From: Candidatus Acidiferrales bacterium
GTDB taxonomy: Bacteria > Acidobacteriota > Terriglobia > Acidiferrales > UBA7541
Assembly: GCA_030038275.1 (NCBI GenBank)
Contig: JASHPG010000240.1
Coordinates: 1 to 48,478, forward strand
Reading direction: 5' to 3'
Length of the DNA stretch: 48,478 nt
Below, one piece after another: positions 1-48,478 of this stretch (the first letter of the stretch is position 1; every line of letters starts with the position of its first letter). A model generated the notes under the pieces. That model saw nothing but the letters and a program-made list of their open reading frames with translations, ran no database searches and was not told the origin of the DNA. A program made the position numbers and the translations under genes.

Positions 1-812
1 TCTGTTTTGGCTTGGTCATTGGCAGCTTCCTAAACGTGTGCATCGTGCGCATTCCCAGCGGCAAATCGATCGTCTCGCCGCCCTCGGCATGCCCGAAATG
101 CGGCGCGCAAATTCGTCCCTACGACAATATTCCGGTGGTCAGTTGGCTGCTGCTGCGCGGCAAATGCCGCGGTTGCAAAACTTCGATTTCGCCGATCTAC
201 CCGGCCGTGGAACTGCTCACGGCCCTGCTCTTCCTCGGCTGCTATTTCGCTTTCGGGCTAACGGTTGAAGCGCTGAAGTGGGCCGTTTTCTCCGCGCTGA
301 TCGTCGTTCTGATCTTCACCGACCTTCGCGAACGCATTCTGCCGGACGTGGTCAACTTTTCCGGTTTCGCTGCCGGTTTGCTTCTAAGCTTCTTCACCGC
401 GCCTTCGGATGGCGCCGCTGCCTGGCTTGCGCATCATGCTTTCGCATTTCCGCTTCCGCTGCCGGCGATCTCGTTTGTGGACGCGCTACTTGGCGCTGCC
501 GTCGGCAGCGGCCTCCTTTGGCTCGTTTCCGAAGGCTATTTCCGCCTGCGCCACCGCGAAGGCATGGGCCTTGGCGACGTGAAAATGATGCTGCTCATCG
601 GCGCGTTTCTCGGACCGAAGCTCACGCTGCTCACAATTCTGGCCGGGTCGCTGCTCGGCAGCATTTTGGGCCTCGCATTCATCGTCGCCAGCCGCAAAGG
701 ACGAGACTACGAGCTGCCATTCGGCACTTTTCTGGGCGTGGCCGCCGTGCTGGTGATGTTCTTCGGCAGCCCGGTCGTACAGTGGTATCAGTCGCTTCTG
801 ATGGTGCGCTGA
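1..812 (+). CDS. pilD: prepilin peptidase PilD (5' end outside window)
   Basis: Bifunctional inner-membrane enzyme that cleaves the leader of type IV prepilins/pseudopilins and N-methylates the new N-terminus. The reading frame is already open at base 3 and enters with CFGLVIGSFLNV, the usual N-terminal helix of the family, so the true start lies upstream; a TTG at 12 is not needed. An N-terminal zinc-type domain carries CPKC and CRGC pairs. The two catalytic aspartates of the A24 peptidase family are visible in TDLRERILPD and GLGDVKMM, separated by several membrane segments. About 270 residues remain, so only a few to some 20 residues are missing. Its substrates probably include the pilins at 25.5-26.7 kb and the pseudopilin at 11.6 kb. 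The stop overlaps a tiny frame leading into the next kinase gene, so the genes are probably co-transcribed. Confidence 0.93.
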   Translation, partial: CFGLVIGSFLNVCIVRIPSGKSIVSPPSACPKCGAQIRPYDNIPVVSWLLLRGKCRGCKTSISPIYPAVELLTALLFLGCYFAFGLTVEALKWAVFSALIVVLIFTDLRERILPDVVNFSGFAAGLLLSFFTAPSDGAAAWLAHHAFAFPLPLPAISFVDALLGAAVGSGLLWLVSEGYFRLRHREGMGLGDVKMMLLIGAFLGPKLTLLTILAGSLLGSILGLAFIVASRKGRDYELPFGTFLGVAAVLVMFFGSPVVQWYQSLLMVR

Positions 813-855
813 TGAATGCCGCGTTGACGAACGCCTCTCAGACCGAGCGTGCCGC

Positions 856-2292
856 ATGAGGGTGATCGCTTCGGCTCCACATCCGCTGATCTCACCGACG
901 GAAATCATCTTCGCCGGTATCGTGTTGTTCGTTCTCGTTGCCGTGGTTTTCACCCTGGTGATCCTGGCGCGCAAGTATCTGCGCTCCGGCTCGCCTTTGA
1001 CCGCGCAGCCGGAAGATTGGGCCGCGCCGCAACCCGCCGCGGATAACGCATCGGCGTTCATGACTGCATCCATGCAGGGCGTGATCGAAAAGCTGCGCGC
1101 ACAGGAAAAGGAACTCGCTCGCCTTCACCTGGTCGCTCAGGAACGGGCCCAGGAATCGGAACGCCTCACCGAAGAAGTCACGCGCAACATGCCGACGGGC
1201 CTGTTGCTGGTAAACGCCACGGGCGCGATCGGCTCCTCGAATCCCGCCTCAGAACACGCCCTCGGAGCGCGCGGGCTGCGCTATCGGTCTTACAAAGAAG
1301 TCCTCGGCGCCGATTCTGATCTCGCGGCCATGCTGGAGGAATGCCTGCGCGAAGGCAAAACTTTTCAGCGCGCGGAAGTGGAGTATCTGACGCCGGATGG
1401 CGAAGCACGCCGCCTCGGCGTCACCATTTCCCCCATTTATCGCGGCGGACGCAAAATCGTCCGCGCCCGCGCCGACGATCCCGAAATCAATGCCGATGCG
1501 CGGCCCAGCGGCGCGCTGTGCCTGTTGAGCGACCTCACCGAACTCGTCGCGCTGCAAAAGCAGATTCGCTGGAAGGAAAATCTCGCCAACCTCGGCGAAA
1601 TGTCCGCGGGCATCGCGCACGAATTCAAAAATGCGCTGGCCACCGTTTCCGGCTACGCGCAAATGATCCGCGCCGAGGCTCCGGACGGTGACATTCGCGA
1701 GTCCGCCGACCGCATTCTCGATCAGACGCGCGCCCTCACGCACGTGGTAACCGAATTTCTTCGCTTCGCCAAGCCGCTCGAAATTTCCTACGAAACTGTA
1801 GGGATGCAGGCGCTGATTGAGCGAGTCACCTCCGAATCGCAGGAAGCCGCGCCGCAATCCACGGTTGTCGCCGAGGGATCATTCACCGACGTTCCGGGCG
1901 ACGAAGCGCTGCTCCGGCAGGCCCTGGTCAACCTTGTCCGCAACGGAATTGAAGCCGCGCGCGAATCCGGCGCGGCGCCGCGCGTGACCGTCTCCGGAAG
2001 CATCGAAGAGCTGGCCGGCCGCGACTGGCAGCGCATTCGCGTGGCTGATAATGGTCCCGGGATTCCCGAACGCGACTTGCCCAAGATTTTCCTGCCATTT
2101 TTCACCACGAAATCCGAGGGCACGGGGCTAGGTCTCGCGGTAGTCCAGAAAATCGCCTTGCAGCACGGAGGCAGCATCGAAGCCCGCAACCAACCGGGCG
2201 GGACAGGCGGTGGGGCCGAGTTTTTTCTCTGGTTACCTTTGCGGCAGGAGCCCTCGCCAGTTCTATTCCCCTCGCGGGCAGTCCGCATCTAG
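856..2292 (+). CDS. NtrB-type sensor histidine kinase
   Basis: Membrane-tethered sensor kinase of 478 residues that should phosphorylate the NtrC-type regulator at 2969. One transmembrane segment lies near residues 15-40, followed by a short coiled coil (about 70-110), a PAS-like region (about 115-230), a HisKA domain with phospho-acceptor His255 in GIAHEFKN, and a HATPase domain with N box (LVNLVRNGIEAA), G1 box (DNGPGIP) and G2 box (GTGLGLAVVQ). The start at 856 overlaps the stop of a 15-codon frame (ATGA) that itself overlaps the pilD stop. No periplasmic sensor domain is present, so the input is probably cytoplasmic. It resembles the NtrB/AtoS/ZraS kinases that pair with sigma-54 activators; the signal cannot be told from sequence. 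Confidence 0.9.
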   Translation: MRVIASAPHPLISPTEIIFAGIVLFVLVAVVFTLVILARKYLRSGSPLTAQPEDWAAPQPAADNASAFMTASMQGVIEKLRAQEKELARLHLVAQERAQESERLTEEVTRNMPTGLLLVNATGAIGSSNPASEHALGARGLRYRSYKEVLGADSDLAAMLEECLREGKTFQRAEVEYLTPDGEARRLGVTISPIYRGGRKIVRARADDPEINADARPSGALCLLSDLTELVALQKQIRWKENLANLGEMSAGIAHEFKNALATVSGYAQMIRAEAPDGDIRESADRILDQTRALTHVVTEFLRFAKPLEISYETVGMQALIERVTSESQEAAPQSTVVAEGSFTDVPGDEALLRQALVNLVRNGIEAARESGAAPRVTVSGSIEELAGRDWQRIRVADNGPGIPERDLPKIFLPFFTTKSEGTGLGLAVVQKIALQHGGSIEARNQPGGTGGGAEFFLWLPLRQEPSPVLFPSRAVRI

Positions 2293-2323
2293 AATTTACA
2301 TGGGGACGCTCTAGGAGGCAGGC

Positions 2324-2956
2324 ATGCGAAAAACTTCATGGTTAGCGCTGGCGGCGCTACTCATCGCTTCCGCGGCAGTAGCCGCCCAGGCACAGGACAA
2401 CTCTGCGCAATCAGCCACAGCGCAATCGTCACAATCGAGTCAGGCGTCCCAAACTAACTCCTCCGCCGCGCAGGATCCTTTGGCCGCCGCGGCCCGCAGG
2501 GCCCGCGAGCAGCAGAAAACCGCGCCAAAATCCGCGGTAGTTTTCGACAATGACAATTTGCCGACCGCGGGAGGCGTTTCCACGGTCGGCGAGTCGTCGG
2601 CGCCATCAAAACCGGGAAAGAACGGAACTTCGGCGGACGCCAATCCGCAGGGTGACAAGGCAGCCGCCGAATGGCGCACCAAATTCGCAGGACTGCGCCA
2701 GAAATTGCAGAAGGATCAGGACGATCTCGCCACGATGCAGAAGAAGCTCAGCCAGGAACAATTACAGTTCTACAACGGCGATCCGCAGAAAGCTTACTCA
2801 GATGAGTCTAGCGGCCATCCGTACGGCGATCAGTACGACAAAACGAAGGCCGCTATGGACGCGAAACAGAAACAAGTGGACGCCGATCAGCAGGCCATTT
2901 CCGACGCCGAAGACGCGCTCCGAAAAGCCGGCGGCGATCCTGGCTGGGAGCGCTAA
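2324..2956 (+). CDS. secreted coiled-coil protein of unknown function
   Basis: Not recognised as a named family. It has 210 residues. A Sec signal peptide is clear at residues 1-23 (basic MRK, Ala/Leu core, AQA cleavage site). The mature N-terminus is rich in Gln, Ser and Ala (about 24-60) and probably disordered. A heptad-like Lys/Gln/Asp-rich coiled coil follows (about 115-200; repeated QKLQKDQ and QKQVDADQQ). A strong Shine-Dalgarno (AGGAGG) lies seven to eight bases before the ATG at 2324. It sits between the kinase and the response regulator genes and ends 12 bases before the latter, so it is probably part of the same operon. It could be a periplasmic accessory of the two-component pair, but this is inference from position only. 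Confidence 0.75.
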   Translation: MRKTSWLALAALLIASAAVAAQAQDNSAQSATAQSSQSSQASQTNSSAAQDPLAAAARRAREQQKTAPKSAVVFDNDNLPTAGGVSTVGESSAPSKPGKNGTSADANPQGDKAAAEWRTKFAGLRQKLQKDQDDLATMQKKLSQEQLQFYNGDPQKAYSDESSGHPYGDQYDKTKAAMDAKQKQVDADQQAISDAEDALRKAGGDPGWER

Positions 2957-2968
2957 AGAACGCGAGCC

Positions 2969-4357
2969 ATGGAACCCGTGCTCCTCGTCGAGGATAAGAC
3001 CGAGCTACGGGCCATGCTCCGGAAGGCTCTCGAGCGATTTGGCTATGCGGTCGAGGAAGCGCCGGACGGCAGCGTAGCAATCGAGAAAGCTCGTAGCCGC
3101 CGCTATCAGTTGATCCTTTCCGACCTCAAGCTCCCCGGCCACTCCGGCATCGACGTTCTTCGCGAAGCCAAGCGCGCCGAACCTACGATTCCCGTCATTC
3201 TGGTCACCGCCTACGGGTCGGTTGAGGAAGCCGTCACGGCGATGAAGGATGGCGCCTACGATTTCATCCAGAAGCCGGTCGATCTGGATCACCTGAAGCT
3301 GCTGTTGCAACGTGCCACGCGAGAGCAGGAACTCTTGCGCGAGAACTTGCTGCTCCGCGAGGAGTATTCCGCGCGTTACGGTTTTCCACGCATCGTCGCC
3401 GAGCATCCGGCGATGAAGGACGCGAGCCAGATGACGCAGCGCGTTGCCGCCGCCGATTCCACCGTACTGCTGCTCGGCGAAAGCGGCACCGGCAAGGAAC
3501 TCTTCGCCCGGGCGATTCACTACCTTAGCCCACGCGCCGAGGCTCCGTTCGTCGCTCTCAACTGCGCGGCAATTCCCGAAGGACTCGTCGAAAACGAGCT
3601 ATTCGGCCACGAGCGCGGCGCCTACACTGGCGCGGGCGCGCGCAAGATCGGCAAGTTGGAACTGGCGCACCGCGGCACTTTGTTCCTCGACGAAATCGGC
3701 GAGTTGCCGTTAGCCATTCAAAGCAAGCTTTTGCGCGTGCTGGAGGAAAAGCGCTTCGTGCGCGTCGGCGGCACGCAGGAAATCGAAGTGAACGTCCGCA
3801 TTTTGGCGGCCACAAACAAAGACTTGCGCGCCGCTATCGCCGACAAAACGTTTCGCGACGATCTCTATTTCCGCATCGCCGCCGTCCCGATCACCATTCC
3901 CGCGCTGCGTGACCGAGGAGACGATGTGCTGCTGCTCGCCGAGCATTTTCTCGAGCGCTTCAAGCGGGAGTTCCGCAAGCCGTCGCTCACATTTACCGAA
4001 GACGCGCGCTCGCGCCTGCTCGCCTATCGGTGGCCCGGAAATGTGCGCGAACTCCAGAACACCATCGAACGCGCCGCGATTCTCGCTACCGACTCGGAAA
4101 TCGATGCCAACGCGCTGCAACTGCCGTCGCCGAAGCCCGCGCCCGAGGAGTTGCCGGAAGGCATGCTCGCCGCGCAATTTTTGTGGGATGGCCCGCTCGA
4201 TGAAGTTTCGCAGCGCGCCGTCACGCACGTGGAGCGGTTCAAAATCCAGAATGCCTTGCGCGAAGCCAAATGGAACAAGACGCGCGCCGCCGAAAAGCTC
4301 GGCGTCTCCTACAAGACGCTGCTCACCAAAATCCGTAACCTTGGCCTCGAAAATTAG
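2969..4357 (+). CDS. NtrC-family sigma-54-dependent response regulator
   Basis: Transcription activator of 462 residues. A receiver domain (1-120) carries the acidic pair Glu8/Asp9, phospho-acceptor Asp52 and a conserved Lys in FIQKPVD. The AAA+ domain (about 145-385) has Walker A GESGTGKE at 170-177, the sigma-54 contact loop GAYTGA at 217-222 (Tyr in place of the usual Phe) and Walker B LFLDEIGELP. The C-terminal FIS-type helix-turn-helix (about 415-460) ends in TRAAEKLGVSYKTLLTKI. Its partner is presumably the kinase at 856. It is distinct from the PilR homologue at 28196. The target genes are unknown; I found no sigma-54 promoter inside this small operon. Confidence 0.93.
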   Translation: MEPVLLVEDKTELRAMLRKALERFGYAVEEAPDGSVAIEKARSRRYQLILSDLKLPGHSGIDVLREAKRAEPTIPVILVTAYGSVEEAVTAMKDGAYDFIQKPVDLDHLKLLLQRATREQELLRENLLLREEYSARYGFPRIVAEHPAMKDASQMTQRVAAADSTVLLLGESGTGKELFARAIHYLSPRAEAPFVALNCAAIPEGLVENELFGHERGAYTGAGARKIGKLELAHRGTLFLDEIGELPLAIQSKLLRVLEEKRFVRVGGTQEIEVNVRILAATNKDLRAAIADKTFRDDLYFRIAAVPITIPALRDRGDDVLLLAEHFLERFKREFRKPSLTFTEDARSRLLAYRWPGNVRELQNTIERAAILATDSEIDANALQLPSPKPAPEELPEGMLAAQFLWDGPLDEVSQRAVTHVERFKIQNALREAKWNKTRAAEKLGVSYKTLLTKIRNLGLEN

Positions 4358-4389
4358 CCGCTGCGATCGCGGCGGGCTGCCACGCTGAA

Positions 4390-7311
4390 TTATTGCTTCA
4401 ATCCCGCTTGCCAGTTCACCACGATTGTAAACGGAGCCTGCGCTTGATTGCTTTGCCCAGCCGCAACCTGAAAAATAAATCGCTTTCCGCCCGGACCGAT
4501 GCCCCATCCGGAGGGCACATCCGCGCCTGACGGGTACAAAAGCGGAGGACCCTGAAAAAGCTCTCTGGGAGGTCCCGGCTGGAACGTCGGCTTCGTGGCG
4601 ACTTCCACCGCCATCACCTTTCCGTCGAGGCCGCGATAGTACAGCTCTTTCCCGTCGCTCCCCCATCGCGCATCCACTCCGCCGCCGGTCGAGATTTGCC
4701 ACTCGCCTCCCAACGTGAAACTGGTTTCGCCAGGATTCGACGAAAACTCTCGCACGAATATTTCCGGCCGCCCGGATTCGTCCGAGCCGTAAGCCATCCA
4801 ATGGCCTTCGGGCGAAAGCTGCGGACTGCCCACGTTGAATGCGCCTCGCAGGACGGGCACGGGCTTTGCGTCGCCGCCGAGCGGAAGCCCCCATATCTCC
4901 GCGCGGCCCGTTTTGAGGTTGTATGACTCGTAAAGCAGGAAGCGGCCGTCAGGCGACCAACAACGGGAGTGCTTCACCCCAGGGGATTTCAAAATGAGGC
5001 GTTCGTCCGTCGCGCCGCTGACCGGTTTTTCGTACAGGGCGTCAAAATCTCCACCGGCGGGGCTCGCGACAAAAATTACGCGGCTGCCATCCGGCGACCA
5101 AACAGCATCACCGCCATATTCCCCGGCGGGAGACGACGGGAATGTAAAAGGCGTGGTTGCGTTCCTCGCGAAATCAACTAGCCACAAGCGCGAGACGGCC
5201 TTCGCGCCGAAGATAAAAGCCCGCTTACCGTCCGGCGATAGGGACACGGAATCAGCCGAGCTTGGCGCGTCTGCCGTGCTCAGAACCTTCCCTTGCCGGT
5301 CGTACCACGTGAGGCTTTGAAGCTCAGTTGCCGCGCCTGCTCTGTACGCCAGAACGCCGTTGGCCGAAGCTGAGAAGAGGTTGCCGGGCCCTACTGGAAC
5401 CGCCTCGCCCGTGAGTTTCAGGCGGCGAACATCGAAGGGTTGCGCCATCCGCGAGTCTCCCTTTCCACCACTTATTGGAATGAAGAGCAGATGGCCTTGA
5501 TCCGGATCGCCCCCATTCGCAGACGGCACGTAAACCGCATCGAAACTGTCCGCAAGGAGCATGGCCGAATCCTGTTTTCCAGGCGGGAGATCGAGCGAAC
5601 CAATGTAAACATTTGCGGTGTTGGACTGCGCACGCGTGTACAGGAAATGCCGACCGTCGGGAAGCAGTTGCGGATAGGCATCTTCCTCACCATTCGGCGC
5701 AATCGTGAGAGCCTGGGGCGAGCCGCCAGATGCACGCACTCGCAACAAGCCGTTCTCGCGTCCCAAAATAATGACGCCATTCGGGCTCCACGACCCTCCG
5801 GCTGCATTTCCCGTGAAATCGCAGATCTTCTCCGCAGGGCCGCCGGATGATGCAACCTTCAGCAACTCCCCGCTTCCGCCGGCTCCAGACTGCGTGGACG
5901 GAAACGCAATGTAGCGGCTATCGGGCGACCAAATAAGCCCCTCTATTACGCTCGACGATTCCGTGCCAGCTAGCGGATGTGCTTCGAGCGAGTCGAGCGG
6001 CCGGACCCAGATTTGGCTGCCTCCATCCGCAGCGCTGGCGACGAAGGCTAGCTGGCGGCCATCCGGTGAAAGAGCGAATACGCTTGCCTTGGTCGGTTCC
6101 ACCTGGGCGTTCTTCGGAACGGGTACTTCAAAGCGCATCAACGCGGCGCCAGTACGAGTTGTCCCGGCGCGCCACGGCGCCCAGGCGACGATGGCGAGTG
6201 CGACCGCGGTCGCTCCGAGAAGGCTCCATGGCAATGTCCGGCGCCAGAAAGGCGCGGGAGCCATCATTGCGGCAGCGACCGATGCCGTTTCCGGCGCGCC
6301 GGAGAGGACTTCGTCGAGCGTAATGCGCGCCTCGCCGATATCACGCAACCGCTGCTTCGGGTCTTTCTGCAGGCAGCGCTGCAGAAGGACGCGAACGCGC
6401 TCTGGTGTGCTTGATGGAAGCAGCGACCAATCCGGCTCTTCCTTGATTACAGCCGCCAGCGTATCGCTGGTGGTCTCGCCATGAAACGCCATCTTGCCGG
6501 TGAGCATTTCGTACAGCACGCAGCCGAATGCCCAAATATCGGCACGGCGATCCACTGGCTTCGCCTTCGCCTGCTCCGGCGACATATAGGAAGCCGTCCC
6601 GAGCAGCACGCCCGCTTGCGTGGCCATATGTGTCAGCGTGGGCGAGTTGCCGATATCCATCGACCACGCGTCGCCCTCGATGGCTTTGGCCAACCCGAAA
6701 TCGAGAATTTTTACCACGTCTTCGCGGGAAATCTTGATGTTCGCTGGTTTCAGATCGCGATGAACCACGCTGCGCTCGTGCGCGTATTCCAGTCCGTCGG
6801 CAATCTGCCGCGCAATCCGCAGCGCCTCCTCGATTGGTATTGCTCTAGCTTGTGTGGCACCGGCTTGCCCCGAGGAAGCCGAACGGGGCTTCGCTGTTTG
6901 CGTTCCTGCCGAGGTGTGTCTGGCGATCCCAGCTCCTGAGCTGGGTTGTGTAGCGGCGACCTTCAGGTCGGCACCTTTGGTGTTTGTCGCTAGGATTCCG
7001 CCGCTGCTGATCCTCTCCGCCAGCGTCGGCCCTTCGACCAGCTCCATCACCAGCGCGCGTACGCTGCCGGAATCCTCGAACCCGTAAATCGCGGCGATAT
7101 TGGGATGATTCAGAGACGCGAGCACTTTCGCCTCGCGCTCGAACCGCGCCATGCGCTCCGCGTCGCGCGCGAATGCCTCCGGCAAAACTTTGATGGCGAC
7201 GTCGCGCCCGAGCTTCGTATCCCGCGCGCGATACACTTCTCCCATGCCTCCAGCCCCAATGGGCGCGGCGATCTCATAGCTTCCGATCTTTGTGCCTATC
7301 GCTAGCGTCAT
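4390..7311 (-). CDS. Ser/Thr protein kinase with TolB-like beta-propeller
   Basis: Hanks-type kinase fused to a sensor propeller; 973 residues. The kinase domain (about 10-345) shows the glycine loop GAGGMGEVYRARD, VAIKVLP, catalytic VVHRDLKPANIK, DFGLAK and the activation segment ending GTASYMSPEQA. One transmembrane helix lies around 355-380 (WSLLGATAVALAIVAW). The rest is a six- to eight-bladed TolB/WD40-like propeller with repeated LSPDGRQLAF, WSPDSRYIAF and WSPDGSRVIF motifs, expected outside the membrane. The propeller is likely the sensor, with the kinase signalling inside. Residues about 102-157, between the hinge and the HRD helix, are a low-complexity insert encoded by palindromic repeat DNA (see repeat at 6842). 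A perfect TATAAT lies nine bases before the ATG and no ribosome site is visible. It converges with the response regulator, leaving a 32-base gap. Confidence 0.93.
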   Translation of the reverse strand: MTLAIGTKIGSYEIAAPIGAGGMGEVYRARDTKLGRDVAIKVLPEAFARDAERMARFEREAKVLASLNHPNIAAIYGFEDSGSVRALVMELVEGPTLAERISSGGILATNTKGADLKVAATQPSSGAGIARHTSAGTQTAKPRSASSGQAGATQARAIPIEEALRIARQIADGLEYAHERSVVHRDLKPANIKISREDVVKILDFGLAKAIEGDAWSMDIGNSPTLTHMATQAGVLLGTASYMSPEQAKAKPVDRRADIWAFGCVLYEMLTGKMAFHGETTSDTLAAVIKEEPDWSLLPSSTPERVRVLLQRCLQKDPKQRLRDIGEARITLDEVLSGAPETASVAAAMMAPAPFWRRTLPWSLLGATAVALAIVAWAPWRAGTTRTGAALMRFEVPVPKNAQVEPTKASVFALSPDGRQLAFVASAADGGSQIWVRPLDSLEAHPLAGTESSSVIEGLIWSPDSRYIAFPSTQSGAGGSGELLKVASSGGPAEKICDFTGNAAGGSWSPNGVIILGRENGLLRVRASGGSPQALTIAPNGEEDAYPQLLPDGRHFLYTRAQSNTANVYIGSLDLPPGKQDSAMLLADSFDAVYVPSANGGDPDQGHLLFIPISGGKGDSRMAQPFDVRRLKLTGEAVPVGPGNLFSASANGVLAYRAGAATELQSLTWYDRQGKVLSTADAPSSADSVSLSPDGKRAFIFGAKAVSRLWLVDFARNATTPFTFPSSPAGEYGGDAVWSPDGSRVIFVASPAGGDFDALYEKPVSGATDERLILKSPGVKHSRCWSPDGRFLLYESYNLKTGRAEIWGLPLGGDAKPVPVLRGAFNVGSPQLSPEGHWMAYGSDESGRPEIFVREFSSNPGETSFTLGGEWQISTGGGVDARWGSDGKELYYRGLDGKVMAVEVATKPTFQPGPPRELFQGPPLLYPSGADVPSGWGIGPGGKRFIFQVAAGQSNQAQAPFTIVVNWQAGLKQ
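6842..7008. repeat. REP-type palindromic repeat inserted in frame in kinase gene
   Basis: Two hairpins lie side by side. CCCAGCTC/GAGCTGGG is at 6928-6945 with a 2-base loop. CGACCT/AGGTCG is at 6957-6970 inside a TGTAGCGGCGACC..GGTCGGCACC context. The second has the layout of the intergenic repeat TGTAGCGCCGCCCT..AGGGCGGC found at 26983 and 28094, with paired (compensatory) base changes in the stem. The insert keeps the reading frame and adds about 56 residues between kinase lobes. Boundaries are estimated from where kinase homology resumes. Confidence 0.7.
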
Positions 7312-7320
7312 GCGCGTAAA

Positions 7321-7326
7321 ATTATA
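7321..7326 (-). promoter_or_regulatory. -10 element of the kinase gene
   Basis: Read on the minus strand this is a perfect TATAAT ending nine bases before the kinase ATG. Transcription would begin about 0-2 bases before the start codon, giving an essentially leaderless message. No good -35 hexamer is seen, and no Shine-Dalgarno precedes the ATG. Confidence 0.5.
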
Positions 7327-7422
7327 CGCCCGCCGAATATTTACGTATCAGATTACTTGTTACGAGAAGATGTCGGCGCGCAGAATCGAGCGGGACCGGC
7401 ATCCGGCGCCGAAACGGATCAA

Positions 7423-8577
7423 TTAGCCGAGCAGTTCCAACAGGATTTCGCTCGAAATGGTGAGCTTCTCGGGCGGAATGCGGACGAACGTGCCGTCGAA
7501 TTCGAGCATGCCGTGCGTTTGCAGCGTCTCAATGCGCTGCCGCAGCGTGAGCAGCCGGTCGTGGAGCAGTTCCTCTTTCGAGTATTCGCCCTCGATGCGC
7601 GCGAAATCCGCGCCGCGCAGTTGCCGCAAGCCAAGAAACATGTCCTCGGAAAGCGCGATCGGAGGCGTCACGGGTTCCACTTGCTCGCGCGTCGAAGTTC
7701 CCTGCGCGATCAGCCGGGCGTAGCGGTCCGACTCGTGGACGTTGGCCCAGCGCATAAATCCATCGAACGAATGCGCTCCCGCGCCGAACCCGATGTACGG
7801 CTCGCGCCGCCAATATTTCAGGTTGTGCCGCGACTGCCGGCCCGGCAACCCCCAGTTGGAAATTTCGTAGTGCTCGTAGCCGCCCGATTGCAGCCGCAGC
7901 CGCGCAGAGTCGTAGAAATCCGCCGTGTCGTCATCGCTCGGCAGCGCGTTCGCGCCATAGCGCCCGCCGCCCGCGAGCGCTTCCCTTCCCAGGCGGCTCC
8001 CCTCGTCGATTTCCAGCATGTAGATCGAGACGTGCTCGGGCAGAATGCGCAAAAGCTGGCTGATAGATTCCTCCCACGATTGGCGCGTCTGATGCGGCAA
8101 TCCGGCGATCAGGTCCAAGCTGATGTTGCGAAACCCCGCGCCGCGCAGCAGATCGACGGCTCGAAAAATGTCCTCGCGGCGATGCATCCGGCCGGCAGCC
8201 TTCAGCTCCTCGTCCTGAAACGACTGCGCGCCCAGGCTGATGCGATTGATTCCCGCGCCGTGCCACTGCCGCGCCTTTTCCGGCGTCACCGTTTCAGGAT
8301 CGGCCTCCAGCGTCACTTCGGCGGGTTCGCTTTCAGACGCGCGCCGCACCTGATCCACAACCTGCGCCAGCGCCGAAGGCTCAAGCAGACTCGGCGTGCC
8401 CCCACCGATGTAGATCGTGTCCGCACCCGCGGCAGCGTTGCCCGTTTGCTCGATTTCCCGGCAGACGGCTTCGACGTATGGCAGATAACGGTCGCGCGCC
8501 ACCACGCCGGTGTGAAAATTGCAGTAGGTGCACCTGGTCTGGCAGAAAGGCACCTGAACGTAAATTCCCATGCTCAT
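7423..8577 (-). CDS. hemW: radical SAM heme chaperone HemW
   Basis: Coproporphyrinogen-III-oxidase-like radical SAM protein of 384 residues, known in the family to bind heme and insert it into proteins rather than to oxidise coproporphyrinogen. The radical SAM cluster motif is Cys12-x3-Cys16-x2-Cys19 (CQTRCTYC) at the extreme N-terminus. The family Gly-rich motif IYIGGGTPS follows and the SAM-binding strand lies around NRISLGAQSF. The C-terminal HemN-type domain is complete. A true HemN would have an N-terminal extension and a CxxxCxxCxC motif; this protein lacks both, favouring HemW. It is divergent from the ygfZ-like gene. A TGCTAAATT -10 element lies ten bases before its ATG. Confidence 0.9.
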   Translation of the reverse strand: MSMGIYVQVPFCQTRCTYCNFHTGVVARDRYLPYVEAVCREIEQTGNAAAGADTIYIGGGTPSLLEPSALAQVVDQVRRASESEPAEVTLEADPETVTPEKARQWHGAGINRISLGAQSFQDEELKAAGRMHRREDIFRAVDLLRGAGFRNISLDLIAGLPHQTRQSWEESISQLLRILPEHVSIYMLEIDEGSRLGREALAGGGRYGANALPSDDDTADFYDSARLRLQSGGYEHYEISNWGLPGRQSRHNLKYWRREPYIGFGAGAHSFDGFMRWANVHESDRYARLIAQGTSTREQVEPVTPPIALSEDMFLGLRQLRGADFARIEGEYSKEELLHDRLLTLRQRIETLQTHGMLEFDGTFVRIPPEKLTISSEILLELLG

Positions 8578-8587
8578 AGATACCTAA

Positions 8588-8656
8588 AATTTAGCACAGC
8601 TCCGGCGCCGCTGCTGCCCGGCTGGCGTCGAGGCCCGCTGCTCGATCTGCTAAGAT
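8588..8656. promoter_or_regulatory. divergent extended -10 elements for hemW and ygfZ-like gene
   Basis: On the minus strand TGCTAAATT (8596 to 8588) lies ten bases before the hemW ATG. On the plus strand TGCTAAGAT (8648-8656) would start transcription near 8663, just before a GGAG at 8664-8667 and an ATG at 8679. Both match the extended -10 pattern TGnTAnnnT. No convincing -35 boxes are seen. Confidence 0.4.
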
Positions 8657-8678
8657 GATTCGCGGAGCCTCGGTCAAA

Positions 8679-9722
8679 ATGCAAACTCCTATCCTCGAAG
8701 AACACAAATCTGGAAATGCGCATCTCGCCGAATTCAACGGCTGCGAATTGCCGGAAAGCTTTGCCGGTTTCGACGCGGAATATCGCGCGGCCCGTGAGAC
8801 CGCCGCTATTTTCGACACAAGTTGGAACGCAATCTGGTTCCTTGGCGGGCGCGACCGCGTGCAGTACCTGCACAACGTTACTTCCAACGACATCAAAGGC
8901 CTTGCCAAAGGCAGCGGCGCGCTGGCGCTGCTGCTCAATCCCCAAGGTCGCATCCTTGCGGAACTCGAAATCTACGCACTTCCGGAAAAACTGTTGGTCC
9001 GCTCGCACGCCTCGCAGCGCGAACGCACTCTCGCCACGCTGAAAAAGTACATCATCGGCTCGAAGGTGGAGATCGAGGATGTAACTGAACGAATGGGTAG
9101 CTTTGCCATCGAAGGCCCCCAAACCCCCGAGGTGGTGCATCAACTCACCACGATCGAGAACATCTTGCCGATGGGGTTGTGCGAAGCCACGATCGACGGA
9201 CACGCCTGCTGGGCAATCTGCCGGGGCTACTTCGGCATGATGGCAGTCGAATTCATCGCCTCGCGTGAAGATCTTTCTATGCTGTGGTGCAAGGCGCTCG
9301 GCATCGTGCGTCACTTGGGCGGGACTCCGATCGGCATGACAGCACTGAACGCGCTGCGCCTCGAAGCCGGTGAACCCTGGTTCCCTGTAGATTTCAACGA
9401 CGCGATGATTCCTCACGAAGCTGCGCTTGAAACAACGCACGTCAGCTTCAACAAGGGCTGCTACACCGGACAGGAAATTGTCGAGCGCGTGCGCTCGCGT
9501 GGCCACGTGAACCGAAAGCGCGTCCTGCTGAAGTTTTCCACCAGCGCTCCGCCGCCTTCCGGCGCGAAGCTGCGCGCCGACAGTGCGGAAGTCGGATTCG
9601 TCACGAGTTCGGCTTACTCGCCCGCAAACGGCTCGGCAATCGGTTTCGGCTACGTGCGTCGCGAGCGCTTCGCGCCCGGCAGTGTCGTGGAATTCGACGG
9701 CGGCACCGCCGAAGTAAAATAA
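8679..9722 (+). CDS. ygfZ: YgfZ/GcvT-like folate-binding protein
   Basis: Tetrahydrofolate-dependent protein of the YgfZ/IbaG-linked family that supports Fe-S cluster assembly or repair; about 347 residues from this start. The family signature KGCYTGQE is present in the C-terminal half, followed by RVRSRGHVNRKRV. The N-terminal GcvT-like fold contains FLGGRDRVQYLHNVTSNDI and LNPQGRILAELEIY. An ATG at 8655 is also in frame, but it overlaps a probable -10 element. The ATG at 8679 has GGAG eleven bases upstream, so 8679 is preferred. Pairing with hemW across a divergent promoter fits a shared iron/heme cofactor theme, but this is inference. Confidence 0.88.
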   Translation: MQTPILEEHKSGNAHLAEFNGCELPESFAGFDAEYRAARETAAIFDTSWNAIWFLGGRDRVQYLHNVTSNDIKGLAKGSGALALLLNPQGRILAELEIYALPEKLLVRSHASQRERTLATLKKYIIGSKVEIEDVTERMGSFAIEGPQTPEVVHQLTTIENILPMGLCEATIDGHACWAICRGYFGMMAVEFIASREDLSMLWCKALGIVRHLGGTPIGMTALNALRLEAGEPWFPVDFNDAMIPHEAALETTHVSFNKGCYTGQEIVERVRSRGHVNRKRVLLKFSTSAPPPSGAKLRADSAEVGFVTSSAYSPANGSAIGFGYVRRERFAPGSVVEFDGGTAEVK

Positions 9723-9753
9723 AAAAAGGCGAGCCGGCATCGGTCGGCTCGCC
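9721..9753 (-). terminator. rho-independent terminator of the DinB-fold gene
   Basis: Perfect 9-bp stem GGCGAGCCG/CGGCTCGCC (9728-9736 with 9745-9753), 8-base loop. Read on the minus strand it is followed by seven Ts. It lies 28 bases beyond the stop of the gene at 9781 and touches the stop of the convergent ygfZ-like gene. Confidence 0.88.
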
Positions 9754-9780
9754 TCGGATGTGAATAAAGGTTCGCTAGGA

Positions 9781-10347
9781 TTATCGCGCCGCTGGCGTGG
9801 CTTGTTGGCCGTTGCGGGCGTTCGCGCGCGCCATCTGCTCCTGGCGCTGGCGCGTCAAGTGCGGCACCACGCCGACGATCCGCTGGATCACCATCAACTG
9901 TCCGCGATGATGCATTTCATGCTCTTTCGGCGAGAGCAGCATCTCGAAGCGCGTTTTGCTCGCCGGATCGGCGCCCGGAGGCATCGCCACGCGCTCTTGC
10001 AGGACAGATTCCGGCAAGCTTTCGAGAAACGCCGCGAACTTCTCTCCGTTCGTCTGCAGCGCCGCGAGAATCTCGGACTTGGTCCGTAGCTTCGCTTCGT
10101 CCGCCGCGGCTTTCTGCATCATTTCGGGAAAATTCAGCTTCGCAAGACTGTCGACTCGCTCGCCATGAATGTAATGCGCGAAGTTGGTCCCGCAGGCGAT
10201 GTGCGCCAGCGCCTGCGCCACAGTCCTCGATTCCGGCGCCGGTTTAAAATTGTATTTATCTTCCGGAATATCCTGCGCAACTTGGATCGTGTTCTTGCGA
10301 ACGGTGCGAAATGCCGCCGCCAATTCTTTCCCGCCGTAATAGCTCAT
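9781..10347 (-). CDS. DinB-fold metal-binding protein
   Basis: Four-helix-bundle protein of the DinB/YfiT superfamily, 188 residues. The metal-binding histidines are visible as one His in LAHIACGTN (about residue 48) and the pair in HEMHHRGQL (about 140-150), the usual three-His arrangement. Family members act as thiol-dependent transferases or are damage-inducible; the substrate cannot be predicted. GGAGAG lies about eight bases before the ATG. It has its own strong terminator at 9721-9753, so it is probably transcribed alone or as the last gene after nuoB. Confidence 0.85.
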   Translation of the reverse strand: MSYYGGKELAAAFRTVRKNTIQVAQDIPEDKYNFKPAPESRTVAQALAHIACGTNFAHYIHGERVDSLAKLNFPEMMQKAAADEAKLRTKSEILAALQTNGEKFAAFLESLPESVLQERVAMPPGADPASKTRFEMLLSPKEHEMHHRGQLMVIQRIVGVVPHLTRQRQEQMARANARNGQQATPAAR

Positions 10348-10474
10348 GCTCTCTCCAATGTGAATTTTAGGATACGACTCAACTCAGATGCGGCCGGCAC
10401 CCGATGGATTCGCCGTTTTTCGCCCCCCCAAACACAACCCGGCTATAGGCTGCCAACAAATCCCGCACAAACTG

Positions 10475-11020
10475 TTAGCTCTTACTGAGATTGAGAGCCC
10501 GCAGAAAGCTGCCGCGCTCGCGATCGATTTTGTTCTGCAATTGGAAAATCGCGTACAGCAGCGCTTCCGGACGCGGCGGGCAGCCAGGCACGTACACGTC
10601 GATCGGGATCACTTGATTCACACCCTGCACGATCGCGTAGTTGTTGAAGACTCCGCCCGACGTGGCGCACGCGCCCATTGAGATCGCCCATTTCGGCTCG
10701 GGCATTTGCGCGTACAGCTGCTTGATCACCGGCGCCATTTTCTGGGAAACGCGCCCTGCGATAATCATCAGATCCGACTGCCGCGGCGAACCGCGAAACA
10801 CCTCGGCGCCAAACCGCGAAATATCGTAGCGCGAGGCGGCCATCGACATCATTTCGATCGCGCAGCAGGCCAGCCCGAACGACATCGGCCATATCGAACT
10901 GCGGCGCGCCCAGTTCACTACCTTATCCAGCGACGCGAACAGAATTCCCTCATCTTTCAGAAACGACCCATCGTCGCCCGGCTTCGCTAGCGTCACGCCT
11001 TTTGCAATCTCGACAGCCAT
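10475..11020 (-). CDS. nuoB: NADH-quinone oxidoreductase subunit B
   Basis: Complex I subunit carrying the terminal N2 [4Fe-4S] cluster next to the quinone site; 181 residues, normal length. Cluster ligands are visible as the adjacent pair in [11 protein letters not shown], one Cys in [10 protein letters not shown] and one in [11 protein letters not shown]. The conserved [11 protein letters not shown] and [12 protein letters not shown] blocks are intact. GGAGGAAAC lies about a dozen bases before the ATG. A CATAAT hexamer at 11056-11051 (minus) could be its -10. None of nuoA, nuoC or nuoD is adjacent, which is unusual because nuoB normally sits inside the nuo operon. Confidence 0.95.
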
Positions 11021-11129
11021 GTTCAGTTAGTTTCCTCCGCTGAGGCTTCTATTATGCGCCCGAATTAGGAGGTCCGCAACGCCGTGCAGCTTCGCGTTGT
11101 CGTGTGGCGCGAGTACTCCTTCGAATACG

Positions 11130-11552
11130 CTAGTGTACTTCCAGCGTCGTTGATGTGGATTTCGTGTGTCCCGCCGCGTCCGCAATCGTGATCGTGTAGG
11201 TGGTCGTCTTCTTAGGTGTGACGCTGACGCAATGGTCGAACGCCGGCCAAACGTCCCCAACGGGAGGCGTAATCGAAACCGTCTTCGCGTTCGAAACGCT
11301 ATAGCACAGCTCGGACTCCTCTCCGCGGCCAATCGAAGCCGGGCTCGCAAAAAAACTGAGGATCGCGAAGCTGCTTCCGCCCATTCCATCGAACGTTTGC
11401 TGATCGCGGGCGCGCTGTTCCGCTGCCTTAGCCGCTTCTTTCTGCTGAAACGCGCGGTTCTGTACCGCGCGCGACCAGAAAACCCACAGCACGTAGCCCA
11501 AGGCCACGGCGAGCACGACGGCCGAGATGCGCGTGTACGTCTTCATGCGCAA
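11130..11552 (-). CDS. small membrane-anchored protein with Ig-like domain
   Basis: Protein of 140 residues with no named family recognised. A single N-terminal transmembrane helix (about 8-28, ISAVVLAVALGYVLWVFW) is followed by an Ala/Gln/Lys-rich stalk (33-55). A compact beta-rich domain (about 60-138) then shows an Ig-like pattern: LSFFASPASIGRGEESELCYSV, TTTYTITIADAAG and a terminal STTLEV strand. The two Cys residues flanking the central part could form a disulfide. The start codon lies four bases after the stop of the pseudopilin gene, so it is the last gene of the pilus operon and may be a pilus-associated periplasmic protein. That role is inferred from position. Confidence 0.7.
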   Translation of the reverse strand: MRMKTYTRISAVVLAVALGYVLWVFWSRAVQNRAFQQKEAAKAAEQRARDQQTFDGMGGSSFAILSFFASPASIGRGEESELCYSVSNAKTVSITPPVGDVWPAFDHCVSVTPKKTTTYTITIADAAGHTKSTSTTLEVH

Positions 11553-11556
11553 AATT

Positions 11557-12525
11557 CTAGTCGGAATTCTGCTGCGACGCGTCCGGAGAAGGCTGCGGAG
11601 TTGGATTCGACGGCGCCGCTGGCGCTCCGGTAGAAATTGATGGAGGCGTGCCCGAACTGCCCGGCGTGCCGGAGTTTCCGGTTCCAGTCCCGGTCAGTCC
11701 AGTCGGCAAACCCGGCAAGTTCGTCAGGCCGGGAATCAATCCGCCTGCCCCGCCGCCGGATTGCTGCTGCTGCGCCTGCATCGCGCGCGCCTGATCCTCG
11801 ATCGGATTCCAGATAAATTCCCAATCCAGGTATTTTTTCCCGCCTTTGTAAACGATCAGCGATTTTGCATCGGTCTTGCCCCCGACACCCGTCAGAAAAG
11901 CTCCTGGGACCGGTCCATCCACAGGTCCGGTGGGCTTGAGCGCGGCGAGCGGATTCTGAAGCTGCCCGAAGCCGTCATCGTCATTGGACGAGCCCGGTTG
12001 CGAACCGCTCTGCGTAGATTGATTCCCGCCGGACGCGAGGCTCGACGCCGGAACTGCGCCAGGCGTGACCGGTGGAATTTTCCCGTGATTCAGGTCCTTG
12101 ACGGCCATCTGCTGCAGCGTGGCGTATTTCACGCTGCCGATGATCTGCCCCGCCGCGTTGACGTAGATGAAGCGCCAGCTTCCATCGACTTTGTTCATCG
12201 GGTTCTTCATGGCCACTTCACGCAAAAAATGCAGCTCGGCCATTCCGGACTGGAGATCGTCAAACGTCTGCGGGTAATGCCCGGTCTTGTGGTAGTAGAG
12301 GCGAATGGCGCGATCCACCTGCTCGCCGCGCCAGATGGTCTCTTGTTCGCGGATGCGGCGTCCCTGCGTGGCGTAGTTTTCCATCACCTCTTGCGAGGCG
12401 ATGATCAGCGTCACCACCATGATGAGCGCCATCAGGAACGCATAGCCGGACTCGCGCAAGCCTTTGGCGCTCGTGCTCGTATGGCGTCTGTTTACTCTCT
12501 GGCGGCTTTGCAAAGCGGCCCGCAT
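11557..12525 (-). CDS. noncanonical GspG-like pseudopilin
   Basis: About 322 residues from the chosen start. It has a short basic leader, then a class III-like hydrophobic segment after ESG/YAFLMALIMVVTLI. Next comes a pseudopilin-type helix with RAIRLYYHKTGHYPQTFDDL, the motif seen in GspG-like proteins. After cleavage at Gly the fifth residue is Met, not the Glu normal in major pilins, so it may be a minor or tip-type subunit. The C-terminal third is Pro/Ser/Thr/Gln/Gly-rich and probably disordered. An ATG at 12576 is also in frame but overlaps the upstream gene. The ATG at 12525 lies four bases after that gene's stop, with GGAAA about eight bases upstream. It is part of the pilM-N-O operon. 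Confidence 0.78.
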   Translation of the reverse strand: MRAALQSRQRVNRRHTSTSAKGLRESGYAFLMALIMVVTLIIASQEVMENYATQGRRIREQETIWRGEQVDRAIRLYYHKTGHYPQTFDDLQSGMAELHFLREVAMKNPMNKVDGSWRFIYVNAAGQIIGSVKYATLQQMAVKDLNHGKIPPVTPGAVPASSLASGGNQSTQSGSQPGSSNDDDGFGQLQNPLAALKPTGPVDGPVPGAFLTGVGGKTDAKSLIVYKGGKKYLDWEFIWNPIEDQARAMQAQQQQSGGGAGGLIPGLTNLPGLPTGLTGTGTGNSGTPGSSGTPPSISTGAPAAPSNPTPQPSPDASQQNSD

Positions 12526-12529
12526 CGGA

Positions 12530-13072
12530 TCAGTTTCCGGCCTGGCCCGGCGGCTGCGTGATCGGCAGCGTTTCATGGCGCCCAGTGGAAATTTCCATCA
12601 CTTCCGCCGAGCTATTGGTAACGCTCAACAGGCGGTACCGGTCGAGGAACGTATCGCCCTGGGCCAGCACCAGAATGTCGTCGCCGCTCGAGAAAAATCC
12701 CACGCGCCTCCCGCTACTGGGCTCTGACGCGTACCCGAAGAATTGCACGGGAACCTGCAGCGACGGTGTGGGCGGAGGGCCGCTGAACGCCTGCGCCGGC
12801 TTCACGGCTTGCACTTTCGGCTTCGGCGGGGGAATAGGCTCGGCTTCGAATATGTTCCGGTGCGCGCCGGCATATTCGGTCTTCCGGATATTATCGAGCA
12901 GGTCGAGGTGGAGTTCCGGTTCTTGAACGTCCAGCGGATGAAATTGCCCGTCGGCGGCTACGACGCCTGCGACGGAAACATGCGCTCCACCTGGAATCAT
13001 CTCGTGGTACAGCACGAAGCCAAGCACCACTACGAGCGCCGCGAAAATGTACATTTCAACGCGCCGGGACAT
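12530..13072 (-). CDS. PilP/GspC-like inner-membrane protein
   Basis: About 180 residues from an ATG at 13072, four bases beyond the pilO stop; a further in-frame ATG at 13153 would overlap pilO and is unlikely. One N-terminal transmembrane helix (about 8-25) is followed by a Pro-rich linker (PPPKPKVQAVKP). A C-terminal beta domain (about 100-170) has VQFFGYASEP, GRRVGFFSSGDDILVLAQGD and RYRLLSV, the pattern of PilP/GspC homology regions. These link inner-membrane PilNO to the outer-membrane secretin. No lipobox Cys is visible, so it resembles GspC more than the PilP lipoprotein. The assignment rests on gene order plus this domain pattern. Confidence 0.68.
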   Translation of the reverse strand: MSRRVEMYIFAALVVVLGFVLYHEMIPGGAHVSVAGVVAADGQFHPLDVQEPELHLDLLDNIRKTEYAGAHRNIFEAEPIPPPKPKVQAVKPAQAFSGPPPTPSLQVPVQFFGYASEPSSGRRVGFFSSGDDILVLAQGDTFLDRYRLLSVTNSSAEVMEISTGRHETLPITQPPGQAGN

Positions 13073-13076
13073 TGTT

Positions 13077-13625
13077 TCAGGTCCTGAAATACGTATGGAG
13101 TTGAAGGTCGAGATCGACCATTCCGGCGTTACCGCCATGCAGTTCCAAACCATCGAGCAAATAAAAATCCGGCGACCGCTCTAAGCCATTGATGAAGCGA
13201 ATTAAAGACGGATAATCAGCCGTCACTTTCGTTTTCACCACCACTTCCGTTACCCCTCGGCCCTTGACGGCCCTTTGCTGGAACTGCAATCCGGAGGTTT
13301 GCACGCCCGCATCCTTGCTGATGGAGTCCAGGTCGGCCTCGATTCGGGAATAACCGGTCGTCGAATCGAAAAACGCGTTATCGTAAAATGCGTTGCATTG
13401 CTTGCCCGCCTCGGGAAGCGCTGCGCGTATTCGCTCGCCGCGCGCCACGTCCGCGCGCAGCAATTTGGCCTGTTGCGTCAGGTGAATCGTGCGCGTCCGC
13501 ATGGCTTGCGCTCCGTTCTGCCCAATCTGCCACAGCACCACCACCAACGCCACGTCCACCGCCACCAGCAGCAGTAGCACTGCGGCAATCCCTTTTTTCC
13601 AGGCCGGCCAGAGCGCGAAGTTCAT
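13077..13625 (-). CDS. pilO: type IV pilus alignment protein PilO
   Basis: Inner-membrane protein of about 182 residues. A short cytoplasmic end is followed by a transmembrane helix (about 12-35), a periplasmic coiled coil (45-75) and a ferredoxin-like domain (about 100-180). It is expected to dimerise with PilN and couple the cytoplasmic PilM ring to the PilP-secretin complex. The start at 13625 overlaps the pilN stop as ATGA; a further ATG at 13640 lies inside pilN. The periplasmic DYPSLIRFINGLERSPDFYLLDGLEL segment fits PilO. It is smaller than many proteobacterial PilO proteins (about 200-210 residues). Confidence 0.85.
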   Translation of the reverse strand: MNFALWPAWKKGIAAVLLLLVAVDVALVVVLWQIGQNGAQAMRTRTIHLTQQAKLLRADVARGERIRAALPEAGKQCNAFYDNAFFDSTTGYSRIEADLDSISKDAGVQTSGLQFQQRAVKGRGVTEVVVKTKVTADYPSLIRFINGLERSPDFYLLDGLELHGGNAGMVDLDLQLHTYFRT

Positions 13626-14200
13626 GTCGTCGAATACCACACCGTGAGATCGATTAAAAACGCATCTTGCGGGCCGGACGTCTGGCCCGTGCTTTTCGCC
13701 TGTTTTACATCTTTAACCACCAACTCGGAAAAAACCTTGGAAGTTTCCATGGACTTCAGGAACTGCACTTCGCTCGCGTTCGTTTCCGCGCCAACTTGCA
13801 GCGTGACCTCCGCGCGCCCCTTGTCCAATTTCGGAGAAATGCTGATCACCCGCACTCCCGGCGGCAGCGTTTGCTCCAAATCGGTGAAAATTTTCGTCCA
13901 CGGGAAGCTGCGTTCATCGATCAGCGAGTTCAGAAACTCCGAGCGTTCCAGAGTTCGCTGCACCTGCTCGCCCCGAAAGTACGCGGCAAGCCGCTGCTGT
14001 TGCATTTCGCTGGTGCGAATCTGCGCTTCCAGTGCGCTGGTTTCGGCGCGGAGCGCGCGCTGGCTTCGCCACGATGAATACGCTGCATGCGCCAGCAACA
14101 CCAGGGCGATCAACGCAACGATACCGCCCACAAGTGATCCGGCGACGAATGGCCGGTTATTCGCCTGCGGACTGGTCGCGAGATTGAGTCGCAGATTCAT
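13622..14200 (-). CDS. pilN: type IV pilus alignment protein PilN
   Basis: Protein of 192 residues. The N-terminal MNLRLNLATSP resembles the PilN INLLP-type motif that binds PilM. A transmembrane helix (about 20-42), a coiled coil (50-85) and a periplasmic ferredoxin-like domain follow. FTDLEQTLPPGVRVISISP is the conserved PilN segment. It is translationally coupled to pilO by a 4-base overlap and separated from pilM by 16 bases. Confidence 0.88.
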   Translation of the reverse strand: MNLRLNLATSPQANNRPFVAGSLVGGIVALIALVLLAHAAYSSWRSQRALRAETSALEAQIRTSEMQQQRLAAYFRGEQVQRTLERSEFLNSLIDERSFPWTKIFTDLEQTLPPGVRVISISPKLDKGRAEVTLQVGAETNASEVQFLKSMETSKVFSELVVKDVKQAKSTGQTSGPQDAFLIDLTVWYSTT

Positions 14201-14216
14201 GATTATTTGGCCGGCG

Positions 14217-15206
14217 CTAGGACGCTCCGTTCATCGCCCAGCCCGCTAGGCCGTCGAGTCCTTGGCGCAGCAAACTCTTGCCCTGTGGGTTGAGATCGCG
14301 CGCGCCGCCCGCCGCCGAAATCGGCTCGACGCCTACGTTCAATTCGCGCCCCAGCGCGCCACGGAAGAGATCGGCCTTTTCGCCGAAACCCGCCAGGTAG
14401 GCGCGGTCGATCTCCCTGCCCCAGGTATCCTGGAAATATGCGACAGCCGGGAATACTTCCTCCAGCACGGCCTGCGCATCGAACTGGCGCGCTCCAGCGG
14501 CTAGCTCGGTGGATCGATACACGCAGAGCGATTGCCCCTGAACGACCGCCGTTGTCAGCGTTGAACCGCAGAGCCGCGCGACCAGCGTTGCTCCCGATTG
14601 CTCCAGCAGAGGCAGCGCCGCGAGGCTCGAACTTAGCACTACGCCCGCGCGGACATCCATCGTTTCAAGAAGCTCCTCGTACTCTCGCAGGATCCGCCGG
14701 CGCGCAATCGCCGTCACCACTTCCAGGCCGCCGTCGCGCCCGGCCTGCCGCATCCACGATACGGTTGTTTCGTCCACGTCAAACGGTACGCTTTTCTTCA
14801 GCCGCCACCGAAGCAGCGGGAGAGCGTCTTCTGCTTTCCGCGGCAAGTTTTCGAAGGGCAGGACGAAAACGCGCACTGCCATGTCCGGAACCAGCAAAGC
14901 GAGCGGTCCGCTACGGTGCGGCAATCTGCTGAAAACGCGGCGCAGCCCTTCCTTCACGGCATCCGGCTGGGTCACATTCGCATCCACCGGCGACGGCATC
15001 AGGCTGCCTGCTGGCAGAGGCTCCGCCGCGTATCCCTCCAGGCTGCCGCGCGAAACGCCCCAGCGTGCCGCGGCCACGTGATCCGCCGCGATTTCCACTA
15101 CTAACGAGGGGTGCGGCATGGCGTGCAGCCAACGGTCGATTTTACCGATGAAGCTGGTGCCGGAAGATTTGGCTCCGATGTCTGCCGTGGCCACCGCGCT
15201 AGTCAA
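14217..15206 (-). CDS. pilM: type IV pilus actin-like protein PilM
   Basis: Cytoplasmic actin-fold protein (329 residues) that binds the PilN N-terminus and links the motor to the alignment complex. The family pattern of an N-terminal ribonuclease H-like half (VVEIAADHVAAARW), a central 1C-like insertion (FVLPFENLPRKAEDALPLLRWRLKKSVPFD) and a C-terminal half is visible. The first Asp/Gly-rich nucleotide loop is degenerate, so ATP binding may be weak. The gene overlaps gspE/pilB by 8 bases and lies in the usual M-N-O order. Confidence 0.83.
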   Translation of the reverse strand: MTSAVATADIGAKSSGTSFIGKIDRWLHAMPHPSLVVEIAADHVAAARWGVSRGSLEGYAAEPLPAGSLMPSPVDANVTQPDAVKEGLRRVFSRLPHRSGPLALLVPDMAVRVFVLPFENLPRKAEDALPLLRWRLKKSVPFDVDETTVSWMRQAGRDGGLEVVTAIARRRILREYEELLETMDVRAGVVLSSSLAALPLLEQSGATLVARLCGSTLTTAVVQGQSLCVYRSTELAAGARQFDAQAVLEEVFPAVAYFQDTWGREIDRAYLAGFGEKADLFRGALGRELNVGVEPISAAGGARDLNPQGKSLLRQGLDGLAGWAMNGAS

Positions 15207-16824
15207 CGAACGTCACCTTATTGATTTCGCGCAGGGTGGTGGCGCCCGCGCGTATTTTCTTCAGTGCTGATTCGCGCAGGAATGTCATACCCTCCGCTCG
15301 CGCAGTGCGCTTGATTTCCGATGTGGGACGCCGGTCGATAATCATTTCGCGGATGCGATCGGAAAGGTCCAGCAGTTCCGTAATGGCCGTCCTGCCGCGA
15401 TAGCCGCTCCCGGAGCATTCCAGGCAGCCAGCCCCTTCATAAAAGGCCACGCTTCCCCACTCCGCCGGATCGAGCGCGGACTCTTGGAGCTCCTCGGCGG
15501 TATAGCGAACGCGCTTTTTGCAGTTGTCGCAGATCACGCGAACCAATCGCTGCGCCAGGATGCAATTCAGCGCCGAAACGAAATTGTATGGTTCAACGTT
15601 CATGTTAATGAAGCGTCCGATCACGTCCGTCACGTTGTTCGCATGAACGGTGGTAAAAACCAGATGGCCCGTCAGCGCGGAGTTGATCGCGATCTGCGCC
15701 GTTTCCTGGTCGCGGATTTCGCCAACCATGATCTTGTCCGGATCGTGCCGCAGAATCGAGCGCAAGCCGCGTGCGAACGTCAGCCCCTTCTTTTCGTTGA
15801 CGGGAATCTGTGTGATGCCGCGCACCTGATATTCAACTGGATCCTCAATCGTGATGATCTTGTCTTCGTCGTTCTTGATTTCGTTGATCGCGGCGTACAA
15901 CGTGGTCGTCTTGCCGGAGCCGGTCGGACCGGTGACGAGCACCATCCCGTAGGGCTCGTGGATGTAGCGCCGGAATCGCGCCATTTCATCCGCATCGAAA
16001 CCCACCACATCGAGAGTCAGATTTCGAAATTTTTCGCTCAGCGTTTCCTTATCCAGGATGCGAAGCACCGCGTCTTCGCCATGCACCGACGGCATGATGG
16101 ACACGCGGAAATCGACATCGCGTCCCTTGTAGCCGACGCGAAAACGCCCGTCCTGCGGCACGCGGCGCTCGGCAATGTCCAGCTCGCTCATCACCTTGAT
16201 CCGTGAAAGGATCGTGGCGTGCCATTCCTTGTCGAGCGGCTTCATTGCGTATTGCAGCACGCCGTCGATGCGGTACTTGACCACCACTTCCGAATTGCGC
16301 GTTTCGATGTGAATGTCGCTCGCCCGCCGCTCCAGAGCAGTAAAAATGATCGTGTCCACCAGCCGTACGACCGGGCTGATTCCCGCTTCGCCCGTCAGCT
16401 TCTCGACGGTTATGTCCTCGTCGCTTTGGACGTCCTGCACCACTTGCAACGTGAAACCTTCGGTCGCCTGATCCAGCACCCGTTGCGATTGCTCGGTGCG
16501 CTTGAGCAAATCGCCGATTTGCGATGCCGTCGCCACTTTGACTTGCAGCCGCTTCCCAAGCAGCAGCGAAAGCTCGTCCATCATCGGCAGTTGGCTCGGG
16601 TCAACCAGCGCGATCACTAATGTCGACTCGCGCGATTCCAGCGGTACGAAGTTGTAGCGGAACATCATTTCCGCCGGGATGCTGCGGAAAAGCTCCGGGT
16701 CAATGCGCTGCTCGCGCAGATCGACGAACGGGCAGCGATAGCGCTCCGCCAGACGGCGCGCCTGTTCGCGTTCGGCCTCGTTAGTGCTGCCGGGCAGCGG
16801 CGGATTGTTGGACACAGTAGCCAT
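15199..16824 (-). CDS. GspE/PilB-family assembly ATPase
   Basis: Hexameric secretion ATPase of 541 residues. An N-terminal MshEN-type domain (about 1-150, RYRCPFVDLREQRIDPE) precedes the N2 and ATPase domains. Walker A is GPTGSGKTTTLYAAI; the Asp box (ITIEDPVEYQV), Walker B and a His box (FTTVHANNVTDVI) are intact. A zinc tetracysteine motif near the C-terminus is CDNCKK followed by CLECSGSG. This is one of two PilB-like ATPases in the window; the other is at 33767. Together with the adjacent platform protein and pilMNO it forms a complete inner-membrane motor, either a second pilus type or a type II secretion system. No secretin gene is present here to decide. Confidence 0.92.
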   Translation of the reverse strand: MATVSNNPPLPGSTNEAEREQARRLAERYRCPFVDLREQRIDPELFRSIPAEMMFRYNFVPLESRESTLVIALVDPSQLPMMDELSLLLGKRLQVKVATASQIGDLLKRTEQSQRVLDQATEGFTLQVVQDVQSDEDITVEKLTGEAGISPVVRLVDTIIFTALERRASDIHIETRNSEVVVKYRIDGVLQYAMKPLDKEWHATILSRIKVMSELDIAERRVPQDGRFRVGYKGRDVDFRVSIMPSVHGEDAVLRILDKETLSEKFRNLTLDVVGFDADEMARFRRYIHEPYGMVLVTGPTGSGKTTTLYAAINEIKNDEDKIITIEDPVEYQVRGITQIPVNEKKGLTFARGLRSILRHDPDKIMVGEIRDQETAQIAINSALTGHLVFTTVHANNVTDVIGRFINMNVEPYNFVSALNCILAQRLVRVICDNCKKRVRYTAEELQESALDPAEWGSVAFYEGAGCLECSGSGYRGRTAITELLDLSDRIREMIIDRRPTSEIKRTARAEGMTFLRESALKKIRAGATTLREINKVTFVD

Positions 16825-16830
16825 GCGGTC

Positions 16831-18039
16831 CTACGTTCCTCCGACCTGGAGGGAGAACATGGGCAGGTAGAGAGCGACTAAAATGAAGCCTACCACGACG
16901 GCCATCACCAGCAAAACCGCAATGGGAATCCAGGAAAGGATTCGCTGCAGGCTCGTGCCCACTTCTTCCTCGTAAAATTCCGCAACGCTCGTGAGCATGG
17001 CCGGAAGCGCGCCGGAAGCCTCGCCTACTTCGATCATTTCGAGCGCCATGTTGGGCATCAATTCCGTTTGCGCCAGGCTCTCGTGCAGAGACTTCCCTTC
17101 CTTTACGCGGTCGGCCGCTTCCCCGATCGCGCCGGCGAAGAGCTTGCTGTTAATTGCCGCCGCGGAAGTCATCAGCGCGGGAACCAACGGGGTGCCGCCC
17201 GTTAGAAGCGTCGAAAGCGTGCGCACCAGTTGCGCAACCTGCGTCTTTACCCACACCTCGCCCGCCAGAGGTACGTGCGGGCGAATTCGCTCCATCGCCA
17301 GCCCGCCGTGCTCGGATCGCGACCAAACGAACGCGACGGCCACTCCAATCGCCGCCACAACGATAAAGATCAGAAAATATTGCCGCAGCGGCATCGCCAC
17401 CGACAGCAAAATCCGCGTAGGCGCCGGCAGCGGAACGTCCAAATCGTGATAGAGATCGGCAAACTTCGGAATCGCCGACGTGACCACAAACGTCAACACC
17501 AAGATGGCCGCGATCACCAGGACGACCGGATAGATCAGCGCCGTCAGCAATCGGCTGCGAAACCCGCTGCTCACGCGTAGATACGAAATGTACTGGTCGA
17601 GCACGCCGCTCAGATTGCCGCTGCGCTCGCCGGCCGTAATCACCGTCACGTACACAGGCGGAAACGACCCCTGCTCGGCCAGCGCCTCCGATAGCAAAGC
17701 GCCTTCGCGAACGCTTTTGCGCACATCGGCCAGAATCGGCCTCAACCGCTTCGCCGCGGCGCGTTCCGCCAGTAAATCGAGCGCCCTAAGAATTGGCAGG
17801 CCGGCCTTAATTAACGTGTTGAATTGCTGATTGAAAATCAGGAAATCGTTCGCGCGGATCGAATGTTGCCGGCTCGCGCGCCCCACCAAGGCTTCCAGAT
17901 TCAGCCGGCTCCGCACCGAATACACGAATAATCCGCGGTCCACCAGCTTCTGCTTGGCCTCTTCTTGCGACGGAGCGGATTCCCGCTGCTCGAATACCCT
18001 TCCCGCCGCGTCGCCGACTTTGCAAACGAATTCAGCCAT
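16831..18039 (-). CDS. GspF/PilC-family platform protein
   Basis: Polytopic inner-membrane platform protein of 402 residues around which the pilus or pseudopilus is assembled. Two T2SSF domains repeat (about 68-190 and 270-392). Three transmembrane segments are visible: VVLVIAAILVLTFVV, FLIFIVVAAIGVAVAF and the C-terminal IAVLLVMAVVVGFILVALYLPMF. It ends seven bases before the ATPase gene and is the first gene of the operon. A TATGCTAAT sequence (minus strand, about 18091-18083) upstream could serve as -10 of the operon. Confidence 0.92.
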   Translation of the reverse strand: MAEFVCKVGDAAGRVFEQRESAPSQEEAKQKLVDRGLFVYSVRSRLNLEALVGRASRQHSIRANDFLIFNQQFNTLIKAGLPILRALDLLAERAAAKRLRPILADVRKSVREGALLSEALAEQGSFPPVYVTVITAGERSGNLSGVLDQYISYLRVSSGFRSRLLTALIYPVVLVIAAILVLTFVVTSAIPKFADLYHDLDVPLPAPTRILLSVAMPLRQYFLIFIVVAAIGVAVAFVWSRSEHGGLAMERIRPHVPLAGEVWVKTQVAQLVRTLSTLLTGGTPLVPALMTSAAAINSKLFAGAIGEAADRVKEGKSLHESLAQTELMPNMALEMIEVGEASGALPAMLTSVAEFYEEEVGTSLQRILSWIPIAVLLVMAVVVGFILVALYLPMFSLQVGGT

Positions 18040-18288
18040 ATCGCTGCTTTTCCCAAATCTCGCCCGGATCCGCCTGAATAGACATTAGCATACCCCTCCG
18101 AACGGCTAGCGCACGCCACATAAACGCGCCGTGAACATCATGTTACAACCCCACGGCTCCCAGCAGTCCCGTGACTATCGAATCTGACAACCGTTGCCGC
18201 CTGCTCGGTTCGAAGCTTTGCGCCCTGTGATACAGTCGCCGTCAGCAATTCTCGTAGCACGCTCCACGCGAGGGCCAACAGCCGCCAC

Positions 18289-19146
18289 ATGGAACCCATT
18301 TCGCACTTCTTCTATTCCGACCGCCTCAAGCTGCAATTCTGGGATTACGGACAGGACTCCAAGCCTTCGCTCGTGCTGGTTCACGGCGGGCTCGATCACG
18401 CTCGCAATTGGGACTGGGTCGCGCGCACGCTTCGAGAGCACTACCACGTGTACGCCCTCGATTTGCGCGGCCACGGAAACAGCGCCTGGGCGCCCGGCGC
18501 CATGTACAGTATCGCCGAGCACGTTCTCGATCTCTCCGCGCTGCTAGACATCATTGATGACTTCCCCATTCGCTTGGTTGGCCACTCGCTCGGAGGCGGC
18601 ATCGTCCTCCATTACGCCGGAGTTTATCCCGAGCGCGTACACAAAGCCGTTTCAATCGAAGGACTCGGATTCCCCCTCAGCCATGGCGTTCACGACGTCC
18701 AATCGCGCCGGATTCGCTCTTGGATCGAAGCCGTGCGCGATGCGGAAAAGCGCCGCGCCAAAAGTTACCCCGACATCGCGTCGGCCGTCGCGCGCATGAA
18801 ACAGGCCAATCCGCATCTCTCCGACGAAGTCGCTCAGCACCTCACCTTGCACGGAACCAACTGGGAATCGGACGGTTCGCTCGTCTGGAAATTCGATAAT
18901 TTCGCGCGGCTGTTTCCGCCGTACGGCCACCGCGTCGAGGACACCGCTGAAGTGTACGGCCAGATTTCTTGCCCGGTTCTCTTCTTCTGGGGATTGGACA
19001 GTTTCTTACCTGTGCCCGATTCAGACCCGCGCCGTCTCGCGATCCGCAATCATCGCCTGATCCGTGTCCCCGCCGCCAGCCACTGGGTCCACCACGACCA
19101 ACTCCACATTTTCCTCCGTGAAGCCACCGCCTTCCTGCAGGATTAG
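18289..19146 (+). CDS. alpha/beta hydrolase
   Basis: Cytosolic alpha/beta-hydrolase-fold enzyme of 285 residues; no signal peptide. The nucleophile elbow is GHSLGGG with Ser100. The oxyanion-hole motif HGGLDHARNWDW lies near residue 33. The acid is likely Asp in FFWGLDSFLPVPDSDP and the catalytic His is in ASHWVHHDQ. The helical cap is ordinary. Substrate cannot be inferred; such sequences cover esterases, haloperoxidase-like and epoxide-hydrolase-like enzymes. It stands alone between the pilus operon and lolA. A TGATACAGT about 50 bases upstream could be its -10. Confidence 0.87.
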   Translation: MEPISHFFYSDRLKLQFWDYGQDSKPSLVLVHGGLDHARNWDWVARTLREHYHVYALDLRGHGNSAWAPGAMYSIAEHVLDLSALLDIIDDFPIRLVGHSLGGGIVLHYAGVYPERVHKAVSIEGLGFPLSHGVHDVQSRRIRSWIEAVRDAEKRRAKSYPDIASAVARMKQANPHLSDEVAQHLTLHGTNWESDGSLVWKFDNFARLFPPYGHRVEDTAEVYGQISCPVLFFWGLDSFLPVPDSDPRRLAIRNHRLIRVPAASHWVHHDQLHIFLREATAFLQD

Positions 19147-19159
19147 CGCGGCTTGTGTC

Positions 19160-19330
19160 ATTCACGTAAAGGCGTGGGTGTCGTTCTGAGCGGTGCCGTC
19201 CGCCCCGGAGAATCCTCCCTCACGACGAAGCAGAACCGCGACAAATCTGTCATGCCGAGCCCAGCCCGGCGTTTTCTGTCGGGATGGGGGCGAGGCTTGC
19301 CTGCCGCAGGCAGGCGTCTGCTTTTGGGGG
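19160..19330. repeat. degenerate intergenic repeat between hydrolase and lolA
   Basis: The gene-free gap between the convergent hydrolase and lolA genes holds GTCGTTCTGAGCGG and GGAGAATCC, a worn copy of the widespread intergenic TCATTCTGAGC..GAATC type. It also holds a second partial copy (GTCATGCCGAGC) and a short palindrome GCCTGC-C-GCAGGC near 19299-19311. No coding frame is supported. It could act as an mRNA-end structure for the two converging genes. Confidence 0.45.
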
Positions 19331-19354
19331 CCTTAGTACGCGCGACGGCACAGA

Positions 19355-20071
19355 TCAATACACCTGGTTCGCCAGCGCCGACTGATCCACCACGGAAACT
19401 CCCTGCGGCGGTTGAAAATGAAACTTGTCCTCCGCGATTGGAATATTTTCTTTCCAATCGCCAAACCGAAAATCGGTCACCGCGTCACCGGGTTGATGAA
19501 TCACCACGCGAACGAGTTGCGCTTGCGCGTCCGTCTCCAAGTAAACCACCTGCTCCGCGTTGCCCTTCTTATCCGCTTCGCCGCGCGGAACGCAGCGCAG
19601 CACATTATCTCCGGCCGCTGGCGCAAATCCGGTGCTCGCCGCGTACTTTCCGCCGGGCTCGATAAGCTCCAGGTTGCCGCATAAATCCGAAAGATTCGCT
19701 TTGCCCACCAGCAGCGCTAGCGGCGTGCGCCAATCGGAACTCTCTTTCATTTTCGCGCGGCTCGCCGTGCGGTCCGCCGGAACGTAAAACCACACATTCT
19801 TGCCGTCCACCAGGAAAAGCTTCTTCTCCGGCGACGTGTACTCCCAGCGCATTCGCCCCGGCCGCGAGAAATAAACCGTCCCCGATTCGCCCGTCACGCC
19901 GCCGCTACCATCGCTGTACTTCTCATAGAAGAACGCCTCCAGCGTCCGCGCCCCTCGATACCGCGCCTCCAGCGCCCGCGCCACTTCCCGCGCGTTGGTT
20001 TGCGAATCCATCGGGCGTGCCGGCGCTGCCGTCGCGGACGCCAGGAAAAGCGCTATCAATACCATCCGCAT
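19355..20071 (-). CDS. lolA: LolA-like outer-membrane lipoprotein carrier
   Basis: Periplasmic chaperone of 238 residues that should carry lipoproteins from the LolCDE exporter to the outer membrane. A signal peptide covers about residues 1-20 (MRMVLIALFLASATAAPA). The LolA-type half-barrel is recognisable: RGARTLEAFFYEKYSDG, GTVYFSRPGRMRWEYTSPEKKLFLVDGKNVWFYVP and the later RFGDWKENIPIAEDKFHFQPPQGVSVV. No Shine-Dalgarno is visible before the ATG. A TGATAAACT lies just upstream, so the message may be nearly leaderless. A diverged scrap of the GTVYFSRPG segment recurs at 20911-20970. Confidence 0.87.
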   Translation of the reverse strand: MRMVLIALFLASATAAPARPMDSQTNAREVARALEARYRGARTLEAFFYEKYSDGSGGVTGESGTVYFSRPGRMRWEYTSPEKKLFLVDGKNVWFYVPADRTASRAKMKESSDWRTPLALLVGKANLSDLCGNLELIEPGGKYAASTGFAPAAGDNVLRCVPRGEADKKGNAEQVVYLETDAQAQLVRVVIHQPGDAVTDFRFGDWKENIPIAEDKFHFQPPQGVSVVDQSALANQVY

Positions 20072-20146
20072 ATTCGCTGAGTTTATCAGCCGGCAACAGC
20101 GATCTTCTATTTACAAAACGCGGGCCCTCTGCGGCCGCTTTCTTCC

Positions 20147-20175
20147 TTGACAATGTGGCTACATGAAGCTACATT
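20147..20175 (+). promoter_or_regulatory. promoter and operator of first toxin-antitoxin pair
   Basis: A perfect -35 TTGACA (20147-20152), 17-base spacer and -10 TACATT (20170-20175) put the transcription start on or next to the ATG at 20182. An imperfect inverted repeat AATGTGGCT..AGCTACATT (20152-20160 with 20167-20175, one mismatch) covers the spacer and -10, a typical place for an antitoxin autorepressor. Confidence 0.65.
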
Positions 20176-20181
20176 GGACCT

Positions 20182-20475
20182 ATGAAGAGCGTGGGCATAC
20201 GCGAATTGAAAAATCAGCTCAGCAAGTATGTTCGCGATGTGCGCTCAGGCGAGGTAGTACAGGTGACAGACCGGGGCGAGGTCGTTGCCGAACTCGTGCC
20301 GCCGGGACATCCGCACGTCCGTCGCGACGTGCCCCCAGTGTTGCTGGAGCTTGCAAAGAGAGGCGAAGTGACCCTGGGCGTCGGCAACAACTCCATTGGC
20401 TATCCAACGCTTACGCCTCTTCTCACGCAAGAGGAGATCATGGCGCTCCTCGACGAAGAGCGTGGCGAACGGTGA
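20182..20475 (+). CDS. Phd/YefM-type antitoxin
   Basis: Antitoxin of 97 residues. The N-terminal MKSVGIRELKNQLSKYVRDV and VQVTDRGEVVAELVP are the Phd/YefM DNA-binding fold. The C-terminal half (about 50-97) is the likely toxin-wrapping tail, ending in a helix EEIMALLDEERG. It overlaps the following PIN toxin gene as GTGA. The protein should repress its own promoter through the inverted repeat at 20152-20175. No ribosome-binding site is seen and the start appears leaderless. Confidence 0.87.
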   Translation: MKSVGIRELKNQLSKYVRDVRSGEVVQVTDRGEVVAELVPPGHPHVRRDVPPVLLELAKRGEVTLGVGNNSIGYPTLTPLLTQEEIMALLDEERGER

Positions 20476-20894
20476 ACCTATATGCGGAATCCAGCGCGGT
20501 TCTGGCATCACTCCTAACTGAAAACACCGCCGTCCTCGTCCGCAATGTGCTGGAACAGGCGGATTTCGTGGTCGCTTCCGACCTCACACTCGTTGAATGT
20601 GACCGGATTCTCATTCGAGCCACGATTTCCGGACGGATCAGCGAAGCGGCAGCAACCGAAAGGCGGGCGCAGCTCAATACGGCAGCTACGCAGTGGGAAT
20701 TGCTGCACGTAAGCCCGGAGATCGTCCGGCGCGCGCGACAGCCGTTTCCCTCTGAACCAATCCGTACCCTGGATGCGATTCACCTCGCAACAGCATTGGC
20801 CGCGCGCTCTGCCCTTTCAGGCCTCCAATTCCTAAGCCTGGATGATCGTACCCGCCGCGCCGCGCAACAACTTGGATTTCAGCTCCAACCCTAA
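20472..20894 (+). CDS. PIN-domain (VapC-like) toxin
   Basis: Ribonuclease toxin of 140 residues starting at a GTG that overlaps the antitoxin stop. The PIN acidic residues are visible: Glu5 in LYAESSAVLASL (where most VapC proteins have Asp), Glu in DLTLVECDRILIR, Asp in TLDAIHLATAL and Asp in FLSLDDRTRRAA. The toxin probably cleaves tRNA or other RNA when freed from its antitoxin. A longer open frame beginning at 20163 runs through the antitoxin in another phase and is not the real protein. Confidence 0.85.
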   Translation: MNLYAESSAVLASLLTENTAVLVRNVLEQADFVVASDLTLVECDRILIRATISGRISEAAATERRAQLNTAATQWELLHVSPEIVRRARQPFPSEPIRTLDAIHLATALAARSALSGLQFLSLDDRTRRAAQQLGFQLQP

Positions 20895-20910
20895 GGCGCG
20901 CACTGCTCGC

Positions 20911-20970
20911 GGCCGCGGAAAATAAACCGCATCGGATTCGCCCGCCGCGCCGCCCTCTCCGGCGCTATGG
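20911..20970 (-). pseudogene. diverged lolA fragment between two toxin-antitoxin pairs
   Basis: About 60 bases that align with lolA positions 19860-19919 in the same orientation, with identical runs of 7, 10, 10 and 7 bases and roughly two thirds identity overall (counted by eye). The translated fragment reads GEGGAAGESDAVYFPRPR against GSGGVTGESGTVYFSRPG in LolA. Similarity stops at both toxin-antitoxin units. It is a remnant, not a gene. Confidence 0.5.
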
Positions 20971-20989
20971 TATACTGGAACACCGTATA
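20971..20989 (+). promoter_or_regulatory. promoter/operator of second toxin-antitoxin pair
   Basis: TATAC (20971-20975) and GTATA (20985-20989) form an inverted repeat around TGGAACACC. TATACT (20971-20976) also reads as a -10. The GTG start at 21007 has GAAAGGTGG just upstream, so this message has a leader, unlike the first pair. Confidence 0.5.
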
Positions 20990-21006
20990 GGAAGAAAGGT
21001 GGAATC

Positions 21007-21261
21007 GTGGCTCTGAATATCAAAAACGAACGCGCCGAAAAACTCGCTCGCGATCTGGCTAAGTCCACTGGCGAAGGAATCACCACCACCGTCACGCGCG
21101 CCCTTCAAGAGCGCCTCGAACGTGTCCGCTCTCAGCACGGCGTCGGACTTGCCGAGCAGCTCCTGAACATTGGGAAAAGTTGCGCCGCGCGCTTGAAAGG
21201 AAAATCCCGCTCGATTGACCATGGAGAAATGCTCTACGACCGGAAGGGCCTGCCCCGATGA
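21007..21261 (+). CDS. vapB: VapB-type antitoxin
   Basis: Antitoxin of 84 residues with a GTG start and a good ribosome site (GAAAGGTGG). [33 protein letters not shown] is the ribbon-helix-helix fold of the Rv0623/PSK-type VapB family. The C-terminal tail [19 protein letters not shown] is the usual toxin-binding segment. It overlaps vapC by four bases (ATGA). It probably represses the TATAC/GTATA operator just upstream. Confidence 0.88.
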
Positions 21262-21653
21262 TCGTCGATGCCTCGGCTGTCATCGCCGTCCTGCGCAACG
21301 AATCTGACGCCTTGGCCTACGCCAAGGCCATCGCCGAAGCGGAGTCGCGCCGCATATCAGCGGTCAACTACGCCGAAGCCGCCATTGTGATCGACTCAAG
21401 CCGCGATCCGATCGCCAGCCGGAAATTCGACGAATTCTTGCGCGTGGCGAAATTGATCGTGGAACCTGTTACCGAACGTCAGGCGCGTATTGCCCGCGAA
21501 GCTTATCGCGATTTCGGCAAGGGCAGCGGTCATCCGGCCGCGCTGAATTTCGGCGATTGTTTCGCCTATGCTTTGGCGAAATCCGCTGGTGAGCCCCTCC
21601 TCTTCAAAGGCAGCGATTTCTCTAAGACGGACGTCACCCCCGCGCTTGACTAA
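21258..21653 (+). CDS. vapC: VapC-type PIN ribonuclease toxin
   Basis: Toxin of 131 residues. The PIN motifs are complete: Asp4 in [12 protein letters not shown], Glu in [12 protein letters not shown], Asp in [14 protein letters not shown] and Asp in [12 protein letters not shown]. It belongs to the VapC group with [11 protein letters not shown], common in alphaproteobacteria and acidobacteria. It is coupled to vapB. Two consecutive PIN toxin systems of different antitoxin class (Phd and VapB) stand side by side here. Confidence 0.92.
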
Positions 21654-21700
21654 CGAGCGAAGCGCCACCGCGTCGTCTTCACGAAGCAAACCGCAGCGTT

Positions 21701-23422
21701 TCAATTCGACCGCGCTTGCTCGTGTAAATCGTTGTGAGGAGAAAATTTCGCCGTAATCTCCTGCGCTACCATCCCGGGAACCTCACGAAACTGTAAGTAC
21801 ACGGCGTTCTGCCAATCGACTGGTCCGACCTGCATGAAAAGCCCGTGGTCCAGTTGAAAGACCAAGCCCATGTTCCACACGATCAGCAGCGCCGCAACCA
21901 CGGTCGCCCGCCGCATTGCCGCGCGCGAGTCATGCCAGACCGCCGTGAATTTCTGAAATGCTGCCGCAAGACCGACCACGAAGATAGGCGTCAGTGAAAC
22001 GAAGAAGCGGTTTCCGAACGATACGAGCCCGTTCCACCAGGGATACACTGCAATCAGGCACCAGAACGCCGCCGCCAATAGCAAAAGTCTCCCACCAACC
22101 GCGGGATGGCTTCGCCAAAAAAGAAAAAGTCCTGCCACCGCGATCAGCAGGATAGGCGTGGTCGTAAACAGCCCGTGGCTCGATGCAAACAAAATGCTTA
22201 GGAATTTCGGATGCGTCCAATTCCACCGTTGCGAGCCGTAAGCGCCGGTCGAGATAGGATTTCCAAAAATAATCTGCCGCACGATCAGCGTGGGCGAAAA
22301 CGCCACGATGAAAGCCACCGCGAAAATCGTCCCGCTCAGCAAGGTTTTCCCGCTCTCATGTAGCGCCGCCCGGTGTCTCGGGGCCCCCGGCGCGCTCGCG
22401 CGCTGGGGCGAATACGGCGGCAGGGTTTCGCGGAGCCCGCGTCCTGGCTCTCTTGTTACATCCGGAGAGCCCAGGCGTTTCCGGAGATCGAGAACCAGCT
22501 CCAACGCCGGCAACAGCACGAACACGCTGTTCGGAAAATATACGTCGCACATCAGCCCGGCAATCAACCCCCAAATCGCCCACTGCGCCGCGGTCCTCCC
22601 GCTCTTGGCGGAGCGCTCCAAGGCATCGTAGGGGCACAGCATGCTGTGCCCTGCTGGCGCGCCCGTTTGGCTCCCATGTAGCGCCGCCCTTAAGGGCGGC
22701 AGGTTTTCGGAGAGTGCGGGTGATGCAGCGTCTCGTTGCTCCAATTCAGCAAGAGCCACCATGTCAGCAGATTTTTGCTCGGTCTCTTCCCTCTGGAATA
22801 CCCCGCTCCCGTGTTCCCTCGTGCGATACCAATACCAAAGAAACAACGCCACCACGAACACGCAATCCGCATGCGCCCACGATGGATCGGCGTACATGTA
22901 AAGTGTCAGAGAACTCGCGAACCAAATAGCGATGGTGGCAAGCAACGCCCATTTCTCTTCCACAAACTCGCGGGCCAACCGGAACGATATCCATAGCCCC
23001 AGGAACGCATAGAGGGCGGACGCCAGGCACACGGCTCGCCTGTACGGCGCCCCATGGCCATCGCCGGGAATGTCCTGGCCATGACGCAAGAGCAACACGC
23101 CGGCGTGCGTAGCGCCTACGAACGGCGCCCAGAGAATGGCCGGACCCACGGCCAGATAATTCGCCAGGTGCCCGGTCTTCGTGATGGGGATCCCGTGCGG
23201 CAGGCCGGCTTTCCCCGGCGCGGCTGCCAACGGTGCTGTATTCGCCGTCCAGTCGCTTTTGAATTGCAGATTGTGATCGAACAGTGCCGACCGCAAGTAG
23301 CCGTAATAGCCGGTACCGTCCCAATCGATCTTCGAACTCACGAATGGCAAGCTGACAATAAATAAAATGATGATCAGCGCTTCCGCGCTGGAAAGTTTCC
23401 CCCGTTTGAAAATCGAACCCAC
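21701..23422 (-). CDS. GT-C-like polytopic membrane protein
   Basis: Protein of 573 residues with about ten hydrophobic segments. The first extracytoplasmic loop has DWDGTGYYGYLRSALFDHN, like the acidic loop motif of family 39-type lipid-linked sugar transferases, so it is probably a GT-C glycosyltransferase. Specific function is unknown. Two loops (about residues 240-266 and 316-355) are encoded by palindromic repeat DNA, giving peptides such as ENLPPLRAALHG and HRAALHESG, which lie between transmembrane segments. It is 21 bases downstream of the sulfatase-fold gene and likely in the same operon as the pilins, suggesting surface or pilin glycan work. This is inference from position. Confidence 0.68.
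   Translation of the reverse strand: MGSIFKRGKLSSAEALIIILFIVSLPFVSSKIDWDGTGYYGYLRSALFDHNLQFKSDWTANTAPLAAAPGKAGLPHGIPITKTGHLANYLAVGPAILWAPFVGATHAGVLLLRHGQDIPGDGHGAPYRRAVCLASALYAFLGLWISFRLAREFVEEKWALLATIAIWFASSLTLYMYADPSWAHADCVFVVALFLWYWYRTREHGSGVFQREETEQKSADMVALAELEQRDAASPALSENLPPLRAALHGSQTGAPAGHSMLCPYDALERSAKSGRTAAQWAIWGLIAGLMCDVYFPNSVFVLLPALELVLDLRKRLGSPDVTREPGRGLRETLPPYSPQRASAPGAPRHRAALHESGKTLLSGTIFAVAFIVAFSPTLIVRQIIFGNPISTGAYGSQRWNWTHPKFLSILFASSHGLFTTTPILLIAVAGLFLFWRSHPAVGGRLLLLAAAFWCLIAVYPWWNGLVSFGNRFFVSLTPIFVVGLAAAFQKFTAVWHDSRAAMRRATVVAALLIVWNMGLVFQLDHGLFMQVGPVDWQNAVYLQFREVPGMVAQEITAKFSPHNDLHEQARSN
22358..22475. repeat. REP-type repeat with enlarged loop, inside GT-C gene
   Basis: ATGTAGCGCCGCCC begins at 22358 and its partner CGGCGGCAGGGTTT ends near 22427, with a very GC-rich insert in place of the normal 2-base loop. 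A second hairpin (CCTGGCTCTC / GAGAGCCCAGG, one bulge) lies at 22443-22475. The reading frame of the membrane protein stays open through both. Confidence 0.65.
22633..22706. repeat. palindrome plus REP-type hairpin, inside GT-C gene
   Basis: A perfect 20-base palindrome (GGGCACAGCA and its complement) at 22633-22652 is followed by the REP core ATGTAGCGCCGCCCT-TA-AGGGCGGCAGGTTTT at 22676-22706, with an 8-bp stem. It is nearly identical to the intergenic copies at 26983 and 28094. It is translated in frame as part of an inter-membrane loop. Confidence 0.8.
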
Positions 23423-23443
23423 GCTCGCTTCCCCTAGCCGATT

Positions 23444-25504
23444 TTATCTGCCTGCGGCGGCAAACGTAGATCCCGATGGCCGCAACGCAGGCTGGCAAAA
23501 CTGATCGTGCCACGCAGCTTCAAGCTGTACGAGATTCGCTATTTCCGTCTTCACCTCGCGCTCCACAGCCGAATTCCTTGGCACCACGTCTGTGAAATTG
23601 AACGACGCCTTATTGTTCTCGAATACCGAATCCGAGAGATAATTCCACATGTAAAATTTCCCATCAGATGCGTATCCGTCAGCTCCGAACGTCGGCTGGC
23701 CCAACAGAAACGTGGTCCGGCCTTTCAAACCCGGATTCCAAATCGAGCTGCCTTGCTCCAAACTGCGATCTCGCTCCACGCCGAGGAGATCAAGAACAGT
23801 CGGAGCGATATCGATGTGCGAAGTGATCCACGGAATTCTCTCGGTGTGATTCAGGGTTTGAGGGGCATAGATCAGTAGCGGCACGTGGTACGACGTTTCG
23901 TAAATCGTGCCTCGCGGCAGGTTGGGGTTTTCAAGCCGCGTGCGCCGGCCGTGGTCGCCAACCACCACGATGATCGTTTTGTCTAGCTCGCCGTGCCGTT
24001 GCAGCAGATCCATCAACTCCCCAAGCCACGAATCTTGCACCGCCAAAAGCGCGCGCGCCCTGTTCCGAATGTTTTCCGTGCTGTTCGGCGGATAGTTGTC
24101 GGGATACGGAAAGTGGGAAATCTGCGGTAGAAAAGCAGCCACGAAGGGGCGTTTGCTTTCCATCCACTGATTCATGCTGCCCTCAAGCAGATGAAGGGTG
24201 GCGATATCGGCGGCTTTCCTTTCGGCTCGCCACGACGAATCCCTATCGTAACCGGTCAACACTTGCTCCGGAAGGTGTTCTTCTTCGAATCCAACGCCCC
24301 GATAAATTCTTTCGTCCTGTTCGCCCAAATAACGCACGGGCGAAAAGGCCGCCGTTTCATATCCTATCGAATTCAGGGCCGGCAGGAAAACCGGCGCGTC
24401 ATATCCCGATGGAAAACCCCGCACTCCCAGAAAACTGTCGTTCGGGTACCAGGAGCTAAAAATCGAGAAAACCGCCGCTGTTGTCATGGGTAGTGTCGTG
24501 TAATGCCGCTCCCCCACGAACGAATGCTCTCGCAGCCGCGCCAAATTGGGAAATTGCTTCAAGTCGTCGTCTGCCGGAAGAAATTCATCCGGCGTCGTTT
24601 CAAGGATGAAGAAGAGCACGTTGTCTCCTCTTTCCTTCCCGAAATACGGCGAATCGGCTAAAGGCGCGGGAGCGTGTACCAGATCCTGAAACCGCCTGAT
24701 GAGTTCCGCCGAAGTCATTCTCGGCACGCTGAACACCTCTCGTCCACGCACCGCCTGATAGCCGTAGCGGGTGAATTCCCCGCGGTCGATCGCATTCCCT
24801 TCCCAAAGCGACGCGACCGCCCGAACCGCGCTGCTTTCGTGATACGGCGTCGTCGGCAGCACGCTCCGCCAACCGGCCGCCAGGACGATCGTCAGTGCTA
24901 ATAAATATGCCTCTGCTCCGATTCTTAGGGTTTGTTGCGTCCCGGACGAAATCGGATGGCCCGCCTTCCTGGCGGCCCACACGGTTGCCAAAATAATTGC
25001 CGCTAGCCCGGCGGCAAACTCGATCATCCCCCGCATCGACAAATATGCAAGATTCGCGCCCGCTTCATGCAGTCCCCAGCCGAGCGCAACTTTCATCATT
25101 CCCAAGGAGACGTACCGGCCGACCACGTCGAGCGACCGCAGTTGGATCGAGAGGAGTGTGAATGCGCTGCCGCTGATCGCTCCCGTCGCCACTGCGCCCC
25201 AGCGGGAAGGTAGGAAGCGGTTCAAGAGGAGAAGGAAAATTGGTACGCCGAGAAAGCAAACGAAAATATCTGCGCGGAATAATCCGAGCCACGCCGCGAT
25301 GGAAAGCGATATCCCGTTGAGCGAGCGGCTCAGGCGCACGAAGCCGCCAAGCTCGCTCATCACGTAGATTTTTAGATATAGGCTCAGGAAAGCGGGAAGC
25401 ACCCAAATCACAAGAGCGCGGCTGGCTGTCGTCCAGGAATTTCGGGTTTTGGAACCTCCGCGAAGCGGAGTTCCCGGCGTCGCTAAATCCGGGGTGAATG
25501 GCAT
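23444..25504 (-). CDS. sulfatase-fold membrane phosphotransferase-like protein
   Basis: Membrane-anchored member of the alkaline phosphatase/sulfatase superfamily, about 686 residues. Five or so N-terminal transmembrane segments (within about 30-230) precede a periplasmic catalytic domain. The metal motif DNVLFFILETTPDEF, candidate nucleophile Thr in TTLPMTTAAVFS, and metal ligands in VVVGDHGRRTR match LTA-synthase/phosphoethanolamine-transferase-like enzymes. A conserved PHISHFPYPDNYP-type block (here PQISHFPYPDNY) precedes the last motif. The chosen ATG at 25504 lies four bases after the pilin stop; an ATG at 25549 would overlap the pilin. The first residues are encoded by a palindromic repeat (25451-25474). 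Position directly behind two pilin genes suggests modification of pilin with a phospho-group, as neisserial PptA does, but this is unproven. Confidence 0.72.
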   Translation of the reverse strand: MPFTPDLATPGTPLRGGSKTRNSWTTASRALVIWVLPAFLSLYLKIYVMSELGGFVRLSRSLNGISLSIAAWLGLFRADIFVCFLGVPIFLLLLNRFLPSRWGAVATGAISGSAFTLLSIQLRSLDVVGRYVSLGMMKVALGWGLHEAGANLAYLSMRGMIEFAAGLAAIILATVWAARKAGHPISSGTQQTLRIGAEAYLLALTIVLAAGWRSVLPTTPYHESSAVRAVASLWEGNAIDRGEFTRYGYQAVRGREVFSVPRMTSAELIRRFQDLVHAPAPLADSPYFGKERGDNVLFFILETTPDEFLPADDDLKQFPNLARLREHSFVGERHYTTLPMTTAAVFSIFSSWYPNDSFLGVRGFPSGYDAPVFLPALNSIGYETAAFSPVRYLGEQDERIYRGVGFEEEHLPEQVLTGYDRDSSWRAERKAADIATLHLLEGSMNQWMESKRPFVAAFLPQISHFPYPDNYPPNSTENIRNRARALLAVQDSWLGELMDLLQRHGELDKTIIVVVGDHGRRTRLENPNLPRGTIYETSYHVPLLIYAPQTLNHTERIPWITSHIDIAPTVLDLLGVERDRSLEQGSSIWNPGLKGRTTFLLGQPTFGADGYASDGKFYMWNYLSDSVFENNKASFNFTDVVPRNSAVEREVKTEIANLVQLEAAWHDQFCQPALRPSGSTFAAAGR
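25451..25474. repeat. palindrome in the 5' end of the sulfatase-fold gene
   Basis: GGAACCTCCGC and GCGGAGTTCC pair around GAA with one bulge. It encodes TPLRGGSK near the N-terminus, ahead of the first transmembrane segment. Confidence 0.5.
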
Positions 25505-25508
25505 GTTA

Positions 25509-26063
25509 TCACAGCGATGGAAGCCCTTCGCACGTCGTGGTGTCCTCAATCGCGCCGCCCGACGCGTTGTAATGAATCACGCCCGGCAGGTCGCTGCAAA
25601 AGCTGCGCTGCCCGCTGAAGCCGATGTTCTCCGGTACGGCAGTGACCAAGTATTGGTAGGAACCGGGCCCGCTGCAGCCTGGGCCCTCTGGTGCCTGCGA
25701 TCCCTCCGCCGTATAGCTAAAGACGTAGCCCGATTTCAGGTTCGGAGGAGCGGCCAACTCTTGATCGAGCAAAAGTGAGTTGTTGCACGTTGAAGCCGTA
25801 CCCGTTCCGCCCAACACGGCGAAGTTCGGCGGATAGCCATTGTCCCATTCGGTGCTATAAGCCGTGGCAGCCGTCGTGATCGCCCGAACGTGCTCAACTG
25901 CCGAAGATTCGTTTGCTGCCATTCGCGAACGCAGCAGGCTCGGGATGGCCATCGCCGCGATGATCAGTATGATTGCGACTACGATCAGCAATTCGATCAG
26001 CGTGAAGCCGCGCTGTGCTTGGGAGTCCCGTGAAGCTTCGCATGTTTTTCGTTGTGTCCACAT
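25509..26063 (-). CDS. type IV pilin
   Basis: Prepilin of about 184 residues. The leader is 17-18 residues long and ends in QRG; the cleavage site is G/FTLIELLIVVAIILIIAAMAIPSLL with the conserved Glu5. The globular domain has four or more Cys residues (TCNNS, PGCSG, SFCSD, TTCEG). The C-terminal GFSGQRSFCSDLPGVIHYN matches the same block of the neighbouring pilin (TGQRSFCDDQSGAILFD), so the two are paralogues. The start at 26063 has GGAAGAAGAG upstream; an ATG at 26132 lies in the terminator region and is rejected. A strong terminator separates it from the upstream pilin, so its expression would be read-through or lower. Confidence 0.9.
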   Translation of the reverse strand: MWTQRKTCEASRDSQAQRGFTLIELLIVVAIILIIAAMAIPSLLRSRMAANESSAVEHVRAITTAATAYSTEWDNGYPPNFAVLGGTGTASTCNNSLLLDQELAAPPNLKSGYVFSYTAEGSQAPEGPGCSGPGSYQYLVTAVPENIGFSGQRSFCSDLPGVIHYNASGGAIEDTTTCEGLPSL

Positions 26064-26090
26064 GGCGCTGCTCTTCTTCCTTCCCAAGCG

Positions 26091-26121
26091 AAAAAATAGG
26101 GAGGGACTTGCTGTCCCTCCC
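26091..26121 (-). terminator. rho-independent terminator between the two pilin genes
   Basis: Perfect 9-bp stem GGGAGGGAC/GTCCCTCCC (26099-26107 with 26113-26121), 5-base loop. On the minus strand it is followed by TA and six Ts. It lies 24 bases after the stop of the first pilin and directly before the ribosome site of the second. Confidence 0.88.
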
Positions 26122-26144
26122 CGGTAAATCAAACCAGACAGTTC

Positions 26145-26690
26145 CTACTGGCCCAACGCAGTCGAGAAGCCGTCCGCCGAGCAGGAGACTCCAGCCACGG
26201 CAGAACCGAGCTGTCCTGTCGGATCAAAGAGAATCGCACCCGACTGATCGTCGCAGAACGAACGCTGACCGGTCGTTCCCACCGTGACCGGAACGGCGCC
26301 GACGTCGAAGGTCTGATCGTCGACAGTGTTCGCCGCAGAGGTTGGGACACTGGCCGGCGGGCTACCCGCTTTCATGTAGAAGTTGTAGCCTTGCTTCAAC
26401 GCTGGGTCAGAGTTGAACGTTGGGTCGAGCAAGTTAGACTGGCCCCACGTCGCCGACGTAGTGGCCGCGCCGCTGAGCGCCACCAAGGTCGTCGCGTAGC
26501 CGGTGTCGTACGTCGAGTAGTACGTCACTTGCGCCGTGATGACTGTACGCACCCCGCCCACTGCGGCCGCTTCGTTCGCCGCCATCTTCGACTTCAGCAG
26601 GTTCGGAATTGCGATCGCCGCGATGATCAAAATGATCGCCACGACGATCAGCAACTCAATCAACGTGAAACCCTTCTGTCGCTTATTCAT
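26145..26690 (-). CDS. pilA: major type IV pilin PilA
   Basis: Prepilin of 181 residues with a short basic leader MNKRQKG cleaved before FTLIELLIVVAIILIIAAIAIPNLL (Glu5 present). The globular domain includes YYSTYDTGYATTL and a Cys pair near the C-terminus (SFCDDQSG, GVSCSADG) that could form the D-loop disulfide. TAGGAGAAACG lies before the ATG. A sigma-54 promoter at 26767-26781 and a terminator directly downstream make it a highly expressed single-gene unit, as expected of a major pilin under PilR control. Confidence 0.93.
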   Translation of the reverse strand: MNKRQKGFTLIELLIVVAIILIIAAIAIPNLLKSKMAANEAAAVGGVRTVITAQVTYYSTYDTGYATTLVALSGAATTSATWGQSNLLDPTFNSDPALKQGYNFYMKAGSPPASVPTSAANTVDDQTFDVGAVPVTVGTTGQRSFCDDQSGAILFDPTGQLGSAVAGVSCSADGFSTALGQ

Positions 26691-26766
26691 TCGTTTCTCC
26701 TAGGAGCGGTGCTCCTGAATCTCTTTCGTGTCTGTACGCCCTGGCGGGGGTACGCCCGGATATGTC

Positions 26767-26781
26767 GCAATGTGGATGCCA
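26767..26781 (-). promoter_or_regulatory. sigma-54 promoter of pilA
   Basis: On the minus strand the sequence is TGGCAT-CCACA-TTGC, close to the -24/-12 consensus TGGCAC-N5-TTGC. Transcription would start near 26755 with a leader of about 65 bases before the pilA ATG. PilS and PilR are encoded nearby at 28.2-31.3 kb. Confidence 0.75.
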
Positions 26782-26833
26782 GCAGTGGGCTTCGGGTTAA
26801 CCGGAACAACACATCGGCATTATAGCTCACGTT

Positions 26834-26879
26834 TTCAGCTACATGCAGGCGCTGTCAGCGCGTGTTCCCATTCAGCTAC
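26834..26879. promoter_or_regulatory. candidate PilR enhancer sites upstream of pilA
   Basis: Two direct repeats TTCAGCTAC (26834-26842 and 26871-26879) flank a palindrome GCGCTG-T-CAGCGC (26849-26861). They lie about 80-125 bases upstream of the predicted pilA start, the usual distance for NtrC-family activator sites. Binding by PilR is inferred. Confidence 0.4.
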
Positions 26880-26982
26880 TCGCCTCGAAATGTCTCGTCC
26901 CCGGAATCCTGACACTTTTTGACCGCCCCCAATGACCAAATCGGCCGCCCCGCTTTTCTCCCGCCGCCCCGCTCTTCTCCTA

Positions 26983-27129
26983 ATGTAGCGCCGCCCTTCA
27001 GGGCGGCAGGTTTTTCCTGCTCCGCGTCCAAAGTGGCGCGCGGCAGGTTTTTCCTGCTCCGGGTCACCCACACGGAAGCAGGTTCTCCTGTTTTCCGGTC
27101 GTCCTCTACGGCGGCACGTTTTTCCTCTT
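26983..27129. repeat. REP hairpin and degenerate tail copies before RAYT gene
   Basis: A full REP element ATGTAGCGCCGCCCT-TC-AGGGCGGCAGGTTTTTC (26983-27016) is followed by about three worn copies of its right half (GCGGCAGGTTTTTCCTGCTCCG near 27045, GAAGCAGGTTCTCCTG near 27076 and GGCGGCACGTTTTTCC near 27111). The gap 26691-27164 otherwise holds only the pilA control region and the RAYT promoter; I see no gene. Confidence 0.82.
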
Positions 27130-27157
27130 TTGACGTTCTGCTGTTTCCCGCTACAAT
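27130..27157 (+). promoter_or_regulatory. promoter of the RAYT gene
   Basis: TTGACG (27130-27135), 16-base spacer, TACAAT (27152-27157). The GTG start at 27165 is eight bases beyond the -10, so the transcript is predicted to begin at the start codon. Confidence 0.55.
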
Positions 27158-27164
27158 CCCGCCC

Positions 27165-27707
27165 GTGCCGCCCAACTTTCGCCGCAAAAACATTCGCTTG
27201 CGGGCCGTGGACTATCTTGGCCGCCGGCTATATTTCCTTACCCTCTGTTTCCACAAGCGCCAGCCGCTCGCCACAAACTCGCGCATAGCTAAATGGCTCA
27301 TCAAAACTATCGCCCAACATGCAGCGCGCGCTGGCTTTGCCATTCATGCTTACTGCATCATGCCCGATCACATCCACCTCCTCACCCTTGGCTTGCACGG
27401 CGAAAGCGATTTGCGCGGCTTCGTAGAGCACCTCAAGGCACGGACCGGATTCGAATTTGCCGCAAAGACGGGTCGGTCGCTCTGGCAATTCAAATACTAC
27501 GACCACATTGTTCGCAACGGAGATCCGGCCGATGGCATAGCCGTCTACATCTGGATGAACCCCGTCCGAAAGGCATTGTGCCACCGCCCGCAAGAATATC
27601 CGTTTTCTGGCTCCTGTACTGATTATGGGAGAAAGATGTTCGCGAACTTGGCGACCGTTACCTGGATTCCGCCGTGGAAAGCTGCCGAAAATCGCCTGCC
27701 GCGCTGA
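27165..27707 (+). CDS. REP-associated tyrosine transposase (RAYT)
   Basis: Single-strand DNA-processing Y1 (HUH) transposase of the IS200-like TnpA_REP family, 180 residues. The HUH metal motif is MPDHIHLL and the catalytic Tyr is probably in WQFKYYDHIVRN. RRLYFLTLCFHKRQPL near the N-terminus and YIWMNPVRKALC near the C-terminus are typical of the family. The frame stays open for 82 codons upstream to 26919, but that stretch is repeat DNA; the GTG at 27165 sits at the expected protein start. It is flanked on both sides by REP hairpins, its presumed substrates. These enzymes are usually domesticated and single-copy rather than mobile in themselves. Confidence 0.9.
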   Translation: MPPNFRRKNIRLRAVDYLGRRLYFLTLCFHKRQPLATNSRIAKWLIKTIAQHAARAGFAIHAYCIMPDHIHLLTLGLHGESDLRGFVEHLKARTGFEFAAKTGRSLWQFKYYDHIVRNGDPADGIAVYIWMNPVRKALCHRPQEYPFSGSCTDYGRKMFANLATVTWIPPWKAAENRLPR

Positions 27708-27855
27708 AGTGCGGCTCTACATAAAATCCACCAACGCCGCACCGCTGGACTTCGGGATTGTCCCCTTGTAGCACCGCCGTCGTCTTAATGTAGCGCCGCT
27801 CTTCAAGGGCGGCAGCTTTTCTTGTTTGGACACCCTTCGATGCAGCAGGAATGGT
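27708..27855. repeat. BIME-like composite repeat, copy 1
   Basis: Unit with an inverted REP end (GTGCGGCTCTACATAAAA, 27709 onward), a spacer CGCTGGACTTCGG..CTTAATG and a forward REP core TAGCGCCGCTCTTCAAGGGCGGCAGCTTTT (27791-27820). The stem has one imperfection compared with other copies. A second unit of the same design begins 310 bases later. Confidence 0.75.
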
Positions 27856-27910
27856 CCCACGCCGCCAATCGCCCCATATATCGGCGCAAATGCCCGCTAA
27901 AAGTGGTTTC

Positions 27911-27946
27911 AATTGAAAGGAACGAAATCGTTTGAATTGAAAGGAA
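27911..27946. repeat. short tandem AATTGAAAGGAA pair
   Basis: The 12-mer AATTGAAAGGAA occurs at 27911 and 27935, 24 bases apart, in an AT-rich island within the GC-rich repeat zone. With only two copies it is not an array. The gap 27708-28195 contains this and two composite repeats but no supported gene. Confidence 0.5.
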
Positions 27947-28017
27947 TTTTAGGGCGCCCGGCGGCTGCAACTGAGCCGCAATGAGGCCTTGTAAGTTCGC
28001 AGCCTGTCGCACAAAGG

Positions 28018-28165
28018 CGTGGTGCTACATAAAACCGTCAACGCGGCGCTGCTGGACTTCGGATTGCCCCGTTGTCGCGCCGCTGTGGTCTTAATGTAGC
28101 GCCGCCCTTCAGGGCGGCAGGTTTTTCCCGTTCCGGACGCCTTTCAACGCGGCATGACCGGTCAC
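28018..28165. repeat. BIME-like composite repeat, copy 2
   Basis: Same layout as the unit at 27708: GGTGCTACATAAAA, then CTGCTGGACTTCGGATTG, CTTAATG and the REP core ATGTAGCGCCGCCCT-TC-AGGGCGGCAGGTTTTT (28094-28126). Both copies continue into a similar right flank (GGACxCCTTTCxA..GCxGxA..GGTC). The divergence shows an old duplication. Confidence 0.75.
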
Positions 28166-28195
28166 ATCCCATCAAATCTGGTGACGCTCGGAAGC

Positions 28196-29581
28196 CTACA
28201 CGCCGTATTTCTTCGCGTAATGCCGGAACGACCGGTAGCTCATGCTCAGCAGCTCGGCCGCCCGCGTCCGAATCCCTCCGGAACGCTCCAGCGCAGCCAG
28301 CAGGTACGACCGTTCCAGCTTGGCGATGTACTGCTCCAGGTTCACTCCATCCTCGGGCAGGCTGATTCCGTTGCCGTTGTGCGAAAGCTTCGGCACCAGC
28401 TCTTGCGCGTGGCTGCGGATGCGCTCCGGAAGCGTCTCGGGCGAGATACGATGGCCCGCTTCCAGCGCCACGGCGCGCTCGATCGTGTTCTCCAGCTCGC
28501 GAACGTTTCCCGGCCAGTCGTACACTTCCAGCAGACGCATCGCCTCCGGCTCTATCCCGTCCACGTTCTTGTTCATCGATTTTGAAAACCGCCCCAGGAA
28601 CTCGCGCGCCAGCAAGGGAATATCCTCGCGCCGCTCGCGCAAGGAAGGCAGGTGAATCGGAATCACGCTGAGCCGGTAGTACAAATCCTCCCGAAACCGC
28701 TCTTCCGCGATCTCCTTCTCCAGGTCTTTATTCGTGGCCGCGATCACCCGCACGTCCACGTCGGATTCTTCCGTGCTGCCGATCGGGCGCACTTTGCCCT
28801 CCTGCAGCACGCGATAGAGCTTCACCTGCATGGTGACGCTCATGTTGCCGATCTCGTCCATGAACAGCGTGCCGCCGTGCGCCGCCTGGAAAAGCCCGCG
28901 CCGGTTTTCGTTCGCGCCCGTGAACGCGCCCTTCATGTAGCCGAAAAGCTCGGATTCAAGCAGCGTCTCCGGAAACGCCCCGCAATTGATGGTGACGAAC
29001 GGATTTTTCGCCCGCGCGCTATTTTCGTGGATCGCCCGCGCCACCAGCTCTTTCCCAGTTCCGCTTTCGCCGGTGATCAGCACCCGGCTCGATTGCGGCG
29101 CGATATTCTGAATGAGCTCGAAGATCTCGCGCATTTTCGGGCTCGTCCCGATCATCTTGTCCAGCCCCGTCAGCCGCCGGAGCTCGCGGCGGAGGTAGCC
29201 GGCTTCCTTCTTGAGTTCGAGGCGTTCGGCAACGGATTGCACGGCGGGGCGCAATTCGTCGAGCAGGCGGTCGCCCTTTATCACGTAGCGGTCGGCGCCG
29301 AAATTCACGGCGTCGATGGCCGTATCGATCGTGGGGACGCCGGTGACCAGGATGAACACCGTGGCCGGTGAAACTTCCTTGCAATAGCGCAACAGCTCGA
29401 CTCCGTCCATATCCGGCATGCAGATATCCGACACGACGATATCGAAAATCTGCGACGCGAGCTTGCGTTCCGCCATCTGGCCATTGGAGGCCACGTCCAC
29501 TTTGTGGCCCTCCTTGCGAAAGCTGATCTCCAGCAGTTCGCAAATCGAGCGCTCGTCGTCAACGATGAGCATGTGGGCCAT
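28196..29581 (-). CDS. pilR: sigma-54-dependent response regulator PilR
   Basis: NtrC-family activator, 461 residues from the ATG at 29581 (an ATG at 29635 would overlap the kinase gene). The receiver domain has Asp8/Asp9 and phospho-acceptor Asp52 in VVSDICMPDMDG. The AAA+ domain has GESGTGKE, the canonical GAFTGA loop and LFMDEIGNM. The C-terminal FIS-type helix is RTRAAELLSMSYRSFRHYAKKYG. It follows the PilS gene by 22 bases and its domain order and gene context match PilR. Its likely target is the sigma-54 promoter of pilA at 26767. Confidence 0.92.
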   Translation of the reverse strand: MAHMLIVDDERSICELLEISFRKEGHKVDVASNGQMAERKLASQIFDIVVSDICMPDMDGVELLRYCKEVSPATVFILVTGVPTIDTAIDAVNFGADRYVIKGDRLLDELRPAVQSVAERLELKKEAGYLRRELRRLTGLDKMIGTSPKMREIFELIQNIAPQSSRVLITGESGTGKELVARAIHENSARAKNPFVTINCGAFPETLLESELFGYMKGAFTGANENRRGLFQAAHGGTLFMDEIGNMSVTMQVKLYRVLQEGKVRPIGSTEESDVDVRVIAATNKDLEKEIAEERFREDLYYRLSVIPIHLPSLRERREDIPLLAREFLGRFSKSMNKNVDGIEPEAMRLLEVYDWPGNVRELENTIERAVALEAGHRISPETLPERIRSHAQELVPKLSHNGNGISLPEDGVNLEQYIAKLERSYLLAALERSGGIRTRAAELLSMSYRSFRHYAKKYGV

Positions 29582-29603
29582 GAACTCTGTTATCCCCTTG
29601 TAA

Positions 29604-31283
29604 TCACCTGGTTCCGGCGTGCAACAGCTCGGCATCGCCGCGGCTCCGCGGCCGGACGCTTACGCGCGGGGCCGCGCTGCGCGGAATCTCCACTACAAAT
29701 GTGGCGCCGTTCGATCGTTGCGCCTGCGCACGAACGTGGCCGCCATGCGCCTGCACGATCTGATACACGATGGCCAGTCCCAATCCGGTGCCGCCGGGAA
29801 ATCCCGATTGGAACGGCTCGAAGATGCGCGCCGATTCGCCTGGATCGAATCCCATGCCCGTATCGCCTACGGATATCCGCACCCAATCCTCGTCGGCGTC
29901 GAGTCCAATGGACAGGACTCCGCCCTCCGGCATGGCGCGCAGCGCGTTGTTGCACAAGTTCCAGAAGATTTGCTTCAAGCCGTCGCGGTCGGCCCGCGCG
30001 CGGATGCCATGATTTCCAAAACTCTTTTCGATGCGATATTTTCCAGAGAGTCCGTCGCCTCGCTCGATCAGCAGCAACGTCTCGTCGAGAACGGCAGCCA
30101 CATCCAAATCAGCGAACAGCAGTTTGCGCTCGCGCGAATAATCGAGAAAATCGCTGATGATCTGGTTCAGACGTTGCGATTCGCGGCTGACGATCTGAAC
30201 CAGCGTCTTATCGTCGTCATCGAGCGGAGCGAAGCGCGCCAACTCCTTGAGCGCGCCGGTCATAGCCGTGAGCGGCTGGCGAATTTCATGCGCGATCGCG
30301 GCCGAAAGCCGTCCAAGCGCGGCCATGCGCTCCTTGGTCAACACTTCCCGTTCCAGGCGCTTCAGTTCCGTCAGGTCCTGGAAATTAAATACGTAGCCGC
30401 TGGCTTCGTTCTGCCCCGTACGCAGCGGAGAAATTGAAAAGCCCAGATACCGCTTCGCCCCCGCCGGGGTGGCGAATTCGATCTCCTTGCGAAGCGCGAC
30501 GGGTATGCCGTTCTCGTCCAGTTCCACCGGCCAAAGTTCCTGGAAGATGTCGCCGATGGGTTCGTTCCGCAGCAACCCGAAGCCGCGGCCCATGATTTCG
30601 GCGCCCGAACGATTCACCAGCAGGATGTGGCCCTCCGAATCCGTGGTGAGCAGACCGCCGCGCATCGATTCGATAATGTCGCGGTTGAACGCCTGCAAAT
30701 CCCGCAGTTCCTGGCTTTTTTCGCGCAGTTCCGCGCCCTTGCTGCGAATCGTCTGGGCCAGCAAGCTGCCCAGATAGGCAACGGCAAAGAACGCGAACGC
30801 GTTGCTGACGAGCCACGTCTCCAGTGTCCGAGCATCCGGAAGCGATCCGGTACTGCGCGGAATCCACCCGTAATAACTAAGCTCGACCATGGAGGCCAGC
30901 AGGACGAAGCTGCAGCCAGCCAGCGCGAAGACACCCCTGCGCGTAAACAACAGGCTGCCCATCAAAATGACCAGCAGATAGAGAGAAATGAAGTAGCTAT
31001 CCCAGGCACCGCTGGCGTACACCATCGCGGTGATTACCGCCAAGTCGAACGACACCTGCAGCGGCTCCAACCAGCGAGCCCGCGCGAAAGCGCGGTTCAG
31101 CGCCAAACAACTGGTTGCCAGCGCGTACCAGAATGCGGCGAGCAGAAACAGAGTGCCGACCGGCATCGACGTGTGGGTCCATTGCCGGAGGGCCGCCACC
31201 ACCGCCAGCAGAAAGGTAATGACGAGAAAGCGGACGCGCCCCAGCCAGGGGAGCCATTCATTCGGAGTGGATGAAAATTCCAT
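29604..31283 (-). CDS. pilS: sensor histidine kinase PilS
   Basis: Protein of 559 residues. About six N-terminal transmembrane segments (within residues 10-195) form the PilS-type membrane sensor, followed by a PAS domain (about 215-320, GGLLTTDSEGHILLVNRSG), a HisKA domain with phospho-acceptor His332 in AAIAHEIRQPL and a HATPase domain (FWNLCNNALRAM, GDTGMGFDPG, GGTGLGLAIVYQI). In known systems PilS senses pilin in the membrane and controls PilR. It is the first gene of a pilS-pilR pair, 125 bases downstream of pilC in the same direction. Confidence 0.92.
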   Translation of the reverse strand: MEFSSTPNEWLPWLGRVRFLVITFLLAVVAALRQWTHTSMPVGTLFLLAAFWYALATSCLALNRAFARARWLEPLQVSFDLAVITAMVYASGAWDSYFISLYLLVILMGSLLFTRRGVFALAGCSFVLLASMVELSYYGWIPRSTGSLPDARTLETWLVSNAFAFFAVAYLGSLLAQTIRSKGAELREKSQELRDLQAFNRDIIESMRGGLLTTDSEGHILLVNRSGAEIMGRGFGLLRNEPIGDIFQELWPVELDENGIPVALRKEIEFATPAGAKRYLGFSISPLRTGQNEASGYVFNFQDLTELKRLEREVLTKERMAALGRLSAAIAHEIRQPLTAMTGALKELARFAPLDDDDKTLVQIVSRESQRLNQIISDFLDYSRERKLLFADLDVAAVLDETLLLIERGDGLSGKYRIEKSFGNHGIRARADRDGLKQIFWNLCNNALRAMPEGGVLSIGLDADEDWVRISVGDTGMGFDPGESARIFEPFQSGFPGGTGLGLAIVYQIVQAHGGHVRAQAQRSNGATFVVEIPRSAAPRVSVRPRSRGDAELLHAGTR

Positions 31284-31408
31284 TTATATGAACCATTGAG
31301 AGAACCCGAAGCAACCGCGGTTCAGGCGCGCGCCGCCGCTCGATGTGCTTATGCTCGCGACAAACGAATCTCGCGCGCCATTTCCCACGCCTTCGGGCTA
31401 CCCCAAAA

Positions 31409-32620
31409 TCAGGTCTTCGAAAGCTGTCCAATAAGGCTGAACATAGGCAGATACATGGAAATGACCACGCCGCCCACAACGATGCCAAGGAACACGATCA
31501 TGATCGGCTCGATAGCCGTCAGCATGTCCTTCACGGCAACGTCCACCTCGTCTTCGTAGAAGTCCGCGATTTTCTGGAGCATCGCGTCCATGGCGCCCGT
31601 TTGTTCGCCGACGCCGATCATCTGCGTCACCATGCCTGGGAAAACGTCCGTTTCCTTGAGCGGATCAACGAGAGAGCGGCCCGCTTCGACGGCCTTGCGC
31701 GTCTGCGCGATGGCCCGTTCCACCACCGCGTTCCCTGCGGTGCGGGAAGTAATGTCCAATCCTTCGAGAATCGGGACGCCGCTGGAGATCAGGGTGCCCA
31801 GGGTGCGAGTGAACCGCGCCACCGCGATTTTCCGCAGCACCATTCCGACGACCGGGGCCTTTAGCAGCAGGGCGTCAAGGGAGTAACGGCCTTGCGGAGT
31901 CTTGTACCAGAAGTGGATGGCGATGGCCGATCCGATGCTGAACACCACGATCATTAGCCCGTAAATACTTCCCACGAAATTGCTCAGGGCGATCACGATG
32001 CGCGTGGGCAGCGGCAACGCAGCGCCCAATCCGGTGAACAGCGTCGCGAAAACCGGCACCACCTTCCACAAAAGCAAGCCGACGACGGCAATCGCGATGC
32101 CCATGACCGACACCGGGTAGATCATCGCCGACTTGACGGCGCGCTTCAGCTTCACGTTCTTTTCGATGTACGTGGAGAGCCGTTGCAGAATGGTGTCCAA
32201 AATACCGCCGGTTTCGCCCGCTTCCACCATGTTGTAGTACAGCGGGTCGAACACCTTCTCGTGCTGCTTCATGGACGCCGAGAGCGTAGCGCCGCCTTCG
32301 ACCGACGCGCGCACGCTGGTGAGTATCTTCTGGAAAATCTTATTCTCCTGCTGGCCCGCCAGGATTTCGAGGCATTGCACCAAAGGCAAGCCGGCGTCGA
32401 TCATCACGGAAAACTGGCGCGTGAAAATCGCCAGCTCCTTCGAGTCCACGCCGGTACCGAACGTGGGAATGTTGAATTCCTTGCCCTTCTCAGAGAGCTT
32501 GCTGACGTTGATCTGCTCGCGGCGCAGCGCCGCCTGGAGCGCGGCTTTAGTCTCCGCCACGCGCTCTCCGGAAACTTTCGTTCCGGCGCGATTGACCCCT
32601 TGATATGTGAATACCGGCAT
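31409..32620 (-). CDS. pilC: type IV pilus platform protein PilC
   Basis: Inner-membrane platform protein of 403 residues. MPVFTYQGVNRAGTKVSG is the usual N-terminus. Two T2SSF domains (about 65-190 and 270-395) and three transmembrane segments are visible (VMGIAIAVVGLLLWKVVPVF, GSIYGLMIVVFSIGSAIAI and IMIVFLGIVVGGVVISMYLPMF). It follows pilT by 21 bases. It is a paralogue of the platform protein at 16831; this copy, beside PilT and PilS/PilR, is the one most likely to serve retractable pili. Confidence 0.93.
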   Translation of the reverse strand: MPVFTYQGVNRAGTKVSGERVAETKAALQAALRREQINVSKLSEKGKEFNIPTFGTGVDSKELAIFTRQFSVMIDAGLPLVQCLEILAGQQENKIFQKILTSVRASVEGGATLSASMKQHEKVFDPLYYNMVEAGETGGILDTILQRLSTYIEKNVKLKRAVKSAMIYPVSVMGIAIAVVGLLLWKVVPVFATLFTGLGAALPLPTRIVIALSNFVGSIYGLMIVVFSIGSAIAIHFWYKTPQGRYSLDALLLKAPVVGMVLRKIAVARFTRTLGTLISSGVPILEGLDITSRTAGNAVVERAIAQTRKAVEAGRSLVDPLKETDVFPGMVTQMIGVGEQTGAMDAMLQKIADFYEDEVDVAVKDMLTAIEPIMIVFLGIVVGGVVISMYLPMFSLIGQLSKT

Positions 32621-32641
32621 GACTTTTCCCTCCCTTTTCTC

Positions 32642-33754
32642 TTACCGGCGCGCGGGAACTCGCCCGCTGGCCTGCGGCGCGTTTACCCCTCGGTTGATCA
32701 AATCCTGCAATTCGTCCGGATTCGACGAACGCGAAAGCGCCGTTTCCAGGCTGATCAGCTTCTGGAAATAGGCCATCGCAAGGCTCTGGTTGAACGTCTG
32801 CATTCCGGTCTGCCCGGTTCCCGTTTGCATGGCCGAGTAGATTTGATGGATTTTGTCCTCGCGGATCAGGTTGCGGATCGCCGCGTTGGGAATCAAGATT
32901 TCCATCACCATGGCGCGCCCTCGCCCATCGATACGCGGCAGCAACGATTGGCACAGAATGCCCTCCAATATGAGGGAAAGCTGTGTGCGAACTTGGGATT
33001 GCTGGTGCGCGGGGAAAACGTCCACGACGCGGTTAATTGTCGAGATGGCCGAATTGGTGTGCAGCGTAGCAAACGTCAAGTGCCCCGTCTCTGCGATTCG
33101 AAGCGCGGATTCAATGGTTTCCAGGTCGCGCATTTCGCCGATCAGCACCACGTCCGGATCTTCCCGCAGTGCCGCGCGAAGGGAATTCGCGAACGAGTGG
33201 GCGTCGGAGTGAATTTCCCGCTGATTAACCAAGCACTTCTTATGGTTGTGCAGGAACTCGATGGGGTCCTCGATCGTGATCATGTGCTCTTCGCGCTCGT
33301 TATTGATCTTGTCCAGCATTGCCGCGAGCGTCGTGGACTTGCCAGAGCCGGTCGGCCCGGTGACCAACACCAGTCCGCGCGGTTTGTCGCACAGCGTGCG
33401 CACCACTTGCGGCAACCCCAGCGCGTCGAAACTCTTGATCTCCCACGGAATCGTTCGAAATACCGCCGCCACCGCGCCACGCTGATGAAAGATGTTGCTG
33501 CGGAAACGCGCCAGGCTTTTCAAGCCGAATGAAAAGTCCAGCTCCAAATTTTCTTCCAGCCGGTGCTTTTGCACATCCGTGAGGACGCTATACGCCAGCG
33601 CCTTCGTGTCCGCGGCCGTCAGAGGCGGCATGTCCAGAGGACGCAGCTTGCCATGCACCCGAACTCGCGGCGGAGTGTTCGTGGAGAGGTGCAAGTCGCT
33701 CCCTCCCATTTCGATCATGGTTTTCAGAAGCTCGCTTAACGTGATGCCCGCCAT
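32642..33754 (-). CDS. pilT: pilus retraction ATPase PilT
   Basis: Hexameric retraction motor of 370 residues. The N-terminal PAS-like domain (SDLHLSTNTPPRVRVHGKL), Walker A GPTGSGKSTTLAAML, Asp box ITIEDPIEF, Walker B and His box FATLHTNSAISTI are intact. The PilT-specific C-terminal motif AIRNLIRE is present, which distinguishes it from assembly ATPases. It lies 12 bases after pilB. Its presence implies dynamic pili and twitching-type behaviour or DNA uptake. Confidence 0.95.
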   Translation of the reverse strand: MAGITLSELLKTMIEMGGSDLHLSTNTPPRVRVHGKLRPLDMPPLTAADTKALAYSVLTDVQKHRLEENLELDFSFGLKSLARFRSNIFHQRGAVAAVFRTIPWEIKSFDALGLPQVVRTLCDKPRGLVLVTGPTGSGKSTTLAAMLDKINNEREEHMITIEDPIEFLHNHKKCLVNQREIHSDAHSFANSLRAALREDPDVVLIGEMRDLETIESALRIAETGHLTFATLHTNSAISTINRVVDVFPAHQQSQVRTQLSLILEGILCQSLLPRIDGRGRAMVMEILIPNAAIRNLIREDKIHQIYSAMQTGTGQTGMQTFNQSLAMAYFQKLISLETALSRSSNPDELQDLINRGVNAPQASGRVPARR

Positions 33755-33766
33755 CCTCTTCCTCCG

Positions 33767-35485
33767 CTACAGAACGGTTTCCCGCAGCACTTCTTCCATC
33801 GTCGTCAGTCCAGCCGCAACCTTGGTGAGACCACTGCGCCGCAGCGTGATCATGCCCAGCTCCAGGGCTTTTTTCTTCAGCTCCAGCGCCGAAGCGCCGA
33901 CCAGAATCAGTTCTCTGAGCTCGTCGCTGATCTCCATCACTTCGTAGAGGCCGACGCGCCCCTTGTATCCGGTGTTGTTGCAGGTGCCGCATCCTTTGCC
34001 GCTATATACCGTGGTCTTCGCCGCTTCATCCGGCGTGTAACCTGCCTCGATCAGCGCCTCGGGCTGCAGTTGCAGCGGCTCCTTGCACTGAACGCAAATC
34101 CGGCGCACCAACCGTTGCGCGCAAATCAGGTTCACCGAAGTAGCCACCAGGAACGGCTCGATACCCATGTTCATCAACCGGCTGATGGTGGAGGGCGCGT
34201 CGTTGGTATGCAGAGTGGATAAAACCAGGTGGCCGGTGAGCGCGGCTTTCACGGCGATTTCCGCCGTCTCGAAGTCTCGAATCTCGCCGACCAGGATGAT
34301 GTTAGGGTCTTGCCGCAGGAAGGCGCGCAGAGCGGAGGCGAAGTTGAGCCCGATCTGCTCCTTCATCTGCACCTGATTGATGCCCGGCAACTGGAACTCG
34401 ACCGGGTCCTCGGCGGTCATGATGTTCGTGTCGTGCGTATTCAGCCGGGCAACGGACGAATACAGAGTGTTGGTCTTTCCCGAACCGGTCGGCCCGGTGA
34501 CCAGCACCATTCCGTAAGGCTTCAAAATTTGCCGCTCGAATTTCTGCAGTGATTCGGGCTCGAATCCAAGCTTGGTCATGTCCAGCCGCAGGTTTTCCTT
34601 GTCCAGCAGCCGGAGCACGATTTTTTCGCCGAAGAGCGTGGGAACGGTGGAGACGCGGAAGTCCAGTTCCTTTTTCTTACCGTCTTTCAGGTACTTGATC
34701 ATGATGCGGCCGTCTTGCGGCAGCCGTTTTTCGCTGATATCCAGCTTGGACATGATCTTGATGCGGCTGGTGATCGCGTCGCGCAGCTTCAGCGGCGGCG
34801 CCATGACGTTCTGCAGCACGCCGTCTATGCGGAACCGCACGCGGTATTCTTTTTCGTACGGCTCGACGTGAATATCGCTCGCGCCGCGCTTCACGGCGTC
34901 GGTCAAGATCAAATTGCAAAGCTTGATGATCGGAGCTTCTTCGGCGGCCCTTTCGAGCGAAGCCAGGTCCATCTCGGCTTCTTCGCCCGCCAACTCCAGT
35001 GCGTCGCCGTCTTCGCCGGTAAGGTCCTTCATCACCTTGTCCAGCTCTTCGACGCTCTCTACCGCTCCATAAAATTTGCTGATCGCCTCGCTGATGGCCG
35101 TTTCGGAAGCCACCACCGGCTCGACATTGAAGCCGGTCATGAACTTAATGTCGTCCATCGCGAAGACGTTGGTCGGATCGGTCATTGCGATGGTGAGCGT
35201 GGATCCCACGCGGGAGAGCGGCACGATCTGATAGCGCACCGCCGTTTCCTGCGGTACCAGCTTGATTACCGAAGGATCGACTTCATAAAATTTGAGATTG
35301 ATGGAAGGAACGCCGTATTGGCGCGAGAGCACGGCCGTGATGTCGTCGTCGCTGACCAGCCCCATCTTGACGAGACAGGTCCCTAGACGACCGCCATTTT
35401 TCTTTTGATAGTCAAGCGCCTGCTTCAGCTGATCGCCGGAGATCAGGCTATCCTTGACTAGTATTTCGCCCAGGCGTGAAGACAT
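33767..35485 (-). CDS. pilB: pilus assembly ATPase PilB
   Basis: Extension motor of 572 residues. An N-terminal MshEN-type domain (about 1-150, LGEILVKDSLISGDQLKQAL) may bind c-di-GMP, as in related ATPases. Walker A GPTGSGKTNTLYS, Asp box MTAEDPVEFQ, Walker B and LSTLHTNDAPSTI follow. The zinc motif is CVQCKEP with CGTCNNTG. It heads the pilB-pilT-pilC run. A c-di-GMP link would tie it to the HD-GYP phosphodiesterase at 47632, but this is conjecture. Confidence 0.95.
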   Translation of the reverse strand: MSSRLGEILVKDSLISGDQLKQALDYQKKNGGRLGTCLVKMGLVSDDDITAVLSRQYGVPSINLKFYEVDPSVIKLVPQETAVRYQIVPLSRVGSTLTIAMTDPTNVFAMDDIKFMTGFNVEPVVASETAISEAISKFYGAVESVEELDKVMKDLTGEDGDALELAGEEAEMDLASLERAAEEAPIIKLCNLILTDAVKRGASDIHVEPYEKEYRVRFRIDGVLQNVMAPPLKLRDAITSRIKIMSKLDISEKRLPQDGRIMIKYLKDGKKKELDFRVSTVPTLFGEKIVLRLLDKENLRLDMTKLGFEPESLQKFERQILKPYGMVLVTGPTGSGKTNTLYSSVARLNTHDTNIMTAEDPVEFQLPGINQVQMKEQIGLNFASALRAFLRQDPNIILVGEIRDFETAEIAVKAALTGHLVLSTLHTNDAPSTISRLMNMGIEPFLVATSVNLICAQRLVRRICVQCKEPLQLQPEALIEAGYTPDEAAKTTVYSGKGCGTCNNTGYKGRVGLYEVMEISDELRELILVGASALELKKKALELGMITLRRSGLTKVAAGLTTMEEVLRETVL

Positions 35486-35632
35486 AAGCTATTTGGCACG
35501 ATTCGACCGCTTCCCCGGCTGGATTCATCCCCCGACGGGCGGTACTAGAACCGTGCGAACTGCAAGCGTAGCACGCAGCAAAGTCCGCCATCGGGTCCGC
35601 TGCCGCCTCGGTGGTGAATCTGCTAACATCCG

Positions 35633-35793
35633 TTCCGCCGCATCGGTACCTGTACGTCCGTACAGGGTAAATTTGCGCTCCCTGTCCTTTGGTACAGGTG
35701 CGCTTTTCCGGCGCCGCAAATTGGCAGCCCTCATAGGCTTTATCGGTAAGCAACGACAGGACTTCACCGCCGAGCGAAGCCGATGTGCGGAGA
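35633..35793 (+). ncRNA. candidate structured RNA (about 160 nt)
   Basis: The gap 35486-35984 has no supported gene but has strong pairing. A closing helix of about 13 pairs with one bulge joins 35633-35646 and 35780-35792. Inside, AATTTGCG and CGCAAATT pair around two small hairpins (CCTGT..ACAGG and GCGC..GCGC). An 18-base palindrome CCTGTACG-TC-CGTACAGG lies just inside the closing helix. An extended -10 TGCTAACAT (35621-35629) would start transcription near 35636. Size and closing stem recall 6S RNA, but I cannot confirm the family. It lies upstream of two tRNA genes. The strand is inferred from the -10; paired segments alone do not set it. Confidence 0.42.
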
Positions 35794-35984
35794 AGGGCAT
35801 GGATCGAGTAAGCGCAGGGCGGCCAGCCGTCTTGTTGGCGCTGAGGCGTGCTGGACCGGGGATTAGTTGCGCTGTCTAGCGGTGCGCTGGGCAGCTGCTT
35901 CAGTGGCCTCCCAATGGAGAATTTTCAAATCCGGCGCGGGCGCTATAGCGGGAAACGCATCCCTTCTGCTACGATGGCATCCTG

Positions 35985-36060
35985 GGGCGGTTAGCTCAGC
36001 GGTTAGAGCATCCGGTTTACACCCGGAAGGTCCTCCGTTCGAATCGGAGATCGCCCACCA
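35985..36060 (+). tRNA. tRNA-Val (TAC)
   Basis: 76 bases with encoded CCA. The acceptor stem GGGCGGT/ATCGCCC has one G-U pair. The anticodon arm is TCCGG-TTTACAC-CCGGA with anticodon TAC at 36018-36020. The T arm contains GTTCGAATC. The extended -10 TGCTACGAT at 35967-35975 would start the transcript about three bases before the mature 5' end. Confidence 0.96.
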
Positions 36061-36082
36061 GTTAGCATCGCCCATCATCGCG

Positions 36083-36159
36083 GGGGACGTAGTTCAGTTG
36101 GTTAGAACGCTGCCCTGTCACGGCAGAGGTCGCGGGTTCGAGTCCCGTCGTCCCCGCCA
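36083..36159 (+). tRNA. tRNA-Asp (GTC)
   Basis: 77 bases with encoded CCA. The acceptor stem is GGGGACG/CGTCCCC with discriminator G. The anticodon arm is CTGCC-CTGTCAC-GGCAG with GTC at 36117-36119. GGTTCGAGTCC is the T arm. It is 22 bases after tRNA-Val, so both are probably cut from one transcript. Confidence 0.96.
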
Positions 36160-36376
36160 TTCTTCGTAGCCACGACGAACGGATGGAGTGAACTTCAAGT
36201 GGTACCTTCGTTCTAATCCAGTAGCAGCATCAGCCCATTACATTCCCACATCTCGCCCGCTACGCTCCCAATGAGCTGTTTTGTCAACGCGGCACACTCG
36301 CGCGCCGGTCTAAAGACTAATTTCCGCTGAGTTAATCGGCCGGCGGGCGCCCGTTGACCGCTGAGGGACGGTTCCC

Positions 36377-37207
36377 ATGCAGTCGCTGCTGGAAGTCCAC
36401 AACCTTACGGTTCGCTATCGGACGGCCTCCGGTGATGCGGCGCCTTCCGTCGACGGCGTCTCGTTTTCAATCGCGCCGGGCGAAACGCTGGGATTGATGG
36501 GCGAATCGGGCTGCGGCAAAAGCAGCATCGCGCTGGCCCTACTGGGACTTTTGCCGACGAAGCAGGCGCAAGTTACAGGCTCGATCTGTTTTCGCGAGTG
36601 CAACCTGCTCGGGCTCCGCGAGCGTGAGCTGCAAAAAATTCGCGGCGCTGCAATCTCCTTGATTTACCAAGAACCGGAAATCGCGTTGAGTCCGGTGATG
36701 CGCGTGGGAGCGCAAGTGGCCGAAGTGATTCGCGCTCACGCCCGCGACTCCTGGAGCCAGTGCCGCTCCGGCGCGCGTGCCATGCTGGCGCGCGTGGGCT
36801 TCGCGCAGGTGGACCGCATCTACAACGCGTATCCGCACCAACTGAGCGGCGGCCAGCGACAACGTATCGTGCTTGCGCAAGCTCTTGCTTGCGAGCCTTC
36901 CCTTCTGATCGCCGACGAGCCGACGGCACATCTAGATCTTCGCAGCCAGGGCGAATTTCTCGGATTGCTCGAATGCCTCAAGCGCGACTCGGGAATTTCG
37001 ATCCTGCTGATCAGCCACACTCCTGAAATTCAAATGCGTATGTCCGATCGCCTGATGGTGATGCGAGCGGGGCGCATCGTAGAGCACGGCCGCGTCGATG
37101 AACTCGCCGGAAATTCGCGCGATCGGTACACGCGCGCAATTCTGGGTTCGCTGGCGCTTTCACGCGACTGCGCTGAGAACGAATTTGCGGAGAGTGCCGT
37201 CCGATGA
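36377..37207 (+). CDS. oligopeptide ABC transporter ATPase (DppD/OppD type)
   Basis: ATP-binding subunit of a peptide-type importer, 276 residues. Walker A GESGCGKSS, Q loop YQEPEIALSP, signature LSGGQRQR, Walker B LLIADEPTAHLD and switch His in LISHTPEI are intact. It is shorter than typical OppD/DppD (about 325), lacking most of the C-terminal extension. AGGGA lies about ten bases upstream. It overlaps the next ATPase gene as ATGA and starts a five-gene transporter operon. Confidence 0.92.
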   Translation: MQSLLEVHNLTVRYRTASGDAAPSVDGVSFSIAPGETLGLMGESGCGKSSIALALLGLLPTKQAQVTGSICFRECNLLGLRERELQKIRGAAISLIYQEPEIALSPVMRVGAQVAEVIRAHARDSWSQCRSGARAMLARVGFAQVDRIYNAYPHQLSGGQRQRIVLAQALACEPSLLIADEPTAHLDLRSQGEFLGLLECLKRDSGISILLISHTPEIQMRMSDRLMVMRAGRIVEHGRVDELAGNSRDRYTRAILGSLALSRDCAENEFAESAVR

Positions 37208-38058
37208 GCGTCTCGCGCTGCAATCCGCTTATTTCGATTCGCAACTTGGCCAAGACTTACACGCAGCGGCGCGCGATCGGCGGCGGCAGATTCGCGGTCG
37301 ACGCATTTCGCGGAGTCGATCTCGATGTCGCTGAGGGCTCCACGCTTGCTATCGTGGGGGAATCCGGCGCCGGCAAATCGACGCTCGTTCGCTGCCTTGC
37401 GCTGCTTGAGAAACCCGACGCCGGCGAAATTTTTTTCGGTGGCGCGAATTTGCTCGCGCTTGGTCGCAAGCAGCTTTTCCCAGTTCGGCGTCAAATTCAG
37501 CTGATCTTTCAGGATCCGGCGTCCGCTCTGAACCCTGGCATGTCCGCCGCGGAAATCGTCGAAGAGCCGCTCGCCATCCAGCGCGAAGGGACACCGGCGG
37601 GACGCCGCCGTCGCGCGATTGAGCTGCTGGAACAAGTGGGGCTGTCCGCTGGCTCTGCGGGGAAACGTCCACTGGACTTCAGCGGCGGCCAGCGCCAGCG
37701 CCTCGCCATTGCGCGCGCCCTCGCGCTGCGGCCGAAGCTCCTGATTTTCGACGAAGCGCTTTCAAGTCTCGATCTTGCCACGCGCGATTCCATTGTTGCG
37801 CTTTTGGATCGGCTGCGCGCCGAGTACGGCCTCACGTTCGTTCACGTCCTACACGATCTGCGACTAGCGTCTGAAATTGCCACTGACGCCGCGGTGCTGT
37901 TCGAGGGACGAATCGTCGAGCGCGCGCCGGCCGCGCAAATGTTTGCGCGCCCGGAACACCCCTATACGCGGTCGCTGCTGAGCGCGCTTAAATCGCTGCG
38001 ACCAGCCCGCGAAGGTTCGCGCGTGGAGTCAGCTGAACTCGTCGAGGCACTGCCATGA
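37204..38058 (+). CDS. oligopeptide ABC transporter ATPase (DppF/OppF type)
   Basis: Second ATP-binding subunit, 284 residues. Walker A GESGAGKST, FQDPASALNPGMSA, signature FSGGQRQR, Walker B LLIFDEALSSLD and switch His in HVLHDLRL. The C-terminal REGRIVE-type segment (FEGRIVERAP) and HPYTRSLLSA are the peptide/nickel family signature. It is coupled by 4-base overlaps on both sides. Confidence 0.93.
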   Translation: MSVSRCNPLISIRNLAKTYTQRRAIGGGRFAVDAFRGVDLDVAEGSTLAIVGESGAGKSTLVRCLALLEKPDAGEIFFGGANLLALGRKQLFPVRRQIQLIFQDPASALNPGMSAAEIVEEPLAIQREGTPAGRRRRAIELLEQVGLSAGSAGKRPLDFSGGQRQRLAIARALALRPKLLIFDEALSSLDLATRDSIVALLDRLRAEYGLTFVHVLHDLRLASEIATDAAVLFEGRIVERAPAAQMFARPEHPYTRSLLSALKSLRPAREGSRVESAELVEALP

Positions 38059-39017
38059 AATTCCTCGCCCGGCGTCTTCTTTATTCGCTGGCAATTTTGC
38101 TCGCCATCTCATTTCTGTCATTTCTAATGCTGCAATGGGCCCCGGGCGATTATTTCGAGGCGATGCGCATGAATCCGCGTGTCTCCGCGCAAACGGTGGA
38201 AGTGCTGCGCGCTCAATACGGCGCAAATCGCACCTTTGCCGCCCGTTATGTGACTTGGATGGGCTCGCTCGCGCGCGGTGACCTGGGTGTGTCGTTCGCC
38301 TACGGAACGCCCGTTGGTCCGCTGCTCTGGCCGCGGGCACGTAACACTCTTCTGCTCACCGGCTCATCCATGATCCTTTCCTGGCTGATGGCTGTTCCGC
38401 TGGGCATCTGGTCCGCCGCTCGTAAAGGCGCGCTGCTTGACCGCTTCTTCTCATTCGCCACTTCGACCGTGCTCGCGGTTCCCGACCTGCTGCTGTTTCT
38501 TCTGTTGCTTCTGCTAGCGGTACGCACCGGCTGGTTTCCAGCGGGCGGCATGGTCTCCTCCAATTTTGACGATCTCTCCTTCTGGCAAAAAGCTGGCGAC
38601 GTCGCGATTCATTTCGCCTTGCCTGCCCTTGGCTTGGCTGTGGTGGCGCTGCCCTTGCTGCTTCGCCACGTCCGAGCCGCGATGATCGAGGTTCTCAACG
38701 CGCCCTTCATCCGCGCCGCGCGCGGGCATGGCATCCCACCGTGGCGCCTGCTTTGGCGCTACGCCCTGCCAGCCGCGTCGAATCCGTTGATCTCGCTCCT
38801 TGGACTCTCCATCGCCACCATGCTGAGCGCGTCGTTGATTGTCGAAGTGATTCTCAGTTGGCCGGGACTCGGCCCGCTGATGATTCAGGCGATCCTGGCT
38901 CGCGACGTGAACGTCGTCATCGGAGTGGTCATGCTTTCGTCCGTCTTCTTGCTCGCCGGGAATCTGATCGCAGACGTTCTGCTGTTCGCCAGCGATCCAC
39001 GGATTCGGGTGGAGTGA
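38055..39017 (+). CDS. oligopeptide ABC transporter permease (DppB type)
   Basis: Permease of 320 residues with about six transmembrane segments. The N-terminal FLARRLLYSLAILLAISFLSF and the loop WAPGDYF..RAQYG are the DppB pattern. The coupling motif is in FIRAARGHGIPPWRLLWRYALP. It forms the channel with the next gene product. Confidence 0.93.
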   Translation: MKFLARRLLYSLAILLAISFLSFLMLQWAPGDYFEAMRMNPRVSAQTVEVLRAQYGANRTFAARYVTWMGSLARGDLGVSFAYGTPVGPLLWPRARNTLLLTGSSMILSWLMAVPLGIWSAARKGALLDRFFSFATSTVLAVPDLLLFLLLLLLAVRTGWFPAGGMVSSNFDDLSFWQKAGDVAIHFALPALGLAVVALPLLLRHVRAAMIEVLNAPFIRAARGHGIPPWRLLWRYALPAASNPLISLLGLSIATMLSASLIVEVILSWPGLGPLMIQAILARDVNVVIGVVMLSSVFLLAGNLIADVLLFASDPRIRVE

Positions 39018-39019
39018 CG

Positions 39020-40051
39020 ATGAAGGGCAGCCGTACATTCTGGACCGTCTTAATCCTTCTGGCGGCTTTCCATGCGGTGGTGCTATTCGCGGGGTTTTTC
39101 GCGCCCTATGGCTATTCGCGGCAAAATCGCGATTTCCCATATGCGCCTCCGACGCGCATCCATTTCGTCGATTCGCACGGGCATTTTCACCTTCGGCCGT
39201 TTATTTACGGCTGGCAAGCTTCTTCCGATTCGTACGGGGCTTACGCCGTGGACAGCAGCGAGACGTATCCCATCCACTTCTTCGTGGGGGGGGCTCGCTA
39301 CGAAATTGCCGGCCTCATCCCGTCGCGCACTCATCTCTTCGGCGTCACGGCTCCCGGCCAAATTTCCCTGATGGGCACGGACGGCTATGGCCGCGACCAG
39401 TTCAGCCGCTTCCTGTACGGCGGCCAAATTTCGCTCGCCGCCGGTCTGATCGCCGCGGCGCTATCGCTGCTCCTAGGACTTGCCATCGGCTCGCTTGCGG
39501 GCTTCTACGGCGGCTGGCTCGATAACGCCCTGATGCGTGGCGGCGACCTCTTCATGGCGCTGCCTTGGCTCTATCTGCTGTTTGCCGTCCGCGCTGCAAT
39601 GCCGCTGCACATCGCCCAAGGACAAGTCTTTCTTCTCATCGTCGTGGTGATCGGATTGATCGGCTGGGCGCGTCCAGCCCGCCTGATTCGCGGGGTCGTG
39701 CTGAGCGCCAAGGAGCGCAATTTCGTTATTGCCGCGCGCGGTTTCGGCGCGTCCGACTTTTACCTGCTCCGCCGCCATATTCTCCCGCACACCTACAGCA
39801 TTCTTCTTACGCAGATGACGCTGCTCATCCCTCAATACATCCTCGCGGAAGTGACGCTTAGCTTCCTTGGCCTCGGCATCGGCCAACCGCTTCCAAGCTG
39901 GGGCAGCCTCTTGTCCGGCCTGCAGCAATATTACGTCCTCGCCTCCTACTGGTGGATGTTCCTGCCCGCAATCATTCTCATACCGGTGTTCCTCGGCTAT
40001 TCCCGGATCGCCGATGCATTGCAGGAACGCTTTGCCGTTGTTCCGCTATAA
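39020..40051 (+). CDS. oligopeptide ABC transporter permease (DppC type)
   Basis: Permease of 343 residues from the ATG two bases after dppB; the open frame extends upstream inside dppB but that part is not coding here. The first transmembrane segment (8-30) is followed by an unusually long extracytoplasmic stretch (about 31-125). Then come GTDGYGRDQFSRFLYG and five transmembrane segments with the coupling motif KERNFVIAARGFGASDFYLLRRHILP. The long loop may contact the binding protein. Confidence 0.93.
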   Translation: MKGSRTFWTVLILLAAFHAVVLFAGFFAPYGYSRQNRDFPYAPPTRIHFVDSHGHFHLRPFIYGWQASSDSYGAYAVDSSETYPIHFFVGGARYEIAGLIPSRTHLFGVTAPGQISLMGTDGYGRDQFSRFLYGGQISLAAGLIAAALSLLLGLAIGSLAGFYGGWLDNALMRGGDLFMALPWLYLLFAVRAAMPLHIAQGQVFLLIVVVIGLIGWARPARLIRGVVLSAKERNFVIAARGFGASDFYLLRRHILPHTYSILLTQMTLLIPQYILAEVTLSFLGLGIGQPLPSWGSLLSGLQQYYVLASYWWMFLPAIILIPVFLGYSRIADALQERFAVVPL

Positions 40052-40081
40052 ATCGACGCTCCTCTCTGCAAGAATTTCCTT

Positions 40082-41815
40082 ATGCGCCTGAGCCGCCTCT
40101 CTGGAAGCATTGTGGCCGCCTGCCTGCTTTTCGCGGCAATCGCTGCGGCCACACTCGCGCAATCGGCCGGCAAAGCCACTCCCAATGAGCTCGGCACTCC
40201 TGGAGGCACTCTCACCATCGCTCTCCGCTCCGAGCCTAAAACTCTCAATCCCGCGTTCGCCGCTGATCAGTCTTCGCAGGACGTGATCTACTGCATGAAC
40301 GCGGACCTGATCCACATCAATCGCGAGTCCCAGCGCACCGAGCCAGACCTCGCCGAATCCTGGACCGTTTCGCGCGACGGAAAGATCTACACGCTGCATC
40401 TTCGCCGCGGCGTTCGCTTCTCCGATGGCCAGCCTTTTACGGCAGACGACGTTATCTTCAGTTTTCGCGTGTATCTCGATGCGAAAATCGATTCGCCGCA
40501 GCGCGACCTCCTGATTATCGGCGGCAAGCCGATTTCAGTGGAAAAGATCGACGCCTACACCGTGCGCTTCATCCTGCCGCAGCGGTATGCCGCGGCCGAG
40601 CGCCTTTTCGATGGTTTCCCGATTCTTCCGCGCCACCTGCTTCAGAACGCCTACGCCGAAAGCAGTTTTTCGAAAGCCTGGGCCGTCTCCGCCTCGCCTA
40701 GCCAATTCGCCGGTCTTGGCCCCTTTCGCCTTGCCGAATACGTTCCCGGCCAACGCATCGTGCTGGAGCGCAATCCGTATTACTGGAAGCGCGATGCTGC
40801 TGGAAAGCAGCTTCCCTATCTCGACAAACTCGTCTTTCTCTTCGTCCCGAGCGAAGACGCCCAGGTGATTCGCTTTCTCTCCGGCGATACGGACGTCCTC
40901 GATCGCTTCAGCTCTGAAAACTATTCCGTACTCAAGGCGCGCGAATCCGCGAAGCGGTTCCACATGGACGATCTCGGCGCAAGCCTCGAATACAACTTTC
41001 TCTTTTTCAATCTCAATGACCTCGCCGGCAAGAATCTGCCGCAAATTGCCGCGAAGCAGGCTTGGTTCGCCGATGTGCGTTTCCGACAAGCTGTTTCCTC
41101 CGCCATCGACCGCGCCGCCATCGTTCGCCTGGTCTATCAGGGCCGCGCCAGCGCACTCGCCGCGCAAGTCACGCCCGGAAACAAACTCTGGCTCGATCCG
41201 GCAATCAAGCCCGCGAGCCACTCCGTCCAGCACGCGCGCGATCTGCTGAAAGCCGCTGGATTTTCCTGGCGCGCGGACGGCTCTCTGGTTGATCGAGGCG
41301 GCGGACCAGTGGAGTTTTCGATTCTCACCAGTTCCTCGAACGCCCAGCGCGCGAAAATCGCGACCCTAATCCAAAGCGACCTCAGCGCGCTCGGTATGAA
41401 CGTTCATGTCGTCACGCTCGATTTCAGCGCCATGGCCGATCGTTTGCTGAACTCCTTTGATTACGAAGCCGCCATCATGGGCCTGGCTGACGGCGATGCC
41501 GACCCCAACACGGAAATGAATATCTGGCCGTCAAGCGGCGGCATGCACATCTGGCATTTGAACGAACAGCGCGCCGTCACGCCATGGGAGGCCGAACTGG
41601 ACCGGCTTATGAACCAGCAGCTCGTCACGCTCGATTATCCCAAGCGGCGCCAGTTGTACGACCGGGTCCAGCAGATTGTGGCCAACCAACTTCCAATCAT
41701 CTGCCTTGCGAGTCCCGATGTTCTCGTTGCCGCGAAGGATCGCGTTGGAAACTTCAGCCCCGCGATCCTCGAACCCTACGTTCTCTGGAATGTGGACCGC
41801 CTCTATGTCCGCTGA
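40082..41815 (+). CDS. extracellular peptide-binding protein (SBP family 5)
   Basis: Periplasmic solute-binding protein of 577 residues. A signal peptide spans about residues 1-27 (IVAACLLFAAIAAATLAQSA) with no lipobox. The family 5 core GGTLTIALRSEPKTLNP, LAESWTVSRDGKIYTLHLRRGVRFSDGQPFTADDVIFSF and FRQAVSSAIDR is clear. It should deliver peptides (or nickel/glycoside-type ligands; family specificity is broad) to the permeases encoded just upstream. Its last 11 bases overlap the sigma-factor gene, linking transport to the regulatory cluster. Confidence 0.93.
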   Translation: MRLSRLSGSIVAACLLFAAIAAATLAQSAGKATPNELGTPGGTLTIALRSEPKTLNPAFAADQSSQDVIYCMNADLIHINRESQRTEPDLAESWTVSRDGKIYTLHLRRGVRFSDGQPFTADDVIFSFRVYLDAKIDSPQRDLLIIGGKPISVEKIDAYTVRFILPQRYAAAERLFDGFPILPRHLLQNAYAESSFSKAWAVSASPSQFAGLGPFRLAEYVPGQRIVLERNPYYWKRDAAGKQLPYLDKLVFLFVPSEDAQVIRFLSGDTDVLDRFSSENYSVLKARESAKRFHMDDLGASLEYNFLFFNLNDLAGKNLPQIAAKQAWFADVRFRQAVSSAIDRAAIVRLVYQGRASALAAQVTPGNKLWLDPAIKPASHSVQHARDLLKAAGFSWRADGSLVDRGGGPVEFSILTSSSNAQRAKIATLIQSDLSALGMNVHVVTLDFSAMADRLLNSFDYEAAIMGLADGDADPNTEMNIWPSSGGMHIWHLNEQRAVTPWEAELDRLMNQQLVTLDYPKRRQLYDRVQQIVANQLPIICLASPDVLVAAKDRVGNFSPAILEPYVLWNVDRLYVR

Positions 41816-42401
41816 CACAACCACCGCACTGGCCGAGCCGAACGCGGCGCCGGTGCGCGACGACGCGGCGCTCGTTCGCGAGTGCCTGAGCGGCAGCGAG
41901 TCCGCCTGGTCCGCGTTGATCGACAAATACAAAAACCTCATCTATTCGATTCCCATCAAGTACGGTCTCTCGCCCGACGACGCTAGCGACATTTTTCAAG
42001 CCGTCTGCCTGGAAATGCTTGCGGAGCTTCCCAAGCTGCGCAAACCGAAGGCGCTGCCGAAGTGGATCATCCAGATCGCCGTTCACAGATGTTTTCATCA
42101 CAAGCGGCAGCTCCAGCGTGTTTCCACCGCCGGTACCGCTGAGGATTTTCCCGAGCAGAGCACGTCTCCGGCCGCCGAAAACATCCTGCGTGAAGCGGAA
42201 CAGGAACAGGGATTCCGCGATGCGATCGCGAGCCTGCCGCCGCGCTGCCGCCAGCTCGTCCACATGCTGTTTTTCGAGGAGCCGGCGCGTCCTTATCAGG
42301 AAATCGCTTCCCAGCTCGGCCTCGCGCCAGGCTCCATCGGCTTCATTCGGCAGCGCTGCCTGGATAAGCTGCGCGACAAGCTGGAGCAGGCGGGTTTCTA
42401 G
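41805..42401 (+). CDS. ECF-type RNA polymerase sigma factor
   Basis: Sigma-70-family factor of 198 residues with region 2 (about 20-95: VRECLSGSESAWSALIDKYKNL, DDASDIFQAVCLEML, KPKALPKWIIQIAVHRC) and region 4 (about 135-195: SLPPRCRQLVHMLFF, PYQEIASQLGLAPGSIGFIRQRCLDKL). No region 3 is present, as in ECF factors. The chosen ATG at 41805 lies inside the end of the binding-protein gene; an earlier in-frame ATG at 41676 would add a tail lying wholly in that gene. Its stop overlaps the CHAT gene start (TAGTG). The Zn-finger protein at 45399 is the likely anti-sigma. Confidence 0.9.
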   Translation: MSADTTTALAEPNAAPVRDDAALVRECLSGSESAWSALIDKYKNLIYSIPIKYGLSPDDASDIFQAVCLEMLAELPKLRKPKALPKWIIQIAVHRCFHHKRQLQRVSTAGTAEDFPEQSTSPAAENILREAEQEQGFRDAIASLPPRCRQLVHMLFFEEPARPYQEIASQLGLAPGSIGFIRQRCLDKLRDKLEQAGF

Positions 42402-45271
42402 TGCGCGCCGCCGTTAAAAAAAAGGCCCCCGTCTCCGCTGCGATTGTTCGCAAGCTCGGATCTCTGGCGGACGACGCCAGCCGTCAACAATTTCTGAAAA
42501 CCCGCCCGGACCTCTTTCGAAAAGCCGTCGCTCTTCATTTGAATGACGTGGTGCGCGCGCAACTCCGCGCGGATACCCAACAGGCGCTTTCCCTCGCTGA
42601 AGCCGCCGTCGCCATCTCTCGCCGGGTACGCAGCCAGGAAACCCTGGCCCTTTGCTTGCGCTCGAAGGCCAACGCCCTCTATATGCTCGGGGAAAACAAG
42701 GCGGCCCTCGAGTTTCATGCCGAAGCACTCGGCGTATTTCGGCAGATCGGCGACGCCCGGGAACAGGCGCGCACGCTTATCCCCACGATCCAGCCCTTGA
42801 TCCTGCTCGGCGAATATCAGCGCGCGTTCGATACCGCCGCTGAGGCAAAAACCATTCTGGAACGAATTGGCGACGCACAACGCCTCGGTCACCTGGAAAT
42901 CAACGTCGGAAACATATTCCACCGCCAGGACCGCTTCGAAGAGGCGCTGGCCTGCTACCAGCGCGCCTATGAGTCCCTGTTGCAGTTTCGGGATTCGGAG
43001 GGCCTTGCCGTGGCGCTCTACAATATGGCCGTCTGCCTGATCTCGTTGAACGACTTTCCTCGCGCCCTCGCTTCGTATCAGCGCGCCCGCGACATGTGCG
43101 TGCAGCGCGGAATGACGCTTCTCGTCACTCAAGCTGACTACAACATCGCCTATCTCTATTACCTACGCGGCGAGTACAGCCGCGCGATCGAGATGCTCCG
43201 CGCCACGCGCGAGACTTCCGAGCAAAATGGCGATGCCCACATCCTCGCGCTTTGCTATCTGGACCTCTCGGACATCTATATCGAGCTGAATCTCAGCGCC
43301 GAGGCTCGCGAGGTGGCGCACGAAGGATGGGAACGCTTCCGCAAGCTCGGCATGGGCTATGAAGAAGCCAAATGCCAGGCCAATGAAGCCTTGGCGCTAA
43401 GCCAGACCGGCAAAGCCATTCATGCGCTCGAATTGTTCGACCGCGCGCGCGCTAAATTCGTCCAGGAAAACAATCTCGTTTGGCCCTGGCTGATCGATCT
43501 CTATCGGGCGCTCGTCCTTTTCAACGAAGGCCGCTATTTTGAGTCGCGCCGCTTCTGCGAGCAGGCCGCCAAATTCTTCGACTCCTCGTTTCTGCCCAAC
43601 AAAGCGGTTTTGTGCCACCTCCTTCTCGCGCGCCTCTCATTTCGCACAGGAGATCTCCCGGCGGCGAACGTCGAATGCGGCCGCGCCCTCGATTATCTCT
43701 GCTCCGTGGAGGCGCCATCGCCGCGCTTCCAGGCTGAGTTCCTTTCAGGTCAGATAGCCGAAGCCTCCGGAGCGCTCGACGAGGCTTATCGAAATTTTCA
43801 GCGCGCGCGAGAAGCGCTCGAAACCCTGCGCGGCGGCGTGCATGGCGACGATCTAAAAATCTCGTTCATGAAGAATCGCCTGGAAGTTTACGAATGCCTG
43901 GTGGACATTTGCACGCGGCAACGCCGGGGACGCGACGCCGCCGAAGAATCCTTCGGCTACATGGAAATGGCCAAATCCCGCAGCCTGGCCGAACTCCTCG
44001 TTCATCACGCGCAGACTTTGCCCGACGCGCCAAGCGGCCAGAGCGGACTGGTCCGCAAAATTCGCGAAATGCGCGAGGAATTGAACTGGTATTACCGCCG
44101 CATCGAGATCGAGCAACTGCAAACCGGGACTCCCTCGCCCGACCGTATCGAACAGCTGCGCCAAAAAGCCGCGGCGCACGAGAGCAATCTTCTCCGCGCC
44201 CTTCGCGAACTGCCGAAGTCCCAAAACGCCGGCGCCGACGTCGCTCCCGAATCCGTTGACGAAATTCGCGCGTCGCTGCCCGCGGACGCGGCCACGGTCG
44301 AGTACTTCAACGTCAAGGGACAATTCGTCGCCGCCGTTCTCACGCGCCGTTCGCTCGAAATCGTCCCGCTCACTCCCGCTTCACGGGTCATCAGCCTGAT
44401 GCGCATGCTCGAATTTCAGATTTCCAAGTTCCGGCTTGGCGCCGACTACACCCGGCAATTCCATGAGCCGCTATTGGAAGCGTCCAAGGCGCACCTCAGG
44501 AATTTGTACGCCGAAGTCTTTGCGCCACTGCGCTCGCACATCTCCGCCGCGCATCTTGTGATCGTTCCGCACGGCGTCCTGCACTACTTGCCCTTCCACG
44601 CGCTTCTCGATGGCGACCGCTATTTAATCGACGATTTCTCCGTGTCGTATGCGCCCAGCGCCACAACCTTCGCTCTCTGTCAGAAAAGTTCCAGCCACTC
44701 GGAAGGCCCGCCGCTGGTGATGGGCATCCCCGACGATCGAGCTCCGTTTATCCTCGACGAAGTGCAAGCCGTCTCCAAGGTCTTGCCCGGCGCCACTCTG
44801 CTGATCGGATCCGAAGCCAACGATGCGAATCTGCGCGAGAAAGGTCTCCATAGCCGGGTGGTTCACATTGCTACGCACGGCTCGTTTCGCCGCGACAATC
44901 CAATGTTTTCCAGCATCCGCCTCGGCAACGGAAATCTCGCCCTCTACGATCTCTATCATCTGAGATTTGATTGCGAGTTGATTGCTTTGAGCGGTTGCGC
45001 CACTGGCCTCAACGTCGTTACTGCCGGCGACGAATTGCTCGGACTCGTCCGCGGCCTCCTCTTCGCCGGTGCCCGTTCGCTCCTGCTCTCGCTATGGGAC
45101 GTGCACGATCAGACCACCGCCGAGTTCATGACCTCGTTCTACGAACGCCTGGAATGCTCCCGTTCCAAAGCGGAGGCCTTGCGGAGTACCATGCTGGCCA
45201 TGCGGGGGCGCTATCCTCATCCCTACTATTGGGCTCCGTTTACCCTCACCGGCAAGATTTCCACCCGCTAA
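42401..45271 (+). CDS. TPR-CHAT caspase-like protease
   Basis: Protein of 956 residues with GTG start. The N-terminal two thirds (about 50-500) is a TPR array (ALYMLGENKAALEFHAEALGVF, LEINVGNIFHRQDRFEEALACYQRA, LYNMAVCLISLNDFPRALASYQRA, and others). A coiled coil (about 555-600) follows, then a C-terminal CHAT domain (about 660-950). The clan CD dyad is His826 in HIATHGSF and Cys866 in ALSGCATG, so it should be an active cysteine protease. TPRs would bind a trigger or substrate. TPR-CHAT is the architecture of the protease partner in type III-E CRISPR systems, where it releases a sigma regulator; no Cas gene is present here. Translation is coupled to the sigma factor by a 1-base overlap. Confidence 0.92.
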   Translation: MRAAVKKKAPVSAAIVRKLGSLADDASRQQFLKTRPDLFRKAVALHLNDVVRAQLRADTQQALSLAEAAVAISRRVRSQETLALCLRSKANALYMLGENKAALEFHAEALGVFRQIGDAREQARTLIPTIQPLILLGEYQRAFDTAAEAKTILERIGDAQRLGHLEINVGNIFHRQDRFEEALACYQRAYESLLQFRDSEGLAVALYNMAVCLISLNDFPRALASYQRARDMCVQRGMTLLVTQADYNIAYLYYLRGEYSRAIEMLRATRETSEQNGDAHILALCYLDLSDIYIELNLSAEAREVAHEGWERFRKLGMGYEEAKCQANEALALSQTGKAIHALELFDRARAKFVQENNLVWPWLIDLYRALVLFNEGRYFESRRFCEQAAKFFDSSFLPNKAVLCHLLLARLSFRTGDLPAANVECGRALDYLCSVEAPSPRFQAEFLSGQIAEASGALDEAYRNFQRAREALETLRGGVHGDDLKISFMKNRLEVYECLVDICTRQRRGRDAAEESFGYMEMAKSRSLAELLVHHAQTLPDAPSGQSGLVRKIREMREELNWYYRRIEIEQLQTGTPSPDRIEQLRQKAAAHESNLLRALRELPKSQNAGADVAPESVDEIRASLPADAATVEYFNVKGQFVAAVLTRRSLEIVPLTPASRVISLMRMLEFQISKFRLGADYTRQFHEPLLEASKAHLRNLYAEVFAPLRSHISAAHLVIVPHGVLHYLPFHALLDGDRYLIDDFSVSYAPSATTFALCQKSSSHSEGPPLVMGIPDDRAPFILDEVQAVSKVLPGATLLIGSEANDANLREKGLHSRVVHIATHGSFRRDNPMFSSIRLGNGNLALYDLYHLRFDCELIALSGCATGLNVVTAGDELLGLVRGLLFAGARSLLLSLWDVHDQTTAEFMTSFYERLECSRSKAEALRSTMLAMRGRYPHPYYWAPFTLTGKISTR

Positions 45272-45356
45272 CCAACCCTAAAAATACTTGCGGCAGCCTA
45301 TATTTTTCGGGGCCCTCGCTACCCTTATTGTCAGGCATGGATAATCGGTGCATTCC

Positions 45357-45375
45357 CAGCCCTTGGGAAGGGCTG
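45357..45375 (+). promoter_or_regulatory. hairpin in the leader of the anti-sigma-like gene
   Basis: Perfect 8-bp stem CAGCCCTT/AAGGGCTG with a 3-base loop, 13 bases before the AAGG ribosome site of the gene at 45399. No T-tract follows, so it is not a terminator. It could protect the 5' end or control translation. The 127-base gap also holds GATAAT (45340-45345) as a possible -10. Confidence 0.4.
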
Positions 45376-45398
45376 CGATCTGAATAAAAGGATGGGGG

Positions 45399-46091
45399 AT
45401 GAGAATGGGACATTTTTCGTCAGAGCAGTGGACCGATTTCGTTAGAAAGACGCTGAAGACAAAGGACATGCTTGAAATGCAGTCGCACCTCGAAACCGGC
45501 TGCCAGCAGTGCAAAAGCGATTACGCCGTCTGGAACCGCGTTACCAACGTGGCGTCCCGCGAACGCGGCTTCGAGCCGTCAGTATCCGCCGTAAAGATGG
45601 CCAAAGCCGCGATGGCGCTCCACGGGCGCCCGTCACGGATTCCCATCGCGAAGCTGCTCTTCGACAGCTTGAGCGCCCCGGCCCTCGCCGGTGTCCGCTC
45701 TTCGTCGGGTGCCGCTCACCAGATGCTCTACGGTTTCGACGATTACCGCGTCGATCTCCGCTTCGAGCCCAACTTGGATTCCGAACAGGCGCTGCTCGTC
45801 GGCCAAGTGCTGCACCCGAGCGCCGGTCAGGCCCTGGGGAAGATCGCCGTTTCCGTGATACGTGGCGGCCAGACTCTTGGCGCGGCCGAAACGAACGAAT
45901 TTGGCGAATTCCAGTTGGAATGCGATCTGGGCAGCCGCATTGAGTTGCAGCTCACCCTGCCCGACGGCGCGCTGGTGCGAGTACCAATGATTGAACCCAT
46001 CGCCACCGCCGCAGGCCCGCAATCGGTTGGCAATAAAAAGGTTACGCCAAGGCGGAAGATGCCTGGGAGAAGTACTAGGAAGAAGGTCTAG
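45399..46091 (+). CDS. putative zinc-finger anti-sigma factor with beta-sandwich domain
   Basis: Protein of 230 residues. The N-terminal domain (about 1-55) has HFSSEQWTDFVRKTL and His30-x4-Cys35-x2-Cys38 in SHLETGCQQC, with His5 upstream. This is close to the ZAS anti-sigma zinc motif (normally Hx3Cx2C). A linker with LLFDSLSAPALAGVRSSSG (about 85-107) joins it to a beta-rich C-terminal domain (about 115-200; LLVGQVLHPSAG, VSVIRGGQTLGAAETNEFGEFQLEC) like carboxypeptidase-regulatory sandwiches. The tail is very basic. No transmembrane segment is evident, so it is probably a soluble anti-sigma for the factor at 41805. AAGG lies seven bases before the ATG; an ATG at 45405 is also possible. Confidence 0.72.
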   Translation: MRMGHFSSEQWTDFVRKTLKTKDMLEMQSHLETGCQQCKSDYAVWNRVTNVASRERGFEPSVSAVKMAKAAMALHGRPSRIPIAKLLFDSLSAPALAGVRSSSGAAHQMLYGFDDYRVDLRFEPNLDSEQALLVGQVLHPSAGQALGKIAVSVIRGGQTLGAAETNEFGEFQLECDLGSRIELQLTLPDGALVRVPMIEPIATAAGPQSVGNKKVTPRRKMPGRSTRKKV

Positions 46092-46108
46092 TTCCAAGGG
46101 AGCTAAAA

Positions 46109-47623
46109 ATGTCCGTCCGTACCATAGAGCGAATCAGTCCCAAAGCCGAATCTGTCACTTCGTTAATACCCGCTGCTCGAAAGGATCGATCCGCCCTTAT
46201 GAAACGACTCGGCTGCCTCGTTGTTCTGCTTTCGATGTCTGCGGTATTCGGCGCTCGTCCCGCGCAAGCCCAAGGCCTCCTGGGCGGGTTGCTCGGGGGC
46301 GTCACCCAAACGCTTTCGAACACGGTGAACGGCGTCACGAACCTCGTCGGTGGGCTGCTCAGCCCTCCGCAGACAGTCATCGTGCGCACGAACCTCGGTC
46401 TCAAGGGGCTGCAAAATACCTGCGTGCAGAACGGCTGCACTGTGGTGCGAAATCTGGATGGCGCGGAAGGCCAGGTTTACCTGGTCCAGCCGCAGCAGGG
46501 ACTCTTGCCTGACATTCTTGCCGGCGTCTTGCGCCTGGTGACCGGCATCGTCGATGCCGAGCCGGACCAGCTCGTTATCATTCCGCCGAACACGAGTTCC
46601 GGAGCGGCCCAGACGACGATTCCGTCCTATCTCTACAATCAGACGCCGGTGAATTATTTCGGCAGCACCGTATGGAATGGCTACGTCACTCAGCCGGCGG
46701 CATCGATTATCCAGGTCGGACCGGCGCAAAGCGCGTTCCACGTTACCGGCTCCGCGATCGTTGCTGACATCGACACGGGAGTTGACCCCAATCATCCAGC
46801 GCTGAAGCCATTCCTGCTCCAGGGGTACGATTTCACGCGCAACCAGCCTGGTGCTTCGGAACTCACCGATCTGAATGGCGCAACCGGCGAGGGTTGCAGT
46901 TCGTGCCAACCGGCATTCGTGGATCAGCACACAGCAGCCATGCTCGATCAGCACACCGCCGCTATGCTTGACCAGCACACTGCCGCCATGCTCGATGGTT
47001 CACCATACTCCGATTTTGGCCACGGCACGGAAGTGCTCGGCATGGTCCACTTGGTTGCTCCGACGGCGCGCCTGCTGCCGCTCAAAGCGTTCAATGCAGA
47101 TGGCAGCGGCGATCTATCGAATATCCTGGCGGCGATCTATTACGCCGTTCAGAATCACGCCAACGTAATCAACATGAGCTTCGAGCTGTCTTCCAGCTCG
47201 ACCGAGCTGGCCGATGCGATCAATTACGCCAACGCGAACTCCGTGATTTGCGTCGCATCCGCCGGCAATGATGGCCAGGACGAGATGGTTTATCCCGCTG
47301 GACTGCCGGGCGTCATGGGAGTCGCCTCCACGAATGACTTCGATCAACGCTCAACGTGGTCCAACTACGGCGATCAGGTTGTCTGGGTCGCGGCGCCGGG
47401 CGAAAACATCGTCACCACCTATCCCTTCTCAACGTACTCGGTGACTTCGGGTACGTCGTTCACTTCACCGATGGTGGCCGGGACCGCTGCTCTCCTGCTC
47501 AATCTTCAGTCCAACCTCAGCCCGTCCGCTGTTGCGCAAGCGATTTCCAACGCGCAGTGGATTGGGCCCAACATGGGCTACGGAGAACTGAACGTTTTCT
47601 GGGCGTTAGCGTCGCTGCGGTAA
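46109..47623 (+). CDS. secreted subtilisin-like serine protease
   Basis: S8 peptidase, 504 residues. A hydrophobic signal segment runs about 33-52 (LGCLVVLLSMSAVFGARPAQA). It is followed by a Gly/Leu-rich stretch (GLLGGLLGG), a possible propeptide (about 90-175) and the catalytic domain. The triad is Asp222 (DIDTGVD), His305 (FGHGTE) and Ser450 (GTSFTSP), with the oxyanion Asn in SAGNDG. Asp and His are 83 residues apart, far more than in subtilisin; the extra loop has CSSC and three copies of DQHTAAML (272-295). The ATG at 46109 has a good ribosome site (AAGGGAG); an ATG at 46199 would give a conventional signal peptide. The gene lies 17 bases after the anti-sigma-like gene. Confidence 0.92.
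   Translation: MSVRTIERISPKAESVTSLIPAARKDRSALMKRLGCLVVLLSMSAVFGARPAQAQGLLGGLLGGVTQTLSNTVNGVTNLVGGLLSPPQTVIVRTNLGLKGLQNTCVQNGCTVVRNLDGAEGQVYLVQPQQGLLPDILAGVLRLVTGIVDAEPDQLVIIPPNTSSGAAQTTIPSYLYNQTPVNYFGSTVWNGYVTQPAASIIQVGPAQSAFHVTGSAIVADIDTGVDPNHPALKPFLLQGYDFTRNQPGASELTDLNGATGEGCSSCQPAFVDQHTAAMLDQHTAAMLDQHTAAMLDGSPYSDFGHGTEVLGMVHLVAPTARLLPLKAFNADGSGDLSNILAAIYYAVQNHANVINMSFELSSSSTELADAINYANANSVICVASAGNDGQDEMVYPAGLPGVMGVASTNDFDQRSTWSNYGDQVVWVAAPGENIVTTYPFSTYSVTSGTSFTSPMVAGTAALLLNLQSNLSPSAVAQAISNAQWIGPNMGYGELNVFWALASLR
46922..46993 (+). repeat. three 24-base codon repeats in subtilase gene
   Basis: Three tandem units each encode DQHTAAML. All base differences among the copies are synonymous (for example ACA/ACC/ACT for Thr, GCA/GCC and GCC/GCT for Ala). 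Confidence 0.95.
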
Positions 47624-47631
47624 AACTGAAA

Positions 47632-48393
47632 ATGAGCGCGATGCCGCACATTACGGAGATGGATTTCGGGCTGGCGCCTCACGGCGGGCTGGTGCTGCCG
47701 TTTAATTCGCCACCCCTTGGCCGGAGGTCGCAGCCCGAATCCTCTGCCAGTTCCAGCGGCGCCGCGCTCGAAATCAAAGCGGTGCAGGAGGAAATCTCGG
47801 CCCTTCGCAGCGCCGTCGTATGTTCGCTGAACCAATTGCTCGATCTAAAGGACCTCAATACAGGCGTTCACAGCACGCGGCTCGCGGAATGGGCTCTCCA
47901 CGTGGCTGGAGAGATTGGCCTCGACGAAGCTTCCTTCCCCGATATCGAAGTCGCCGCGCTGCTTCACGACATCGGCAAAGTCGGCATTCCCGACGCCATC
48001 CTCAACAAGACCGGCCGCCTGACCGATGAAGAATACGAGCTGATGAAGAAACATCCCGAATACGGCTGGATCGTGCTGCGGCGCATGCCGGGATTCGAGC
48101 GCGTCAGCCTGCTGATCCTTCACCACCACGAAAGCTTCGACGGCAAGGGCTATCCTGGCGGACTGGCGGGCGAGGAAATTCCCATCGGTTCGCGTATCGT
48201 TTCCGTGATCGACGCCTTCGACGCCATGGTTTCCTCGCGCCCCTACCGGCAGGGACTCCCGCTCGAGGAAGCCGCCCGCCGCTTGATTCAAGCGAGCGGC
48301 ACTCAGTTCGATCCCCGCGTCGTCGAGCGTTTCCTGCCACTCGCTCAAGCCGAATTGCCGTCGGTGCTTGCCGCCGTCGGTGCATCCGCCTAA
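47632..48393 (+). CDS. HD-GYP cyclic-di-GMP phosphodiesterase
   Basis: Protein of 253 residues from the ATG nine bases after the subtilase stop; the frame extends further upstream but inside that gene. A disordered N-terminus and short helix (about 40-65) precede an HD-GYP domain. LLHDIGKVGIPDAIL carries His112-Asp113. HHHESFDGKGYPGGLAGEEIPIGSRIVSVIDAFDAM gives the metal-binding His residues and the GYP motif. No receiver or other sensor domain is attached. It should hydrolyse c-di-GMP in the cytoplasm. It is last in the array, with no strong ribosome site, so it may be translated by coupling with the protease gene. The last 85 bases of the window show no feature. Confidence 0.9.
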   Translation: MSAMPHITEMDFGLAPHGGLVLPFNSPPLGRRSQPESSASSSGAALEIKAVQEEISALRSAVVCSLNQLLDLKDLNTGVHSTRLAEWALHVAGEIGLDEASFPDIEVAALLHDIGKVGIPDAILNKTGRLTDEEYELMKKHPEYGWIVLRRMPGFERVSLLILHHHESFDGKGYPGGLAGEEIPIGSRIVSVIDAFDAMVSSRPYRQGLPLEEAARRLIQASGTQFDPRVVERFLPLAQAELPSVLAAVGASA

Positions 48394-48478
48394 TCCTCGC
48401 CCGCAAGGTCCGCGCCTACCGAGCATCCAACCGGCGACGTGGGACACTTTCCAACATCAGGTCCAGAAACAATCTCCT

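Follow-up and report, generated by a model that had tools for sequence, protein, structure and literature searches.

Does a gene cluster that places an ECF sigma factor beside a TPR-CHAT protease and a zinc-finger protein form a proteolytic switch that works without CRISPR? We considered this question in a 48,478-nt stretch of DNA (the window; contig JASHPG010000240.1) from Candidatus Acidiferrales bacterium. The preliminary description had reported five plus-strand genes, in the order sigma factor, CHAT protease, zinc-finger protein, subtilase, and HD-GYP protein. All five were located as claimed, and re-checking of the coordinates confirmed their order, the 1-base overlap between the sigma and CHAT genes, and the subsequent intergenic gaps of 127, 17, and 8 bases, with the HD-GYP ATG at 47632. 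The array at 41805-48393 is therefore genuine as a gene set, but its start was placed too late and the promoter-like element inside it was missed. The five genes are the downstream half of a ten-gene plus-strand cassette, whose upstream half (36377-41815) is a complete OppDFBCA oligopeptide importer. At its 3′ end, the OppA gene runs 11 bp into the sigma gene, and the Opp, sigma, and CHAT genes are probably co-transcribed as one unit starting at 36377. The features are listed in Table 1.

Table 1. Genes and promoter-like element of the cassette, with positions in the window; locus counts are from the sigma-anchored scan.
Feature	Position	Strand	Remarks
OppD-type ABC ATPase, first cassette gene	36377..37207	+	ABC_tran E=5e-26; 4 bp overlap with next gene
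OppF-type ABC ATPase	37204..38058	+	ABC_tran 5e-31, oligo_HPY
OppB-type permease	38055..39017	+	BPD_transp_1 2e-33
OppC-type permease	39014..40051	+	BPD_transp_1 4e-22, OppC_N 1e-4
OppA-type oligopeptide-binding protein	40082..41815	+	SBP_bac_5 1.4e-86; adjoins sigma in 64/72 loci
ECF sigma factor, regions 2 and 4	41805..42401	+	Sigma70_r2 1e-9, r4 1e-6; TIGR02937 2e-22
Soluble TPR-CHAT protease	42401..45271	+	CHAT 3e-62; about 12 TPR; dyad H826/C866
Promoter-like element TATATTTTT-N14-CCCTTAT	45299..45328	+	about 70 bp before anti-sigma start; candidate sigma target
Soluble Zn-finger anti-sigma (predicted), C-terminal Ig-like beta-sandwich	45399..46091	+	profile matches RsiW, DdvA, RslA
Secreted subtilase (S8)	46109..47623	+	Peptidase_S8 6e-36; conserved triad
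HD-GYP phosphodiesterase-type protein, last gene	47632..48393	+	HD_5/HD-GYP 3e-43; present in 43/56 loci

In 79 acidobacterial loci scanned with the sigma gene as anchor, the cassette genes stay together. CHAT adjoins this sigma factor in 61/63 cases, the zinc-finger anti-sigma in 61/62, and the subtilase in 54/58, and Opp importer genes also precede the sigma gene in relatives. The gene order is kept within a family, and elsewhere across the phylum the core cluster recurs in four or more gene orders. This near-complete co-occurrence, and its survival of gene-order shuffling across the phylum, place the array far from chance. The view from a single window might suggest that unrelated genes lie together by chance or simply as chromosomal neighbours, but the co-occurrence already refutes this explanation, the shuffled orders and the common promoter-like element argue further against it, and we consider its probability negligible. 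The conserved neighbourhood anticipated in the preliminary description is thus present in Acidobacteria. Outside the class, OppA lies near the core in 6 of 13 genomes, in either orientation, although most of those genomes have just 2-4 SBP_bac_5 genes. The tie between the Opp importer and the sigma/CHAT cassette extends across the phylum and was overlooked in the preliminary description. Opp genes are missing from the vicinity in some loci (L053, L063, L071, and others), and in other classes the core is flanked by unrelated genes. A plasmid search for CHAT relatives returned cyanobacterial and proteobacterial CHAT proteins; the Nonomuraea and Azospirillum loci carried no such cassette. For the actinobacteria, L203 was the sole CHAT locus found, and it showed no such cassette.

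The sigma factor is of the ECF type, with regions 2 and 4 and no region 3, and it matches the SigH, SigW, and RpoE structures by profile. The zinc-finger protein alone had no Pfam or NCBIfam match. Its profile matched RsiW (4e-5), DdvA (0.0017), and RslA (0.005) with the zinc motif aligned, and no transmembrane segment was found among 56 homologues. These results agree with the earlier proposal of an anti-sigma factor, and we predict from the profiles a soluble protein of the class I or ZAS type. The zinc motif is H-x4-C-x2-C (residues 30-38) in the window protein and close relatives and the canonical H-x3-C-x2-C in distant members; the zinc ligands are present in 104/111 homologues. The occurrence of both lengths, the canonical one and one a residue longer, suggests a structural zinc. 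In the AF2 model (pLDDT 86), four helices are combined with a beta-sandwich, and the zinc motif is at the junction of helices 2 and 3. A Foldseek search with this model matched the beta-sandwich and recovered no anti-sigma folds. Arg100, in the loop between the helices and the sandwich, is kept in all 111 homologues. The sandwich and the Arg100 loop are also found fused to receiver-like domains beside subtilases, with no sigma or CHAT gene nearby, so Arg100 may be a structural residue and not a cut site. No clear domain pairing emerged from inter-protein mutual information for the sigma/anti-sigma and CHAT/anti-sigma pairs, computed on 90 triples with an effective number of 58.

The active site of the CHAT protease is intact. 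His826 and Cys866, the dyad pointed out previously, are the correct residues and are kept in 97/97 aligned homologues, and D903 is invariant. The best Foldseek matches of the AF2 model (pLDDT 90) were Csx29 (4e-18), separase (6e-18), and DdvA (5e-12). The TPR part contains conserved asparagines (N168, N208, and N248) at a spacing of 40 residues and is similar to LGN/Pins, kinesin light chain, and Rap receptors. Both features fit peptide binding, the likeness to peptide receptors being a generic one. Two apparent CHAT/anti-sigma fusions were rejected: the 1276-aa frame in L054 crosses assembly Ns between both genes, and L055 has an overlapping frame instead.

The zinc site and the protease could also divide the work differently. 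TPR-CHAT might be a scaffold or cut another protein, such as the released sigma factor or a toxin-like target, with redox chemistry at the zinc releasing the anti-sigma. Soluble zinc anti-sigmas are often redox-responsive (PMC8999054; PMC7406223), the ligands are widely kept, as described above, and the cleavage of the anti-sigma by CHAT is a step that we infer. However, the CHAT dyad is invariant and CHAT stands beside nearly every one of these sigma factors (61/63), whereas zinc sites alone would need no CHAT; the two motif lengths also speak for a structural zinc. We regard a redox release as unlikely.

The subtilase triad also proved to be as reported, since D222, H305, and S450 are the correct residues and are kept in at least 99 of 103 homologues. 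A hydrophobic N-terminus spans residues 29-47, and the true start is likely Met31 (46199), which would provide a signal peptide.

The promoter-like element provides a further link among these genes. It precedes the anti-sigma/subtilase/HD-GYP genes, and in relatives it is also at the head of the Opp-sigma-CHAT operon. The Opp operon heads match the element though they were left out of its derivation. The TTTTT-N15-CCTT pattern is common to 44/74 gaps, versus at most 5 in shuffles. At 18 bits or more, the element gave 97 matches versus 0 in reversed sequence, and 31/78 genomes with the anti-sigma contain it, versus 3/221 of those without (Fisher p=1.3e-17). The element is thus shared by these loci and specific to them, and this bipartite sequence common to both operons is the new observation here. 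In the window's own genome it occurs once and is absent from the Opp head. Among 22 sigma-upstream sequences of other classes, no motif rose above shuffles. In this region Rfam recognised only two tRNAs, which leaves the element without a match among known RNAs. It is presumably recognised by the cassette's own sigma factor. The subtilase, as had been suggested, is plausible as an output, because the element heads its operon. In several relatives, a 145-aa secreted protein is encoded downstream of the element.

We lean slightly towards a single reading of these data, in which the cassette, inherited as a group in soil Acidobacteria, is one functional unit, an autoregulated non-CRISPR ECF switch under proteolytic control, with ties to both the uptake of peptides and the breakdown of protein outside the cell. 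In the resting state, the N-terminal helices of the soluble zinc-finger protein would hold the ECF sigma factor. The TPR-CHAT protease, which is cytosolic, would respond to a trigger, most economically a peptide that the co-encoded Opp system imports and the TPR superhelix binds. CHAT would then cut the anti-sigma, plausibly in or beside the Arg100 loop between the helices and the beta-sandwich body, and free the sigma factor. The freed sigma factor would transcribe from the elements, and would hence switch on the anti-sigma/subtilase/HD-GYP operon as well as, in relatives, the operon of Opp, sigma, and CHAT. Secreted protease, importer, and sigma factor would all rise, and fresh anti-sigma would act as the brake.

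The importer may be an output and not the sensor route, because some loci have no nearby Opp gene. The same switch could then operate with Opp and the subtilase acting purely as outputs, in a regulon that scavenges nutrients from extracellular protein, while the TPR senses another signal, for example a misfolded or partner protein, or a small molecule. The common element heads the Opp and subtilase operons alike, which is what outputs should show; Opp is missing from several loci, and the 145-aa secreted protein also lies behind the element. On the other hand, the Opp genes are upstream in the sigma/CHAT operon itself and not only in the output operon, and they stay near sigma/CHAT in several rearranged loci. 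This arrangement is possible, though we doubt it.

Several known systems share parts of the cassette. In Craspase, Csx29 cuts Csx30, an inhibitor of CASP-sigma (PMC10028731). Craspase resembles the cassette in its TPR-CHAT protease, with Csx29 as the best fold match, its ECF sigma inhibitor, and sigma release by proteolysis, which is predicted here. Unlike Craspase, the cassette has no Cas7-11 or crRNA, and no Cas7-11 or CRISPR genes are among the annotated neighbours at the locus, in line with the CRISPR-free array described earlier. Its CHAT protein scores 45.1 bits against the Csx29 model (cut-off 300) and falls outside the Csx29 family, the zinc anti-sigma with its beta-sandwich is not assigned to Csx30, and the Opp, S8, and HD-GYP companions differ. 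DdvS/DdvA of Myxococcus xanthus (8rot, 8rw5, 8rlz) also has an ECF sigma factor under the control of a protein with CHAT and an N-terminal domain that the anti-sigma profile matches, which shows that both activities exist in nature within one protein. DdvA is one transmembrane chain (anti-sigma domain, TM, CHAT), whereas the cassette encodes two separate soluble proteins in two genes, together with an importer and a subtilase. In actinobacterial ECF54 contexts, CHAT, subtilase, and carboxypeptidase-type domains surround an ECF sigma factor; proteolytic control was proposed and the group was described as lacking an anti-sigma (PMC8999054). The cassette shares the CHAT and subtilase gene context, but here an anti-sigma was identified by profile. 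The suggestion that such a circuit was not yet described goes too far, since sigma-CHAT-subtilase contexts appear in ECF54 (PMC8999054) and the DdvA fusion is solved (8rot).

The CalpL/CalpT/CalpS system follows the same cytosolic three-part logic of protease, anti-sigma, and ECF sigma factor, but CalpL is a SAVED-Lon protease activated by cA4 in the CRISPR response (PMC11417357), whereas the cassette protease is TPR-CHAT and not SAVED-Lon. The cassette could instead serve antiviral defence or cell suicide, in the manner of Craspase or CalpL/T/S, and its effector would then be the secreted protease or the HD-GYP protein. In favour of this are the logic common with CalpL/T/S and Csx29 as the nearest structure to CHAT. 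DdvS/DdvA is, moreover, probably the Myxococcus pair said to drive type III-B CRISPR (PMC8156234, where the pair is unnamed). However, the window has no CRISPR genes, Cas1 is on other contigs only (C192, C89), and PADLOC recognised no defence system. The neighbours are nutrient-type importer genes, and the order is kept across the family, unlike in defence islands. A defence role is therefore quite improbable.

The RRNPP(A) systems of Bacillota likewise combine protease secretion and import through Opp with a TPR receptor in the cytosol (PMC11343458, PMC3601992). Their receptors are DNA-binding or phosphatase-type regulators with a dedicated propeptide gene, whereas the TPR of the cassette is fused to CHAT; no conserved small propeptide gene was found, and none was seen in the window. 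We tentatively propose a peptide circuit in these Gram-negative soil bacteria, in which the subtilase would make peptides, Opp would import them, and the TPR half of the caspase-like CHAT protease would read them and destroy the anti-sigma, giving self-amplifying gene activation. Their source could be protein in the environment or a precursor secreted for the purpose.

The cassette offers a candidate counterpart of the Craspase sigma switch that can be tested and involves no CRISPR, and its predicted anti-sigma fills the part called missing in ECF54-type contexts. The element is a concrete candidate promoter sequence for reporters, and the cassette ties CHAT proteases to peptide import. We know of no trigger or substrate for many bacterial CHAT proteins; here the anti-sigma is a candidate substrate, the element a readout, and an imported peptide a candidate trigger. 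If true, the peptide circuit would follow the signalling logic of RRNPP, with proteolysis as its irreversible output, and would also be a phylum-wide non-CRISPR counterpart of Craspase.

All five genes of the preliminary description, read there as a CRISPR-free proteolytic switch, were found where it placed them in the assembly (4.07 Mb, 240 contigs). Four gave strong domain calls, and the Zn-finger protein had no match in Pfam or NCBIfam. The array is in fact longer than first described, with a complete oligopeptide importer upstream of the sigma gene. The Opp genes overlap by 4 bp at most of their junctions, and the end of OppA runs 11 bp into the sigma gene. Because the genes are so tightly packed, one transcript from OppD through CHAT is the natural reading. 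The repeat unit of the subtilase (HTAAMLDQ) is present three times, in the stretch that separates the catalytic Asp from the His, and once or twice in relatives.

Features of the cassette and its surroundings in the window
Feature	Position	Strand	Remark
Two tRNA genes	35985-36057, 36083-36156		just 5' of the Opp cassette
OppD, F, B, C, A	36377-41815	+	complete importer, upstream of sigma
ECF sigma	41805-42401	+	
TPR-CHAT	42401-45271	+	1-base overlap with sigma gene
Element, TATATTTTT-N14-CCCTTAT	45299-45328	+	CHAT/anti-sigma gap
Zn-finger protein	45399-46091	+	
Subtilase	46109-47623	+	
In-frame 24-bp tandem repeat	46922-46996		in subtilase
HD-GYP	47632-48393	+	

The Zn-finger protein query identified 78 positive genomes among 299 of the class, and most examined loci had CHAT upstream and the subtilase downstream. 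A second scan, of 79 loci, used only the sigma factor as its anchor, so that the query did not preselect the answer. Among loci whose contig extends far enough, 61/63 have CHAT close to the sigma gene, 61/62 have the Zn-finger protein and 54/58 the subtilase; for HD-GYP the figure is 43/56 and for OppA 64/72. Other classes of the phylum keep the core genes for sigma factor (SIG), Zn-finger protein (ZAS), CHAT and subtilase (SUB) together in the orders SIG-ZAS-CHAT-SUB, CHAT-SUB-SIG-ZAS and CHAT-ZAS-SUB-SIG. The association exceeds chance; these counts and the shuffled but linked orders show the conserved neighbourhood that the preliminary description proposed to look for, and of all genomic signs of a common function, linkage kept despite rearrangement is the strongest. 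Outside the class, OppA lies near sigma in 6 of 13 genomes, in the same or opposite orientation, most of the 13 having just 2-4 OppA-type genes each; the remaining neighbours of the core are unrelated enzymes. One locus labelled Betaproteobacteria (L129) carries the cassette at acidobacterial-level identity, with the promoter-like element, and is probably from a mislabelled or mixed bin.

A profile built from 56 Zn-finger homologues matches three anti-sigma factors of solved structure, RsiW (E=4e-5), DdvA (0.0017) and RslA (0.005), and the H..C..C motif is in register in these alignments. In the window protein and its close relatives the motif reads H-x4-C-x2-C; distant members have the canonical H-x3-C-x2-C, the zinc signature used in PMC7406223. 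The zinc ligands are retained in 104/111 homologues, and no transmembrane-like stretch occurs in any homologue of the alignment. By homology, the protein is thus an anti-sigma factor, as had been proposed, and a soluble one. Its model (pLDDT 86) consists of an N-terminal group of four helices and an Ig-like beta-sandwich, joined by a linker of lower certainty. Arg100, identical in 111/111 homologues, is modelled with moderate confidence in the loop between the first two strands of the sandwich.

Variants of this family occur elsewhere. At L080:7561-10965 and L081:8330-9145, the beta-sandwich and its FDSF..P..G.R loop are joined to a receiver-like domain, in some cases in tandem. A subtilase gene follows immediately, and neither a sigma factor nor CHAT is nearby. 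At three loci of two genomes (L189, L190, L202), the protein following the element retains the loop and sandwich while the zinc-finger helices are lost or degraded, which we read as a decayed or re-purposed anti-sigma factor; CHAT lies directly upstream in L189 and L190. Four genomes (G418, G170, G094, G058) hold 4-7 copies of the family or its C-terminal part, which suggests parallel circuits.

The CHAT dyad, reported as intact, is invariant (H826 and C866 in 97/97 homologues), as is D903 within an 'LWDVHD' stretch. The nearest folds to the TPR-CHAT model (pLDDT 90) are Csx29 (E=4e-18), separases (6e-18) and DdvA (5e-12); at the position of 'LWDV-D' in this family, Csx29 reads 'MWKVRS'. In separase, an acidic residue in the D903-equivalent region binds the P1 arginine, and from this we guess that CHAT may prefer a basic P1. 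Arg100 of the anti-sigma factor would be consistent with such a preference, but as a cut site it is a lead only, because the same loop is kept in the receiver-domain fusions without CHAT. In the TPR half, Asn168, Asn208 and Asn248 are conserved at 99, 94 and 88% with a spacing of exactly 40, and LGN/Pins, kinesin light chain and Rap peptide receptors are among the TPR proteins it resembles. These features are compatible with extended-peptide binding, though they are generic.

The element is kept across the class, about 70 bp 5' of the anti-sigma start. An exact TTTTT-N15-CCTT is common to 44/74 CHAT/anti-sigma gaps, against 5 at most in shuffles. A softened matrix gave 97 matches in the loci at >=18 bits versus 0 in reversed sequence, and at a looser threshold 117/153 matches lay directly 5' of the anti-sigma gene, both counts containing repeats from loci present twice. 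Of the 299 genomes, 31/78 with the anti-sigma factor and 3/221 without it contain the exact pattern (p=1.3e-17, optimistic as related genomes are not independent). In a family search, 26/89 genomes had the pattern and its reverse had no match. Strong matches, independent of the motif training set, also head the Opp operon at five related loci (L109, L119, L122, L126, L132), about 0.9 kb 5' of the first ATPase gene where read, with a gene for a 145-aa secreted protein between; in L208, from a genome of another family, the distance to the ATPase gene is 0.55 kb. No second copy was found in the window's own genome, which has the internal copy only. Self-regulated sigma operons are common among ECF factors, and for this reason the element is a candidate promoter of the cassette's own sigma factor. 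At L175:568-1002, L183:1028-1927, G158:C57 and G289:C414, the element precedes secreted proteins (145 aa and 300 aa) of no known family, and G158 and G289 have a homologue of the 145-aa one close by as well; these proteins are candidate regulon members or peptide precursors.

In Craspase, Csx29 cuts Csx30, the inhibitor of CASP-sigma (PMC10028731). The logic is alike, but the cassette is not a member, because its Csx29 score is far below the cut-off and CRISPR genes are absent from the locus, in keeping with the setting first claimed. Two Cas1 genes lie on other contigs of this genome (G000:C192:3472-4332 and C89:16385-16999). CalpL/T/S follows the same logic with a different protease (PMC11417357). 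In Myxococcus, a single transmembrane protein, DdvA, contains both an anti-sigma domain and CHAT, which is strong precedent for the pairing of the two. The actinobacterial group ECF54, with CHAT, subtilase and carboxypeptidase in its context, was described as lacking an anti-sigma factor (PMC8999054); we guess that this 'carboxypeptidase' may be a beta-sandwich like the cassette's, in which case an anti-sigma factor may have been overlooked. The combination of secreted protease, Opp and TPR receptor is also the logic of RRNPP systems (PMC11343458).

We propose that the anti-sigma factor would hold sigma at rest until a trigger activates TPR-CHAT, which would then cut it. The freed sigma would transcribe the anti-sigma/subtilase/HD-GYP and Opp-sigma-CHAT operons, and newly made anti-sigma factor would reset the switch. 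Sigma, anti-sigma factor and CHAT probably form one autoregulated unit, while the chances that CHAT cuts the anti-sigma factor seem about even. An imported peptide would be the most economical trigger and would create a positive loop, because the peptide importer shares an operon with the TPR protease and a secreted protease is its partner; we regard this identity as tentative and less likely than not. This mechanism, though well posed, is still unproven. The observation itself is real, conserved and broader than first described, and it newly provides an identified anti-sigma factor, the Opp linkage, shuffled conservation across the phylum and a promoter-like element.
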